Shown here: positions 1 to 44,621 of the stretch, one piece after another
Layout: each line of letters begins with the position of its first letter
Position numbering within the stretch: the stretch's first letter is position 1
NCBI GenBank assembly: GCA_002793915.1
Contig: PFEF01000010.1
Coordinates: 15,390-60,010 of the forward strand
Length of the DNA: 44,621 nt
Source of the DNA: Candidatus Ryanbacteria bacterium CG10_big_fil_rev_8_21_14_0_10_43_42
GTDB taxonomy: Bacteria; Patescibacteriota; Minisyncoccia; Ryanbacterales; 2-02-FULL-48-12
Direction of reading: 5' to 3'
Notes under the pieces: model-generated
The model's input: the letters and a program-made list of their open reading frames with translations, nothing else
Database searches by the model: none
What the model was told of the DNA's origin: nothing
Position numbers and translations under genes: made by a program

Positions 1-539
1 TTGGTCCTGCCGGCCCTGAAGGAGAAGTTGGTCCTGAGGGTCCTAAGGGTGACGCCGGTCCTAAAGGCGACAAAGGCGACACTGGTCCTACTGGCCCTAA
101 AGGCGACAAAGGTGATAAGGGCGACGCCGGTAAGGGTGAAAAAGGCGATGCCGGTCCTAAAGGCGACAAAGGTGATATTGGCCCCAAGGGTGATAAGGGT
201 GACGTCGGTCCCAAGGGTGACAAAGGTGATGCCGGTCCTTCCGGCAAAGATGGTCATGACGGCAAAGATGGTAAAAATGGCAAAAACGGTAAGAATGGTC
301 TGAATGGCAAAAACGGAAAGGACGGTAAGAATGGTCTGAACGGCAAAGATGGCAAGGTTGGTCCTGCTGGTCAGCCCGGAAAAAACGGCAAGGACGGTAA
401 AAATGGTAAAGACGGCAAGGACGGTGTATGTTCTTGCAATGATAAGTCTTTAGCTGAATCGTATGGTATCCTCACTCTGCAAGAGCAAGTGGATCTTCTT
501 AGGGAGAGGATAGCAGAACTGGAATTATGGAGTAAGTAA
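1..539 (+). CDS. Collagen-like Gly-X-Y repeat protein, C-terminal part (5' partial)
   Basis: The frame starting at base 3 is open to a TAA at 537-539 and gives at least 178 residues. It consists of about 48 Gly-X-Y triplets: first GPAGPEGEV and GPKGDKGD-type, then GKDGKNGKN-type. After the repeats comes a VCSC pair of cysteines and a short heptad-like helix (QEQVDLLRERIAELEL) that looks like a trimerisation coiled coil. Bacterial collagen-like proteins of this design form triple-helical surface stalks or adhesins; the surface location here is inferred because the N-terminus is outside the window. The GGT/GGC-rich repeat also leaves a neighbouring frame open, which is an artefact. A hairpin terminator follows. 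Confidence 0.9.
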   Translation, partial: GPAGPEGEVGPEGPKGDAGPKGDKGDTGPTGPKGDKGDKGDAGKGEKGDAGPKGDKGDIGPKGDKGDVGPKGDKGDAGPSGKDGHDGKDGKNGKNGKNGLNGKNGKDGKNGLNGKDGKVGPAGQPGKNGKDGKNGKDGKDGVCSCNDKSLAESYGILTLQEQVDLLRERIAELELWSK

Positions 540-557
540 GCGTTAGATTCGCATATG

Positions 558-585
558 GGTGTCCCGTAACAAGGACACCTTTTTA
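558..585 (+). terminator. Rho-independent terminator after the collagen-like gene
   Basis: A 7-bp stem GGTGTCC (558-564) / GGACACC (573-579) with an 8-nt loop is followed by TTTTTT. Confidence 0.8.
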
Positions 586-866
586 TTTTGCCTTACAGAA
601 AGATATCCTCATAGAGTATTTCCTTTCATGGACCGAACGTACTACAGTGGTTATATACGTGCGTTGATTATTGATCATTTTTTATTTACAAAGACCGAAA
701 GGCAAAATGGTGGTGGTGGCGGGTTACCAAACCGCATAGTCATCGCATAAAGAGTAACATTGTTGCTTTGTAGATTTTGGCATTTAAAAATGATATTTTT
801 GATACGATATAAAAGATTACATATGCGGGAATAAGCGTACCTTATTATACAATAACATGTTATGGT
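586..866. other. Intergenic region, no supported gene
   Basis: These 281 bases separate the collagen-like terminator from the large secreted protein. An open frame (559-750) begins inside the terminator stem, has no ribosome-binding site and no recognisable product, so I do not call it. A -10-like TACAAT at 848-853 lies 13 bases before the next ATG and is the most plausible promoter element. Confidence 0.5.
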
Positions 867-3290
867 ATGAGTTTTAAAAAATATATTGTTGCCGGAGTTT
901 TTGTTTTAGTTGGAGGAATGTCTGCATTTGTTTTGCCCGCATACGGACAAACAGGACCGTCCTCTTCATTGGATGATGTACGGGCCGCCATTCAATCTTT
1001 GCTTGCGGAAATAAGCACGTTGCAGGATCAGATTGATGAACTTCATGAAAATACCGAATTATCGAACGTTGAAAAGCGCGAGGCGATATATGAATTTAAA
1101 AAACAATTACAGGAAGGCATGCAGAATGAGGAGGTTCGCAAACTTCAGATAGTATTGGCGGAGTATCCCGATATTTATCCGAAAGGGCTGGTAACGGGAT
1201 ACTTTGGATCGCTTACTAAAAAAGCTGTTCTTGAATTTCAGAAAAAATATGGCATAGAGCAGGCCGGTGAAGTTGGGCCAAAAACTCGCGCAAAAATCAG
1301 GGAACTCTTAACGCTACGGATAAAAGAGAAAAAAACCATTCCGGAAGCTCTATCGGTTACTGCAGTACCGGAGGAGGAAATGGCAGTAGAAGAAAACATT
1401 GCTTCGGTTCTTCAAGAGGCGGTACCTTCTTTCGAAGATATGTATTTTACCGATACCTTCGATCGTTCGGATGCAATTGATTTGGGAAATGGCTGGACGG
1501 ATATTTATGGCGGTTTGTCTATCGTATCTCATCATGTGGAACATGTGCCGGCGAAAAAAGAATTTATGGCGATACAGCTTGGCATAACGGGAGAAACCGA
1601 AGAGGTATCTGCCGAATTTACATCGTTTCATAATGCGTCCAAGCCGCGATTTGGTGTTGTGCTTCGATATCAGGATAGTAATAACTACTATTTCGTATAC
1701 CGTCAGATGAATACGTCCCGGGATCTTTTTCGTATTGCCCGAAAGGTTAATGGAAAGTTAAGGATAATGAAAAGCGTTTTCGGTGATTCACAGCCTGAAG
1801 GACTGCCTTTTACGTTAACGGGTACGGTGGAGGGTACGCGTATAACTCTCCTTATTGATGGTGTAGAGATGCTTTCTTATGACGATGATCAATTTTCGGA
1901 CGGCGCCGTGGGAATATATATGTACGCGCAAGGACGTGTTAATCAAGCGGATAATGTTGCAGTCGTTGTAGCGGGTGGGGGAATTACAGTACCGACAAAT
2001 ACGCCTCCCGCCGCCAATGCCGGTTCTGATCAGGCAGTATTTCTTGGTGATGTGGTAAGTTTTGACGCTTCCGCAAGTAACGATCCGGACAATGATGCGC
2101 TTACATACAAATGGGATTTTGGAGACGGACAAATGGATACGGGTGTACGCGCAGATCATGTTTACCAGTCAGTCGGTAAGTATACGGTAACGTTAACGGT
2201 GTCTGACGGGCAGGCGGAAGATAGTGATACGGCGACGGTGGGTGTTGAGAAAAAGAATATTCCGGCAGTAATATTCCAGGGATTTGGAGCTAATACGCGG
2301 GGAGGATCGGAAGGAAGTATTGTCAGAGTTACCAATCTGAATGATTCCGGACCGGGATCATTGCGCGAGGCTCTTTCAGGGGGAAATCGGACGGTAGTGT
2401 TTGATGTTGCGGGTGATATTAATCTTAACGATTTTATATATGTGGAAGGGTCTTTTGTAACTATCGACGGATTAAGTGCTCCGGCTCCGGGCATTACGTT
2501 ATTAAACAAGGGGCTGGTAATTCGGGGAAATCGGGGAGCTCATGATGTGATTGTGCAGGGTATTCGGATTAAAAATTCTTCTATTGATGGTATTCAGATC
2601 GCATACGGGGCGTATAATGTAGTGATTGATCATGTATCGATTTATAATTCGCAGGATGGAAATATAGACATTACGGGAGATGAGAGAGATGCGTCTGTTT
2701 CCACTCATGACGTTACCGTTTCTTACAGTATTTTGGCCGGAGATAGATTAACAGCGGCAAGTCATAAAAATATGCTTATTAAATACAATGCATCAAGAGT
2801 AACTCTTCATCATAATTTGTTTATTGATTCCAATCAGAGAAATCCCCAAGCTCACAATGACGACTTCGGAGTACGGGCAGAAGAGACAACGTTGGATATG
2901 CGTAATAATATCGTTTGGGGATGGGGTCCGGGATACGGTAGTCTTGCGTGGTACGGTGCTAACGCCAATTTTGTGAATAATTATTTCAGTTCGCCTAATA
3001 GCTCTTTGTCGGATCAAAAGGAGGCGCTTGGCGTGTGTCCGTATAATTGTGCCAGCAGTTTGCCGGTAGAAGCACTGGCGTATGGTTATACCAGTGGAAA
3101 TATGAGCGGAGATCCGATTGCCATTAATCTCAATACCATAGGAAATGTTAGTGCGCCATTCAGTGCACCTGCCGTTGATACGCAAGATGTATGTACGGCG
3201 GCGCGGGGGATTTTGGATGGAGCGGGCGCGCGGTTGTTGGACGTACTTAATATGAAGCATGTTGCTTCGGTGATATTAAACGGATGTTAA
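867..3290 (+). CDS. Secreted multidomain protein: peptidoglycan-binding, LamG-like, PKD and pectate-lyase-like beta-helix domains
   Basis: The product has 807 residues. In order: a signal peptide (about 1-28, ending AYGQ); a coiled-coil-like stretch (about 35-82); a PG_binding_1 domain (about 84-148, with GYFGSLTKKAVLEFQKKYGI); a LamG/concanavalin-like sandwich (about 192-370); a PKD domain (about 378-460, with WDFGDG and YTVTLTVSDG); and a right-handed beta-helix (about 468-790). The helix part carries pectate-lyase-superfamily signatures: VVFDVAGDI, VIDHVSI and HHNLFIDSNQRNPQ. The likely role is a wall-anchored enzyme or binding protein acting on acidic polysaccharide. Actual lyase activity is inferred from fold only. 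The GH18 protein downstream shares the same type of peptidoglycan-binding module. Confidence 0.85.
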   Translation: MSFKKYIVAGVFVLVGGMSAFVLPAYGQTGPSSSLDDVRAAIQSLLAEISTLQDQIDELHENTELSNVEKREAIYEFKKQLQEGMQNEEVRKLQIVLAEYPDIYPKGLVTGYFGSLTKKAVLEFQKKYGIEQAGEVGPKTRAKIRELLTLRIKEKKTIPEALSVTAVPEEEMAVEENIASVLQEAVPSFEDMYFTDTFDRSDAIDLGNGWTDIYGGLSIVSHHVEHVPAKKEFMAIQLGITGETEEVSAEFTSFHNASKPRFGVVLRYQDSNNYYFVYRQMNTSRDLFRIARKVNGKLRIMKSVFGDSQPEGLPFTLTGTVEGTRITLLIDGVEMLSYDDDQFSDGAVGIYMYAQGRVNQADNVAVVVAGGGITVPTNTPPAANAGSDQAVFLGDVVSFDASASNDPDNDALTYKWDFGDGQMDTGVRADHVYQSVGKYTVTLTVSDGQAEDSDTATVGVEKKNIPAVIFQGFGANTRGGSEGSIVRVTNLNDSGPGSLREALSGGNRTVVFDVAGDINLNDFIYVEGSFVTIDGLSAPAPGITLLNKGLVIRGNRGAHDVIVQGIRIKNSSIDGIQIAYGAYNVVIDHVSIYNSQDGNIDITGDERDASVSTHDVTVSYSILAGDRLTAASHKNMLIKYNASRVTLHHNLFIDSNQRNPQAHNDDFGVRAEETTLDMRNNIVWGWGPGYGSLAWYGANANFVNNYFSSPNSSLSDQKEALGVCPYNCASSLPVEALAYGYTSGNMSGDPIAINLNTIGNVSAPFSAPAVDTQDVCTAARGILDGAGARLLDVLNMKHVASVILNGC

Positions 3291-3315
3291 ACAGCGAGAA
3301 TGCGCTAACGGAAAG

Positions 3316-3561
3316 ATGATGTACTATGTGTATATAATTGAATGTATGGACGGAAGTCTTTATACCGGGTTTACTACGGATCCGGCACGTCGCTTTAAAG
3401 AACATGAAGCGGGAATGGGAAGTAAATATACCGGAGTACACAGACCTCGCAAACTTGTACACACCGAATCATTTTCTACGCGCAGTCTTGCCATGAAGCG
3501 TGAAGCAGAAATTAAATCATGGCCGCGGGGAAAGAAAGTAGCATTAATTATGACACATTAA
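3316..3561 (+). CDS. Small GIY-YIG nuclease-superfamily protein (YhbQ/UPF0213-like)
   Basis: This is an 81-residue single-domain protein with the hallmark opening YYVYIIECMDGSLYTGFT (the GIY-YIG signature, Y-Y...Y-T-G), the R of ARRFKEHEAG, and a C-terminal AMKREAEIKSW that matches the usual REAxIKxW helix of this family. The length is typical of stand-alone YhbQ-like proteins, whose physiological role is poorly defined. Two consecutive ATGs (3316, 3319) are possible starts. It is 25 bp downstream of the large secreted protein and 4 bp upstream of the GH18 gene, so co-transcription is likely although the functions look unrelated. Confidence 0.85.
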   Translation: MMYYVYIIECMDGSLYTGFTTDPARRFKEHEAGMGSKYTGVHRPRKLVHTESFSTRSLAMKREAEIKSWPRGKKVALIMTH

Positions 3562-3565
3562 ATAT

Positions 3566-4975
3566 ATGAAATCTTTGCGGTATAACATGCTCTCTATGGC
3601 GGTCTTTGCCGGAATAATATTTCCCGGGGGTGTTTTTGCGGCAGATGTTTTTGAGATATCGGGATGGATTCCGTATTGGCGATCAGAACAGGGCGTTGAA
3701 AACATTCTTCCCAACCTGGGAACCGTGACGGAGGTAAATCCTTTTATGTACGGTGTACGTGAAGACGGAACATTGCGTGCAGAATCTTCCCTGGAAAAAC
3801 CGGAATGGGTACGGCTTAAGGAAGAAGTGCAAAAACAGCAGGTATATTTTGTGCCGACTATTCTTTGGAGCGATGCGGATGCGATTCATGCAACATTGAG
3901 CGACAGTGGAAATCGTGCAAAGCATATTGCAGGTATTATGGCGGAGGTGTCGCAATATGGTCTGGATGGTATTGATATCGACTACGAAAGAAAGTATGCT
4001 TCCACGCGACCATATTTTTCTTTGTTTTTAAAGGAACTTAATGAAGCGCTCGGAACAAAAATGCTTCAATGTACCATAGAAGCGCGGACACCGCTGGAGG
4101 ACCGGTATTCATCTCCGGAATCCATCCCGCCGGATATTGAATATGCTAATGAATACAGTGATATCAACCGATATTGCGATCGCGTGCGTATTATGGCGTA
4201 TGATCAGGGGCGTATTGATCTTACCTTAAACAAAAAAAGCGCCGGACCTTACATACCTGTTGCGGATACGGCGTGGGCGGAAAAGGTAATACGTCTTGCG
4301 CTTAAGGATATTTCGGCCGACAAGATGGTGTTGGGTATTCCCACATACGGCTATGAATATAATATGGTTTTTAATGCGGAAACCAACGGCATATCTTATG
4401 AACGCGTGACATCATTTAATCCCGCTTATGCGCAAGAACTTTCGGAGAAACTAAACAAAACGCCGATACGTAATTCCGCCGGCGAGTTATTTATTTTGTA
4501 TACGACAGCGGAACTGCCGGAAAATAAAGGCGCGCTTTCGCCCGCCCGCGTGCGCATTCTTTCATGGGGAGATGCTAAAACGGCACAAATGAAAATCGAT
4601 CTTGCGGAAAAATTAGGCATTCGCGGAGTTGCTGTTTTTAAAATAGACGGCGAGCAGGATCCCGGATTGTGGGACGTTCTTAAAAAAGCGAAAGAGAACG
4701 TTTCGGTTTCCGCCGAATCGTCATATGAGGCGCTGTTAAGCGGTGCGGATCTTATGTATGGCATGCGAACAGAGCGCGTGCGATTATTACAAATGTTTTT
4801 AAATAAGCAGGGATATGCCGTAGCTTCTGTTGGCGGAGGATCCGCAGGAAATGAAACCGTATTTTTTGGACCGGCAACGCGAGCGGCTCTTATTCGATTT
4901 CAAAAGGCGCAGGGTATACAGCCGGCAGTGGGGTATTTTGGTCCGATTACGCGAAGTGCCATGAAGGCCTTATAG
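3566..4975 (+). CDS. Secreted GH18-family glycosidase with C-terminal peptidoglycan-binding domain
   Basis: The product has 469 residues. A signal peptide covers about 1-25 (ends VFA-AD). The GH18 barrel (about 28-385) has the catalytic motif DGIDIDYE at 134-141, with Glu141 the expected acid, plus typical later strands (RIMAYDQ, LGIPTYGYEY, GVAVFKIDGEQD). The overall layout resembles spore-cortex and YaaH/SleL-type N-acetylglucosaminidases rather than classical chitinases. Residues about 395-469 form a PG_binding_1 domain (RLLQMFLNKQGY ... FGPATRAALIRFQKAQGI). I infer an exported enzyme cutting GlcNAc-containing glycan, either its own wall or that of a partner cell. The start is 4 bp after the GIY-YIG gene. 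Confidence 0.9.
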   Translation: MKSLRYNMLSMAVFAGIIFPGGVFAADVFEISGWIPYWRSEQGVENILPNLGTVTEVNPFMYGVREDGTLRAESSLEKPEWVRLKEEVQKQQVYFVPTILWSDADAIHATLSDSGNRAKHIAGIMAEVSQYGLDGIDIDYERKYASTRPYFSLFLKELNEALGTKMLQCTIEARTPLEDRYSSPESIPPDIEYANEYSDINRYCDRVRIMAYDQGRIDLTLNKKSAGPYIPVADTAWAEKVIRLALKDISADKMVLGIPTYGYEYNMVFNAETNGISYERVTSFNPAYAQELSEKLNKTPIRNSAGELFILYTTAELPENKGALSPARVRILSWGDAKTAQMKIDLAEKLGIRGVAVFKIDGEQDPGLWDVLKKAKENVSVSAESSYEALLSGADLMYGMRTERVRLLQMFLNKQGYAVASVGGGSAGNETVFFGPATRAALIRFQKAQGIQPAVGYFGPITRSAMKAL

Positions 4976-4978
4976 GGC

Positions 4979-5006
4979 TTGCTTTTTATATTTTTTGTGA
5001 TAGAAT
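4979..5006 (+). promoter_or_regulatory. Candidate promoter for a short RNA
   Basis: A -35-like TTGCTT (4979-4984) and a -10-like TAGAAT (5001-5006) are separated by 16 bp. They lie just after the GH18 stop codon and just before a structured, ORF-less stretch. Confidence 0.45.
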
Positions 5007-5012
5007 CTTTGT

Positions 5013-5073
5013 AGAGGCCATGTGCGGGCGGAGTTTCCTCACCTACCTGGTCCGTTCTCCGCCCGTTTTTTTT
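5013..5073 (+). ncRNA. Candidate short non-coding RNA or elaborate terminator
   Basis: About 60 bases between the candidate promoter and a T-run fold into one strong hairpin: CGGGCGGAG (5025-5033) pairs perfectly with CTCCGCCCG (5057-5065) around a 23-nt loop, followed by eight T. No ORF is present. The large ordered loop is longer than normal for a plain terminator. It could be a small RNA with its own promoter or simply the terminator of the GH18 operon. I do not recognise a family. Confidence 0.4.
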
Positions 5074-5104
5074 AAAGTCCTTGCATGAAAGGGCTTTTCT
5101 TTTT
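5074..5104 (+). terminator. Second hairpin terminator in tandem
   Basis: AAAGTCC (5074-5080) pairs with GGGCTTT (5091-5097, one G-T), followed by TCTTTTT. It directly follows the T-run of the previous hairpin. Confidence 0.55.
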
Positions 5105-5157
5105 GTTTGAAAATAGGTATATAATAGACGTATAACACGCATAAGTATCACATAAAT

Positions 5158-6126
5158 ATGAAGACGAAATTGCCGGTTTCTTTTAAGGTCAATATTTTTC
5201 CCAAAAATAAGATTGATCTTTTGATATTTTTACTCATTCTTGCAACAGCGGGCGTATTTGGCTTTTTGTATAGGGAAGGAGAAAGAAAAAATGATGAACT
5301 TACGCATCAATTACTTGAGCTTCGCGAACAGTACCTGGAAAGCACATTGGAGCATAGCCGTGCGCTTGTATCTCTTGGGGCAAATCTGGAAGAAACGAGA
5401 TCTGGACAGGAAGTTGTTATATCGAGTCTAAAAAATGATATTCAAACAGAAAAACAAAAAGCGAGTATCATTCAAGCCGAATTGGGAAAGGTGAGTGGTT
5501 CCGTTACAACGCTTGAGAAGCTAACCAATACGGATAAAGAGCTTCTACAAAAATATTCCAAGGTTTACTTTTTAAACGAACATTATATACCGGCACGCCT
5601 TTCTCTTATACCGGCACCATATACGTTTGATGTGCAGGTACCAAAACGCGAATTTCAAATCCATACAAGTGTATGGCCGCATATGAAGGCTATGATGGAT
5701 GCCGCGGATGCCGCTATCGGAGAAGATATTCTTATAGCGTCGGCATATCGTTCATTTGGTACGCAGGCGCGGCTTAAATCAAGTTACGTTGTCTCATACG
5801 GAGCCAATACGGCGAATCAATTTTCCGCCGATCAGGGATACTCCGAGCATCAACTGGGTACGACAGTCGATTTTACCGTAGGAAATAAGGGGGCGGATAT
5901 TGATTCATTTGAATCCACGCAAACATTTCGCTGGCTTACGCAAAATGCCCATACATACGGTTTTACTCTTTCCTATGATAAAAATAATTCCTATTATCAG
6001 TACGAACCATGGCATTGGCGGTTTGTCGGGATAAAGCTTGCTACCGATCTCTTCACCAAAGGCAAGCATTTTTATGATCTTGAACAGCGTGAAATAGATG
6101 CATATCTTGTTTCTATCTTTGATTAA
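5158..6126 (+). CDS. Membrane-anchored VanY-type D-alanyl-D-alanine carboxypeptidase
   Basis: The product has 322 residues: one membrane anchor (about 19-38), a long heptad-rich coiled coil (about 40-130) and a C-terminal VanY (peptidase M15B) domain. Expected zinc and active-site motifs are present: SAYRSFGTQ, SADQGYSEHQLGTTVDFT (the SxHQxGxxxD motif) and EPWHWRFVG. It would trim the terminal D-Ala from peptidoglycan stem peptides outside the membrane, with the coiled coil holding the catalytic domain away from the membrane. A TATAAT lies about 35 bases upstream of the ATG. It continues the cell-wall theme of the preceding GH18 enzyme and fits with murC and murA at the far end of the window. 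Confidence 0.9.
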   Translation: MKTKLPVSFKVNIFPKNKIDLLIFLLILATAGVFGFLYREGERKNDELTHQLLELREQYLESTLEHSRALVSLGANLEETRSGQEVVISSLKNDIQTEKQKASIIQAELGKVSGSVTTLEKLTNTDKELLQKYSKVYFLNEHYIPARLSLIPAPYTFDVQVPKREFQIHTSVWPHMKAMMDAADAAIGEDILIASAYRSFGTQARLKSSYVVSYGANTANQFSADQGYSEHQLGTTVDFTVGNKGADIDSFESTQTFRWLTQNAHTYGFTLSYDKNNSYYQYEPWHWRFVGIKLATDLFTKGKHFYDLEQREIDAYLVSIFD

Positions 6127-6201
6127 TTATTATTTAATCCGATTGTGCGTAGTTGTTTTGAACGATTATATGCACTATAATGACCTTAATTATATAGCAC
6201 T

Positions 6202-6798
6202 ATGGAAACCATAAAAAAGCATGCTGTTGTTATACTCGCATTTGCCTTACCACTCCTTCTTTTGGCAGGGGTCCTTGTGATGGCATATATGCCTCGCGCG
6301 CATGTATCAACGGAATATGATTTTATATATGCTACGTGTGATAATGCCAGTGAATTATATCCGTATGATTGCGGGCTTTATTTGAACAGTCTTTATGTGG
6401 TGGAAGATGGAAAGCTTAAGGTGCGTAACGTCGATGTTAACGAACAGATATTAAACGAGAAAAGACCGTTTCCCGTTTCGGATATGCCGTTGGATGGCGA
6501 ACAGTTATATGTAGCACGTATTTTCTTTCATGATACGGACAAAAATGAGAGTCATGAAATAGCCATCGAAGAAGCGCAAGCATTGACGTTATATGGACTG
6601 CTTACGTCTCCCGATGGCGTAACGGTTGATAATGTGTATGATACCGGTCCGAGTTTTTTCCCTTTCTTTGATAATAATTCGCGGTACGGATATTATCTTA
6701 CGAAAGGAAGCAGGCGAAGTCCGCTTAATATCGTAAATAAAGACGATAGATATTACTATCAGAATAATATTAAGTTTATCGGTTGGATAACGCCATAA
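6202..6798 (+). CDS. Hypothetical exported or membrane-anchored protein
   Basis: The product has 198 residues with one N-terminal hydrophobic segment (about 8-29) and an otherwise soluble, presumably extracytoplasmic body with two cysteines (in ATCDNAS and YDCGLY) that could pair. I recognise no domain. A TATAAT box lies about 20 bases upstream of the ATG. Its stop overlaps the next start (TAATG at 6796-6800), so translation is probably coupled to the DUF2157-like membrane protein and the two may work together. Confidence 0.75.
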   Translation: METIKKHAVVILAFALPLLLLAGVLVMAYMPRAHVSTEYDFIYATCDNASELYPYDCGLYLNSLYVVEDGKLKVRNVDVNEQILNEKRPFPVSDMPLDGEQLYVARIFFHDTDKNESHEIAIEEAQALTLYGLLTSPDGVTVDNVYDTGPSFFPFFDNNSRYGYYLTKGSRRSPLNIVNKDDRYYYQNNIKFIGWITP

Positions 6799-7784
6799 TG
6801 GAAAACCAAGAATTATTGGAGGAATTATCGGCAAAAATTGCTTCCGGCGCAATAGCTCGAGAAGATGTTTTAGCGCATCTCGGTTCCATGCCGGTAAAAG
6901 AGCCGGGACCGGAATATGGTTTTTTGAAAGAAGACGGGCATTTTTCTCTTTCAAAAGTATTATATATATTAGGTTCTGCCGTTGTTATATTGGGCATTGT
7001 GTTTTTAGTGGGACAGCTCTGGGATGATATCGGTTCTTTAGGGCGTATTCTCGTAACATTTGGTCTGGGAATTATGTTTGCGGGTATCGGCTCGTTTTTA
7101 TTTGCGTCCAAGCCGGAGAGTCATTTAGGGCAGGTCTTTCATGGTATTGGCGGCATGCTGGTTCCGGGAGGCGCTCTTGTTATGCTTTATGAATTGGGCG
7201 GGAAAAACCCTGATATATGGCCGGTTACTTTTACTATCGGCACGGTCTTTTTGTTTTATCTGCTCCTTGCTTCATATCATAAAAACGCCATTCTTACCTT
7301 TTTTGCATTTGCAAACGGTACGGCTTTTATGTACCTTCTTTTTGCCGCCATTCTTGATAACACGCTTTATTTTCCGGATGATATATATGCCTATCTGACC
7401 ATGGTGATAGGGGCGAGTTATCTTTTATTTGGTCAATCGTTTAAGGGTACGTGGAATAGTTACCTTACGGGACCTCTTAATTTTCTGGGGAGTGCGGGAT
7501 TTTTAGCCGGTGCGTTTTCGCGCGTGTTTGATTCCGTTTTCTGGCAGATAATATTCTTTGCTTTGGCGGCGGGCGCCCTTGTGCTCGCTATTCGGGTACG
7601 AAGCCGGAGCATACTTGTGGTAGGTACATTATTCTTGATAGGCCATTTCGGGTATATTACCGGTGAATATTTTGCCGATTCAATTGGTTGGCCGATTTCT
7701 CTTGTTATACTTGGTCTTCTTTTTATCGGGCTTGGGTATGTTTCCATTAGCATCAATAAGAAGTATATCGGAACGGCGAAATAG
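6798..7784 (+). CDS. Multi-pass membrane protein, DUF2157-like
   Basis: The product has 328 residues. A short cytoplasmic N-terminus (ELLEELSAKIASGAIAREDVLAHL, helical) precedes about nine or ten hydrophobic segments. The combination of a short N-terminal helical region before a GxxxxxxG-rich membrane bundle resembles DUF2157-type proteins, whose function is unknown. I take the ATG at 6798 rather than the upstream in-frame ATG at 6783 because it forms a TAATG junction with the previous gene. The function cannot be told from sequence; a transport or envelope role is only a guess. Confidence 0.8.
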   Translation: MENQELLEELSAKIASGAIAREDVLAHLGSMPVKEPGPEYGFLKEDGHFSLSKVLYILGSAVVILGIVFLVGQLWDDIGSLGRILVTFGLGIMFAGIGSFLFASKPESHLGQVFHGIGGMLVPGGALVMLYELGGKNPDIWPVTFTIGTVFLFYLLLASYHKNAILTFFAFANGTAFMYLLFAAILDNTLYFPDDIYAYLTMVIGASYLLFGQSFKGTWNSYLTGPLNFLGSAGFLAGAFSRVFDSVFWQIIFFALAAGALVLAIRVRSRSILVVGTLFLIGHFGYITGEYFADSIGWPISLVILGLLFIGLGYVSISINKKYIGTAK

Positions 7785-7810
7785 CAGTAAATATATTTCT
7801 CAAATATGCC

Positions 7811-7840
7811 AAAGAAAAAAGGAAACATATATGTTTCCTT
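7811..7840 (-). terminator. Terminator of the minus-strand small membrane gene
   Basis: The perfect palindrome AAGGAAACATATATGTTTCC plus TT (7819-7840) is followed, reading the minus strand, by TTTTTTCTTT. It lies 13 bases past the stop codon of the minus-strand gene. Confidence 0.75.
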
Positions 7841-7853
7841 CGGTAGACTGTGA

Positions 7854-8123
7854 TTATGTGAGCGAAATAAGCCAGAGGACTACCAGTGTAATAACTCCTA
7901 AGAACAATAGAATGCATGAGATGCCTATGTAGGTGTGAAGGTGGTCTATTATAGCTTGTTCCTTTTTAACCATTGTTTTTTTTCTATCTTCGGAGTTCTT
8001 ACCGTATGACTTTAGTACAAGATCAAACCGTTTTTGGGCGGTACTTTTTAATAGAGAGAACATAATAAGTAATAGAAAGCCCAAAAAGGTACAAGATATT
8101 CCGATGACGAGCATATAATTCAT
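7854..8123 (-). CDS. Small two-TM membrane protein
   Basis: The product has 89 residues: TM1 (about 4-25), a charged cytoplasmic or periplasmic loop (KSTAQKRFDLVLKSYGKNSEDRKK...) and TM2 (about 66-87). I recognise no family. It is convincingly a gene: a strong ribosome-binding site AGGAGGTG lies just upstream of the ATG, a TTGACA-17-TTTTAT promoter sits further upstream, and a terminator follows the stop. It is transcribed away from the peroxiredoxin gene and belongs to the Shine-Dalgarno class of small genes seen several times in this window. Confidence 0.8.
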   Translation of the reverse strand: MNYMLVIGISCTFLGFLLLIMFSLLKSTAQKRFDLVLKSYGKNSEDRKKTMVKKEQAIIDHLHTYIGISCILLFLGVITLVVLWLISLT

Positions 8124-8147
8124 AACACCTCCTTTTTCTCAAGTAAG

Positions 8148-8176
8148 ATAAAAGCACACAATATTAAGTATGTCAA
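8148..8176 (-). promoter_or_regulatory. Promoter of the small two-TM gene
   Basis: On the minus strand there is a perfect TTGACA (8171-8176) and TTTTAT (8148-8153) with a 17-bp spacer. It is divergent from the peroxiredoxin -10 at 8200. Confidence 0.65.
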
Positions 8177-8199
8177 TTTTCTCTACCGCTCATTTCTAG

Positions 8200-8205
8200 T
8201 ATAAT
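8200..8205 (+). promoter_or_regulatory. -10 element of the peroxiredoxin gene
   Basis: A consensus TATAAT overlaps the first in-frame ATG (8204). That ATG therefore cannot lie inside the transcript, which moves the true start downstream to 8231 or 8237. No convincing -35 is visible. Confidence 0.6.
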
Positions 8206-8230
8206 GGATGTGTGGTTAGAAACTAATAAA

Positions 8231-8782
8231 ATGGTTATGGAACAAAAACATCCAACAACAGTACCAAATGTAACGCTCAAGACGCGCGTACGGGACGAAT
8301 CTGTTCCCGGTGATAATCCGTTTCGTTGGCAGGACGTTACTACGGATGAGCTTTTTAAGGGAAAAAAGGTAGTGGTATTTTCGCTTCCGGGTGCGTTTAC
8401 ACCAACCTGTTCATCTACGCATTTGCCCGGATATGAAGCAAAGTACGACGAACTAAAAGCATTGGGAGTTGATGAAGTATATTGCCTAAGCGTGAATGAT
8501 GCCTTTGTTATGTATCAGTGGGGGAAGCATCAGAATGTGGAAAAGGTAAAACTTATCCCTGATGGTTCCGGTGATTTTACGCGCGGGATGAACATGATGG
8601 TTAAGAAAGACAACCTCGGTTTCGGGGAGCGTTCGTGGCGGTACAGCATGTATGTCGATGATGGAAACATTAAAAAAATGTTCATAGAGCCCGGTTTTAT
8701 GAATGACTGTCCGGACGATCCGTTTGAAGTGAGCGATGCGGATACTATGATTAAATATTTAAAAGAAGAAAAAGGCGCATAA
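8231..8782 (+). CDS. Peroxiredoxin, Prx5/AhpE-type thiol peroxidase
   Basis: The product has about 183 residues from the chosen ATG; 8237 is an equally good start. It contains the Prx5 active-site signature PGAFTPTCSSTHLPGY with the peroxidatic Cys at residue 60, followed by conserved KLIPDGSGDFTRGMNM and GERSWRYSMYV. The protein should reduce hydrogen or organic peroxides in the cytoplasm using a thiol partner; members of this family commonly use glutathione, glutaredoxin or thioredoxin. A glutaredoxin is encoded at 22180-22425. It is followed by a perfect terminator, so it appears monocistronic. Confidence 0.92.
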   Translation: MVMEQKHPTTVPNVTLKTRVRDESVPGDNPFRWQDVTTDELFKGKKVVVFSLPGAFTPTCSSTHLPGYEAKYDELKALGVDEVYCLSVNDAFVMYQWGKHQNVEKVKLIPDGSGDFTRGMNMMVKKDNLGFGERSWRYSMYVDDGNIKKMFIEPGFMNDCPDDPFEVSDADTMIKYLKEEKGA

Positions 8783-8783
8783 T

Positions 8784-8815
8784 AAAAAAGGAGCCGGTAT
8801 ACCGGCTCCTTTTTT
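8784..8815 (+). terminator. Bidirectional perfect-palindrome terminator
   Basis: GGAGCCGG/CCGGCTCC stem, flanked by six A and six T, centred near 8799. Its T-run runs almost directly into the -10 box of the next gene. Confidence 0.9.
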
Positions 8816-8820
8816 ATTGC

Positions 8821-8826
8821 TATGAT
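8821..8826 (+). promoter_or_regulatory. -10 box for leaderless transcription
   Basis: TATGAT lies exactly 6 bases before the ATG at 8833, with no room for a ribosome-binding site. Confidence 0.5.
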
Positions 8827-8832
8827 TGCCAT

Positions 8833-9006
8833 ATGGACGAAGAAACAAAACAAAAGATTGATGCAATCTATGCTTCCGTTGAAAAAACACGAAAGTATTT
8901 CCTTTGGACGCTCATTATAAGTCTTGTTTTGTTTGCACTGCCTCTTTTGGGGCTCGTTATCGTTTTACCGCGCGTATTAAGCACGCTTACGGGGGGATTG
9001 TTGTAA
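8833..9006 (+). CDS. Small single-TM protein (57 residues)
   Basis: This short gene encodes 57 residues starting MDEETKQKIDAIYASVEKT, then a hydrophobic segment (about 24-46, with WTLIISLVLFALPLLG) and a short tail ending GGLL. The amphipathic charged N-terminus followed by one membrane helix is a layout common among small CPR proteins near transport or pilus genes; I recognise no family. The start is supported by a TATGAT box exactly six bases upstream and by the upstream terminator, suggesting leaderless translation. The stop TAA is at 9004-9006. An overlapping longer frame on the same strand (8904-9143) is a shadow. Confidence 0.7.
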   Translation: MDEETKQKIDAIYASVEKTRKYFLWTLIISLVLFALPLLGLVIVLPRVLSTLTGGLL

Positions 9007-9008
9007 TG

Positions 9009-9037
9009 TTGATATATTTTTTAAAAGAGCGTATAAC
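9009..9037 (+). promoter_or_regulatory. Promoter of the 77-residue gene
   Basis: TTGATA (9009-9014) and TATAAC (9032-9037) with a 17-bp spacer. Confidence 0.6.
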
Positions 9038-9070
9038 GAAAGGAAGAATTCTGAAAAAGGAGGACCAGGT

Positions 9071-9304
9071 ATGCCTAAGTATGTGCTTCGGGATTTTCAG
9101 GAATATGCTCGCGGAAAGCTTCCTTCAAATACAAGGGAGTTAAAGTTGGAACACCTTTATTTTCTCGAAAAAATCAATCATATGGCGGTCCTCACATTCG
9201 ACAATTGCTCTTCGAGTGATCTTCCTGATATAGACAAGACGACACCTCTTTCGGAGGAGGAATGGGCCGCTCTTTGTATGGAGCTAGAAAGTATTATGCA
9301 ATAA
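9071..9304 (+). CDS. Hypothetical small acidic protein (77 residues)
   Basis: The product is soluble and acidic, with two cysteines (NCSSSDLPD and ALCMELES). I recognise no domain. A strong AAGGAGGA site (9057-9064) six bases before the ATG, a TTGATA-17-TATAAC promoter and a following terminator make this a self-contained transcription unit. It sits between a small membrane protein and cyclopropane-fatty-acid synthase, but nothing links it functionally to either. Confidence 0.75.
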   Translation: MPKYVLRDFQEYARGKLPSNTRELKLEHLYFLEKINHMAVLTFDNCSSSDLPDIDKTTPLSEEEWAALCMELESIMQ

Positions 9305-9309
9305 AATGT

Positions 9310-9333
9310 ATGTCACTTCATGTGGCATTTTTT
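9310..9333 (+). terminator. Terminator after the 77-residue gene
   Basis: ATGTCAC (9310-9316) pairs with GTGGCAT (9322-9328) around TTCAT, followed by a T-run. Confidence 0.65.
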
Positions 9334-9348
9334 GTGGGCGAGTAATAT

Positions 9349-9377
9349 TTGACGCATTGCATTTTTATTTGTATAGT
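9349..9377 (+). promoter_or_regulatory. Promoter of the cyclopropane-fatty-acid synthase gene
   Basis: TTGACG (9349-9354) and TATAGT (9372-9377) with a 17-bp spacer, followed by a leader and the ribosome-binding site AAGGAGA (9401-9407). Confidence 0.7.
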
Positions 9378-9417
9378 AGTGATGATTTTAACATCTTAAA
9401 AAGGAGAAGATACGACA

Positions 9418-10575
9418 ATGCCTGATATGCAGGAATATGGTATATTTCCGTTTCGTTCCACGGATGCTTATTTTACCAGAAAAGCATTTGAGGAATGTGG
9501 TGTCATAACTAACGGTCAAAATCCGTGGGATCCAACAATTAAGGACTCGCGTTTTTACCAGCGAATAAAAAGACACGGATCCGTGGGTTTGGGGGATTCA
9601 TATATGGAGAACTGGTGGGAGTGCGAAGATATAGCCGGAATGATAAAGCGATTGCTTGCGGGGGACATTCGAAAACACTTTGAGGGATTTCGAATATGGT
9701 GCATGTATTATCTGCCACAGCTTATTAATTGGAGTAGATGGCGGCCGTATGAAGTTGCTAATAGGCATTACAGTCTCGGAATAAAACTCTATGAGCTCAT
9801 GCTGGATAAACGTTTAGTGTATTCGTGCGGATATTGGGAAAACGCGACAACATTGAATGAAGCGCAGGAAGCAAAACTGGATCTCATTTGCCGAAAGCTG
9901 GATTTACGGAACGGACAAATATTGCTCGATATCGGCTGTGGCTGGGGATCGCTTATGGCATATGCCGCGGAACGCTATGATGCCATATGTGTAGGTTTGA
10001 CGGTATCAAAACCGCAAGCTTCCTATATTAATACCATTGCTAAAAGGAATAACCTTAGAATGATAGCGCATGTGGGGGATTGGTCTCATTTCAGTGGCGG
10101 ACGGTATGACGCCGTTGCTTCCATAGGTATGTTTGAACATGTCGGATGGAGGAATTATAGGAAATTTTTTCGGATCGTATCGGGCATACTTAAGCCCAAC
10201 GGACGTTTTCTTCTTCACACTATGGGGTCGGCAAAGACATTTCATACCGGGGATCCGTGGGTGCGAAAACGTATTTTTCCCAATAGCTCTCTTGGTTCTC
10301 GATGTCAGATTGAAAGAGCAAACGGTAACACCTTCTATATGAAGGATTGGCATACGTTTGATCAGGACTATTATCCGAAAACGCTTCGGACATGGTTTAA
10401 TCAGTTTTCCGCCAATTGGGATGAAATCAAAAAGGATGGTGGTTATGATGATGCGTTTTATCGCATGTGGGAGTTTTATCTGCTTTCATTCGCCGGGGCG
10501 TTTGAGGCGGAGAAAATCCTACTGTGGCAGATCTTATTTTCCAGGGAACAAGGGCATATAGAAGAAGTACGGTAG
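9418..10575 (+). CDS. cfa: Cyclopropane-fatty-acyl-phospholipid synthase
   Basis: The 385-residue length matches the classical enzyme (about 380). It transfers the methylene of S-adenosylmethionine onto cis double bonds of membrane phospholipid chains. Visible signatures are YELMLDKRLVYSCGYW (substrate-side motif, about 125-140), the SAM-binding LLDIGCGWGSL (169-179), EHVGWRNYRKFFR, and the C-terminal FAGAFEAEKILLWQILFSRE. An AAGGAGA site lies 10 bases before the ATG. The gene has its own TTGACG-17-TATAGT promoter and a terminator, so it is monocistronic. CPR bacteria generally lack fatty-acid synthesis, so an intact Cfa implies modification of lipids acquired from elsewhere; that last step is inference. 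Confidence 0.95.
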   Translation: MPDMQEYGIFPFRSTDAYFTRKAFEECGVITNGQNPWDPTIKDSRFYQRIKRHGSVGLGDSYMENWWECEDIAGMIKRLLAGDIRKHFEGFRIWCMYYLPQLINWSRWRPYEVANRHYSLGIKLYELMLDKRLVYSCGYWENATTLNEAQEAKLDLICRKLDLRNGQILLDIGCGWGSLMAYAAERYDAICVGLTVSKPQASYINTIAKRNNLRMIAHVGDWSHFSGGRYDAVASIGMFEHVGWRNYRKFFRIVSGILKPNGRFLLHTMGSAKTFHTGDPWVRKRIFPNSSLGSRCQIERANGNTFYMKDWHTFDQDYYPKTLRTWFNQFSANWDEIKKDGGYDDAFYRMWEFYLLSFAGAFEAEKILLWQILFSREQGHIEEVR

Positions 10576-10605
10576 ATTTTTGGCTTGTATAGTGCAAGCT
10601 TTACC

Positions 10606-10628
10606 AAAGGACCATAAGGTCCTTTTTT
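10606..10628 (+). terminator. Terminator after cfa
   Basis: AAAGGACC (10606-10613) pairs with GGTCCTTT (10618-10625) around ATAA, followed by further T. Confidence 0.85.
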
Positions 10629-10691
10629 ATTATGGGCATTATCGATATTGGAAAGTGAGACCTCCTAATATTGATAGTAAAATACATATGG

Positions 10692-10697
10692 TACAAT
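10692..10697 (+). promoter_or_regulatory. Extended -10 element of the helicase gene
   Basis: TACAAT preceded by TGG gives a TGn-extended -10. A TTGATA at 10671-10676 is 15 bp upstream. In-frame ATGs at 10671 and 10701 fall in or too near the promoter, so the start is placed at 10707. Confidence 0.55.
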
Positions 10698-10706
10698 ACG
10701 ATGACT

Positions 10707-12377
10707 ATGAATCAGCAAACGGCGCTTGCCATATTAAAGACGGGACGCAATGTATACCTTACCGGAGCCGCGGGAAGCGGTAAAACGTATGCTCTTAATA
10801 GCTATATTACCTACTTAAAAGAGCGTGGCGTGTCCGTTGCGATTACGGCATCCACCGGCATTGCGGCAACACACTTGGGCGGCAGTACCATTCATTCATG
10901 GGCGGGTATCGGTATTCGTGATTTTTTAAGTGCACGGGATATTGATGACATAACGCAAAAAGAACATGTTGTAAAGCGCATGCAGAGTGTGCGCGTACTT
11001 GTTATAGACGAAGTATCCATGTTGCCGGCGGGTGTTTTGGATATGGTGGATCAGGTATGCAGGGCGGTAAAACGCTCGGATATGCCATTTGGAGGTATGC
11101 AGGTGGTTCTTTCGGGAGATTTTTTCCAACTGCCTCCTATTACGCGCGGCAATGAACCGGTACGGTTTGCATACGCATCGGACGCATGGAAGGGTATGAA
11201 TATTCGCGTATGCTATTTGGGCGAACAATTTCGACAGGATGACGAGACGCTTCTTCGCATATTGCATGAAATACGCGACGGAAAAGTATCGGAGGAATCG
11301 CGCGATATACTTATAGAATGCAAAGAACGCACGCTTGATAATGGCATGACGCCCACGCGGCTTTTTACGCATAACGTGGATGTTGACGCACTCAACGATA
11401 AAGAGCTTTGTGATCTTTCCGGTTCGGAAAAATCGTATGAAATGAAAACAACCGGACGTGCTCCGCTTGTTGCATCACTGGAAAAAAGCGTATTAGCGCC
11501 CCGAACTCTTCGTTTAAAAAAGAACGCGAAAGTCATGTTTGTGAAAAATAATTTTGAGGAAGGATACGTAAATGGAACATTGGGTGTCGTGGAAGATATT
11601 CGCGGGGATGTTCCGGTTGTGCGCACATTTAGCGGAAAAAAAATATGGGTACATCCGGCGGAGTGGGCTATTGAAGAGGACGGTAAGATGCGTGCACGGA
11701 TTGAACAACTGCCAATTCGTCTTGCATGGGCCATTACCATCCATAAAAGCCAGGGGATGAGTATGGATGCCGCGGAAATAGATCTTTCCCGATCATTTGT
11801 GGAAGGGCAGGGATATGTTGCGCTTTCACGGCTTCGGTCTTTGCAGGGCCTTATCTTGACGGGACTTAATGCCATGGCATTTCGGGTACATGCGGACGTG
11901 GCGCGGGTAGATGCGATTCTTAAAAAAGAATCAAAAAAATGGGAGGAAATGTTTTTGGGATTAAGCGATAGGGAAATATGTGCAATGCAGGATAATTTTA
12001 TAAAAATATCCGGCGGCACACTCGATTCGAAAGATATTGCGGCGAATAAAGAAAAGGTTTTGGAAGAAAAAAAACCCAAGAAAGAAAAGCAGTCCACATA
12101 TGAAAAAACCCGTATTCTCATGGAGAAAGGATTATCTCTTTCCGAAATTGCCGGAGAGCGTGGTATGGCAATAGGAACTATTATTACTCACCTGGAGAAA
12201 TTAAAAGAGAAAAAAGTACCCGTTAATTTTGAGCAATTTAAGCCAAAAGATGAGAGCTTTGAAAAAATTGCCGCGGCATTCGCGGGTGTGGAAGATAATA
12301 AGTTGGGTCCGGTTTTTGGTAAACTCCGCGGAAAGTATTCGTATGAGACTATTCGGCTTGCCCGTCTCTTTCTTTAG
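10707..12377 (+). CDS. Pif1/RecD2-like superfamily 1 DNA helicase with C-terminal winged-helix (HTH_40-like) tail
   Basis: The product has 556 residues from the ATG at 10707. The helicase core shows Walker A GAAGSGKT (20-27), motif Ia ITASTGIAATHLGG, Walker B VLVIDEVSML, motif III VVLSGDFFQLPP, and the C-terminal motifs AWAITIHKSQGMSMD and EGQGYVALSRLRS of Pif1-type 5'-3' helicases. After a charged linker (about 435-468), residues about 470-550 contain a helix-turn-helix (TRILMEKGLSLSEIAGERGMAIGTIITHLEKL) like the HTH_40 domain found at RecQ C-termini. The likely role is unwinding of G4, R-loop or stalled-fork DNA. It is preceded by an extended -10 and followed by a large inverted-repeat element. 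Confidence 0.9.
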   Translation: MNQQTALAILKTGRNVYLTGAAGSGKTYALNSYITYLKERGVSVAITASTGIAATHLGGSTIHSWAGIGIRDFLSARDIDDITQKEHVVKRMQSVRVLVIDEVSMLPAGVLDMVDQVCRAVKRSDMPFGGMQVVLSGDFFQLPPITRGNEPVRFAYASDAWKGMNIRVCYLGEQFRQDDETLLRILHEIRDGKVSEESRDILIECKERTLDNGMTPTRLFTHNVDVDALNDKELCDLSGSEKSYEMKTTGRAPLVASLEKSVLAPRTLRLKKNAKVMFVKNNFEEGYVNGTLGVVEDIRGDVPVVRTFSGKKIWVHPAEWAIEEDGKMRARIEQLPIRLAWAITIHKSQGMSMDAAEIDLSRSFVEGQGYVALSRLRSLQGLILTGLNAMAFRVHADVARVDAILKKESKKWEEMFLGLSDREICAMQDNFIKISGGTLDSKDIAANKEKVLEEKKPKKEKQSTYEKTRILMEKGLSLSEIAGERGMAIGTIITHLEKLKEKKVPVNFEQFKPKDESFEKIAAAFAGVEDNKLGPVFGKLRGKYSYETIRLARLFL

Positions 12378-12503
12378 TAAAACCTCCGTGTTCGGCATAT
12401 TTCTGCGTTACGGGGCCCCGCTCGTTCCTCCGCCGTATGTTTAAATACGTCTCCGTCACTCGCTTCCCCGTGCCTTGAACTGCACTCAAACACGAAGGTT
12501 TTA
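12378..12503. repeat. GC-rich composite inverted-repeat element, possibly a terminator or island boundary
   Basis: A 15-base arm TAAAACCTCCGTGTT (12378-12392) begins directly after the helicase stop and is matched, with one mismatch, by the complementary arm at 12489-12503. The 96 bases between are GC-rich and contain nested complements (ACGGGG near 12410 with CCCCGT near 12466; CGTAT/ATACG around GTTTAA). The right arm ends in TTTTATTAATTT, so it could terminate transcription. It sits exactly at the left edge of the AT-rich accessory island. No ORF is supported in it. Confidence 0.6.
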
Positions 12504-12569
12504 TTAATTTAAACTTTTTGGTAAGTATACCTTGTTTGTAAGTAGGGGATTTTTCGATATATTATGGGT

Positions 12570-13121
12570 ATGAGCAACTTTTTCCAATATCAAACATTCA
12601 AAGAATCTGCCATGAACTTATTTGAGCAGATTTTGGTTGGTTTTAATAATGGAGAGTGGGGTTTTCTTTTTCTGTATTTTTTCGTAATTGTACTTTTGTT
12701 TGTAATTACTCCTACTGTAGGCGTTATTACTATTGTAAAGTTTTTCCAATCTGGGAAAAAACTTAAAATAGAACCTATTTGGAAAAGTAGAAGTGGAAAA
12801 CCGATGGTTATATTAAGTGTTTCTAATGTTGGTGCAAAAGGAGTATATCTAGAATATTATGGATTTACAAAATGGAATGGTGAAAAGGTTAAAGAACCAG
12901 TTACTCATGTAGAGCTATATAAAAAATTTGAACCAAATGATGCAAGGAAACAATTATCTTTCTATAGTGATATAGAAGGAAAGCCGTTAGAATTGAACAT
13001 GAATGATATATATTACTTTTACGTTACAACATCTGTTGATGATATTTTTAAGAAATATAACAAACCGCCAATAATTAGAGGTATTGTTTGGTGTTATAAG
13101 CGGTTAAAACTTATTCCTTGA
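12570..13121 (+). CDS. Single-pass membrane protein with C-terminal beta-rich domain, accessory island gene A
   Basis: The product has 183 residues: a short N-terminus, one long hydrophobic segment (about 32-58) and a soluble domain whose strands (IEPIWKSRSGKPMVILSVSNVGAKGVYLEYYGF) look like an immunoglobulin-like beta-sandwich. I recognise no named family. The ATG at 12570 is six bases after a TATATT and is preferred to the in-frame ATG at 12564, which lies within the -10 area. Base composition is clearly more AT-rich than the neighbours, with many AGA and TTT codons. It stands 34 bp upstream of the ImmA/IrrE gene and is probably part of the same acquired module. Confidence 0.7.
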   Translation: MSNFFQYQTFKESAMNLFEQILVGFNNGEWGFLFLYFFVIVLLFVITPTVGVITIVKFFQSGKKLKIEPIWKSRSGKPMVILSVSNVGAKGVYLEYYGFTKWNGEKVKEPVTHVELYKKFEPNDARKQLSFYSDIEGKPLELNMNDIYYFYVTTSVDDIFKKYNKPPIIRGIVWCYKRLKLIP

Positions 13122-13129
13122 AAAGGTAA

Positions 13130-13135
13130 TATAAT
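13130..13135 (+). promoter_or_regulatory. -10 element upstream of the ImmA/IrrE gene
   Basis: A consensus TATAAT lies 20 bases before the ATG at 13156; TTGAAA at 13118-13123 is too close to be a normal -35. It may give the protease gene its own transcript. Confidence 0.4.
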
Positions 13136-13155
13136 TACTGTTGAATATAAATATT

Positions 13156-13653
13156 ATGACGATTGCAAACTATAAAAAGGCAGAAAAATATTCTTCTGAG
13201 GTACTCAAGGAGAATTTTGTGCTTTCTCCACCAGTTAATATAAAAGAACTTGCTAAAAATTATGGATTGGAAGTAATTGAATTTGATTTTGGAGAAGAGG
13301 CAAATAATATATCTGGTTTTATAGATATAGAAAAAAAGAAAATATATGTAAATAGTAACGATTCGGAAAATCGTAAAACATTTACTGTTGCACATGAGTT
13401 GGGGCACTGGTTACTTCATAGAGAAAAATTAGATACAAACCCTGATTATGCAATTCTTTATAGACAACCACTTGGTAAAGCAAATAAAGATCCGATAGAA
13501 GCTGAAGCAAATTTCTTTGCAGCGACATTACTTGTCCCTAAAGAATTGCTTGATAAGGAAGAAAATAAAGACCCTACTTATCTAGCAGGGCGTTTTAAAG
13601 TATCAGAGGAAGTTATTGGGTACAGATTGGAAGATACGAAAAAGAAAATATGA
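13156..13653 (+). CDS. ImmA/IrrE-family metallo-endopeptidase, accessory island gene B
   Basis: The product has 165 residues. The zinc site is clear: FTVAHELGHWLLHRE with HELGH at 80-84, followed by IEAEANFFAATLLVPKELL, which supplies the third glutamate (116 or 118) in the pattern usual for this family. The N-terminal part (NIKELAKNYGLEV) matches the usual lead-in helix. ImmA-type proteases cleave repressors of mobile elements and IrrE/PprI-type proteases cleave stress repressors; partners usually carry an Xre-type HTH. None is encoded here: the neighbours are membrane proteins. Its TGA overlaps the next ATG (ATGA at 13650-13653). The DNA is AT-rich compared with the flanking core genes. Confidence 0.9.
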   Translation: MTIANYKKAEKYSSEVLKENFVLSPPVNIKELAKNYGLEVIEFDFGEEANNISGFIDIEKKKIYVNSNDSENRKTFTVAHELGHWLLHREKLDTNPDYAILYRQPLGKANKDPIEAEANFFAATLLVPKELLDKEENKDPTYLAGRFKVSEEVIGYRLEDTKKKI

Positions 13654-13949
13654 GTGAGTATGATACAGTCAAAAAAATTCTTGAGAACAGAAAAAATCAG
13701 GTGCGAATTCAAGGTTTTGAGGAGTTTTTTAAACTTCGTAAAGAATGGGCTAGAGGAATATTGGGACTTTTGTGGGTATTAGTTATATTCCAAATTATTA
13801 CTACCTACTTAATAGGCTTTGGTAAGGTTGATTTTCAAAATTATAGAGTATTCCTTTATATTGTCATTGGGGAAAGTTTTGGTCAAATTATAGGATTAGC
13901 CACCATAATTGTTTGGTTCTTTTTTAAAGGGAAGAGTAATAAAAAATGA
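13650..13949 (+). CDS. Small two-TM membrane protein, accessory island gene C
   Basis: The product has 99 residues. A charged amphipathic N-terminus (SEYDTVKKILENRKNQVRI...) leads into TM1 (about 36-57) and TM2 (about 68-92), ending in a basic tail. There is no recognised family. The start codon overlaps the protease stop (ATGA), which implies tight translational coupling and perhaps a direct partnership. A membrane-embedded partner or substrate of the protease is an inference from this arrangement only. Confidence 0.8.
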   Translation: MSEYDTVKKILENRKNQVRIQGFEEFFKLRKEWARGILGLLWVLVIFQIITTYLIGFGKVDFQNYRVFLYIVIGESFGQIIGLATIIVWFFFKGKSNKK

Positions 13950-14053
13950 AAAAAGATAATACAACGGCAGACAAGGGATTTTTCCACACCCTACTCAATA
14001 AAGCAATAGGTGATGTTAAATCCGTTCCAACAACACCTCAAAAATTGGAATGA
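13946..14053 (+). CDS. 35-residue peptide, accessory island gene D
   Basis: A short frame starts at an ATGA overlap with gene C and encodes MKKDNTTADKGFFHTLLNKA followed by a short Pro/Thr-rich tail, ending at TGA 14051-14053. There is no membrane segment. The identical ATGA coupling at two successive junctions argues it is translated. Tiny, charged C-terminal cistrons are common in small selfish or toxin-antitoxin-like modules, but no family is recognised and it could be a decayed remnant. Confidence 0.5.
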   Translation: MKKDNTTADKGFFHTLLNKAIGDVKSVPTTPQKLE

Positions 14054-14112
14054 AAGCGGTGGCGTAATAGGACACAGCGGGATTGGTTGAATTTTGTTGG
14101 GGTGTGTATAGT

Positions 14113-14140
14113 ATCCTTCTTTATGTATGAAGGATTTTTT
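14113..14140 (+). terminator. Terminator at the right edge of the accessory island
   Basis: ATCCTTC (14113-14119) pairs with GAAGGAT (14129-14135), followed by TTTTT. Confidence 0.85.
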
Positions 14141-14205
14141 ATATACAGAAGAGAATTACGAGCGGTGTTTTTGTTGTGTGGGGTGAAATGTGCTAGTAAT
14201 ACTAC

Positions 14206-15192
14206 ATGGCATTTGTTGATGAAATAGACATATATGCGCGTGCGGGCGACGGTGGAAACGGCGTTGTTCGGTGGCGCCGGATGCGGAACATAGAATTTGG
14301 CGGGCCGTCCGGCGGGGATGGCGGACGCGGAGGGGCAGTGTACCTTCGCGCTGTTCGGGACGTGCATTTGCTTTCCAAGTATCGTGTGAAGAAAGAATTT
14401 ATTGCAAAGCGCGGACAGGATGGAGGAAGTGATTCTCTGGAAGGAAAAAACGGAGAAGATTTATATATTGATCTTCCCATAGGATCCGTTGTCACTAATG
14501 TGGAAACACAAAAAAATATTTCCCTTTTACACGAAGGAGAGGAAGTGCTTTTACTGGAGGGAGGGAACGGCGGACGCGGAAATGAATCATTTAAAAGCTC
14601 GCGTAACCAACGGCCGCGCCAGGCAACGCGGGGACGTGCGGGAGAAGAAGGATTTTATCATATTGAACTTGAGCTTATTGCCGATATCGGCCTCATAGGG
14701 CTTCCCAATGCCGGGAAAACAAGTTTGCTGAATGAATTTACAAATGCGCATGCAAAGGTGGGCGCATATCCGTTTACCACATTGGAGCCTAATTTGGGAG
14801 AATGTTATGGATATATTATTGCCGATGTTCCCGGACTAATAGAAGGTGCGGCGGAGGGACGCGGACTGGGACATAAATTTTTACGGCATGTAAAGCGTCT
14901 TTCCGTTTTGGTACATTTAATTTCTCTTGAAAATAAGGATCCGGTAAAGACCTATGCAACCGTACGCAATGAACTTGCAGAATATGATAGCGATCTTTTA
15001 AAAAAGAAAGAAATTATTGTTCTTACAAAAACGGATATATTATCGGATAGAAAAGAAGTAGAAAAAATTATGACAAAAATGAAAAAAATCTCGCCGCTCG
15101 TGTACACCGTATCCGTTTATGATGATGCATCGCTTAAAGCGCTTAATGACATTCTCTTGCAGGAAGTAAAAACAGCTATTGACGCTAGTTAG
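14206..15192 (+). CDS. obg: Obg-family GTPase (ribosome assembly / stress GTPase)
   Basis: The product has 328 residues. It has the glycine-rich Obg fold (about 1-155, with DGGNGVVRWRRMRNIEFGGPSGGDGGRGG) and the GTPase domain: G1 GLPNAGKTS (165-173), switch YPFTTLEPNLG, G3 ADVPGLIEGAAEGRGLGH and G4 LTKTD. The C-terminal OCT extension found in many Obg proteins is absent. Obg acts in large-subunit maturation and growth control. The ATG lies 6-8 bases after a TGC-TAGTAAT extended -10-like box, with no ribosome-binding site, suggesting a leaderless transcript. It is the first core gene after the accessory island. Confidence 0.95.
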   Translation: MAFVDEIDIYARAGDGGNGVVRWRRMRNIEFGGPSGGDGGRGGAVYLRAVRDVHLLSKYRVKKEFIAKRGQDGGSDSLEGKNGEDLYIDLPIGSVVTNVETQKNISLLHEGEEVLLLEGGNGGRGNESFKSSRNQRPRQATRGRAGEEGFYHIELELIADIGLIGLPNAGKTSLLNEFTNAHAKVGAYPFTTLEPNLGECYGYIIADVPGLIEGAAEGRGLGHKFLRHVKRLSVLVHLISLENKDPVKTYATVRNELAEYDSDLLKKKEIIVLTKTDILSDRKEVEKIMTKMKKISPLVYTVSVYDDASLKALNDILLQEVKTAIDAS

Positions 15193-15236
15193 TGAATATA
15201 TATAGTTAAGAAAGATTGTTCGGAAAGGATATTCCT

Positions 15237-15401
15237 ATGGCAAGAGGAGTTTGTTGTAAATGCAAGAGGGTGTTTAAGCTCGTGAAGGGAGAAAGGGGAT
15301 TTGATGTTATTCCCGTTCATTCGGAAGAGTTTAACAAGGGGAATTGCCGAGGCAGTTTAGTTGTGCCTACGAAGGTTCTTTACGGAAATGAGGAAAAATA
15401 A
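15237..15401 (+). CDS. Small Cys-containing protein (54 residues)
   Basis: The sequence opens MARGVCCKCKRVFKLVKGER and has four cysteines in all (6, 7, 9 and 37) plus a histidine (VIPVH), which could form a small zinc site. There is no recognised family. I choose the ATG at 15237 because GAAAGGA (15223-15229) lies 7 bases upstream; a TTG at 15216 would add seven residues. It lies 44 bp after obg and is followed by a hairpin. Confidence 0.6.
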   Translation: MARGVCCKCKRVFKLVKGERGFDVIPVHSEEFNKGNCRGSLVVPTKVLYGNEEK

Positions 15402-15422
15402 GATGGAATATGTAGGGCGACT

Positions 15423-15456
15423 ATGCCTCCCGATTATACGTATATATGGGAGGCAT
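15423..15456 (+). terminator. Hairpin after the small Cys protein
   Basis: ATGCCTCCC (15423-15431) pairs with GGGAGGCAT (15448-15456) around a 16-nt loop. The T-run is weak (TATAAT follows), so it may be a weak terminator whose 3' flank doubles as a -10 box. Confidence 0.45.
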
Positions 15457-15584
15457 TATAATGTTTGTGAAAGAAACGCAACATGCGATATAATGGCAAT
15501 GTGGGGAGTTGTATGATATGTGTGGCTCCGTTAAAACAATGTGTCGGAGAAAACGTGGAAAATATTAGATTAATACTATCGTTC

Positions 15585-16244
15585 ATGAAAGGACTTTTTA
15601 TATTGCTCGTCATTCTTATCATCGGAGGGGGAGGATATTATGTTTATCAACAACAGGGGCGCGTGCTTACCGATAGTGATATGACCGAGGAAGAAACAAT
15701 GCCTGATGAAAAAGCGTTAGAGGCATTTTTTCAGGAAACACTCGTTGTAAAATCGGTAGAGCGTATCGGGTTTCCAATAGAGGGATTTGATGCCACACTT
15801 CTTTTGCAGGCATTTCCTCGCCTGGAAGAAAGGGATTTTGATGGTGTGAAGTCATTTGAGGGGCATTATGAAATTACGGACGGCACGCTTGCATTTATCC
15901 GCGACCAGGAAAGTCCCGTTTCTTCCGCGGAGCGTACAATATCAAATGAGGGATATGTTATCCTTTTGAACAATGTTTCTGCCAGACTGGAAAAAGACAT
16001 ACGGGATGAAGCATCCATTACGGATCTTATATCGATGCTTGCCGGAGAGGAGGGTGTGTCGTCGGTGCCGATTATGCAGGAATATGAAGGAAAGGTGGTA
16101 TATACGGTGGACGCCGCTGTGGATCCGGAGCCGCTTGAAGCAGATTGTCGTCTACGAGAAGGCACATTTAACGATTGCGGTACTACATGCGCGCCAAATG
16201 CGGAGGTATGTACAAGCGTTTGCGCTTTTACTTGTGAATATTAA
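15585..16244 (+). CDS. Membrane-anchored protein with Cys-rich C-terminus
   Basis: The product has 219 residues from the ATG at 15585. A hydrophobic anchor covers about 1-20 (KGLFILLVILIIGGGGYYV), then there is a soluble body without a recognised fold, and the last 30 residues carry six cysteines (CRLREGTFNDCGTTC...EVCTSVCAFTCEY), probably a disulfide-knotted extracellular module. I prefer this start to the in-frame ATG at 15483 because it begins directly at the membrane anchor and lies 5 bases after TACTAT. The oxidative-folding genes at 21449-22425 would be suitable helpers. It sits 20 bp upstream of the DM13 gene, which has a similar anchor. Confidence 0.7.
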   Translation: MKGLFILLVILIIGGGGYYVYQQQGRVLTDSDMTEEETMPDEKALEAFFQETLVVKSVERIGFPIEGFDATLLLQAFPRLEERDFDGVKSFEGHYEITDGTLAFIRDQESPVSSAERTISNEGYVILLNNVSARLEKDIRDEASITDLISMLAGEEGVSSVPIMQEYEGKVVYTVDAAVDPEPLEADCRLREGTFNDCGTTCAPNAEVCTSVCAFTCEY

Positions 16245-16252
16245 TTTTCTTT

Positions 16253-16258
16253 TAAAAT
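16253..16258 (+). promoter_or_regulatory. -10 box for leaderless transcription of the DM13 gene
   Basis: TAAAAT lies exactly 6 bases before the ATG at 16265. Confidence 0.45.
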
Positions 16259-16264
16259 AACACC

Positions 16265-16864
16265 ATGAAATCATTTTTATTCATCGCAGTATCTCTTATT
16301 ATTTTCGGTGCCGGATGGTACTTTATTTCTCCTTTGGTGGTAAACAAAGAGATCGACGAGCAGTTTCCGGATGTTTCCGTTCCCACATCAATGCCAACAT
16401 CGGAAGAACTTGCGGAAATGTCGCCTGAACAGTTGGATGCTATAAAGGAAAATGTAATGGCGGAAACAGCGGCGATGCCCGATACGATAATGGAGGAGGA
16501 TATGCCTCATGAAACGGAACCGGTAATTCTTGCTAAAGGGATGTTTAAGGATGCCGATGGTTTTCATAGAGGCTCCGGTGATGCGGTTATATATCAATTA
16601 CCGGATGGAAGCCGTATTCTTCGGTTTGAGAATTTTTCAGTGACAAACGGGCCCGATTTGCGGGTATTGCTGGTTGGGCATACGGATCCGAAAACGCGAG
16701 ATGATGTTATGGACGGGGACTATGTAGAGCTTGATAACTTGAAAGGGAATAAGGGAAATCAGAATTATGAACTGTCAGCTGACATAGATATTACGGCATA
16801 TCAAAGTGTTGTTATTTACTGCAAGCCGTTTCATGTTGTATTTTCAACCGCACTTCTTCAGTAG
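16265..16864 (+). CDS. DM13-domain protein, membrane anchored
   Basis: The product has 199 residues: an N-terminal anchor (about 3-24), a Glu/Pro/Met-rich linker (about 30-85) and a DM13 domain (about 88-199). The linker includes several EEL/MSPEQ motifs. The domain signature is clear: GFHRGSGDAVIYQLPDGSRI, LRFENFSVTNGPDLRVLLVG and the final VVIYCKPFHVVFSTALL with the conserved Cys-x-Pro-Phe. DM13 domains are extracellular electron-transfer or redox-type modules of uncertain function. The neighbours are membrane or secreted proteins, consistent with an outward-facing role. Confidence 0.9.
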   Translation: MKSFLFIAVSLIIFGAGWYFISPLVVNKEIDEQFPDVSVPTSMPTSEELAEMSPEQLDAIKENVMAETAAMPDTIMEEDMPHETEPVILAKGMFKDADGFHRGSGDAVIYQLPDGSRILRFENFSVTNGPDLRVLLVGHTDPKTRDDVMDGDYVELDNLKGNKGNQNYELSADIDITAYQSVVIYCKPFHVVFSTALLQ

Positions 16865-16894
16865 CGTTATTGGTAGCGTGAGAACATAATAAAA

Positions 16895-17527
16895 ATGAAA
16901 ATAGAAATATCCCTTATTATAAATCGCGCCATACAGCTTCTCTTAGCCTTTTTATTTATTCATAATGTTAGTTCGCGATTGTTTTTACCCATTATTGCGG
17001 TATTTATCACGGAGATGATAGGGGGAGCGACGCTAACGACCGTGGGATTTGCGGTAGCACTTTATTCCATTGCAAAATCCATTGTGCAAGTGCCGGTGGC
17101 GCGTTATACCGATACGCATGACGGAGAGTATGATGATTTCTATATCATGTTGGCGGGGTCTCTTATTACGGCTATATATAGTTTCGGGTTTATTATCATA
17201 TCGACACCGTTGCATCTTTACCTCTTATCGTCTTTCGGAGGTGTCGGCGCGGCGCTTTTAATGGCGGGATATTATGGTATTTTTGCGCGTCACGTAGATA
17301 AGGGATCGGAAGGATTTGAATGGAGTTTATTCAGTGTAGGAGGGCTTACTATCTCAACGGCAATCGGAGGGGCAATTGGAGGAATTTTTGCCGACATGTT
17401 CGGGTTTTCCATGCTTTTTATGGTATCCGGTTCGCTTGCTATGGTTGCGAGCTTGCTCCTTATATTTTTGCGTCCGTATATGTATAAGATGCGGCGGGAA
17501 ATGAAAGTCCCTCCCCTTAAAATATAA
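16895..17527 (+). CDS. Half-length MFS-type transporter (six TM segments)
   Basis: The 210-residue product covers only one six-helix bundle of the major facilitator fold. The loop between TM2 and TM3 (VPVARYTDTHDGEYDDF) resembles motif A (GxxxDrxGrR) of the N-terminal half but is altered. Glycine-rich TM5 (GGAIGGIFADMFGFSMLF) is typical. The stop is clean and the next gene is unrelated, so the second half is not simply frameshifted out of view. Half-size MFS proteins could act as homodimers, but a degenerate or non-transport role is possible. Confidence 0.75.
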   Translation: MKIEISLIINRAIQLLLAFLFIHNVSSRLFLPIIAVFITEMIGGATLTTVGFAVALYSIAKSIVQVPVARYTDTHDGEYDDFYIMLAGSLITAIYSFGFIIISTPLHLYLLSSFGGVGAALLMAGYYGIFARHVDKGSEGFEWSLFSVGGLTISTAIGGAIGGIFADMFGFSMLFMVSGSLAMVASLLLIFLRPYMYKMRREMKVPPLKI

Positions 17528-17541
17528 AGTAACGTTTGAGT

Positions 17542-17961
17542 ATGAAAATATGCTATCCGTGCATGGCGGTTCTTACATTATTTCTTATATTAGCAGTACA
17601 TGCATTTGCTCTCATTGCCGGATTATATGAGATGTCATTTATTTGGATTGATATACCGCTTCATATTGGCGGGGGTATTTTTTTCGGTTTTGTCTGGTTA
17701 TGGTTTCTAGGCACATCATACGGCGCAAGGATTTCGGGAAGTCCGTCGTTGTTTATAATGAAACTGCTGATTATATTAATAGCACTGGGAGGTAGTTTTC
17801 TGTGGGAACTTTTTGAGCTTGGTATGACGCTCTACGCACGAGATATGGCATTCATGGTTGGGTGGTATACGCCGTCTGTGAGTGATGCCCTGACCGATAT
17901 ACTTGCCGGTATCGCCGGCGGTGCAACACTTGCAGGAGTTATTAAAAGAAATAGCATGTAA
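17542..17961 (+). CDS. Membrane protein, YjdF/DUF2238-like
   Basis: The product has 139 residues with four hydrophobic segments. The spaced motifs IDIPLHIGGGIFFGF, GSFLWELFELG and SDALTDILAGIAGG match the pattern (D-x-x-x-H..., W-E-x-x-E, D-x-x-x-D-x-x-x) of YjdF/VanZ-type membrane proteins, whose role is unknown. I start at the ATG at 17542; a TTG two codons earlier is also open. It follows the half-MFS gene by 14 bp and precedes the next gene by 4 bp, so these genes form one operon. Confidence 0.75.
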   Translation: MKICYPCMAVLTLFLILAVHAFALIAGLYEMSFIWIDIPLHIGGGIFFGFVWLWFLGTSYGARISGSPSLFIMKLLIILIALGGSFLWELFELGMTLYARDMAFMVGWYTPSVSDALTDILAGIAGGATLAGVIKRNSM

Positions 17962-17965
17962 GTAT

Positions 17966-18640
17966 ATGGAGAGTATGCATTTTTCATCCGAAAATATCAA
18001 AAATGGTTTGGAGACGGGAAAGGAGCGGGAAGTACGAGAGGCAATATTTTCCTCTTTGATAATAGATCAATTGCTTACAACTACCGAAAAATCGTTAGAG
18101 GATGCTGATTATGAAGATGATGAGATAGAAGAGTTTAAGGAAGCTCTTGTCGGTTTATCGTCGGAAGAAATAAAAGGAGTTCTTTCTTTGCCGTATGAAT
18201 TGCGCGGCGTTGTTTTTAATATGTATAAAAAACGTATAGAGAAAGGAGACAGTACGCCTAGTCGTATGGTGAAGGATTTAAATACGTTAGCAGAAGAGCA
18301 CGGGTTTACGATAGGATATCATATTTCCAATATTGATTTGGAGCCTCAAGTTTCAACGGACGCAAAAAAGAAAGAATGGAATATTAAAGGGTATGAGCTT
18401 GATGATAGAGACGGGGTTCCTATGGCGTATTACAGTTTGGATTATGGAAATGTATATCGTCAAAAATCAGGAAAGTATTTATATCTTGTGCGTGCCGAAA
18501 CGGGAGAACGTACATCTCATAAAAGAGATCTCTCTAACAATTGGGGGCGTTCTACGCAATTATCCATAATTGAAAAAATTAATATACACGAATTTGATGA
18601 AAAAACAGAAAGAGCTTATAAAGAGATTTCGGAAAAATAA
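17966..18640 (+). CDS. Hypothetical soluble protein (224 residues)
   Basis: From ATG 17966 the N-terminal half is helical and acidic (EDADYEDDEIEEFKEAL). The C-terminal half is beta-rich with striking conserved-looking blocks: FTIGYHISN, GVPMAYYSLDYGNVY, KYLYLVRAE and SSHKRDLS-like (TSHKRDLSNNWGRS). The YH-S block followed by a YYSLDY block and a Y-L-Y-x-V-R-A strand is reminiscent of ADP-ribosyltransferase-fold proteins, but I cannot confirm this. I chose this start because it is 4 bp after the previous stop; an earlier in-frame ATG at 17903 overlaps that gene. It is the last gene before a convergent minus-strand gene. Confidence 0.7.
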   Translation: MESMHFSSENIKNGLETGKEREVREAIFSSLIIDQLLTTTEKSLEDADYEDDEIEEFKEALVGLSSEEIKGVLSLPYELRGVVFNMYKKRIEKGDSTPSRMVKDLNTLAEEHGFTIGYHISNIDLEPQVSTDAKKKEWNIKGYELDDRDGVPMAYYSLDYGNVYRQKSGKYLYLVRAETGERTSHKRDLSNNWGRSTQLSIIEKINIHEFDEKTERAYKEISEK

Positions 18641-18659
18641 AAACCACCTATGTGGTGGT
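18634..18659 (-). terminator. Terminator between convergent genes
   Basis: The perfect arms ACCACC (18643-18648) and GGTGGT (18654-18659) are, read on the minus strand, followed by TTTTTATTTTT. The minus-strand gene's stop codon lies inside the loop, so its last residues (Thr-Thr-Thr) are encoded by the stem. Confidence 0.75.
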
Positions 18660-18923
18660 ACGGATGATGGCAGATGTGATGCGCAGTGTTTCTCTGATGT
18701 TATGCGTATTCTCGAATGACTGTAGCCATTTAAGAAGAAGAGGGTGGTTTTTTAGTGTTTCTCTGATGCCGTTATTTGTTATGGGATGAGGTAGTTTTCC
18801 GAGGAAAATTTTTGCTGATATTATATCCTGAAAATTGGGGTTGTAGGATGAGAAAGAGGCATCTTCAGAATATTGTTCCAGAAAAGACAATACTGCGGTA
18901 ACAATTTGCTCACAATTAAGCAT
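18648..18923 (-). CDS. Hypothetical small helical protein (91 residues)
   Basis: The product is soluble and predominantly helical (CEQIVTAVLSFLEQYSEDA, NGIRETLKNHPLLLKWLQSF), with no recognised family. An AAAAGGAGA ribosome-binding site five bases before the ATG, an excellent TTGACA-17-TACTAT promoter and a terminator fused to the stop codon show that it is expressed as its own unit. It belongs to the set of small Shine-Dalgarno-class genes with classic promoters found at 8123, 9071, 38098 and 38597. Confidence 0.75.
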   Translation of the reverse strand: MLNCEQIVTAVLSFLEQYSEDASFSSYNPNFQDIISAKIFLGKLPHPITNNGIRETLKNHPLLLKWLQSFENTHNIRETLRITSAIIRTTT

Positions 18924-18945
18924 GTGGTCTCCTTTTCTGATTCAT

Positions 18946-18974
18946 ATAGTACTATAATATAAATTTTATGTCAA
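18946..18974 (-). promoter_or_regulatory. Promoter of the 91-residue gene
   Basis: On the minus strand, TTGACA (18969-18974) and TACTAT (18946-18951) with a 17-bp spacer. Confidence 0.7.
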
Positions 18975-19014
18975 TATTATTCTTCATTTTTAAAAAAAGG
19001 TACAGTAAGTGTGT

Positions 19015-20139
19015 ATGGAACCACTTGCTTCCCGTATACGTCCGCGCACCCGTGATGAATTTGTAGGACAAGAACATTTGGTAGGTGCCGGAAAACCTCT
19101 TAGAATAGCTTTGGAAGAAAAGCATTTATTCTCGTTTTTGCTGTGGGGACCGCCGGGTGTAGGGAAAACAACGCTTGCACGCATATATGCTCGCAGTCTG
19201 GACGCTTGCATGTATGAGCTTTCGGCTGTATCTGCCGGTAAGGATGATATACGAAAAATTATAAAGGAAGATACGGGGGAACGTCCCAAAGTTCTTTTTT
19301 TGGACGAAATTCATCGATTTAATAAAGCACAGCAGGATTTTCTTCTTCCGTATGTCGAATCGGGCGTAATTACTCTTATTGGCGCTACAACGGAAAATCC
19401 CAGTTTTGAAGTTATAGCTCCTCTTCTCTCACGATGCCGTGTTTTTGTTTTACATGAATTTTCTCATGAAGAAATGAAGCGTATTATCGCACGCACTCGG
19501 CTTAAGATTGATGATGAATCGCAAGATTGGCTTATAGAAGCGTCTAACGGGGATGCGCGCCAGGCAATTACTATGCTAGAAGCCACTCATGCGTTGTATG
19601 GCGATATTACGCTCACCGCCCTTAAAGAAACGTTGCAATCACAATTTTTACGATACGATAAAAAGGGAGAGGATCACTATAATACCGTGAGTGCATTTAT
19701 AAAAAGCATGCGTGCAAGCCAGCCGAATGCCGCTTTATATTATTTGGCACGCATGGTAAACGCCGGAGAGGATCCGAAATTTATTGCTCGTCGTATGGTT
19801 ATATTCGCAAGTGAAGATATTGGTCTTGCACAGCCGACCGCCTTGGTAGTTGCGAATGCGGTGTTTCGTGCGGTAGAAACGGTTGGGTATCCGGAATGTG
19901 CCATTAATTTGGCTCATGGTGTTTCTTATTTGGCGGGCGCAAAAAAAGACAGAAGTTCGTATGAGGCATATATGCATGCCACGGCAGACGTGAAAAAGCA
20001 TGGCAATTTGCCGATACCTATGAGTATTCGCAATGCGCCGACTGATCTTATGAAAGAGATCGGATACGGAAAAGATTATGAAGCATATACGAAAGAAAGT
20101 CTTCTTCCCGATGCCATAAAAAACAAAAAGTATCTGTGA
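19015..20139 (+). CDS. rarA: RarA/MgsA-family AAA+ ATPase (replication-associated recombination protein A)
   Basis: The product has 374 residues from the ATG at 19015, preferred over the GTG at 19009. It shows the family N-terminus [22 protein letters not shown], Walker [10 protein letters not shown] (45-53), Walker [17 protein letters not shown], the sensor [21 protein letters not shown], and the C-terminal tetramerisation region [16 protein letters not shown]. RarA acts at stalled replication forks alongside clamp-loader-like functions. TACAGT (19001-19006) lies 8 bases before the ATG and there is no ribosome-binding site. Confidence 0.95.
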
Positions 20140-20153
20140 GCAGTTATGTATGT

Positions 20154-20234
20154 ATGAATACGAATTATATAACAGGAACTATTATAGTAACGTTTCCTCT
20201 TCTCTTTTTACTTCTGGTGGCTTTTATGCATTAA
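20154..20234 (+). CDS. Possible 26-residue single-TM peptide
   Basis: Between rarA and doxX a short frame encodes 26 residues beginning MNTNYITGTIIVTF, nearly all hydrophobic and able to span a membrane, ending AFMH. There is no ribosome-binding site; TATGTA lies just upstream. Small membrane peptides are plausible in such gaps but chance cannot be excluded. Confidence 0.3.
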   Translation: MNTNYITGTIIVTFPLLFLLLVAFMH

Positions 20235-20244
20235 GAAAAAGCGA

Positions 20245-20250
20245 TACAAT
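20245..20250 (+). promoter_or_regulatory. -10 box for leaderless transcription of the DoxX gene
   Basis: TACAAT lies exactly 6 bases before the ATG at 20257. Confidence 0.5.
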
Positions 20251-20256
20251 GGAGAT

Positions 20257-20652
20257 ATGTTTGAATCGTTTACACCTTTCGCGGCATATGAAGATATCGT
20301 TCTCCTTTTTGTTCGGGTGAGTTTAGGTGTTGCAATGATGTATTTTGGATGGGATAAGGTACGTGATCTTAGAGCCAACGCGGATGATTTCACCAAGATG
20401 GGGTTTAAGCCCGGGTGGTTCTGGGGTACGCTCATTGCTTTATTGGAATTCGGAGGCGGATTGTTAATGATCGGGGGTATTTTTGTCGGATTTGTCGCCT
20501 TTTTGTTTGGGTTTCAGATGGCGTTGGGAGGAATTATGAAGGTATTTAAATGGAAAAAACCTTTTTCGGATTCTTCATATGATTTTATCCTACTCGCCCT
20601 TACGCTTGTATTTCTTACCTATGGTCCGGGCGCATATGTACTTTTTCGTTGA
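20257..20652 (+). CDS. DoxX-family membrane protein
   Basis: The product has 131 residues and four membrane segments. It has the DoxX signatures LLFVRVSLGVAMMYFGWDKV and LLEFGGGLLMIGGIFVGFVAFLFGFQMALG. DoxX-type proteins are associated with thiol/oxidative-stress membrane complexes and quinone-linked redox in several bacteria; the exact reaction is unknown. It is convergent, with a 5-bp gap, to the CcdA gene of the disulfide-handling operon, which supports a redox setting. Confidence 0.85.
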   Translation: MFESFTPFAAYEDIVLLFVRVSLGVAMMYFGWDKVRDLRANADDFTKMGFKPGWFWGTLIALLEFGGGLLMIGGIFVGFVAFLFGFQMALGGIMKVFKWKKPFSDSSYDFILLALTLVFLTYGPGAYVLFR

Positions 20653-20657
20653 GATAT

Positions 20658-21419
20658 TTACAGATAATCGAGCAGGCGATCGTAATTAATAAAATCAAGA
20701 AGCTGATATCCGTATTGTATAGTAAGGCCAAATTGGTCAGTAACAAGAAGAATGCCAAGCAGGACTAAGAATATGCCGCCGACTATGGAAACGGCGCCCA
20801 GGTATCTCGTATAGTTGGCAATATACGCGGATGCTTTTGCGTATCCGGCGGCAAGAATAATAAATGGAATCGCAAGACCAAAAGAAAAAACAGTAAGAAG
20901 AAGAGCGCCGGTAACGGCGGTGGCTGATACGGATGCCAGGAAAAGGATGGATCCTAAGATGGGTCCCACGCATGGCGTCCAACCGAACGCAAAAGCGCCT
21001 CCAATTATTAGCGAGCTAGACGGCTTGCCAAGCTCAAGCCATGATGGAATGGGGATATGTTTTTCAGTTTGAAACAGAGCGAGTTTAAATATGCCGAGCA
21101 TAAAGAGACCAAATAAAATCACAAACGCGCCTCCTATGCGAGCGAGCCAAATACGATAAGGCACCAATGTTTGCCCTAAAAGACCGGCAAGTGTTCCAAA
21201 TACGATAAAAACAATACTAAATCCCAGAATAAAAAAAATACCGTTTAGGAATATTTTTCTACGCGCCGCCCGGGCAATATCATGATTCTGATTTTGTAAA
21301 TCCTTTTGGTCAACACCACTGATAAAACCCAGATATGCCGGTACGAGCGGAAGGGTGCAGGGAGCGAGAAAAGTAAGCAGTCCCGCAACGAAAGATGAAA
21401 TAACAAAACTGATCCCCAT
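20658..21419 (-). CDS. ccdA: CcdA/DsbD-type thiol-disulfide transmembrane electron carrier
   Basis: The product has 253 residues with six or seven membrane helices. The paired functional cysteines are present: LAPCTLPLVPAYLGFI (Cys21) and GWTPCVGPILGSIL (Cys150), each flanked by the conserved prolines. CcdA passes reducing equivalents from cytoplasmic thiols to extracytoplasmic thiol proteins. It is the last gene of a minus-strand operon after a glutaredoxin and a DsbA-like protein, giving a complete inside-to-outside thiol path. Confidence 0.92.
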   Translation of the reverse strand: MGISFVISSFVAGLLTFLAPCTLPLVPAYLGFISGVDQKDLQNQNHDIARAARRKIFLNGIFFILGFSIVFIVFGTLAGLLGQTLVPYRIWLARIGGAFVILFGLFMLGIFKLALFQTEKHIPIPSWLELGKPSSSLIIGGAFAFGWTPCVGPILGSILFLASVSATAVTGALLLTVFSFGLAIPFIILAAGYAKASAYIANYTRYLGAVSIVGGIFLVLLGILLVTDQFGLTIQYGYQLLDFINYDRLLDYL

Positions 21420-21448
21420 TTTATTGTGTCGGAATTACAGATGATGCG

Positions 21449-22168
21449 TTATTCACGTTTTATTTGTCCGATGAAAGCGGCAATTTGTTCATAGGGAAGT
21501 GCTCCGCTTACGGGAGTTCCTTTGCCGTCGGGACCAATAATAACGGAGTAAGGCGTGCCACGTCCGCCGGATGCAGTAGCGTCCTGTAGATCGGCGTCTA
21601 CGGCATCGGATGCTTCTTTTGAAGAGAGACAGGCATTAAACGCATCGGTGCTAATATTAAGATCGGAGGCGATTTGTCGATAGAGGCTAGTGTTAAGATT
21701 TTGCTGATTGGCAAATAGGCGATCAGAGAATTCCCAAAATATATCATTACCTCCAAGGGAAGCCGCGCATTCTGATGCCACGGACGCTTCGCGGGCACTG
21801 GAATGAATTTGCGAAAGCGGGAAGTGACGGTACACCCATCGCACGTCATTGGGAAAATCTTCAAGTATACGTGCAAGAGTGGGATGAAATCGACTGCAAA
21901 ATGGACACTCATAATCGGAATACTCCACAATGGTAATGGGGGCGCTTGGATTACCGCGGATGTGGTCATCGTCCGTGACGGGGCGTACGGTTACTTCTCC
22001 CCGCGGCACGTCTGCATTAACAGAATTCTCATTGCCGGCGAGAGCAGTTTTGCCGAGTTCGGGAGAGGATATGCGGTTACCGGAAAAAATAATGGCACCC
22101 GCAATAAATAAACTCGCTACGATAATAGCACCCGGCACATTTAAAAATCCTTGATCTGTTTTTTGCAT
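21449..22168 (-). CDS. Membrane-anchored DsbA-like thiol-disulfide oxidoreductase (BdbD/Thioredoxin_4 type)
   Basis: The product has 239 residues: N-terminal anchor (about 12-30), a linker, then a thioredoxin-fold domain with inserted helices. The active site is SDYECPFCSRFHP (Cys88-Pro-Phe-Cys91), followed by YRHFPLSQIH and the cis-proline loop RGTPYSVIIG. Such proteins introduce or isomerise disulfides in exported proteins. The Cys-rich protein at 15585 and other exported proteins in the window are possible substrates. It lies between glutaredoxin and ccdA in one operon. Confidence 0.92.
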   Translation of the reverse strand: MQKTDQGFLNVPGAIIVASLFIAGAIIFSGNRISSPELGKTALAGNENSVNADVPRGEVTVRPVTDDDHIRGNPSAPITIVEYSDYECPFCSRFHPTLARILEDFPNDVRWVYRHFPLSQIHSSAREASVASECAASLGGNDIFWEFSDRLFANQQNLNTSLYRQIASDLNISTDAFNACLSSKEASDAVDADLQDATASGGRGTPYSVIIGPDGKGTPVSGALPYEQIAAFIGQIKRE

Positions 22169-22179
22169 ATGGATACGTA

Positions 22180-22425
22180 TTACAGTCCCAGTGAGGAGCG
22201 TACTTTTGCTTCGTCAAATCCAATGATCATTTCTTCCCCTATAAAAATTACCGGAACACCCATTTGTCCGCTTTTTGCAATCATCTCATTTCTTTTTTCA
22301 GTATCGGTCGCAACATCATATTCGGTATATGTTATGGCATGTTCTTTAAAGAATTCCTTTGCCATATTACAAAATGCACAAGTAGGGGTTGAATAAATTG
22401 TTACGTTTTTTTGCTCTTCGCTCAT
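22180..22425 (-). CDS. Glutaredoxin-family protein (NrdH/YruB-like)
   Basis: The product has 81 residues with the active site TPTCAFCNMAKEFF (Cys16 and Cys19), TVP-like GVPVIFIGEEMIIGFD cis-Pro loop, and the compact length of glutaredoxin-like/NrdH proteins. It would be a cytoplasmic thiol reductant, here plausibly for CcdA or for the Prx5-type peroxiredoxin at 8231. It is the first gene of the minus-strand operon; its promoter must lie in the 522-bp gene-free region upstream. Confidence 0.9.
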   Translation of the reverse strand: MSEEQKNVTIYSTPTCAFCNMAKEFFKEHAITYTEYDVATDTEKRNEMIAKSGQMGVPVIFIGEEMIIGFDEAKVRSSLGL

Positions 22426-22549
22426 AAAAATATGTTTTAGCTTAATAAATCATAACTCAACAAAAAGATTCTCCTTATGTATTCTACACCAGGATCTTAA
22501 AAAGTAAAAATTCATAAAACGAGAATATATGTATATAGGCAATTTAAAA

Positions 22550-22583
22550 CCCCCTATTGGGAGTTCATGGTAAAAATAGGGGG
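22550..22583 (+). repeat. 9-bp inverted repeat at the start of the G-rich tract
   Basis: CCCCCTATT (22550-22558) pairs with AATAGGGGG (22575-22583) around a 16-nt loop. It is not followed by a T-run. Confidence 0.6.
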
Positions 22584-22745
22584 GGAGGTAGAAGATATTA
22601 AAGGGTTTTGTATTGTAGGTTTGTAGTAGGGATATGTGCGGGGAGTGGGTAAGATTCAGTTGAGGGGTAGGGGTAATGGTAGAAGAGTAGAGGGAGGGGG
22701 TAGGTGTCGGGATTGGGGGGAGGTTGCTAGAGGGGGGAGAGGAGT
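22567..22745 (+). other. G-rich, C-poor strand-asymmetric tract
   Basis: By hand count about 86 of 179 bases are G and only 4 are C. There are many runs of three to seven G (for example 22579-22585, a seven-G run, and six-G runs near 22715 and 22732), so G-quadruplexes could form on this strand. No reading frame explains it. Confidence 0.7.
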
Positions 22746-22848
22746 CGGAGTTACTACAAAACTTTCTTAAATATCTTTAAAAGTTCTTTTGTTATTTATA
22801 ATGGTATAAGATATGCTGTCGGTACTCAAGATACAAAAGCAATAAACC

Positions 22849-22857
22849 TGTGGATAA
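22849..22857 (-). promoter_or_regulatory. Single perfect DnaA-box match
   Basis: TGTGGATAA is the complement of the consensus TTATCCACA. Only one exact match was noticed in this region, so an origin function is not supported by this alone. Confidence 0.3.
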
Positions 22858-22947
22858 CTATTATAAGAGAGTATGGTAATAGCTTACAATAAGGATAGTT
22901 TATATATACTTACATAAAAAGGTCGTTTTAATTCAGTTGTTTAACGT

Positions 22948-23226
22948 ATGTCTATGAAAGCACTTCATGTAGTTACCTTTATCCTTCTTGTGGTGGGAGG
23001 TCTTAATTGGCTTCTTGTCGGCTTGTTTCAGTGGGATATTGGGCAAGTTCTTGGTGGTATGGATAGTATGTTGTCCCGCATTGTGTATGTTCTTGTGGGA
23101 GCTTCCGCCGTTGTTGTTTTATTTACACATAAAAAGGATTGTCGGGCATGTTCAATGGGAGGATCAAAGCCTTCTATGCCGCCAACAAATCCGCAGGGCT
23201 CGAATATGGGTGGTGCGGGAATGTAA
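22948..23226 (+). CDS. DUF378 small membrane protein
   Basis: The product has up to 92 residues; ATG 22954 is an alternative start two codons in. Two membrane helices carry the DUF378 signature VVGGLNWLLVGLFQWD and LSRIVYVLVGASAVVVLF. The tail (CRACSMGGSKPSMPPTNPQG...) is Gly/Pro/Met-rich with two cysteines, longer than the usual DUF378 end. The function is unknown. A perfect 16-bp hairpin terminator follows. Confidence 0.85.
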   Translation: MSMKALHVVTFILLVVGGLNWLLVGLFQWDIGQVLGGMDSMLSRIVYVLVGASAVVVLFTHKKDCRACSMGGSKPSMPPTNPQGSNMGGAGM

Positions 23227-23252
23227 TTTCCTTTTTGTCTCATAAATTTCAA

Positions 23253-23288
23253 ACACATAAAATGACCCCGGAGGGTCATTTTATGTGT
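23253..23288 (+). terminator. Long perfect hairpin, probably a bidirectional terminator
   Basis: A 16-bp perfect stem (23253-23268 with 23273-23288) surrounds a CGGA tetraloop. The stem carries AAAA/TTTT blocks internally and a T-run follows about 5 bases after the stem. Confidence 0.8.
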
Positions 23289-23310
23289 GCATTTTTTTAA
23301 TGGCATGGTA

Positions 23311-23316
23311 TATAAT
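23311..23316 (+). promoter_or_regulatory. Consensus -10 box for leaderless transcription of msrB
   Basis: TATAAT lies exactly 6 bases before the ATG at 23323. Confidence 0.6.
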
Positions 23317-23322
23317 GGACGC

Positions 23323-23739
23323 ATGAATAATAAAGAAGAAAACAAGAAGATTATCAAATCGGATGAAGAGTGGCGAAAAGAATTAACGCCCGAACAGTAT
23401 CATATAACACGCGAGGGAGGAACGGAGGCGCCGTTTACGGGGAAGTATTATGCTTCCAAGGAAAACGGTATGTATGTATGTTCCAATTGTGGAATACCGC
23501 TCTTTTCTTCCGAAACAAAATTTGATTCCGGTTCCGGCTGGCCAAGTTTTTACAAGCCGGCAAAGGATGATAATGTGGAGCTTCGGGAGGATACGAGTAT
23601 GGGTATGATGCGTACGGAAGTGGTATGCAAACGATGCGGTGCACATTTGGGGCATGTGTTTGATGATGGGCCGAAGGAAACGACCGGTAAGCGGTTTTGT
23701 ATTAATTCCGCTTCCCTTGAACTTGAAAAGGATGAATAG
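23323..23739 (+). CDS. msrB: Peptide-methionine (R)-S-oxide reductase
   Basis: The product has 138 residues and reduces the R form of methionine sulfoxide in proteins. It shows the structural zinc cysteines (C53/C56 in YVCSNCG, C102/C105 in [17 protein letters not shown]), substrate-binding SGSGWPSF, and the catalytic Cys126 in RFCINSASL. The start at 23323 is favoured because it lies 6 bases after TATAAT; the upstream in-frame start at 23287 would be in the terminator. The 3' end overlaps the YgjP-like gene by 8 bp. Confidence 0.95.
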
Positions 23740-24268
23740 TTGTATATTTAAAAAACATCCCCGAGCACGGCGGTTTCGCATTACGGTGCATGCCGGCGGG
23801 CGATGCTTAGTGACGGTACCGCCGCGTGCAACGGCGCGCGGTCTTGCTTTGTTTATGAAGGAGCATGCCGGTTGGCTTGAGAAAGCTCTTGGTCGAATGA
23901 ATAGCGCTTCGGTGATACCGCGTTATACGCGTGCAGAATATATAAAACATAAAGAGGAAGCACGCGCGCTCATACGAAAGAACATCACGCTTCTTAATAG
24001 GCATTACCAAGTGCCTGTTGGGAGGGTTAGTATTCGGGATCAGAAAACCTGCTGGGGAAGTTGTTCCGGATCAGGGAATTTAAATTTTAATTATCGCCTG
24101 CTGTTTATGCCGCCGCAGATAGCTATGTATGTGGTGGCGCATGAATTATGTCATTTGAAAGAATTTAATCACTCTGCACGTTTTTGGGCGTTGGTGTCGG
24201 AAACGGTGCCGGACTATAAGCGCATACGTCAGGAATTGCATGCGCGTGGCGATATGATGCGTGTATAG
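23732..24268 (+). CDS. YgjP/DUF45-like zinc metallopeptidase
   Basis: The product has 178 residues. It has the conserved block [24 protein letters not shown] and the zinc motif [18 protein letters not shown] (HELCH at 137-141, third His at 147), characteristic of the YgjP-type (WLM/SprT-like) family. Substrates are unknown; bacterial members are often linked to DNA-repair or restriction loci. The start ATG at 23732 overlaps the msrB stop region by 8 bp, suggesting coupled translation. Confidence 0.88.
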
Positions 24269-24279
24269 TAATCAAGAGT

Positions 24280-24714
24280 ATGAAATTACCTTCCATAAGG
24301 GGACATAAGGTATCAGTGCTTGTTTTGATGGGGATTATGATCCTTGGTATTAGTATCGGATATGTTCTTACCTATCCCCAACGGTTCGGTATGTGTGCTC
24401 TTTATACAGTTGAAGGTTGTGTTTCGCTATATGCGAATACTATCGGACGACCTCTTCTTATTGGGTGTACTCCATTATTGGGTTTGTTATTCTTTTTATT
24501 TATTTCCCCTAATCGCGTATTTTATCGATGGATTCTTTTTTCTGCGGCCTATGTGCCTGTCGGACTTCTGCTTATTCTTATATCTGATCCGCATGGCGGT
24601 ATTTATTCATATAATATCGATACCGAATTTATGGTTTGGCTTGTTACGGGGATGTTTCTTATAGTAAGCTTTGGTATTATCCTGTTTTATACAATTACTC
24701 AAAAGAGCCGGTAG
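24280..24714 (+). CDS. Hypothetical four-TM membrane protein
   Basis: The product has 144 residues with four hydrophobic segments. Three cysteines lie in its first half (GMCALYTVEGCVS and LLIGCTPL). No domain recognised. It starts 11 bp after the YgjP-like gene with AAGAG shortly before the ATG, so it is probably the last gene of the msrB operon. Confidence 0.65.
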   Translation: MKLPSIRGHKVSVLVLMGIMILGISIGYVLTYPQRFGMCALYTVEGCVSLYANTIGRPLLIGCTPLLGLLFFLFISPNRVFYRWILFSAAYVPVGLLLILISDPHGGIYSYNIDTEFMVWLVTGMFLIVSFGIILFYTITQKSR

Positions 24715-24925
24715 TCTGGGATTGAGATATAATACCTAAGATTACACTGAAACTTTTAGGATGTTTTAGTGGGGAAAATATCTGTTTTCGCACATATCCG
24801 CACGTCAACTAAAACAGATGCGTTTTTTGTTCGTTTCCTTATGCACAAACATAAGAACTTTTTTTGTTGACGCCCGCACATATGAGTGTGATACTAAATG
24901 TAATTCTACTTATATATGTAGCATT
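24715..24925 (+). promoter_or_regulatory. Leader region with possible attenuator
   Basis: A -10-like TATAAT (24728-24733) is followed by ORF-less structured sequence. CACTGAAAC (24745-24753) can pair with GTTTTAGTG (24763-24771). The 24763-24770 strand can alternatively pair with ACTAAAAC (24808-24815). ATCTGTTTT (24780-24788) pairs with AAAACAGAT (24811-24819), followed by GCG and six T. These mutually exclusive pairings have the layout of a transcription attenuator. A second hairpin with a T-run (24838-24865) follows. Confidence 0.45.
24838..24865 (+). terminator. Second terminator-like hairpin in the leader
   Basis: CTTATG (24838-24843) pairs with CATAAG (24850-24855), followed by AAC and seven T. 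Confidence 0.55.
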
Positions 24926-25216
24926 ATGAAAAAAATCGTCTATATTATTCTCTTTACCTTCCTGGGAATTTTGGTGCAGTTTCTTGTGCATGCCGTTTTT
25001 GAAATGTGGTATGTGGCACGGCTTGTTGTCAATTTCCCGGCGTATGGGCTTGGTTTTTCGTGGGAGGAATGGGTGACGATTCATTCCGTTCTCTCATGGA
25101 TTCTTTTTGCGATAGGCGGGTATATTGGTTATCAGGAAGGTGTTATTTGGTGGGAATATTTATATGAAAAACACCCGCAAAAGCCGAAAAAGAAAAGTAA
25201 AAAAGTAATTGCTTAA
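24926..25216 (+). CDS. Hypothetical small membrane protein (96 residues)
   Basis: There are two hydrophobic segments (about 4-22 and 48-66), aromatic-rich loops (FEMWYVARLVVNFPAYGLGFSWEEWVT) and a Lys/Pro-rich basic C-terminus (KHPQKPKKKSKK). I recognise no family. I start at the ATG at 24926, just at the hydrophobic segment, rather than the in-frame ATG at 24818, which lies in the leader hairpin. It is 19 bp upstream of the exported polymer-forming protein and probably co-transcribed. Confidence 0.7.
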   Translation: MKKIVYIILFTFLGILVQFLVHAVFEMWYVARLVVNFPAYGLGFSWEEWVTIHSVLSWILFAIGGYIGYQEGVIWWEYLYEKHPQKPKKKSKKVIA

Positions 25217-25235
25217 TATAAATAATAATAAAAAT

Positions 25236-26378
25236 ATGATTCAGCGCATAAGTACTTTTCTGTTTGCCGTTGTTATCGCTTTTTTCCCGTTTGCGAGTAT
25301 GGCCGCGGATTTACGTATGGGAGAACAGGTCTCCATTAAAAAAGGGGATAATATTCGTGATGTATACATTGCCGGGGGAGATGTTTCATCTTCCGGTGAT
25401 ATTGGTGGTGATTTTCTGGCGGCAGGAGGGAATATTTCGCTTGTGGGAAATGTTTCCGACGATGCCGCGGTAGTGGGAGGATCACTTACGCTTACGGGAT
25501 TTATCGGAGATGATTTGCGTGTCGTTGGCGGAGATGTCTTTATAGGCGGTACGGTTATGGATGACGTTGCGGCGGTTGGCGGACAGATTCATATTGTTTC
25601 AGGAGCCGAAATAGGAGGGGACGTTGTTGCGGCCGGCGGACGCGTTGTAGTGGAGGGTACTGTTGGTGGAGATGTTCGCATCGTAGCGGGAGAGGTGCGT
25701 ATTGATGATGTTATTTTGGGTAATGTCGATATTAAGGCCGATAAGGTTACGTTAGGAAGTTCGGCGATTATTCAAGGGAACTTTACTTATACGGCGCGTG
25801 AAGAAGCGGTTATAGAGAATGGTGCCGTGGTTGCCGGTGAAGTTGTATTTACGGAACGTATGCATTCGCCCGTAAAAACAAAAGAACCGAAGGCATTTTT
25901 AGCCGGATTGTTCGGTGTATTTTTTGCCATTCGATTTATTATGTTTTTAGTTGCGGCGCTTGTGCTGGGACTTTTGTTTACGAAGTTTTCCGAAAAGGCG
26001 GTAAAAATAGCAATGAATGAAACAGGTAAGGAATTTATGCGCGGTCTTGTTGTGTTGATTGTAGTACCTATTGCAAGTTTTCTTTTACTTGTTTCACTTG
26101 TAGGAACGGTGTTGGGGGGTATGGGTTTTCTTGGATTTTTGTTTCTTGTAGGTCTTGCTAAAATATATGCAAGCATTATCTTTGGCGCTTGGTTGCAGAA
26201 AAAAATCATGAAAACAAATACCTATGAAGTTCAATGGAAGTCTATAGTAGGCGGTGTTTTTGCACTTACGGTTATTACCATGATTCCGGTTGTCGGATGG
26301 ATTTTCGGGTTTCTGATGTTGCTTTTGTCTCTTGGAACACTTTCGCGCCTTATGTATGAACGTATCGTCAATGCATGA
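25236..26378 (+). CDS. Exported bactofilin-like polymer-forming protein with C-terminal membrane helices
   Basis: The product has 380 residues from the ATG at 25236. A signal peptide (about 1-24, ending SMAAD) precedes a repetitive beta-solenoid (about 30-205) built of short G-D-x-x-A-A-G-G/V-V-G-G repeats (GGDFLAAGGNISL, DDAAVVGGSLTL, GGDVVAAGGRVVV) like bactofilin/polymer-forming domains. Residues about 225-375 contain four or five membrane helices. Classical bactofilins are cytoplasmic; the signal peptide here places the solenoid outside. It overlaps the matrixin-type protease gene by 8 bp, suggesting a functional link such as processing. Confidence 0.85.
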   Translation: MIQRISTFLFAVVIAFFPFASMAADLRMGEQVSIKKGDNIRDVYIAGGDVSSSGDIGGDFLAAGGNISLVGNVSDDAAVVGGSLTLTGFIGDDLRVVGGDVFIGGTVMDDVAAVGGQIHIVSGAEIGGDVVAAGGRVVVEGTVGGDVRIVAGEVRIDDVILGNVDIKADKVTLGSSAIIQGNFTYTAREEAVIENGAVVAGEVVFTERMHSPVKTKEPKAFLAGLFGVFFAIRFIMFLVAALVLGLLFTKFSEKAVKIAMNETGKEFMRGLVVLIVVPIASFLLLVSLVGTVLGGMGFLGFLFLVGLAKIYASIIFGAWLQKKIMKTNTYEVQWKSIVGGVFALTVITMIPVVGWIFGFLMLLLSLGTLSRLMYERIVNA

Positions 26379-27057
26379 TACGGATGAAAGTCAAGATAAT
26401 GATTATGAACATCATAATCGTGGGTTCCGTTATGTCCGGGCAGGGGTAGCTCTTCTTGTTGCTGTGGGGCTTATATATTTTTCAGGCATATATCATTTGT
26501 TGCTTTATCGCGAGACGCCCATCTCACAACAGAAAAATATCGAAAGCATACTTCCGTCAGAGGCGATTTCTTATCAAATACCCGTTCGTACTATTGTTTT
26601 TACGAATGACGGTCTTTTGGGATCGCATCGCACGGAAGAACACATACGGCAATTAATTGCCAATACAAACTCCATATGGAATCAAGCACGTGTTGTGATG
26701 GAACACGAGGAGATTCAATTCATAGAGGCATCCGATGAAGAAATTCGTGGGTATTTGGAACGTCCGCATTTTTTTGTTTTGCGTATGCCGTATGCCGGCG
26801 TAACGGTATTTATGGTTCGTTCGTTGGACGGCATTAACGGAATATCTTTTGGAGGAGATACGCATATCATTGCGCTTGCGGATACTACAACAGTACCTGA
26901 TTTTCGTGTATTTGCGCATGAAATAGGGCATGTATTGGGGCTTGAGCATGTGCAGGGCGAGAAAACGCGCCTTATGTATCAGGGAGCAAGCGGTTTTGTG
27001 CTTTCGGAAAATGAGGTGATGCACGCGCGGACGGTTGCGAAATATTTTTCTTTATGA
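26371..27057 (+). CDS. Membrane-anchored matrixin-type (metzincin) zinc protease
   Basis: The product has 228 residues with one anchor (about 22-45) and an outward catalytic domain. The metzincin signature HEIGHVLGLEH (183-193) supplies three zinc histidines and the active Glu, and the Met-turn is in TRLMYQG (Met202). This places it in the M10 matrixin-like group. The start ATG at 26371 overlaps the polymer-forming gene stop (ATGCATGA), a coupling arrangement. Possible substrates are surface proteins of this cell or of a partner; no inhibitory propeptide with a cysteine switch is evident. Confidence 0.9.
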   Translation: MHDTDESQDNDYEHHNRGFRYVRAGVALLVAVGLIYFSGIYHLLLYRETPISQQKNIESILPSEAISYQIPVRTIVFTNDGLLGSHRTEEHIRQLIANTNSIWNQARVVMEHEEIQFIEASDEEIRGYLERPHFFVLRMPYAGVTVFMVRSLDGINGISFGGDTHIIALADTTTVPDFRVFAHEIGHVLGLEHVQGEKTRLMYQGASGFVLSENEVMHARTVAKYFSL

Positions 27058-27098
27058 ATCATGATGGATAATAAGGGGTATTTTCTCGTCTTTTTTGC

Positions 27099-27104
27099 TA
27101 CAGT
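27099..27104 (+). promoter_or_regulatory. -10 box for leaderless transcription of the nuclease gene
   Basis: TACAGT lies exactly 6 bases before the ATG at 27111. Confidence 0.45.
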
Positions 27105-27110
27105 TGTGTT

Positions 27111-27881
27111 ATGAGTCAGTATTACAATCCCAATAGAACACGGAACATATATAATCCTCATGACGAGGAACCCTTTAAGCTTTCACGTTCAAAAATAGAG
27201 CTGTTTATTGATTGTCAGCGGTGTTTTTATCTTGATCGGCGGCTTGGAGTGGCGCGTCCGCCCGGATATCCGTTTAGTTTAAATTCGGCGGTAGATACGC
27301 TTCTTAAAAAAGAATTTGATATTTATCGTGTTCGGGGAACGAAGCATCCGCTTATGGAGCGGTACGGTATTGATGCCGTACCATACCGGCATGAGATGAT
27401 GGATGAATGGCGTGAGAACTTTAAGGGAGTGCAGGTGGTGTATGCACCGGCAAACCTTCTTATTACCGGAGCCGTGGATGATATTTGGGAGAATTCCGCG
27501 GGGGAGCTTGTAGTAGTTGACTATAAAGCAACAGCAAAGGACGCCGAAGTAACGCTTGATGCCGAATGGCAAATGGGATACAAACGGCAAATGGAAGTAT
27601 ATCAATGGTTACTTCGTATGGCGGGACATACGGTTTCTTCTACCGGTTATTTCGTGTATTGTAATGGTAAGACGGATAAAGAAGCTTTTGACGGGAAGCT
27701 TGAGTTTGATGTGGTACTTCTTCCGTATACCGGTACGGATGTATGGATAGAAAAAACGCTACGAGGCATAAAAAAATGCTTAGATAGCGACGTACTGCCG
27801 CCCGCTTCCCGGGAATGTGATTATTGCCGATACCGAGAGGCGGCAGGACATAAGGAAAGTAATACAATATTCTATGACTGA
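27111..27881 (+). CDS. PD-(D/E)XK nuclease-superfamily protein, RecB/Cas4-like
   Basis: The product has 256 residues. Catalytic-site motifs: TGAVDDIWEN (Asp123/124) followed by GELVVVDYKAT (Asp137, Lys139), then KRQMEVYQWLL (QxxxY-type motif). Cysteine pairs at C35/C38 (DCQRCFYL) near the N-terminus and C236/C239 (RECDYCRYR) near the C-terminus resemble the 4Fe-4S ligands of Cas4/AddB-type nucleases. No CRISPR array or cas gene is in the window, so it is a stand-alone member, more likely in DNA repair. It overlaps the next gene by 8 bp. Confidence 0.88.
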   Translation: MSQYYNPNRTRNIYNPHDEEPFKLSRSKIELFIDCQRCFYLDRRLGVARPPGYPFSLNSAVDTLLKKEFDIYRVRGTKHPLMERYGIDAVPYRHEMMDEWRENFKGVQVVYAPANLLITGAVDDIWENSAGELVVVDYKATAKDAEVTLDAEWQMGYKRQMEVYQWLLRMAGHTVSSTGYFVYCNGKTDKEAFDGKLEFDVVLLPYTGTDVWIEKTLRGIKKCLDSDVLPPASRECDYCRYREAAGHKESNTIFYD

Positions 27882-28578
27882 TAATACGCCTATGTCACCG
27901 GAAGAACATAAAAAAACAATTTCCACAAAGGAAGCGCTTTTTTTCGGGTGGGACGCATTTAAGGAAACATACCGGATATTTATTCCCGCTCTTCTTATCA
28001 CTATAGGGTTATCTTTTATGGTGAGTTTTTTGGAGGAGGAAAAAGTGGGCGATACTCTTATGATTATTGCAGGTGTATTAGGGACAATCGCTCAAATTAT
28101 TATCGGTCTTGGGCTTGTAAAAGTTTCTCTTCGGACGGTAGATGGGGAACGTGTGGTGTTTGATGATATTTTTTCGGTTACCCATTTGTTTTTTAGTTAT
28201 CTGGGAGCATCATTACTTTATTCGCTTATTGTTTTCGGCGGATTTTTGCTCCTTATTATACCCGGGATTATATGGACTGTTACGTACTGGCTTTTTCAAT
28301 ATACGCTTGTAGATCGCGAGAAGGGGGTATTTGACGCCCTGCGATCGGCGAAGGAAGCATCTACAGGTGTACGTTGGGAATTGGCAGGGTTTATGTTTGT
28401 CTCGGGGGTGATTAACATAGCGGGCATACTGGCATTTGGTGTCGGACTTCTTGTTTCTCTTCCGGTGACAATGCTTGCAACGGCATATGTATATCGTTCA
28501 CTCACGATACGGGTATCCGATGCTGAAAAAGAGTCTGTAAAAAAACGAATACTGGAGGAAGTGCCAACCGCAGTATAG
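27874..28578 (+). CDS. Multi-pass membrane protein (DUF975/YciC-like)
   Basis: The product has 234 residues with about five or six hydrophobic segments. The pattern 'TKEALFFGWDAFKETYRIFIPALLI ... LLLIIPGIIWTVTYWLFQYTLVDREKGVFDALRSAKEAS' (quoted with gaps) fits the DUF975/YciC-type membrane family, in which a Pro-Gly-Ile pair precedes a conserved amphipathic helix. The function is unknown. The start ATG at 27874 overlaps the nuclease stop by 8 bp (ATGACTGA), preferred over the earlier in-frame ATG at 27817. Confidence 0.75.
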   Translation: MTDNTPMSPEEHKKTISTKEALFFGWDAFKETYRIFIPALLITIGLSFMVSFLEEEKVGDTLMIIAGVLGTIAQIIIGLGLVKVSLRTVDGERVVFDDIFSVTHLFFSYLGASLLYSLIVFGGFLLLIIPGIIWTVTYWLFQYTLVDREKGVFDALRSAKEASTGVRWELAGFMFVSGVINIAGILAFGVGLLVSLPVTMLATAYVYRSLTIRVSDAEKESVKKRILEEVPTAV

Positions 28579-28630
28579 ATCGGTAGGGTGCAAATCGTAA
28601 TAATGTAATAGAATAATACATTTTTGTGCG

Positions 28631-28661
28631 GAGCGCTTTTCAATGAGCGCTCTTGATTTTT
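28631..28661 (+). terminator. Terminator before the efflux operon
   Basis: GAGCGCT (28631-28637) pairs with AGCGCTC (28646-28652), followed by TTGATTTTT. Its T-run overlaps the -35 of the next promoter. Confidence 0.65.
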
Positions 28662-28680
28662 CCGTATTTTTGGGTATAAT
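28653..28680 (+). promoter_or_regulatory. Promoter of the RND efflux operon
   Basis: TTGATT (28653-28658) and TATAAT (28675-28680) with a 16-bp spacer, about 27 bases before the first ATG. Confidence 0.6.
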
Positions 28681-28707
28681 ACTTCTTGCTTAACGACGGT
28701 AGCGTTT

Positions 28708-30339
28708 ATGATTACCATGATAAAAAATATATATATTACTCACGCACGCATCATGATTCTTGTTGCATTTTTGTGCATCGGTTTTGGTGCCGGACTCATA
28801 GTTTTTTTACCGGATGGCAATGATTTTTCAGAAGATGTACCAAAAGAAGAACAATTTGTAACAGTAGCATCCGTGCGAGATCTTTCCCTGGCAAAAGAAC
28901 CCTTGCCTTTATTAGGCACGGTAAAATCGGAAGCGGAAGCCTCTATTCGAACACAGGCGCAGGGGGAAGTTGTCCGTGTTTTTGTTGATTTGGGTGATAT
29001 GGTGCGGGCGGGGGCTGTGCTTGCCGAGATTGAAAATTCATCCCAGCGTGCCGCTGTTCTTTCCGCGGAAGGTGCCGTTGCCGCCGCAGAAGCGGCTCTT
29101 TTAAAAGCGAAGCGCGGTATTCGGGGAGAACAGCAGTCTATTTTGGAAATTGAATTTACTAACGCGGAAAACAATCTTTTTGAAGCAAAAAACGCCGCTA
29201 TAAATACACTCAATTCCTCTTTCATTGCATCGGATAATATTATACGCAATACCGTTGATCAATTATATGAAAATCCACGTACAAATCCACGCCTCATATT
29301 TTTAGTAAAAAACTTTCAACTTGAAACGGATTTGGAATCAAAACGGATGCAGACCGAAATGATCCTTACCGATTGGGAAGCATCCTTGCAGTCTATTTCA
29401 TCAGACGATGATATATTTTTGTTTATTGATCAAGCGGAAAAAAATCTTAATACCATTCGCACGTTTCTTGATGATGTCGCATCTGCGGTAAATGGCGTAG
29501 CGCCAAGCTCGAATCTTACCCAGCTTACCATTGATTCATGGAAAGCCGGTATTGGTGGCGCTCGGACAACCATAGGAGGATCTTTGGCGAGCGTTTCCGG
29601 TGTGCGTACACGTTTAGAGGGGAGTAATGCATCATTTGAAGTTGCGAGAAAACGGCTTGAGGAGGGTATGACCGGGACGCGGGAGGAAGATATTCAAAGC
29701 GGAGAAGCGTTTCTTACTCAAATGATTGGATCTCTTCGCGGAGCCGAGGCAAATTTGGGAAAAACGATTATCCGCTCTCCTATTGCGGGTACCGTTACTC
29801 AGTTTGATATTGAACGGGGGGACTTCGTTTCATCTTTTGAGCCGGTGGCTGTTGTATCAAATGAATCAGCTCTGGAGGTAATTGTTTTTATTACAGAGGA
29901 TGAACGTTCCGATATTGACATAGGATCGCCCGCCCGCATTGAGGGTTCAATTTCAGGAATCGTTTCAAGTATTGCTCCGGCACTTGATGTTCGTACACGG
30001 AAAATTAAAGTTAGTATTGCCATTACGGATACGGACACGCATTTTACAAGCGGACAATCGGTTCGGGTGGATGTTGAGCGCATAGCGCGCGGAAGTGAGT
30101 TAAAGGACGTTAATACTATCATTATACCGGTAACGGCTCTCAAAGTGCATTCGGAAGACGTTGTCGTTTTTACTGTTGATGAGAGCGGGCGTTTGGTGGC
30201 ACATCCCGTTCGTCAGGGTTCTCTTGTAGGGAGAAGTATTATTATCAAGGAAGGACTTACGCCTGATATGGAAATCGTGATTGATGCGCGTGGTATTGAA
30301 GAAGGCGAATACGTTATTATTTCTCAAAAAACATATTAG
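28708..30339 (+). CDS. RND efflux periplasmic adaptor (membrane fusion protein, HlyD/AcrA type)
   Basis: The product has 543 residues, longer than usual (about 350-420). One N-terminal anchor (about 13-34) is followed by a lipoyl half-motif (IRTQAQGEVVRVFVDLGDMVRAGAVLAEI), an extended helical hairpin (about 120-345), the second lipoyl half (GKTIIRSPIAGTVTQFDIERGDFV) and beta-barrel/membrane-proximal domains. ATG 28717 is an alternative start. It would couple the inner-membrane pump encoded next. No outer-membrane TolC-like partner is seen in the window. Confidence 0.9.
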   Translation: MITMIKNIYITHARIMILVAFLCIGFGAGLIVFLPDGNDFSEDVPKEEQFVTVASVRDLSLAKEPLPLLGTVKSEAEASIRTQAQGEVVRVFVDLGDMVRAGAVLAEIENSSQRAAVLSAEGAVAAAEAALLKAKRGIRGEQQSILEIEFTNAENNLFEAKNAAINTLNSSFIASDNIIRNTVDQLYENPRTNPRLIFLVKNFQLETDLESKRMQTEMILTDWEASLQSISSDDDIFLFIDQAEKNLNTIRTFLDDVASAVNGVAPSSNLTQLTIDSWKAGIGGARTTIGGSLASVSGVRTRLEGSNASFEVARKRLEEGMTGTREEDIQSGEAFLTQMIGSLRGAEANLGKTIIRSPIAGTVTQFDIERGDFVSSFEPVAVVSNESALEVIVFITEDERSDIDIGSPARIEGSISGIVSSIAPALDVRTRKIKVSIAITDTDTHFTSGQSVRVDVERIARGSELKDVNTIIIPVTALKVHSEDVVVFTVDESGRLVAHPVRQGSLVGRSIIIKEGLTPDMEIVIDARGIEEGEYVIISQKTY

Positions 30340-30340
30340 T

Positions 30341-33300
30341 ATGTTATCTATTTGGAGTTTTTTCGTTCAGAAAAAAAGCTTTACGTATCTTTTGGTAATT
30401 TCTCTTGTTTTTGCCGGTTTATTTTCCGTTATTGCCATCCCGAAAGAATCGGCACCGGAAGTGCAGATACCTATTGCTATTGTAACTACCGTACTGCCGG
30501 GAGGATCTGCCGATGACATGGAAAAACTTGTTACCAATACTATAGAGGAGCGACTCTCTAGCGGTTTGGATGATGTAAAAAAAATCACATCAACATCCGG
30601 AAACAGCGTTTCATCTATAGTGGTAGAGTTTAATGCGGATGCGGATTTGGAAAAATCAATCCAGAAAGTGAAAGATGAGGTTGATATTGCTAAAAGGGAA
30701 CTTCCCGGAGAAGCGGAGGATCCGGTTGTTTCGGAGGTTAATTTCGTTGATCAGCCCGTTTTGCTGTTTTCTGTTTCGAGCGACCTTCCCATTACCGAGC
30801 TTATTCGTTTGGCGGATATGGTGGAAGATGAGATAAAAGCGATTCCGGGTGTGTCTCGTGTGGTGAAAAGCGGTATTCCTCAAAGAGAGGTTCAGGTTAT
30901 TGTTTCCAAGGAAGCTCTTAATAATTTCGGCATTCAAATAACGGATGTTGTGCGCGCACTTTCTCTTGCGAATAGTTCCATACCCGTGGGAGATATTCAG
31001 GTAGACGGCATTGAGTATGCTGTGCGGTTTGAAGGCGATATAGAGAATACATCCGAAATAGCCGATATAGCTATTGCTACCGGTGACGGCCGACCCGTAT
31101 ATATACGTGACATAGCATTCGTTTCGGACGGAGTAAGTAAGGCAACGTCGTTTTCGCGGACGAGTATTGGCGGAAGTTTATCTGAACAGTCTGTTTCATT
31201 TGCTGTTTTTAAAACGCATGGAGGAGATGTTACGCGTCTTACATCCGCTGTGCGGGAGCGTCTTTCTGATCTGCAGGAAACTATTCTTATAGATTCTGAA
31301 GTTCTTTCCTCATTCGATACGGGGGAATTTGTGAAGGATGATCTGAAAACCCTTTCTTTTACAGGGCTTCAGACGATTATTCTTGTTATGATTATTTTAT
31401 TCCTCGCCATAGGGTGGCGAGCGTCACTTGTTGCCGGATCCGCCATTCCTCTTTCATTTCTGATTGCATTTATCGGTCTTTCCGCGTCCGGCAATACTAT
31501 TAATTTTGTCAGCCTATTTTCTCTCATTCTGGCTGTGGGTATTTTGGTAGATTCGGCTATTGTGGTAACGGAAGGAATGTATAAGCGTGTTGCAGAGGAT
31601 GGCAATAAGGTTACCGCCGCATATAATACGCTACGTGAATTTCATTGGCCTATTACATCAGGCACCATGACGACGGTTGCCGTTTTCGCCCCTCTCTTTT
31701 TTATATCAGGCGTTACCGGAGAATTTATAGCAAGTATTCCATTCACGATTATCTTTGTTTTACTGGCATCTCTTTTTGTGGCACTTGCAATAGTTCCTCT
31801 TTTTGCATCCATAGTGCTCCGAGCTGACAGACAAGTAAGTACATTTTCTGCGGCGCAAGAATATTATTTTATGCGTTTGCAGACATGGTACAAGAAAAAA
31901 CTATTATCCGTATTGGGTGTTCGAAAGCGAGAGCGAAATTTTATCGTTGGTATTATGCTACTACTAGTTGTAAGCATTGCTTTTCCCATTACGGGGATTG
32001 TAGATGTTATTTTCTTTCCGGATGGGGATGAAGATTTTTTGTTCGTTGATATTGAGGGCAGGGAAGGAACAACGTTGGGAGAAACAGATTTACTTGCACG
32101 TGCAGTAGAAGATATTCTTATACAAAATGATGTTATTGCATCATTTACCACAACGGTGGGAGCCTCTAGTTCTTTTAGTGAATCATCCTCATCGGGCAGT
32201 AGGTTTGCAAACATGACACTTATTTTGTCCGAAGACAGAAAAAAGACAAGTCTAGAAATAGTAACGGATCTGCGTTCCGATTTGCGGAATATTCCTCATG
32301 CGGATGTGCGCGTTTTCCAGCCAAGCGGCGGACCGCCGGCGGGCGCCCCCGTTCTTGTTACATTTTTGGGAGATGATACGGTGGAACTGGAGGCTGTGGC
32401 AATACGTGCGCGAGATATATTGAAAGGAATCCCGGGAACAACAGAGGTTGATTCAAGTATACGATCCGACGGTATTGATTTTGTATTTCGCATTGATCGG
32501 GCGAAGGCGGCGGAAGCGGGGCAAAGTCCGAGCAGTATAGCGGGTATTCTTCGTACCGCGGTTCATGGAACTACAGCAACCACCATTCAAAAAAACGGGG
32601 AAGATATTGATGTTGTGGTTAAACTGAACGTAAATGCAGATTATCTTGATCCTCATGATACGACACGTACTACGGCAGATGCGATTCGTTTTATAGAAGT
32701 GCAAACGCAAAACGGACCGGTATTGCTAGGGTCATTTCTTGATACATATGTTGAAAAAAGTACGGCATATATTCGTCATGAAGATAGAAAACGTGTTGCT
32801 TCCGTAACGAGCGAATTGGAAGATGGTATTGTCGCCTCTTCCATTGTAAGCGCATTTGAAGAAAAAAAGGATGAACTTCTTCTTCCTACTGGCGTTACTA
32901 TGAATATAGGAGGTGAGACGGAAGATGTAGATCAGTCGTTTCGTGATATGTTTGTAGCCCTTATAGCGGGCATGGTCCTTATTCTTGCCATCTTGGTTCT
33001 TCAGTTTAATTCATTTCGATATGCTTTTTATATTATAAGCGTTGTTCCGTTTACGCTTATCGGTATTTTTGCCGGTCTTGCAATTTCACGGTTGCCGCTT
33101 TCGTTCCCGTCCATTATGGGATTCATAGCGCTCGCAGGAATTGTTGTTAATAACTCTATTATATTAATCGACGTGATGAATCGTCTGCGCGTTGCGCATC
33201 CTTCCATGCCTATACGGGATGTAGTTCTGGAAGGAGCGTCATCTCGTTTGCGCCCCATTTTACTGACAACTCTTACAACCGTAATAGGTATTGTACCGCT

Positions 33301-33424
33301 TACGTATGCATCGGCTCTTTGGGCTCCTTTGGCGTTTGCCATTATGTTCGGCCTTTCTTTCGCTGTTCTTATAACGCTTGTTCTAATTCCTATTTTATAC
33401 GATCGCTGGCCGGGAAAAATATAA
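30341..33424 (+). CDS. RND-family efflux transporter (AcrB/CusA/SwrC-like)
   Basis: The product has 1027 residues, the full size of an RND pump with twelve TM helices and two large extracytoplasmic loops. Recognisable parts are the N-terminus (IAIPKESAPEVQIPIAIVTTVLPGGSADDME), TM4 with GILVDSAIVVTEG, and TM10 with GIVVNNSIILIDVMNRLR. The TM4 pair that is Asp407-Asp408 in AcrB is Asp404-Ser405 here, so only the first proton-relay Asp is kept. Start ATG 30341 follows the adaptor stop by one base. The substrate cannot be told. Confidence 0.95.
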   Translation: MLSIWSFFVQKKSFTYLLVISLVFAGLFSVIAIPKESAPEVQIPIAIVTTVLPGGSADDMEKLVTNTIEERLSSGLDDVKKITSTSGNSVSSIVVEFNADADLEKSIQKVKDEVDIAKRELPGEAEDPVVSEVNFVDQPVLLFSVSSDLPITELIRLADMVEDEIKAIPGVSRVVKSGIPQREVQVIVSKEALNNFGIQITDVVRALSLANSSIPVGDIQVDGIEYAVRFEGDIENTSEIADIAIATGDGRPVYIRDIAFVSDGVSKATSFSRTSIGGSLSEQSVSFAVFKTHGGDVTRLTSAVRERLSDLQETILIDSEVLSSFDTGEFVKDDLKTLSFTGLQTIILVMIILFLAIGWRASLVAGSAIPLSFLIAFIGLSASGNTINFVSLFSLILAVGILVDSAIVVTEGMYKRVAEDGNKVTAAYNTLREFHWPITSGTMTTVAVFAPLFFISGVTGEFIASIPFTIIFVLLASLFVALAIVPLFASIVLRADRQVSTFSAAQEYYFMRLQTWYKKKLLSVLGVRKRERNFIVGIMLLLVVSIAFPITGIVDVIFFPDGDEDFLFVDIEGREGTTLGETDLLARAVEDILIQNDVIASFTTTVGASSSFSESSSSGSRFANMTLILSEDRKKTSLEIVTDLRSDLRNIPHADVRVFQPSGGPPAGAPVLVTFLGDDTVELEAVAIRARDILKGIPGTTEVDSSIRSDGIDFVFRIDRAKAAEAGQSPSSIAGILRTAVHGTTATTIQKNGEDIDVVVKLNVNADYLDPHDTTRTTADAIRFIEVQTQNGPVLLGSFLDTYVEKSTAYIRHEDRKRVASVTSELEDGIVASSIVSAFEEKKDELLLPTGVTMNIGGETEDVDQSFRDMFVALIAGMVLILAILVLQFNSFRYAFYIISVVPFTLIGIFAGLAISRLPLSFPSIMGFIALAGIVVNNSIILIDVMNRLRVAHPSMPIRDVVLEGASSRLRPILLTTLTTVIGIVPLTYASALWAPLAFAIMFGLSFAVLITLVLIPILYDRWPGKI

Positions 33425-33444
33425 TCCCCGGATGGGGGAATTTC

Positions 33445-33495
33445 TGGCAAACAAATAACATCCTACCATATCAGTAGGATGTTATTTGTTTGCCA
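33445..33495 (+). repeat. 22-bp perfect hairpin
   Basis: Bases 33445-33466 are the exact complement of 33474-33495, with a 7-nt loop (CATATCA). It lacks a T-run on the plus side. It lies just after the RND gene and could be a terminator, an mRNA-stabilising hairpin or a repeat element. The downstream arm also supplies the upstream region of the NDH-2 promoter. Confidence 0.75.
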
Positions 33496-33525
33496 ATAGG
33501 TTTTTACTCTTATATGATAGGTAAC

Positions 33526-34839
33526 ATGGATAATAAAAACAGCATTCCTCATATTGTTATCATGGGTTTAGGTTTTGGCGGTGTGTATGCCTACCTGAAA
33601 TTACATAATCTTTTTCATGCAAAGAAACAAGTACGCATTACCATTATAAGCGAACGGGATCATTTTATGTTTACGCCGATGATTCATGAAGTGGCTACCG
33701 GAACGCTTCTTTCATCCAGCTTACGTCAACCGGCGCGTACGCTCCCGCAATGCTGTATATATCGTTTTGTGGAGGGAATTATCGGTGGTATTAATTGCGA
33801 TACTAAAACCGTCACGGTGCATCATATGAATCCATATGCACCGGAAGTAAAAAATAGCGAGGGCGCGGAACCTACGGAAGAAGTTCCTTATGATTATCTT
33901 ATAAGTGCGTTGGGGTCCGAGGTGAATTTTTTTGGAACACCGGGGGCCGCAGAGTATGCCCTTACATTAAAAGATATTGATGATGCGGAACGGCTTAAAA
34001 ACCGTATTATCGAAAGTTTTGAGGAAGCCGAGCTTGCAAAAACGGAGGAAGAAAAAAAACGTCTTCTTCATTTTATTATTGTAGGAGGCGGGCCTACCGG
34101 CGTTGAGCTTGCCGGTGAAATGGCGGATCTTATAAATAAAGAAATGAAAGATGCGTTTCCCAGTTTGTGTGATATGGCGCGCGTCAGTATATATGAGGGA
34201 GGAAGCCGTCTTATGGGAGCCGTTGATGAATGGTTTGCAAAACATGCGGCTGATATTCTTGCGGATAAAAAAGTTAGTATTTCTTATAATATGCGCATTA
34301 CTAACATATATGGCACGGGAGTATCCGTGGGAGAAGAACAGATAGAGGCCGGTACTGTTATATGGACAGCCGGTGTACGCGCACGCGATCTCATTGTAAC
34401 GGCTATGAAAGACGTCTTGCGCGATGAGCGGTCAAATCGTATTAAGGTAAATGAATTCATGCAGATACCGGCATATCCGAATGTATTTGTAGCAGGAGAT
34501 CAGGCATATGTTGTGGATAAAGAGGCCGGACAGCCATATCCTATGCGTGCTCAATTTGCGGTGCGTGAGGGAGTGGTGGCGGCAAAAAACATAAAAAACA
34601 TAATCACAAAAGAAGCTCCTCTTGAAGAATTTTCATGGCGGGATAAGGGGTTTATCGTTTCTCTGGGAAAGGGAGGAGCTTTAGCGGAAGCATTTGGTAT
34701 GCGGTGGGGCGGCACGGTTGCTTGGATTGTGTACCGGGGCGCCTATTTGATGAAGATAGTTGGCGTGCGGGCGAAACTGCGAACAACGCTGGAATGGATA
34801 CTTAATTTCTTCCTTCCTCGCGATATCTCCAAACTTTAA
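33526..34839 (+). CDS. Type II NADH:quinone oxidoreductase-like FAD protein (NDH-2)
   Basis: The product has 437 residues. The first dinucleotide fold is HIVIMGLGFGGVYAYLKL (FAD), the second is LHFIIVGGGPTGVELAGEMADL (NADH), and the C-terminal FAD contact is YPNVFVAGDQAYV. The C-terminal amphipathic/hydrophobic part (WIVYRGAYLMKIVGVRAKL) suits membrane attachment. NDH-2 passes electrons from NADH to quinone without proton pumping. The start ATG 33526 lies 7 bases after TATGAT. No other respiratory gene is in the window. Confidence 0.9.
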   Translation: MDNKNSIPHIVIMGLGFGGVYAYLKLHNLFHAKKQVRITIISERDHFMFTPMIHEVATGTLLSSSLRQPARTLPQCCIYRFVEGIIGGINCDTKTVTVHHMNPYAPEVKNSEGAEPTEEVPYDYLISALGSEVNFFGTPGAAEYALTLKDIDDAERLKNRIIESFEEAELAKTEEEKKRLLHFIIVGGGPTGVELAGEMADLINKEMKDAFPSLCDMARVSIYEGGSRLMGAVDEWFAKHAADILADKKVSISYNMRITNIYGTGVSVGEEQIEAGTVIWTAGVRARDLIVTAMKDVLRDERSNRIKVNEFMQIPAYPNVFVAGDQAYVVDKEAGQPYPMRAQFAVREGVVAAKNIKNIITKEAPLEEFSWRDKGFIVSLGKGGALAEAFGMRWGGTVAWIVYRGAYLMKIVGVRAKLRTTLEWILNFFLPRDISKL

Positions 34840-34944
34840 GTAAGCAGGCGAGGGGATGGTTGTGGTATTCTGGTATGTGCACGGGATGAGGTATACAATT
34901 GAGTATGTAAGGAAAAGAGACATTATTCGTCATATATAGTAACA

Positions 34945-35451
34945 GTGGAAAAGAAGAAACAACAACTTCTTGAAGCTCATGATGCCTTTGCGGAACCGCT
35001 CTTTAGGCACTGTTATTTTCGGGTATACGACCGCGAACAAGCAAAGGACCTTGTTCAGGAGGCGTTTATGCGTACGTGGGAATATATGGTTGCCGATGGA
35101 GAGGTAGAAAACATAAGGGCGTTTTTATATCGTATTACGCATAATTTAGTGATTGATCATGTTCGTCGTCGTCGTCCCATGATATCTTTGGATGCTCTAC
35201 AGGAACAAGGACGTGATCTAGTGGGAGAAACAGTTGCGGATGTGCATGCAAAAGTGGAGAGCAGTGAGATTGTGGAATTACTGCATAAGCTGGAAGAACC
35301 TTATCGGGCAGTTGTAGTTATGCGGTATGTGGACGATATGCATCCGAAGGAAATTGCCGCTGTTGTGGGAGAATCCGCCAATGTCGTTTCTGTTCGTATT
35401 CACCGGGCAATCGAGAAAGCGCGATTATTATTACAGCAGGAGCACGCGTAG
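34945..35451 (+). CDS. ECF-type sigma-70 family RNA polymerase sigma factor
   Basis: The product has 168 residues and contains region 2 (about 12-75: FRVYDREQAKDLVQEAFMRTWEYM ... FLYRITHNLVIDHVRRRR, quoted with gaps) and region 4 (about 112-165: LEEPYRAVVVMRYVDDMHPKEIAAVVGES). The start is a GTG at 34945; TATATA lies 6 bases before it. The next gene, 28 bp downstream, encodes a membrane-anchored DUF5667 protein, an arrangement typical of a sigma factor and its membrane regulator. Confidence 0.92.
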   Translation: MEKKKQQLLEAHDAFAEPLFRHCYFRVYDREQAKDLVQEAFMRTWEYMVADGEVENIRAFLYRITHNLVIDHVRRRRPMISLDALQEQGRDLVGETVADVHAKVESSEIVELLHKLEEPYRAVVVMRYVDDMHPKEIAAVVGESANVVSVRIHRAIEKARLLLQQEHA

Positions 35452-35479
35452 AATTACATATGGTCATAATAAAAAAGTA

Positions 35480-36544
35480 ATGCCGAATATATCCAAACCC
35501 AGAACTGATACTATAGAGAGCGTAACTCTTTCCGCAAAAGAGCGCCGTGAGATGCGTGCCGGGTTAGCGCACTTTTTGAATACGTACGCCGCACATACAT
35601 ACCGTTTTGGATGGCATGCATTTTTTATGTTTTTTAGATCGTTTTATGGCGCACTTGGTACAGCAATGGGAATGGTGTTGATTGCCGGTGGGATTTCATA
35701 TGCGGCAGAATCGTCGCTTCCGGGCGATGTGCTTTATCCGATAAAAGTGGGCGGTACCGAGCGAGTACGTTCATGGACAGCTATTTCCTATGAAGCAAAT
35801 GGTGCCTGGAATGTTACGCGTGCTGATCGCCGGTTACAGGAAGCGGCACTTCTTGCGGTACAGGGAAAACTTGATTCAGAAAAGGAGGCGGATCTTACAT
35901 CACGCCTGCAGAAGCATACCGAAGAGGCAACGGAAACAATTGCTCATTTGCAGATAGAAAAACAAATTACGGCAGCTGCCAATACCAGTTCGCGTTTGGA
36001 ATCGTCCCTTCGTCTTCGCGGGCAAATTTTAACGCAGATTACGGAAGACCGCATGGATATAAGCGGTCCGATGAAAGGCATGCTCGCCGTTATTAAAAAA
36101 GATGTCACGGAAACAACAAAAGTACGCACAAGTTTAGAGGAAGAAATTGCGGAGGATGTTTCCGATGAAGGAGATATACAAAAAGAGGAGGTGGAAAAAA
36201 AGGCAAAAGAACTGAAGGGCGCACTTGTTGCCGCATGGAAGCATGTCAAAGCGGATTCATTTCATGATGCATTACGCAGGAAAGCCGAAACATTTTTGGT
36301 AACCGCGAAAGACCTTGCTGATGCGGGTGATGCTTTTCTTTTGGCGGGAGAATATGGAAAGGCGTTTACGTCATATCAAAAAGCATTGCGTATTGCGCAT
36401 GCGGTGTCTACGTTTTCGGAGGCAAAAACTGATTTTGCCATTGATCTTAATCTTGAGGCTCTTATAGGGGAAGAAGATGTTATTGTGGCGGATGCAGTAA
36501 AACCGGAGAAAAAGGAAGAAAAAAGTACCGGCACGGAAAAGTAA
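35480..36544 (+). CDS. DUF5667 membrane protein, candidate anti-sigma factor
   Basis: The product has 354 residues. A cytoplasmic N-terminus (about 1-50, with SAKERREMRAGLAHFL) could bind the sigma factor; one membrane helix follows (about 60-76, GTAMGMVLIAGGISYA). Then the DUF5667 motif AAESSLPGDVLYPIKVGGTERVRSW appears, followed by long helices (about 110-230 and 255-345) with many Glu/Lys. The cytoplasm-TM-exterior layout next to an ECF sigma gene supports an anti-sigma or envelope-sensor role, which is inference. A terminator follows at 36583. Confidence 0.8.
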   Translation: MPNISKPRTDTIESVTLSAKERREMRAGLAHFLNTYAAHTYRFGWHAFFMFFRSFYGALGTAMGMVLIAGGISYAAESSLPGDVLYPIKVGGTERVRSWTAISYEANGAWNVTRADRRLQEAALLAVQGKLDSEKEADLTSRLQKHTEEATETIAHLQIEKQITAAANTSSRLESSLRLRGQILTQITEDRMDISGPMKGMLAVIKKDVTETTKVRTSLEEEIAEDVSDEGDIQKEEVEKKAKELKGALVAAWKHVKADSFHDALRRKAETFLVTAKDLADAGDAFLLAGEYGKAFTSYQKALRIAHAVSTFSEAKTDFAIDLNLEALIGEEDVIVADAVKPEKKEEKSTGTEK

Positions 36545-36582
36545 AGAAGGCAAAGAAGGTAAATAAGCTTTAAGAATATTAG

Positions 36583-36608
36583 AAAGTGTGTTTTGTGCAC
36601 GCTTTTTT
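36583..36608 (+). terminator. Terminator of the sigma/DUF5667 operon
   Basis: AAAGTGTG (36583-36590) pairs with CACGCTTT (36598-36605, one G-T), with six T. It directly abuts the treT -10 box. Confidence 0.75.
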
Positions 36609-36610
36609 GA

Positions 36611-36616
36611 TATACT
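36611..36616 (+). promoter_or_regulatory. -10 box for leaderless transcription of treT
   Basis: TATACT lies exactly 6 bases before the ATG at 36623. Confidence 0.55.
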
Positions 36617-36622
36617 GAATAT

Positions 36623-37876
36623 ATGCTTACTAATGTTTCTTTGCAAAAAAAATCTTTTGATGATTATCGGAAATTTTTACATCATTCCGAAGAGGAGGAA
36701 CTTCAGGCACTCGCGCGCCATATCGGGAAAAAACGCATTGTACATATAAGTGCAACCGATACGGGGGGAGGAGTTGCTGAATTATTGCATTCGCTCATTC
36801 CTCTTGAACGCAGTTTGGAAATCGATTCTTCGTGGCGCGTATTGCGGGGAAGTGCCGCATTTTTTTCCGTAACAAAACATTTACATAACGCTCTTCAGGG
36901 AGGAGGACATATGTTTAAGGAGAGTTCTTTTCGGACACACGAGAAAGATTTATATATACAGGTGAGTAAGGATATTGGCCTTGTATTGCAGAGTGTACAG
37001 GCGGATGTGCTTATTATTCATGATCCACAGCCTCTTCTCGCCGGATGTGATATTACGGATATTCCGCGGGCAAGCCGTATTCATATCGATCTCTCAAAGC
37101 CGGATAAGAATGTTCTCGAGTTTCTTATGCCATTTTTAGCAACATATGATAAAGTGCTGTTCAGTATGGAGGAATATGTTCCTCACGGTCTTGATATCGA
37201 AAAGGTGATTATAGATCCGCCGGCGATTGATCCTTTGTCGGAAAAAAATAATTTTATGTCAAAAAAAGAAGCGCAGGATATACTTCGAAGTTATAAGATA
37301 GATACGGCAAGGCCGATAATAGCGCAGGTTTCTCGCTTTGATATATGGAAAGATCCGTTGGGTGTGGTGGCGGCATATCGTATGGCAAAAAGGGAAATGA
37401 CCGGTCTCCAACTTCTATTATTGGGCAGTATGAGCGCAAAGGATGACCCCGAAGCAGAGGAGGTATTTCGAAACATAAAAGCTGATGCGGCATCCGATCC
37501 CGACATACATCTTATATCGGAACACAATAACAGACTGGTGAATGCTGTACAAACGGGAGTTGATATTATTTTACAAAAATCACTTCGGGAAGGATTTGGT
37601 CTTACTGCTACCGAGGCTATGTGGAAGGGAACGCCGGTAATTGCCGGCAATGTGGGCGGACTTCGGCTTCAGATTAAAAATGGTGAGAATGGGTTTTTAG
37701 TTGATACGCCAAAGCAAGCGGCGGAGCGCATCGTGGATCTTATGGAAAGCGCATCGCTTTGTAAACGTATGGGAGAAAATGGGCGCAGTACGGTGCGTGA
37801 AAAGTTTTTGTTGCCCATGCACTTACGCAGACATCTGGATATATACCATGATCTTTTGGGGAGCAGTTTATATTGA
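36623..37876 (+). CDS. treT: TreT-like GT4 glycosyltransferase (trehalose synthase type)
   Basis: The product has 417 residues. Motifs characteristic of TreT-type enzymes are HISATDTGGGVAELLHSLIP, the WRVLRG block, LIIHDPQP, SRFDIWKDPLGVV, and the donor-site SLREGFGLTATEAMWKGTPVIAGNVGG. TreT makes trehalose from nucleotide-diphosphate glucose and glucose; trehalose is a compatible solute. Substrate specificity is inferred from these motifs and should be held with some caution. The gene lies between a terminator and the candidate ncRNA promoter, whose -35 begins right after the stop codon, so it is monocistronic. Confidence 0.85.
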   Translation: MLTNVSLQKKSFDDYRKFLHHSEEEELQALARHIGKKRIVHISATDTGGGVAELLHSLIPLERSLEIDSSWRVLRGSAAFFSVTKHLHNALQGGGHMFKESSFRTHEKDLYIQVSKDIGLVLQSVQADVLIIHDPQPLLAGCDITDIPRASRIHIDLSKPDKNVLEFLMPFLATYDKVLFSMEEYVPHGLDIEKVIIDPPAIDPLSEKNNFMSKKEAQDILRSYKIDTARPIIAQVSRFDIWKDPLGVVAAYRMAKREMTGLQLLLLGSMSAKDDPEAEEVFRNIKADAASDPDIHLISEHNNRLVNAVQTGVDIILQKSLREGFGLTATEAMWKGTPVIAGNVGGLRLQIKNGENGFLVDTPKQAAERIVDLMESASLCKRMGENGRSTVREKFLLPMHLRRHLDIYHDLLGSSLY

Positions 37877-37905
37877 TTGACATTGTAACCGGCTCATAGT
37901 ATTAT
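37877..37905 (+). promoter_or_regulatory. Strong consensus promoter of a candidate small RNA
   Basis: A perfect TTGACA (37877-37882) and TATTAT (37900-37905) with a 17-bp spacer. It is one of the best promoter matches in the window, and the sequence after it has no ORF. Confidence 0.7.
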
Positions 37906-37911
37906 GCGCCG

Positions 37912-38012
37912 GTAAGGACGAGTCTTTTGCGGGCTCGTTTTACGCTGGCGGAGGAGGACAACCCCCTGTTCTCCTCCGCTCCCAAAATTTACACCCGCCA
38001 CGGGTGTTTTAT
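37912..38012 (+). ncRNA. Candidate small non-coding RNA (about 100 nt, three hairpins)
   Basis: Downstream of the promoter three hairpins follow in tandem. ACGAGTC/GGCTCGT (37918-37924/37932-37938) is first. A 13-bp stem GCGGAGGAGGACA (37948-37960) with TGTTCTCCTCCGC (37967-37979) and a C-rich loop is second. The terminator ACACCCG/CGGGTGT (37991-37997/38001-38007) with TTTT is third. No ORF or ribosome-binding site is present. I considered SRP RNA, but the conserved GGAA-type apical loop is absent. I do not recognise the family. Confidence 0.6.
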
Positions 38013-38028
38013 TATAGAAGCAAAGGTA

Positions 38029-38057
38029 TTGACTTTTTATAAATACTAATGTATAAT
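38029..38057 (+). promoter_or_regulatory. Promoter of the 49-residue TM gene
   Basis: TTGACT (38029-38034) and a consensus TATAAT (38052-38057) with a 17-bp spacer. Confidence 0.75.
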
Positions 38058-38097
38058 TCCCATACGAATAGGTTCTTTAAAATAAAAGGAGGGTATT

Positions 38098-38247
38098 ATG
38101 AGTAAAAGAGTTGCAACTATTCTTGTAATTATGGCAGTTTTAATGATATTGGTGTGGGGGATTGGCGGTATGGTAAAAATGACCGCCGATACCGCAGATA
38201 GTTATAATTCCGCCATAAAAAATCAGGCGGAACAGCTTTTTGAGTAA
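38098..38247 (+). CDS. Small single-TM protein (49 residues)
   Basis: The product begins MSKRVATILVIMAVLMILVW (membrane helix about 5-24) and ends with a short polar tail containing Asp, Ser and Gln residues (TADTADSYNSAIKNQ). The ribosome-binding site AAAAGGAGGG (38084-38093) lies 5 bases before the ATG and a near-perfect promoter lies upstream, so expression is well supported. No family recognised. Confidence 0.75.
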   Translation: MSKRVATILVIMAVLMILVWGIGGMVKMTADTADSYNSAIKNQAEQLFE

Positions 38248-38266
38248 TAAAAGGGGGGGGTGGAGA

Positions 38267-38446
38267 ATGCTTTGGACATATCAAAGAGGCTTATGCGAAA
38301 AACGCTACACTGTGACCGTTTCGTGGCAAAAGGCTTTTAAGATATGGTGTCAGAGAAAAGTATGGGAGATAAATGTTAGAGTTAATGCAGAATATATAGC
38401 GCGGGGGGCTGAACCCCCCAAAAAAGTTATCCGTTTAAAAGAATAG
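38267..38446 (+). CDS. Possible small basic protein (59 residues)
   Basis: The frame starting MLWTYQRGLCEKRY is rich in Trp, Arg, Lys and Val and ends ...PKKVIRLKE. It starts 19 bp after the 49-residue gene, and a terminator follows its stop by 7 bases. A GGAG lies only 2 bases before the ATG, which is too close for a normal site. A GGGGGG/CCCCCC hairpin (38403-38419) lies within the frame. It could be a real second cistron or only the 3' untranslated part of the first. Confidence 0.4.
   Translation: MLWTYQRGLCEKRYTVTVSWQKAFKIWCQRKVWEINVRVNAEYIARGAEPPKKVIRLKE
38403..38419 (+). repeat. G6/C6 hairpin inside the 38267 frame
   Basis: GGGGGG (38403-38408) and CCCCCC (38414-38419) enclose CTGAA. 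It is followed by A rather than T, so it is not a terminator on this strand. Confidence 0.5.
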
Positions 38447-38453
38447 ATACAAA

Positions 38454-38483
38454 AAAGGTTCCTTTGGGAACCTTTATTTTTTT
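38454..38483 (+). terminator. Terminator of the small-gene operon
   Basis: AAAGGTTCC (38454-38462) pairs perfectly with GGAACCTTT (38467-38475) around TTTG, followed by A and eight T. Confidence 0.9.
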
Positions 38484-38508
38484 GCCCCTTGCGTGATGGG
38501 ATTAGGTA

Positions 38509-38536
38509 TTGCATAAATTCTTATTCGTACTATAGT
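38509..38536 (+). promoter_or_regulatory. Promoter of the 129-residue gene
   Basis: TTGCAT (38509-38514) and TATAGT (38531-38536) with a 16-bp spacer. Confidence 0.6.
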
Positions 38537-38596
38537 AAAGAAAATGTGAATCCTAAGGGGATATACGATCCGCTTAATGAGGGAGGTGATAAAGTT

Positions 38597-38986
38597 ATGG
38601 TTGAAGTAGTGAAACGCTTAATACAAGAAGGAGACCGAGAAGAAAAGGAATTGGCTAAGTGGAACAAAAAGCGTCCTCCGTATCCGGGAGGAACACAGCT
38701 CGAAATCCTTTTACAGCGTGGCGGTCTCTTTGGAGATGTCTTAACGTTTACGGAAGATGAAGAGCATGATGGAGAAGTTAAGGAAGTTCTTGGACAAGAG
38801 GATTGGGATAGGCTAGTAGAACTGCGTAATCGATACATCAACACAAGCATGACTCCTCAAGAATGGAGAATCTCTGAGCAACGAAGAGAGCTATATCGCA
38901 TTTTAGGGAAAGTGGTGACGGTGCCACAGTTTCAAAAATATTTTTCTAGTGAAAAATATCCCGAAGAGTCGGGGATTGTCCATTAA
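38597..38986 (+). CDS. Hypothetical soluble protein (129 residues)
   Basis: I start at ATG 38597 because GGAGGTGAT (38582-38590) lies six bases upstream; the frame is open further up to 38489 but that lies upstream of the promoter. The product is charged and helical (VEVVKRLIQEGDREEKELAKW; PQEWRISEQRRELYRILGKV) with no recognised domain. Its last 41 bp overlap the 3' end of fmt on the opposite strand, so the C-terminus of both proteins is encoded by the same DNA. Confidence 0.75.
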   Translation: MVEVVKRLIQEGDREEKELAKWNKKRPPYPGGTQLEILLQRGGLFGDVLTFTEDEEHDGEVKEVLGQEDWDRLVELRNRYINTSMTPQEWRISEQRRELYRILGKVVTVPQFQKYFSSEKYPEESGIVH

Positions 38987-39911
38987 GAAAATCGTCACCG
39001 CTTACGGGGCGCTTACCCTCCATCTGGATAAACTCTACAATAAAAAGGTTATCTTTTGTACAAACGGCAAGTGAGCCGTTTTTTTCTTGCACCACAGTAC
39101 CGGGTTTGCCGGGGGAAGGCTGATCGGACGCGTGTCCCTTTAAAATTTTCACGCGTCTTACTTTATGAGACCCGTCCTCATAAAAGCTATAGGTACCGGG
39201 CCATTCTTCAAATGCGCGTATATGTCTATCGATTTCTTTTACCGAACGGTTCCAGTTAATATGACCATCCTCTTTTGTGAATAATTTTGTAAACGTTGCC
39301 TTTGTGTGATCCTGTTCCTGTGGTGTAATTTCTCCCGCAATCCATTTTGGCAGTGTTTCCGCTAAAAGATCGCCTCCCTGTTTGGCGAGCTCATCATGCA
39401 GCTGTTTATAACCAAAATTTTGTATGTCATACGGTTTACTTTTCGCTATAATAGGTCCATGATCCATCTCGGCATCGGTAAGCATAAGAGTAACGCCGGT
39501 TTTAACATCTCCCTTCAGAATAGCGGTTTGTATGGGGGATGCGCCGCGGTGCCGGGGGAGCAGGGAAGGATGTACGTTAATAACGCCTTTTAAGGGGATG
39601 TCCAGGAGTGTTTTCGGAAGCAAGCGCCCGAATGATGCTACTGTAAAGATATCCGCATGATAACCGCGTAATTCTTTCAAAAATACAGGATCTCTTAATG
39701 TTTCCGGTTCAAGTACGGGGATAGTATTTTCGGTAGCATATGCTTTTATTGCAGACGGCATGTATTCCTTTTTTCTTCCGACGGGTTTGTCCGGTACGGT
39801 TACGACGGCAACAGGCGTCAGATTATGGTGTATGAGAGATGCTAATATACGCACCGAAAAATCCGGTGTACCGAAAAATACTATTTTTATGGCAATGCTT
39901 TTATTTTGCAT
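38946..39911 (-). CDS. fmt: Methionyl-tRNA formyltransferase
   Basis: The product has 321 residues and formylates initiator Met-tRNA with 10-formyl-tetrahydrofolate. Motifs: KIVFFGTPDFSVRILASL at the N-terminus, the active-site block GVINVHPSLLPRHRGASPIQTAI (Asn and His), and LMLTDAEMDHGPIIA with the catalytic Asp. The C-terminal tRNA-binding domain (about 205-321) is present. Its functional partner, peptide deformylase, is encoded at 40374. It is transcribed divergently from a shared palindromic promoter and ends in a convergent overlap with the 129-residue gene. Confidence 0.95.
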   Translation of the reverse strand: MQNKSIAIKIVFFGTPDFSVRILASLIHHNLTPVAVVTVPDKPVGRKKEYMPSAIKAYATENTIPVLEPETLRDPVFLKELRGYHADIFTVASFGRLLPKTLLDIPLKGVINVHPSLLPRHRGASPIQTAILKGDVKTGVTLMLTDAEMDHGPIIAKSKPYDIQNFGYKQLHDELAKQGGDLLAETLPKWIAGEITPQEQDHTKATFTKLFTKEDGHINWNRSVKEIDRHIRAFEEWPGTYSFYEDGSHKVRRVKILKGHASDQPSPGKPGTVVQEKNGSLAVCTKDNLFIVEFIQMEGKRPVSGDDFLNGQSPTLRDIFH

Positions 39912-39918
39912 ACTGTAT

Positions 39919-39931
39919 TGCTAGTATAGCA
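39919..39931. promoter_or_regulatory. Symmetrical divergent promoter core
   Basis: The inverted repeat TGCTA-GTA-TAGCA contains overlapping -10 boxes: TAGTAT (39922-39927), six bases before the plus-strand ATG at 39934, and TATACT on the minus strand (39923-39928), eleven bases before the fmt start. The two promoters cannot be occupied simultaneously. Confidence 0.5.
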
Positions 39932-39933
39932 TC

Positions 39934-40371
39934 ATGCCGTCTAAACCTACCAAAAAAGTGTCTTCTGTGCAAAAGAAGACAAATCCGGATATTTATCGAT
40001 TTATCGATTTTTTTGTGAAAACGGGAGAAAAAATACTAGGGAAGAAACCTAATGTCGTACGTGGCAAGGATGGCATGCTTGTTTCGTATGCGCTCCGTAC
40101 ATTTCCGGTAGGTAAGCTGGAAACACTTGCCGTATGGTTTCTTGTAAAAAAGAAAAAACTGCGACCGCTTATCGGTACCATGCTTTCACATACGGTGCTC
40201 GATGAGCTTATGCGAGACATGAATCATCCGGGTTTTTGGAAGGAGATCGACAGTTTAATGGATCAGTATTATCCGCGTATGGAAACACCGCGTATGTGGC
40301 AACCTTTTTCTTATCAGGACATAACAACTATGAAGGAGGACGTGGCAAAGATTATGCGGCGTTTTACATAA
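39934..40371 (+). CDS. Hypothetical soluble protein (145 residues)
   Basis: A Lys-rich N-terminus (SKPTKKVSSVQKK) is followed by a helical/beta body with no recognised domain (DIYRFIDFFVKTGEKILGKK; LSHTVLDELMRDMNHPGFWKEID). TAGTAT lies six bases before the ATG. It is followed after 2 bp by def, so the two are co-transcribed; with fmt divergent, this gene sits in the middle of the N-formylmethionine cycle genes. Whether it has any role there is unknown. Confidence 0.75.
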   Translation: MPSKPTKKVSSVQKKTNPDIYRFIDFFVKTGEKILGKKPNVVRGKDGMLVSYALRTFPVGKLETLAVWFLVKKKKLRPLIGTMLSHTVLDELMRDMNHPGFWKEIDSLMDQYYPRMETPRMWQPFSYQDITTMKEDVAKIMRRFT

Positions 40372-40373
40372 GT

Positions 40374-40925
40374 ATGGAGGAAAAAAAATCTATTGTAATA
40401 GAACCCGCCACCGTGCTTCATAGAGAAACACGGGATGTGCCGCTTGAATATATTACATCGGGGGAGATAAAACGCGTACTTAAAGAAATGAAACAGGCGT
40501 TGCGTTCTACCGATGACGGTATTGGTATTGCGGCACCGCAAATCGGATATTCATGGCGCATTTTTTTGGCGTCCGAAGAAGCGCTTGTATGGGACGGCTT
40601 GCAGGAAGAAGAAAAGGAAGAGTATCGGAAAAAAAAGAAGAAATGGGATTATTATGTATTTATCAATCCAATCATTACACGAACGTCAAAAAAAACTACG
40701 GATGAAATGGAAGGATGTTTAAGTGTTCCGCGAATATATGGGCGGGTGAGGCGACATGAAAAAGTAACAATAACGGCATATGATGAGCAGGGAAAAAAGT
40801 TTATGCGTGGTACGTCCGGTTTGTACGCACGTGTAATGCAACATGAGACGGATCATCTGAAGGGCATGCTGTTCATAGAAAAAGCAAAAGATATTCAAAA
40901 GATTAAGGATAATGGAGAAGTATAA
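40374..40925 (+). CDS. def: Peptide deformylase
   Basis: The product has 183 residues and removes the formyl group from nascent chains. All three motifs are present: GIGIAAPQIG (49-58), EGCLSVP (metal ligand Cys115) and QHETDHLKG (HETDH 157-161). A strongly charged insertion (EEEKEEYRKKKKKW, about 78-91) between motifs I and II is typical of some CPR homologues. The start ATG 40374 is 2 bp after the previous stop. The 3' end overlaps murC by 14 bp. Confidence 0.95.
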   Translation: MEEKKSIVIEPATVLHRETRDVPLEYITSGEIKRVLKEMKQALRSTDDGIGIAAPQIGYSWRIFLASEEALVWDGLQEEEKEEYRKKKKKWDYYVFINPIITRTSKKTTDEMEGCLSVPRIYGRVRRHEKVTITAYDEQGKKFMRGTSGLYARVMQHETDHLKGMLFIEKAKDIQKIKDNGEV

Positions 40926-42186
40926 AGATCATATTCATTTTATCGGTATTGGCGGCATAGGTATGTCTGCTTTGGCGCGCTTGTATGTGGCTAAGGGACA
41001 CACGGTAAGTGGTTCTGATATCAGTGGCTCGGATATTACCGGTGCGCTTCAGGCGGAAGGCATGAAGGTATATATACGGCATGATGCGGGAAATGTGACG
41101 GACGCAGATCGGGTCGTATATTCGGCTGCGGTTTTGGCGCATAATCCGGAAATGGTTGCGGCAAAAAAAAAGCATATTCCTATATTTTCGTATGCGGAGG
41201 CTATTGGTGAGCTTACTAAAGTATATAAAACAATTGCGGTTTCCGGCACACACGGAAAGAGTACGACAACCGCCATGTTGGGCCTTATCCTTATAAAGGC
41301 CGGTCTCGATCCCACTATTATTGTCGGTACGCGCCTTCGCGAGTTGGGAGATAAGAATATGCGCGCAGGCAAAAGCGAATATTTGGTATTGGAGGCCGAT
41401 GAATATGCGCGGTCGTTCCATGAGTACCATCCATATATTGCCGTCCTTACCAATGTAGAGGCGGATCATTTGGATATATATAAAACGTTGGCGGGGGTGA
41501 AGACTGGATTTCGAACATATCTTAAACGTGTAGTGCCGGGAGGATATATTGTGGCAAACGGGGGAGATGCCGGTGTACGGGATGTTGTTCGCGGCGCGAA
41601 AGTAAAGATAGTTTGGTACAACAAAAAATCATTCCCAAACCATACTCTTCGGGTACCCGGACGGTTCAATCAAGTAAACGCTGAAGCGGCATGGCAAGCG
41701 GCACATCTTTTGGGTGTGAAAAAATCTGTGGCGGAAACGGCGCTTTATGCATATAAGGGTGCATGGCGCCGACTTGAACAAATAACCAAGGGGATATATT
41801 CCGATTATGCCCATCATCCGACGGAAATAGCGGCAACACTCGGCGCTCTTCGTGAGGCGCATCCTCAAAAACATATTACGGCGGTGTTCCAGCCTCATCA
41901 GCAAGACAGGCTTAATCGATTATTTTCACAATTTACGAAAGCATTTATTTCCGCTGACCGGGTAATTATTATGCCAATTTATGCGGTGGCGGGGCGGGAA
42001 GTACCCGAGGAAAAAACATCCGAAGATTTGGCACATGCTATAAAAAAAGAATATGTTTATTACGCGAAGAATTTTTTAGACGTACAAAACATAATAAATG
42101 AAGAAAAGAAAAAAACATCACTTGTTATTTATATGAGTGCCGGGGATCTTGATGCGGAGGTGCGGGCATACTACCAAAAAAAATAA
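40912..42186 (+). CDS. murC: UDP-N-acetylmuramate--L-alanine ligase
   Basis: The product has 424 residues. The N-terminal nucleotide-binding motif is HFIGIGGIGMSALARL; the ATP loop is AVSGTHGKSTTTAML (GTHGKST 112-118); further Mur-ligase motifs are LEADEYARSF, LTNVEADHLD and YSDYAHHPTEIAATL. It adds the first amino acid of the peptidoglycan stem in the cytoplasm. Mpl is a paralogous alternative, but gene context with murA favours MurC. It overlaps def by 14 bp and ends 21 bp from the convergent PEGA gene. Confidence 0.92.
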   Translation: MEKYKDHIHFIGIGGIGMSALARLYVAKGHTVSGSDISGSDITGALQAEGMKVYIRHDAGNVTDADRVVYSAAVLAHNPEMVAAKKKHIPIFSYAEAIGELTKVYKTIAVSGTHGKSTTTAMLGLILIKAGLDPTIIVGTRLRELGDKNMRAGKSEYLVLEADEYARSFHEYHPYIAVLTNVEADHLDIYKTLAGVKTGFRTYLKRVVPGGYIVANGGDAGVRDVVRGAKVKIVWYNKKSFPNHTLRVPGRFNQVNAEAAWQAAHLLGVKKSVAETALYAYKGAWRRLEQITKGIYSDYAHHPTEIAATLGALREAHPQKHITAVFQPHQQDRLNRLFSQFTKAFISADRVIIMPIYAVAGREVPEEKTSEDLAHAIKKEYVYYAKNFLDVQNIINEEKKKTSLVIYMSAGDLDAEVRAYYQKK

Positions 42187-42207
42187 CCCCAGGGATATCC
42201 CATAGAG

Positions 42208-43605
42208 TTATTCCAGTCCTATTTCAAACAGCATGCCGTTATCTGTACCATAGATGACTTTTTTATTTTGAGGGACAAAGATTCGGGGATCGATTCCTTC
42301 ATAGAGAGTCGCTATATTATGATTTCCCGAGCGACCGTCCATCTCAAGTATGGTAATGACGGCACCTCCCGTAAAAATTATATAGTGTTCTTCCGGATAG
42401 TAGAATACCTGCTTAATGGGTTTTTGCCCCTTATACAGCCGGCTTTCAAATTCATCTTGAAAATAAGGAAGATCTTCTTCCGGAAGCGTCCATCGAATCC
42501 AGATTTCATTATCACGCCACCATACGAGATTTGATCCGTTTGTGCGGACTTGTGACCGAGGAATATCATGCGCTATATGTTCAGGATTTCCTTGGTTTTT
42601 GGGGAGAAGCCATACATCTTCTTTTGCATGTGCGATGTGTGCTGTTTCTGTTTCATAAATGCGGGAAGGTCCGGGTAAAGAAATACTGGACGTGCTTATA
42701 ATTTTTGCATCCCCCGCGGAAAGAGTGGATGTATATAATGTTCCATGTGCGGCATCGAGAGAAAGCAAGCGGTCATTATAAACGGCAATACCGGCAATTG
42801 TTTCCAAAAGAGGCTGTAGTGTTTCCGTAGAGGCATGCCAAATATAGAGGGATGTACCGCTTAAAATAAAATAGGCATTGTTATACGATGGATGAGGTAT
42901 TACATCATCCGGTTTTTGAGGAAGAGCGTCTGACAGTTTTGATTTTTTATAAAATGATGTTAAGGCAAACGTATTATTAAGATTGGGAGTTAGGAGAAGC
43001 CAATTATCCGCGAGCTCCAGGAGAGCAAAGGTATCTCCGTTGTACCAAGTAAGAGACGGGGAATCTTGAGAAGAAAAGGAAAGAAGAGACGGGTCTGTGT
43101 GAGGCGTTGGCTCAAGGAATGTTTTTGTTTGTGTGTCAAAAACAGAAAGACGCATACGTTCCTGCGGACGTGATTCAATGGGAATGAGATATCTTCCCGA
43201 AGGAGAGCCGTATATATCAAAAAATAACCCTTCTTTGATGACGGTCGAAGTAGGTTCCTCCGGGACAAGAACGATATGCGCTTCTTCCACCGCATGCGGT
43301 TCTATCATGAGATTCTTTTTCCAGGAATAAAACCCCTCCTTTTCCACAATAATGGTATGGGATCCGGGTTTTAAGTTTTGCACAAATATATCCCCCGTGA
43401 TAAACGATGTTACTTTTTCCGCTTCATCAATATAAACAGTGGTACGTACGGGTGTTGTGTTTATAAATAACCCTCCGGTAGTACGAATTGATTTATCGGC
43501 AAAGGAAAATCGATATCCTAATGTGTAAAACAAAACAGGGCCCCATGCAAGTATGAACAGGATAACACTGATAAGTACGAGTATTCTGCGTAATCGTAAT
43601 GACAT
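42208..43605 (-). CDS. PEGA-domain membrane-anchored protein with propeller-like body
   Basis: The product has 465 residues with an N-terminal anchor (about 10-31) and a PEGA domain (about 42-115: GGLFINTTPVRTTVYID ... NLKPGSHTIIVEKEGFYSWKK, quoted with gaps). After that comes a series of beta-strand repeats (about 125-460) such as SGRYLIPIESRP and NGSNLVWWRDNEIWIRW that looks like a beta-propeller. PEGA domains occur in surface or S-layer-linked proteins. I infer an extracytoplasmic binding or scaffold role. It starts 73 bp from the divergent murA gene. Confidence 0.85.
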   Translation of the reverse strand: MSLRLRRILVLISVILFILAWGPVLFYTLGYRFSFADKSIRTTGGLFINTTPVRTTVYIDEAEKVTSFITGDIFVQNLKPGSHTIIVEKEGFYSWKKNLMIEPHAVEEAHIVLVPEEPTSTVIKEGLFFDIYGSPSGRYLIPIESRPQERMRLSVFDTQTKTFLEPTPHTDPSLLSFSSQDSPSLTWYNGDTFALLELADNWLLLTPNLNNTFALTSFYKKSKLSDALPQKPDDVIPHPSYNNAYFILSGTSLYIWHASTETLQPLLETIAGIAVYNDRLLSLDAAHGTLYTSTLSAGDAKIISTSSISLPGPSRIYETETAHIAHAKEDVWLLPKNQGNPEHIAHDIPRSQVRTNGSNLVWWRDNEIWIRWTLPEEDLPYFQDEFESRLYKGQKPIKQVFYYPEEHYIIFTGGAVITILEMDGRSGNHNIATLYEGIDPRIFVPQNKKVIYGTDNGMLFEIGLE

Positions 43606-43640
43606 GATGTAAAATAAATAATAAGGGAGCGGTAATTATT

Positions 43641-43669
43641 TTGCACTTGCAAGAAGGGAATGATACAGT
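43641..43669 (+). promoter_or_regulatory. Promoter of murA
   Basis: TTGCAC (43641-43646) and a TGA-extended TACAGT (43664-43669) with a 17-bp spacer, 9 bases before the ATG at 43679. Confidence 0.55.
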
Positions 43670-43678
43670 TGTAGAATT

Positions 43679-44621
43679 ATGAGTGAATTTATTATAAAGG
43701 GGGAGAAAATGCTTACGGGAACAATCCCTGTACGAGGAGCCAAGAACCATGCTTTGAAAGTTTTTCCAGCTGCTCTTTTATGTAAAGATGCCCTTACGGT
43801 TACGAATGTGCCGGATATTGAGGATATTGCACGAGAAGTAGAATTGCTGGAAGATCTGGGATTCTCCGTTGTAAACACAAGAACGCGTGAGTATATTATA
43901 CATCCTCCAAAGAAAATTGTCAAAAAAGAATTGTATTCATTGGTGGCCGAACGGTTTCGCGCATCTATTGCGTTTGTAGGTCCTTTGCTTGCACGAACGG
44001 GGGAGGTTGCATTTCCTTTTCCGGGGGGGTGTGTCTTGGGAAAGCGTCCCATTGATTTTTTCCTGGATGGGTGGTGTAAGATGGGTGCTCGTGTGCGTGA
44101 GACAAAAAAGGGATTAACTATAACCGCTCCTAAGGAAGGACTTCAAGGTATTGATTATACATTTCGTTTTGTAAGTGTGGGAGCTACCGAGGGGCTTATG
44201 ATGACGGCAATACTTGCCCGTGGACGCACGATTTTAAGAAACGCATCCATTGAACCGGAAGTAACGGCACTTACGGAATTTCTTATATCCTGCGGGGCGC
44301 GTATTGAAGGCGCAGGAACATCAACACTTAGTATTGAAGGACGTGCCGGGACATTGCTATCGGGTGGAAAAACGGAGATAATTCCGGACCGTATTGAAAC
44401 GGGAAGCTTTGCTATTTTAGCCGGTCTTATCGGACGTTCTGTCACTATCACCGATTGTAATCCGGCACATGTATCCGTTCTTATTGCTCACTTGCGTGCG
44501 GCGGGTGTTTCCATTACGGAGAAAAAAAATTCTCTTACAATATCGCGTGCCAAAAAAATTATGCCGGTGGATGTGCGTACCCGTGAATATCCCGGATTCG
44601 CTACAGATCATCAGGCGCCGT
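43679..44621 (+). CDS. murA: UDP-N-acetylglucosamine 1-carboxyvinyltransferase (3' partial)
   Basis: The first 314 residues are present before the window ends. MurA makes the first committed step of peptidoglycan synthesis by adding enolpyruvyl to UDP-GlcNAc. Motifs: VRGAKNHALKVFPAALL (Lys23/Asn24), ERFRASIAFVGPLLAR and the catalytic loop FPGGCVLGKRPID with Cys at residue 119, the position of Cys115 in the Escherichia coli enzyme and the fosfomycin target; DRIETGSFAIL follows. Some CPR relatives are reported with Asp there, so the Cys is informative. The gene is divergent from the PEGA gene and close to murC. Confidence 0.95.
   Translation, partial: MSEFIIKGEKMLTGTIPVRGAKNHALKVFPAALLCKDALTVTNVPDIEDIAREVELLEDLGFSVVNTRTREYIIHPPKKIVKKELYSLVAERFRASIAFVGPLLARTGEVAFPFPGGCVLGKRPIDFFLDGWCKMGARVRETKKGLTITAPKEGLQGIDYTFRFVSVGATEGLMMTAILARGRTILRNASIEPEVTALTEFLISCGARIEGAGTSTLSIEGRAGTLLSGGKTEIIPDRIETGSFAILAGLIGRSVTITDCNPAHVSVLIAHLRAAGVSITEKKNSLTISRAKKIMPVDVRTREYPGFATDHQAP

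Follow-up and report, generated by a model that had tools for sequence, protein, structure and literature searches.

An AT-rich island situated between a helicase gene and obg in a Patescibacterium genome raises the question of why an ImmA/IrrE (Peptidase_M78) protease should be encoded next to membrane proteins instead of an HTH repressor. An earlier note on this DNA proposed a four-gene, toxin-antitoxin-like or phage-defence module acting at the membrane, and took it for an undescribed system. Within the window (the whole stretch of DNA analysed, 44.6 kb), four ORFs, A to D, lie on the same strand (Table 1), the last three joined, as that note had described, by ATGA sequences shared at the B/C and C/D junctions; 34 nt separate A from B. 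The compositional contrast with helicase and obg that it had pointed out is borne out: at 30.9% GC, the island lies ~5 SD under the mean of the window (42.5%, SD 2.4%), and the lowest-GC intervals of the 44.6 kb fall inside the island. Values per gene are 0.299 (A), 0.321 (B), 0.307 (C), and 0.361 (D), versus 0.450 for the helicase gene and 0.448 for obg, and GC3 is 0.20–0.28 in the island versus 0.37–0.43 in the flanking genes. No phage genes were noted around the island, and in two sister genomes with a readable obg, other genes adjoin obg and the helicase gene is absent there. The AT-rich DNA suggests that the B-C module probably arrived by horizontal transfer.

Table 1. Genes and elements of the island and its flanks, in window coordinates
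Feature	Position	Strand	Remarks
Helicase gene	10671–12377		flanking gene
137-nt hairpin-forming element	12376–12512		in the helicase-A gap; single copy
Putative island promoter	12532–12566	+	TTGTAA, 16–18 nt, TATATT/TATTAT; consensus scan, enrichment over shuffles not clear
Gene A, 185 aa	12564 (or ATG 12570)–13121	+	one N-terminal TM stretch; AT-rich island; outside the conserved module
Gene B, 165 aa	13156–13653	+	M78 (ImmA/IrrE) protein without HTH; PF06114; proposed antitoxin, RmrA-like
Gene C, 99 aa	13650–13949	+	two-TM helical hairpin; proposed membrane toxin, RmrT-D5 homologue
ORF D, 35 codons	13946–14053	+	ATGA overlap with C; bare ORF, no independent support
obg	14206–15192		flanking gene

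The putative promoter is very close to the ATG of A, so A would be nearly leaderless. The hairpin-forming element upstream of it has a predicted RNA minimum free energy of −37.2 kcal/mol (z −3.7) and outer arms TAAAACCTCCGTGTT and AACACGAAGGTTTTA; elsewhere in the genome it has just a 21-nt echo, and an Rfam search gave no match, either for this element or otherwise.

B is a Peptidase_M78 protein (PF06114, E 1.8e-24, above the cut-off, positions 1–123 of 123) and the sole member of this family found in its genome (904 kb, 98.5% complete); an in-frame TTG at 13141 lies upstream of its start. The HELGH site is intact, as the earlier note had read it, and so is an E-x-x-A-N-x-F-A motif further downstream. 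Of the PADLOC models, capP fits B best (8e-26); the M78 part of the RmrA models also matches (3.6e-13), and its PDB relatives are CapP (7t5t, the best) and IrrE (3dte). Despite this likeness to the CapP/CapH proteins of CBASS, a CapH-type HTH gene is absent beside B, and the neighbours (helicase, A, C, D, and obg) do not form a CBASS operon. B also resembles ImmA of ICEBs1 and the COG2856-Xre pairs in being a M78 protease of ~160 aa in a two-gene unit (Makarova et al., 2009; PMC2701414), but the partner in those units is a Xre/HTH repressor. None adjoins B, and A, C, and D have no HTH family match; plasmid M78 genes close to B, in contrast, do have an HTH partner. An HTH + M78 pair on a plasmid of Rhizobium sp. 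007 (L111) adjoins genes for a multiubiquitin-domain protein and a ThiF-family adenylyltransferase, which places an M78 switch next to a ubiquitin-like system.

The adjoining C has two TM stretches, in agreement with the earlier reading. In the model (mean pLDDT 74), the N-terminal part is a long helix that continues as TM1 and is joined to TM2 by a short turn. C homologues share a charged N-terminal region of varying length, a basic/aromatic stretch ahead of TM1, a short loop, and a TM2 that ends in a V-K-x-L-F(-P) motif. As a single-sequence query against plasmids, phages, and IMG/VR, C found nothing; the families could be linked through profiles only. Profile and fold searches of C against the PDB gave nothing reliable. 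Two PHROGs of no known function, phrog_35754 (1.8e-8) and phrog_5346 (2.5e-6), match 11 of 16 C members, which supports phage carriage and gives no function. Matches to Pfam HlyIII and SUa-2TM (E 0.02–0.03, 1 of 16 members each) were dropped as chance.

Searches with a C profile, blind to M78, of three genome sets (380 from the phylum, 286 from the window's class, and 286 from another class; ~950 Patescibacteria in all) identified nine further C loci at independent places (L006, L007, L008, L012–L016, and L018, the last from the same species as L002); matches L004, L019, and L020, which lie inside other proteins or are fragments, were set aside. An M78 gene lies immediately 5′ of C on the same strand in 9/9 of these loci, with a spacing of −16 to +10 nt except in L014 (202 nt); inspection of L002/L018 shows the two frames abutting or overlapping, and reading the other C loci by eye gave no recognisable HTH gene. 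A census starting from M78 (PF06114) found the family in 63 of the 380 genomes (51 above the Pfam cut-off). Among the census loci read, ten carry a C homologue right after M78 (the window, L006, L007, L008, L023, L026, L031, L038, L045, and L065), none with an HTH gene in its place, giving a patchy distribution of 10/380 genomes. Since the C-first and M78-first searches both pair C with M78, C is a true partner of M78, and the suggestion that a membrane protein replaces the HTH repressor holds; the coupling is conserved.

The census also revealed other partners. A second kind of two-TM protein is encoded directly after M78 in L027, L034, L037, and L043, and an overlapping gene in a Helicobacter prophage (L083:2928–3371) is analogous to it; one-TM partners follow M78 in L021 and L032. 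Frequent swapping of the membrane partners of M78 thus seems to occur. Behind larger M78 proteins lie genes of other kinds, which look PIN-like by eye in L042, L044, L051, and L054; a PIN association of HTH-fused M78 forms is described in an excerpt of the survey by Makarova et al. (2009; PMC2701414), where Xre, RelE, and PIN associations are named and the two-TM family of C is not among them. In L048, M78 (1459–1971) is followed, with a 4-nt overlap, by a 339-aa gene opening with a SIR2-like GAGAS motif, possibly another M78-linked defence effector.

The proposed four-gene unit shrinks accordingly to B and C: the B-C order recurs across Patescibacteria, whereas A and D are not conserved with it. 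The earlier note would have abandoned its proposal had the partners never co-occurred with the protease; this is the case for A, but C always lies beside M78. A has, as noted earlier, one clear hydrophobic stretch (near residues 30–60), past which the single-sequence model has a pLDDT of ~24–33, and no match in Pfam, PADLOC, or NCBIfam. A model of such low confidence speaks neither for nor against the beta-sandwich-like fold that the earlier note had read in A. In the order, 10 genomes yielded one relative (L010, 28% identity, E 5.5e-5), which has no M78 gene adjoining, and none was found in 286 other genomes of the phylum. D has no family match, no detectable relative, and no counterpart after C at other C loci; it is possibly not a gene. 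We take A and D to be passengers or local accessories.

Searching phages with B and inspecting the neighbours of the matches led to Gordonia phages in which a M78 gene and an overlapping (ATGA) 2TM gene lie near the integrase: ThankyouJordi gp33/gp34, Polly gp29/gp30, and Kita gp32/gp33 (Kita gp33 is identical to Polly gp30). When ORFs of the phage loci were searched with a C profile built from Patescibacteria only, it matched ThankyouJordi gp34 at E 7.7e-11 and Polly gp30 at E 4.5e-5, and 0/1000 window-wise (local) shuffles reached either real score. Comparison of the C family with the two Gordonia proteins in hhalign gave 92.7% over 87 columns; TM partners of M78 that are unrelated to C reached 4.6% and 1.5%. 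The reverse profile, made from the two Gordonia proteins, ranked the C family members L008, L016, L012, L023, and L007 top among other two-TM ORFs (set of 64). The same shuffle control led us to reject the 2TM partner of a Mammaliicoccus phage as a proven C homologue (79/1000 shuffles were as good), and it is not counted; gp43/44 of Gordonia phage CarolAnn, a four-TM, RexA-like arrangement with no protease, was likewise rejected.

Other phages encode membrane proteins next to M78. In the P2-like phages Peduovirus P2 (OU784750; L080), Salmonella phage MET_P1_103_31 (L082), and Pseudoalteromonas phage ACA1 (L088), M78 is followed by another 2TM protein, unrelated to C by profile and belonging to phrog_8096 in P2 and ACA1. 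Four loci of phages and alphaproteobacterial plasmids (L084, L085, L109, and L112) have, just upstream of M78, a gene for a TM protein whose C-terminal tail is long and charged, possibly another membrane partner in reversed gene order.

The Kita pair provides a described counterpart. Ernits et al. (2023; PMC10440598) reported for this phage an ImmA-domain antitoxin and a toxin without known relatives, D5, and named the system RosmerTA. The toxin halts translation, transcription, and replication at once, with rapid depolarisation, pore formation, and Sytox entry; the M78 antitoxin relieves just part of this toxicity, and E. coli carrying the pair is protected from a few coliphages, named as Bas54 and Bas59 in the text, with the pairs worded differently in the figure legend (PMC10440598). 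The main text of that paper gives no toxin accession. We infer that the D5 toxin (RmrT-D5) is Kita gp33 (AMS03346) and the antitoxin (RmrA-D25) gp32, because gp32 is the sole M78 place in Kita by tblastn and is overlapped by gp33, and because the C-terminal half of gp33 has two TM stretches, as described (PMC10440598).

The locus in the window agrees with the Kita arrangement in having an HTH-less M78 gene first and a 2TM gene second, with an ATGA overlap and with both proteins homologous: B supplies the M78/ImmA-domain gene and C the coupled, adjacent homologue of RmrT-D5 (taken to be gp33). B and gp32 share 35% identity over 103 aa, and the PADLOC picture for gp32 (capP 6.7e-26, M78 part of RmrA 3.3e-15) is nearly as for B. 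B-C differs in lying on a Patescibacterium chromosome, not in a phage, and in having the extra neighbours A and D. Identity between C and gp33 is ~10% in the alignment and the homology rests on profiles, so function may have shifted. Canonical RosmerTA (PADLOC RmrA; NCBIfam spr1629 family) also uses a M78 domain as antitoxin, with diverse toxins, but its RmrA models are 357–400 aa long and have an N-terminal part that is absent in B, which matches just positions ~130–270 of these models. B is therefore no full-length RmrA in the PADLOC sense, and it scores 42.6 bits against the spr1629 equivalog cut-off of 335. Gp32 is similarly short (178 aa), matches just the M78 part of the RmrA models, and also fails as a full-length RmrA, which excludes the canonical form for B and leaves the Kita type standing. 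Judged by homology, B-C belongs to the Kita-type RosmerTA pairs as a distant member that lies on a chromosome and lacks an HTH, and the label "undescribed system" no longer applies.

We consider it likely that B and C form a Kita-type pair of M78 antitoxin and 2TM membrane toxin, probably acting in abortive phage defence. This reading draws on the adjacency of C and M78 in both search directions, the match of the Gordonia 2TM proteins to the C profile beyond all shuffles, the shared shortness of B and gp32, the AT-rich island and patchy spread, and the behaviour of the Kita pair (membrane toxin, partial neutralisation, and coliphage protection; PMC10440598). By analogy with that pair, the earlier suggestion of toxin-antitoxin-like or phage-defence action at the membrane appears largely right.

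Under the Kita-type reading, B would be made first from the shared message, and C would follow by stop-start coupled translation. C is predicted, from its sequence and model, to form a two-helix hairpin in the inner membrane, its charged N-terminal helix and short C-terminus facing the cytoplasm. The most likely way for B to keep C inactive would be to bind the N-terminal region of C in the cytoplasm, and B may perhaps cut C as well; in Kita the neutralisation is partial. A trigger such as phage infection or stress would upset B and release C, which would oligomerise, depolarise the membrane (as the Kita homologue does in E. coli), and halt growth, so that growth stop or death would precede phage maturation, consistent with the phage protection that the Kita pair confers on E. 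coli. Many Patescibacteria live on other cells, so the target of C could differ.

Other roles are conceivable for a coupled protease and membrane protein. Stop-start coupling and constant gene order would also suit a complex in which C, being small and without another domain, merely anchors or adapts B, and B removes other membrane-sited proteins. Such housekeeping is very unlikely given the presence in 10/380 genomes, the foreign-looking island, phage carriage, M78 membrane partners of several unrelated kinds, the retention of pairs with dead proteases, and the toxicity of the Kita homologue. Some phages have lysogeny modules in which M78 genes accompany those of membrane exclusion proteins, and the Gordonia phage pair adjoins an integrase; B-C could accordingly be a prophage-derived remnant of superinfection exclusion, with C blocking DNA entry at the membrane without killing. 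We regard this as highly improbable, since the surroundings of the island revealed no phage genes and, in E. coli, the Kita toxin causes membrane depolarisation and halts growth. The intact active site of B raises a further option, in which C is a harmless precursor and B, once activated by a signal (damaged or phage DNA, for example), cuts the N-terminal region of C, freeing a pore former. The relatives CapP and IrrE, which are thought to be switched on by single-stranded DNA, do cut partner proteins, and the charged region ahead of TM1 varies among C homologues. This order of events is nevertheless unlikely: in Kita the toxin needs no partner to be toxic and becomes less so with the M78 protein present (PMC10440598), and the pair persists where M78 has lost catalytic residues.

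Such losses bear on how the toxin may be neutralised. C-linked M78 proteins with a damaged active site are found in L002/L018 (ILLGR; L002:4433–4939), L006 (HQVGY; 962–1486), and L065 (HELGN; ~1800–2369). In a M78 tree, from which L065 was left out, L002 and L006 (a long branch) group with the window, L007, L008, and L023, with support of 85/94, which is not strong. Tree and motifs fit repeated loss of catalysis while the pair was kept, although the affected pairs may be decaying systems. Three pairs with lost catalytic residues hint that neutralisation may not need proteolysis; because the zinc-binding or catalytic residues are lost while toxin gene and coupling are kept, it is possible, if somewhat doubtful, that in the Patescibacteria pairs the M78 fold serves as an antitoxin which acts by binding, with no need of proteolysis. 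The M78 proteins of L002/L018, L006, and L065 are thus candidate pseudo-protease antitoxins. If this is true, the family would include genuine pseudo-protease antitoxins, and where the active site is intact, proteolysis would have its role in triggering or regulation, not in neutralisation. The incomplete neutralisation in Kita means that the label "antitoxin" is not beyond doubt even there.

What is new here is the presence of the pair across Patescibacteria, including three pairs with a catalytically damaged protease. A recently validated phage-defence pair of membrane toxin and M78 antitoxin is thereby extended from actinobacterial phages to Patescibacteria. The C family profile, which no Pfam or PADLOC entry matches reliably, could be used to annotate many genes now called "hypothetical" beside ImmA/IrrE proteases. 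Whether an ImmA/IrrE antitoxin neutralises its toxin by cutting or by binding becomes directly testable with the natural pairs in which the active site is broken.
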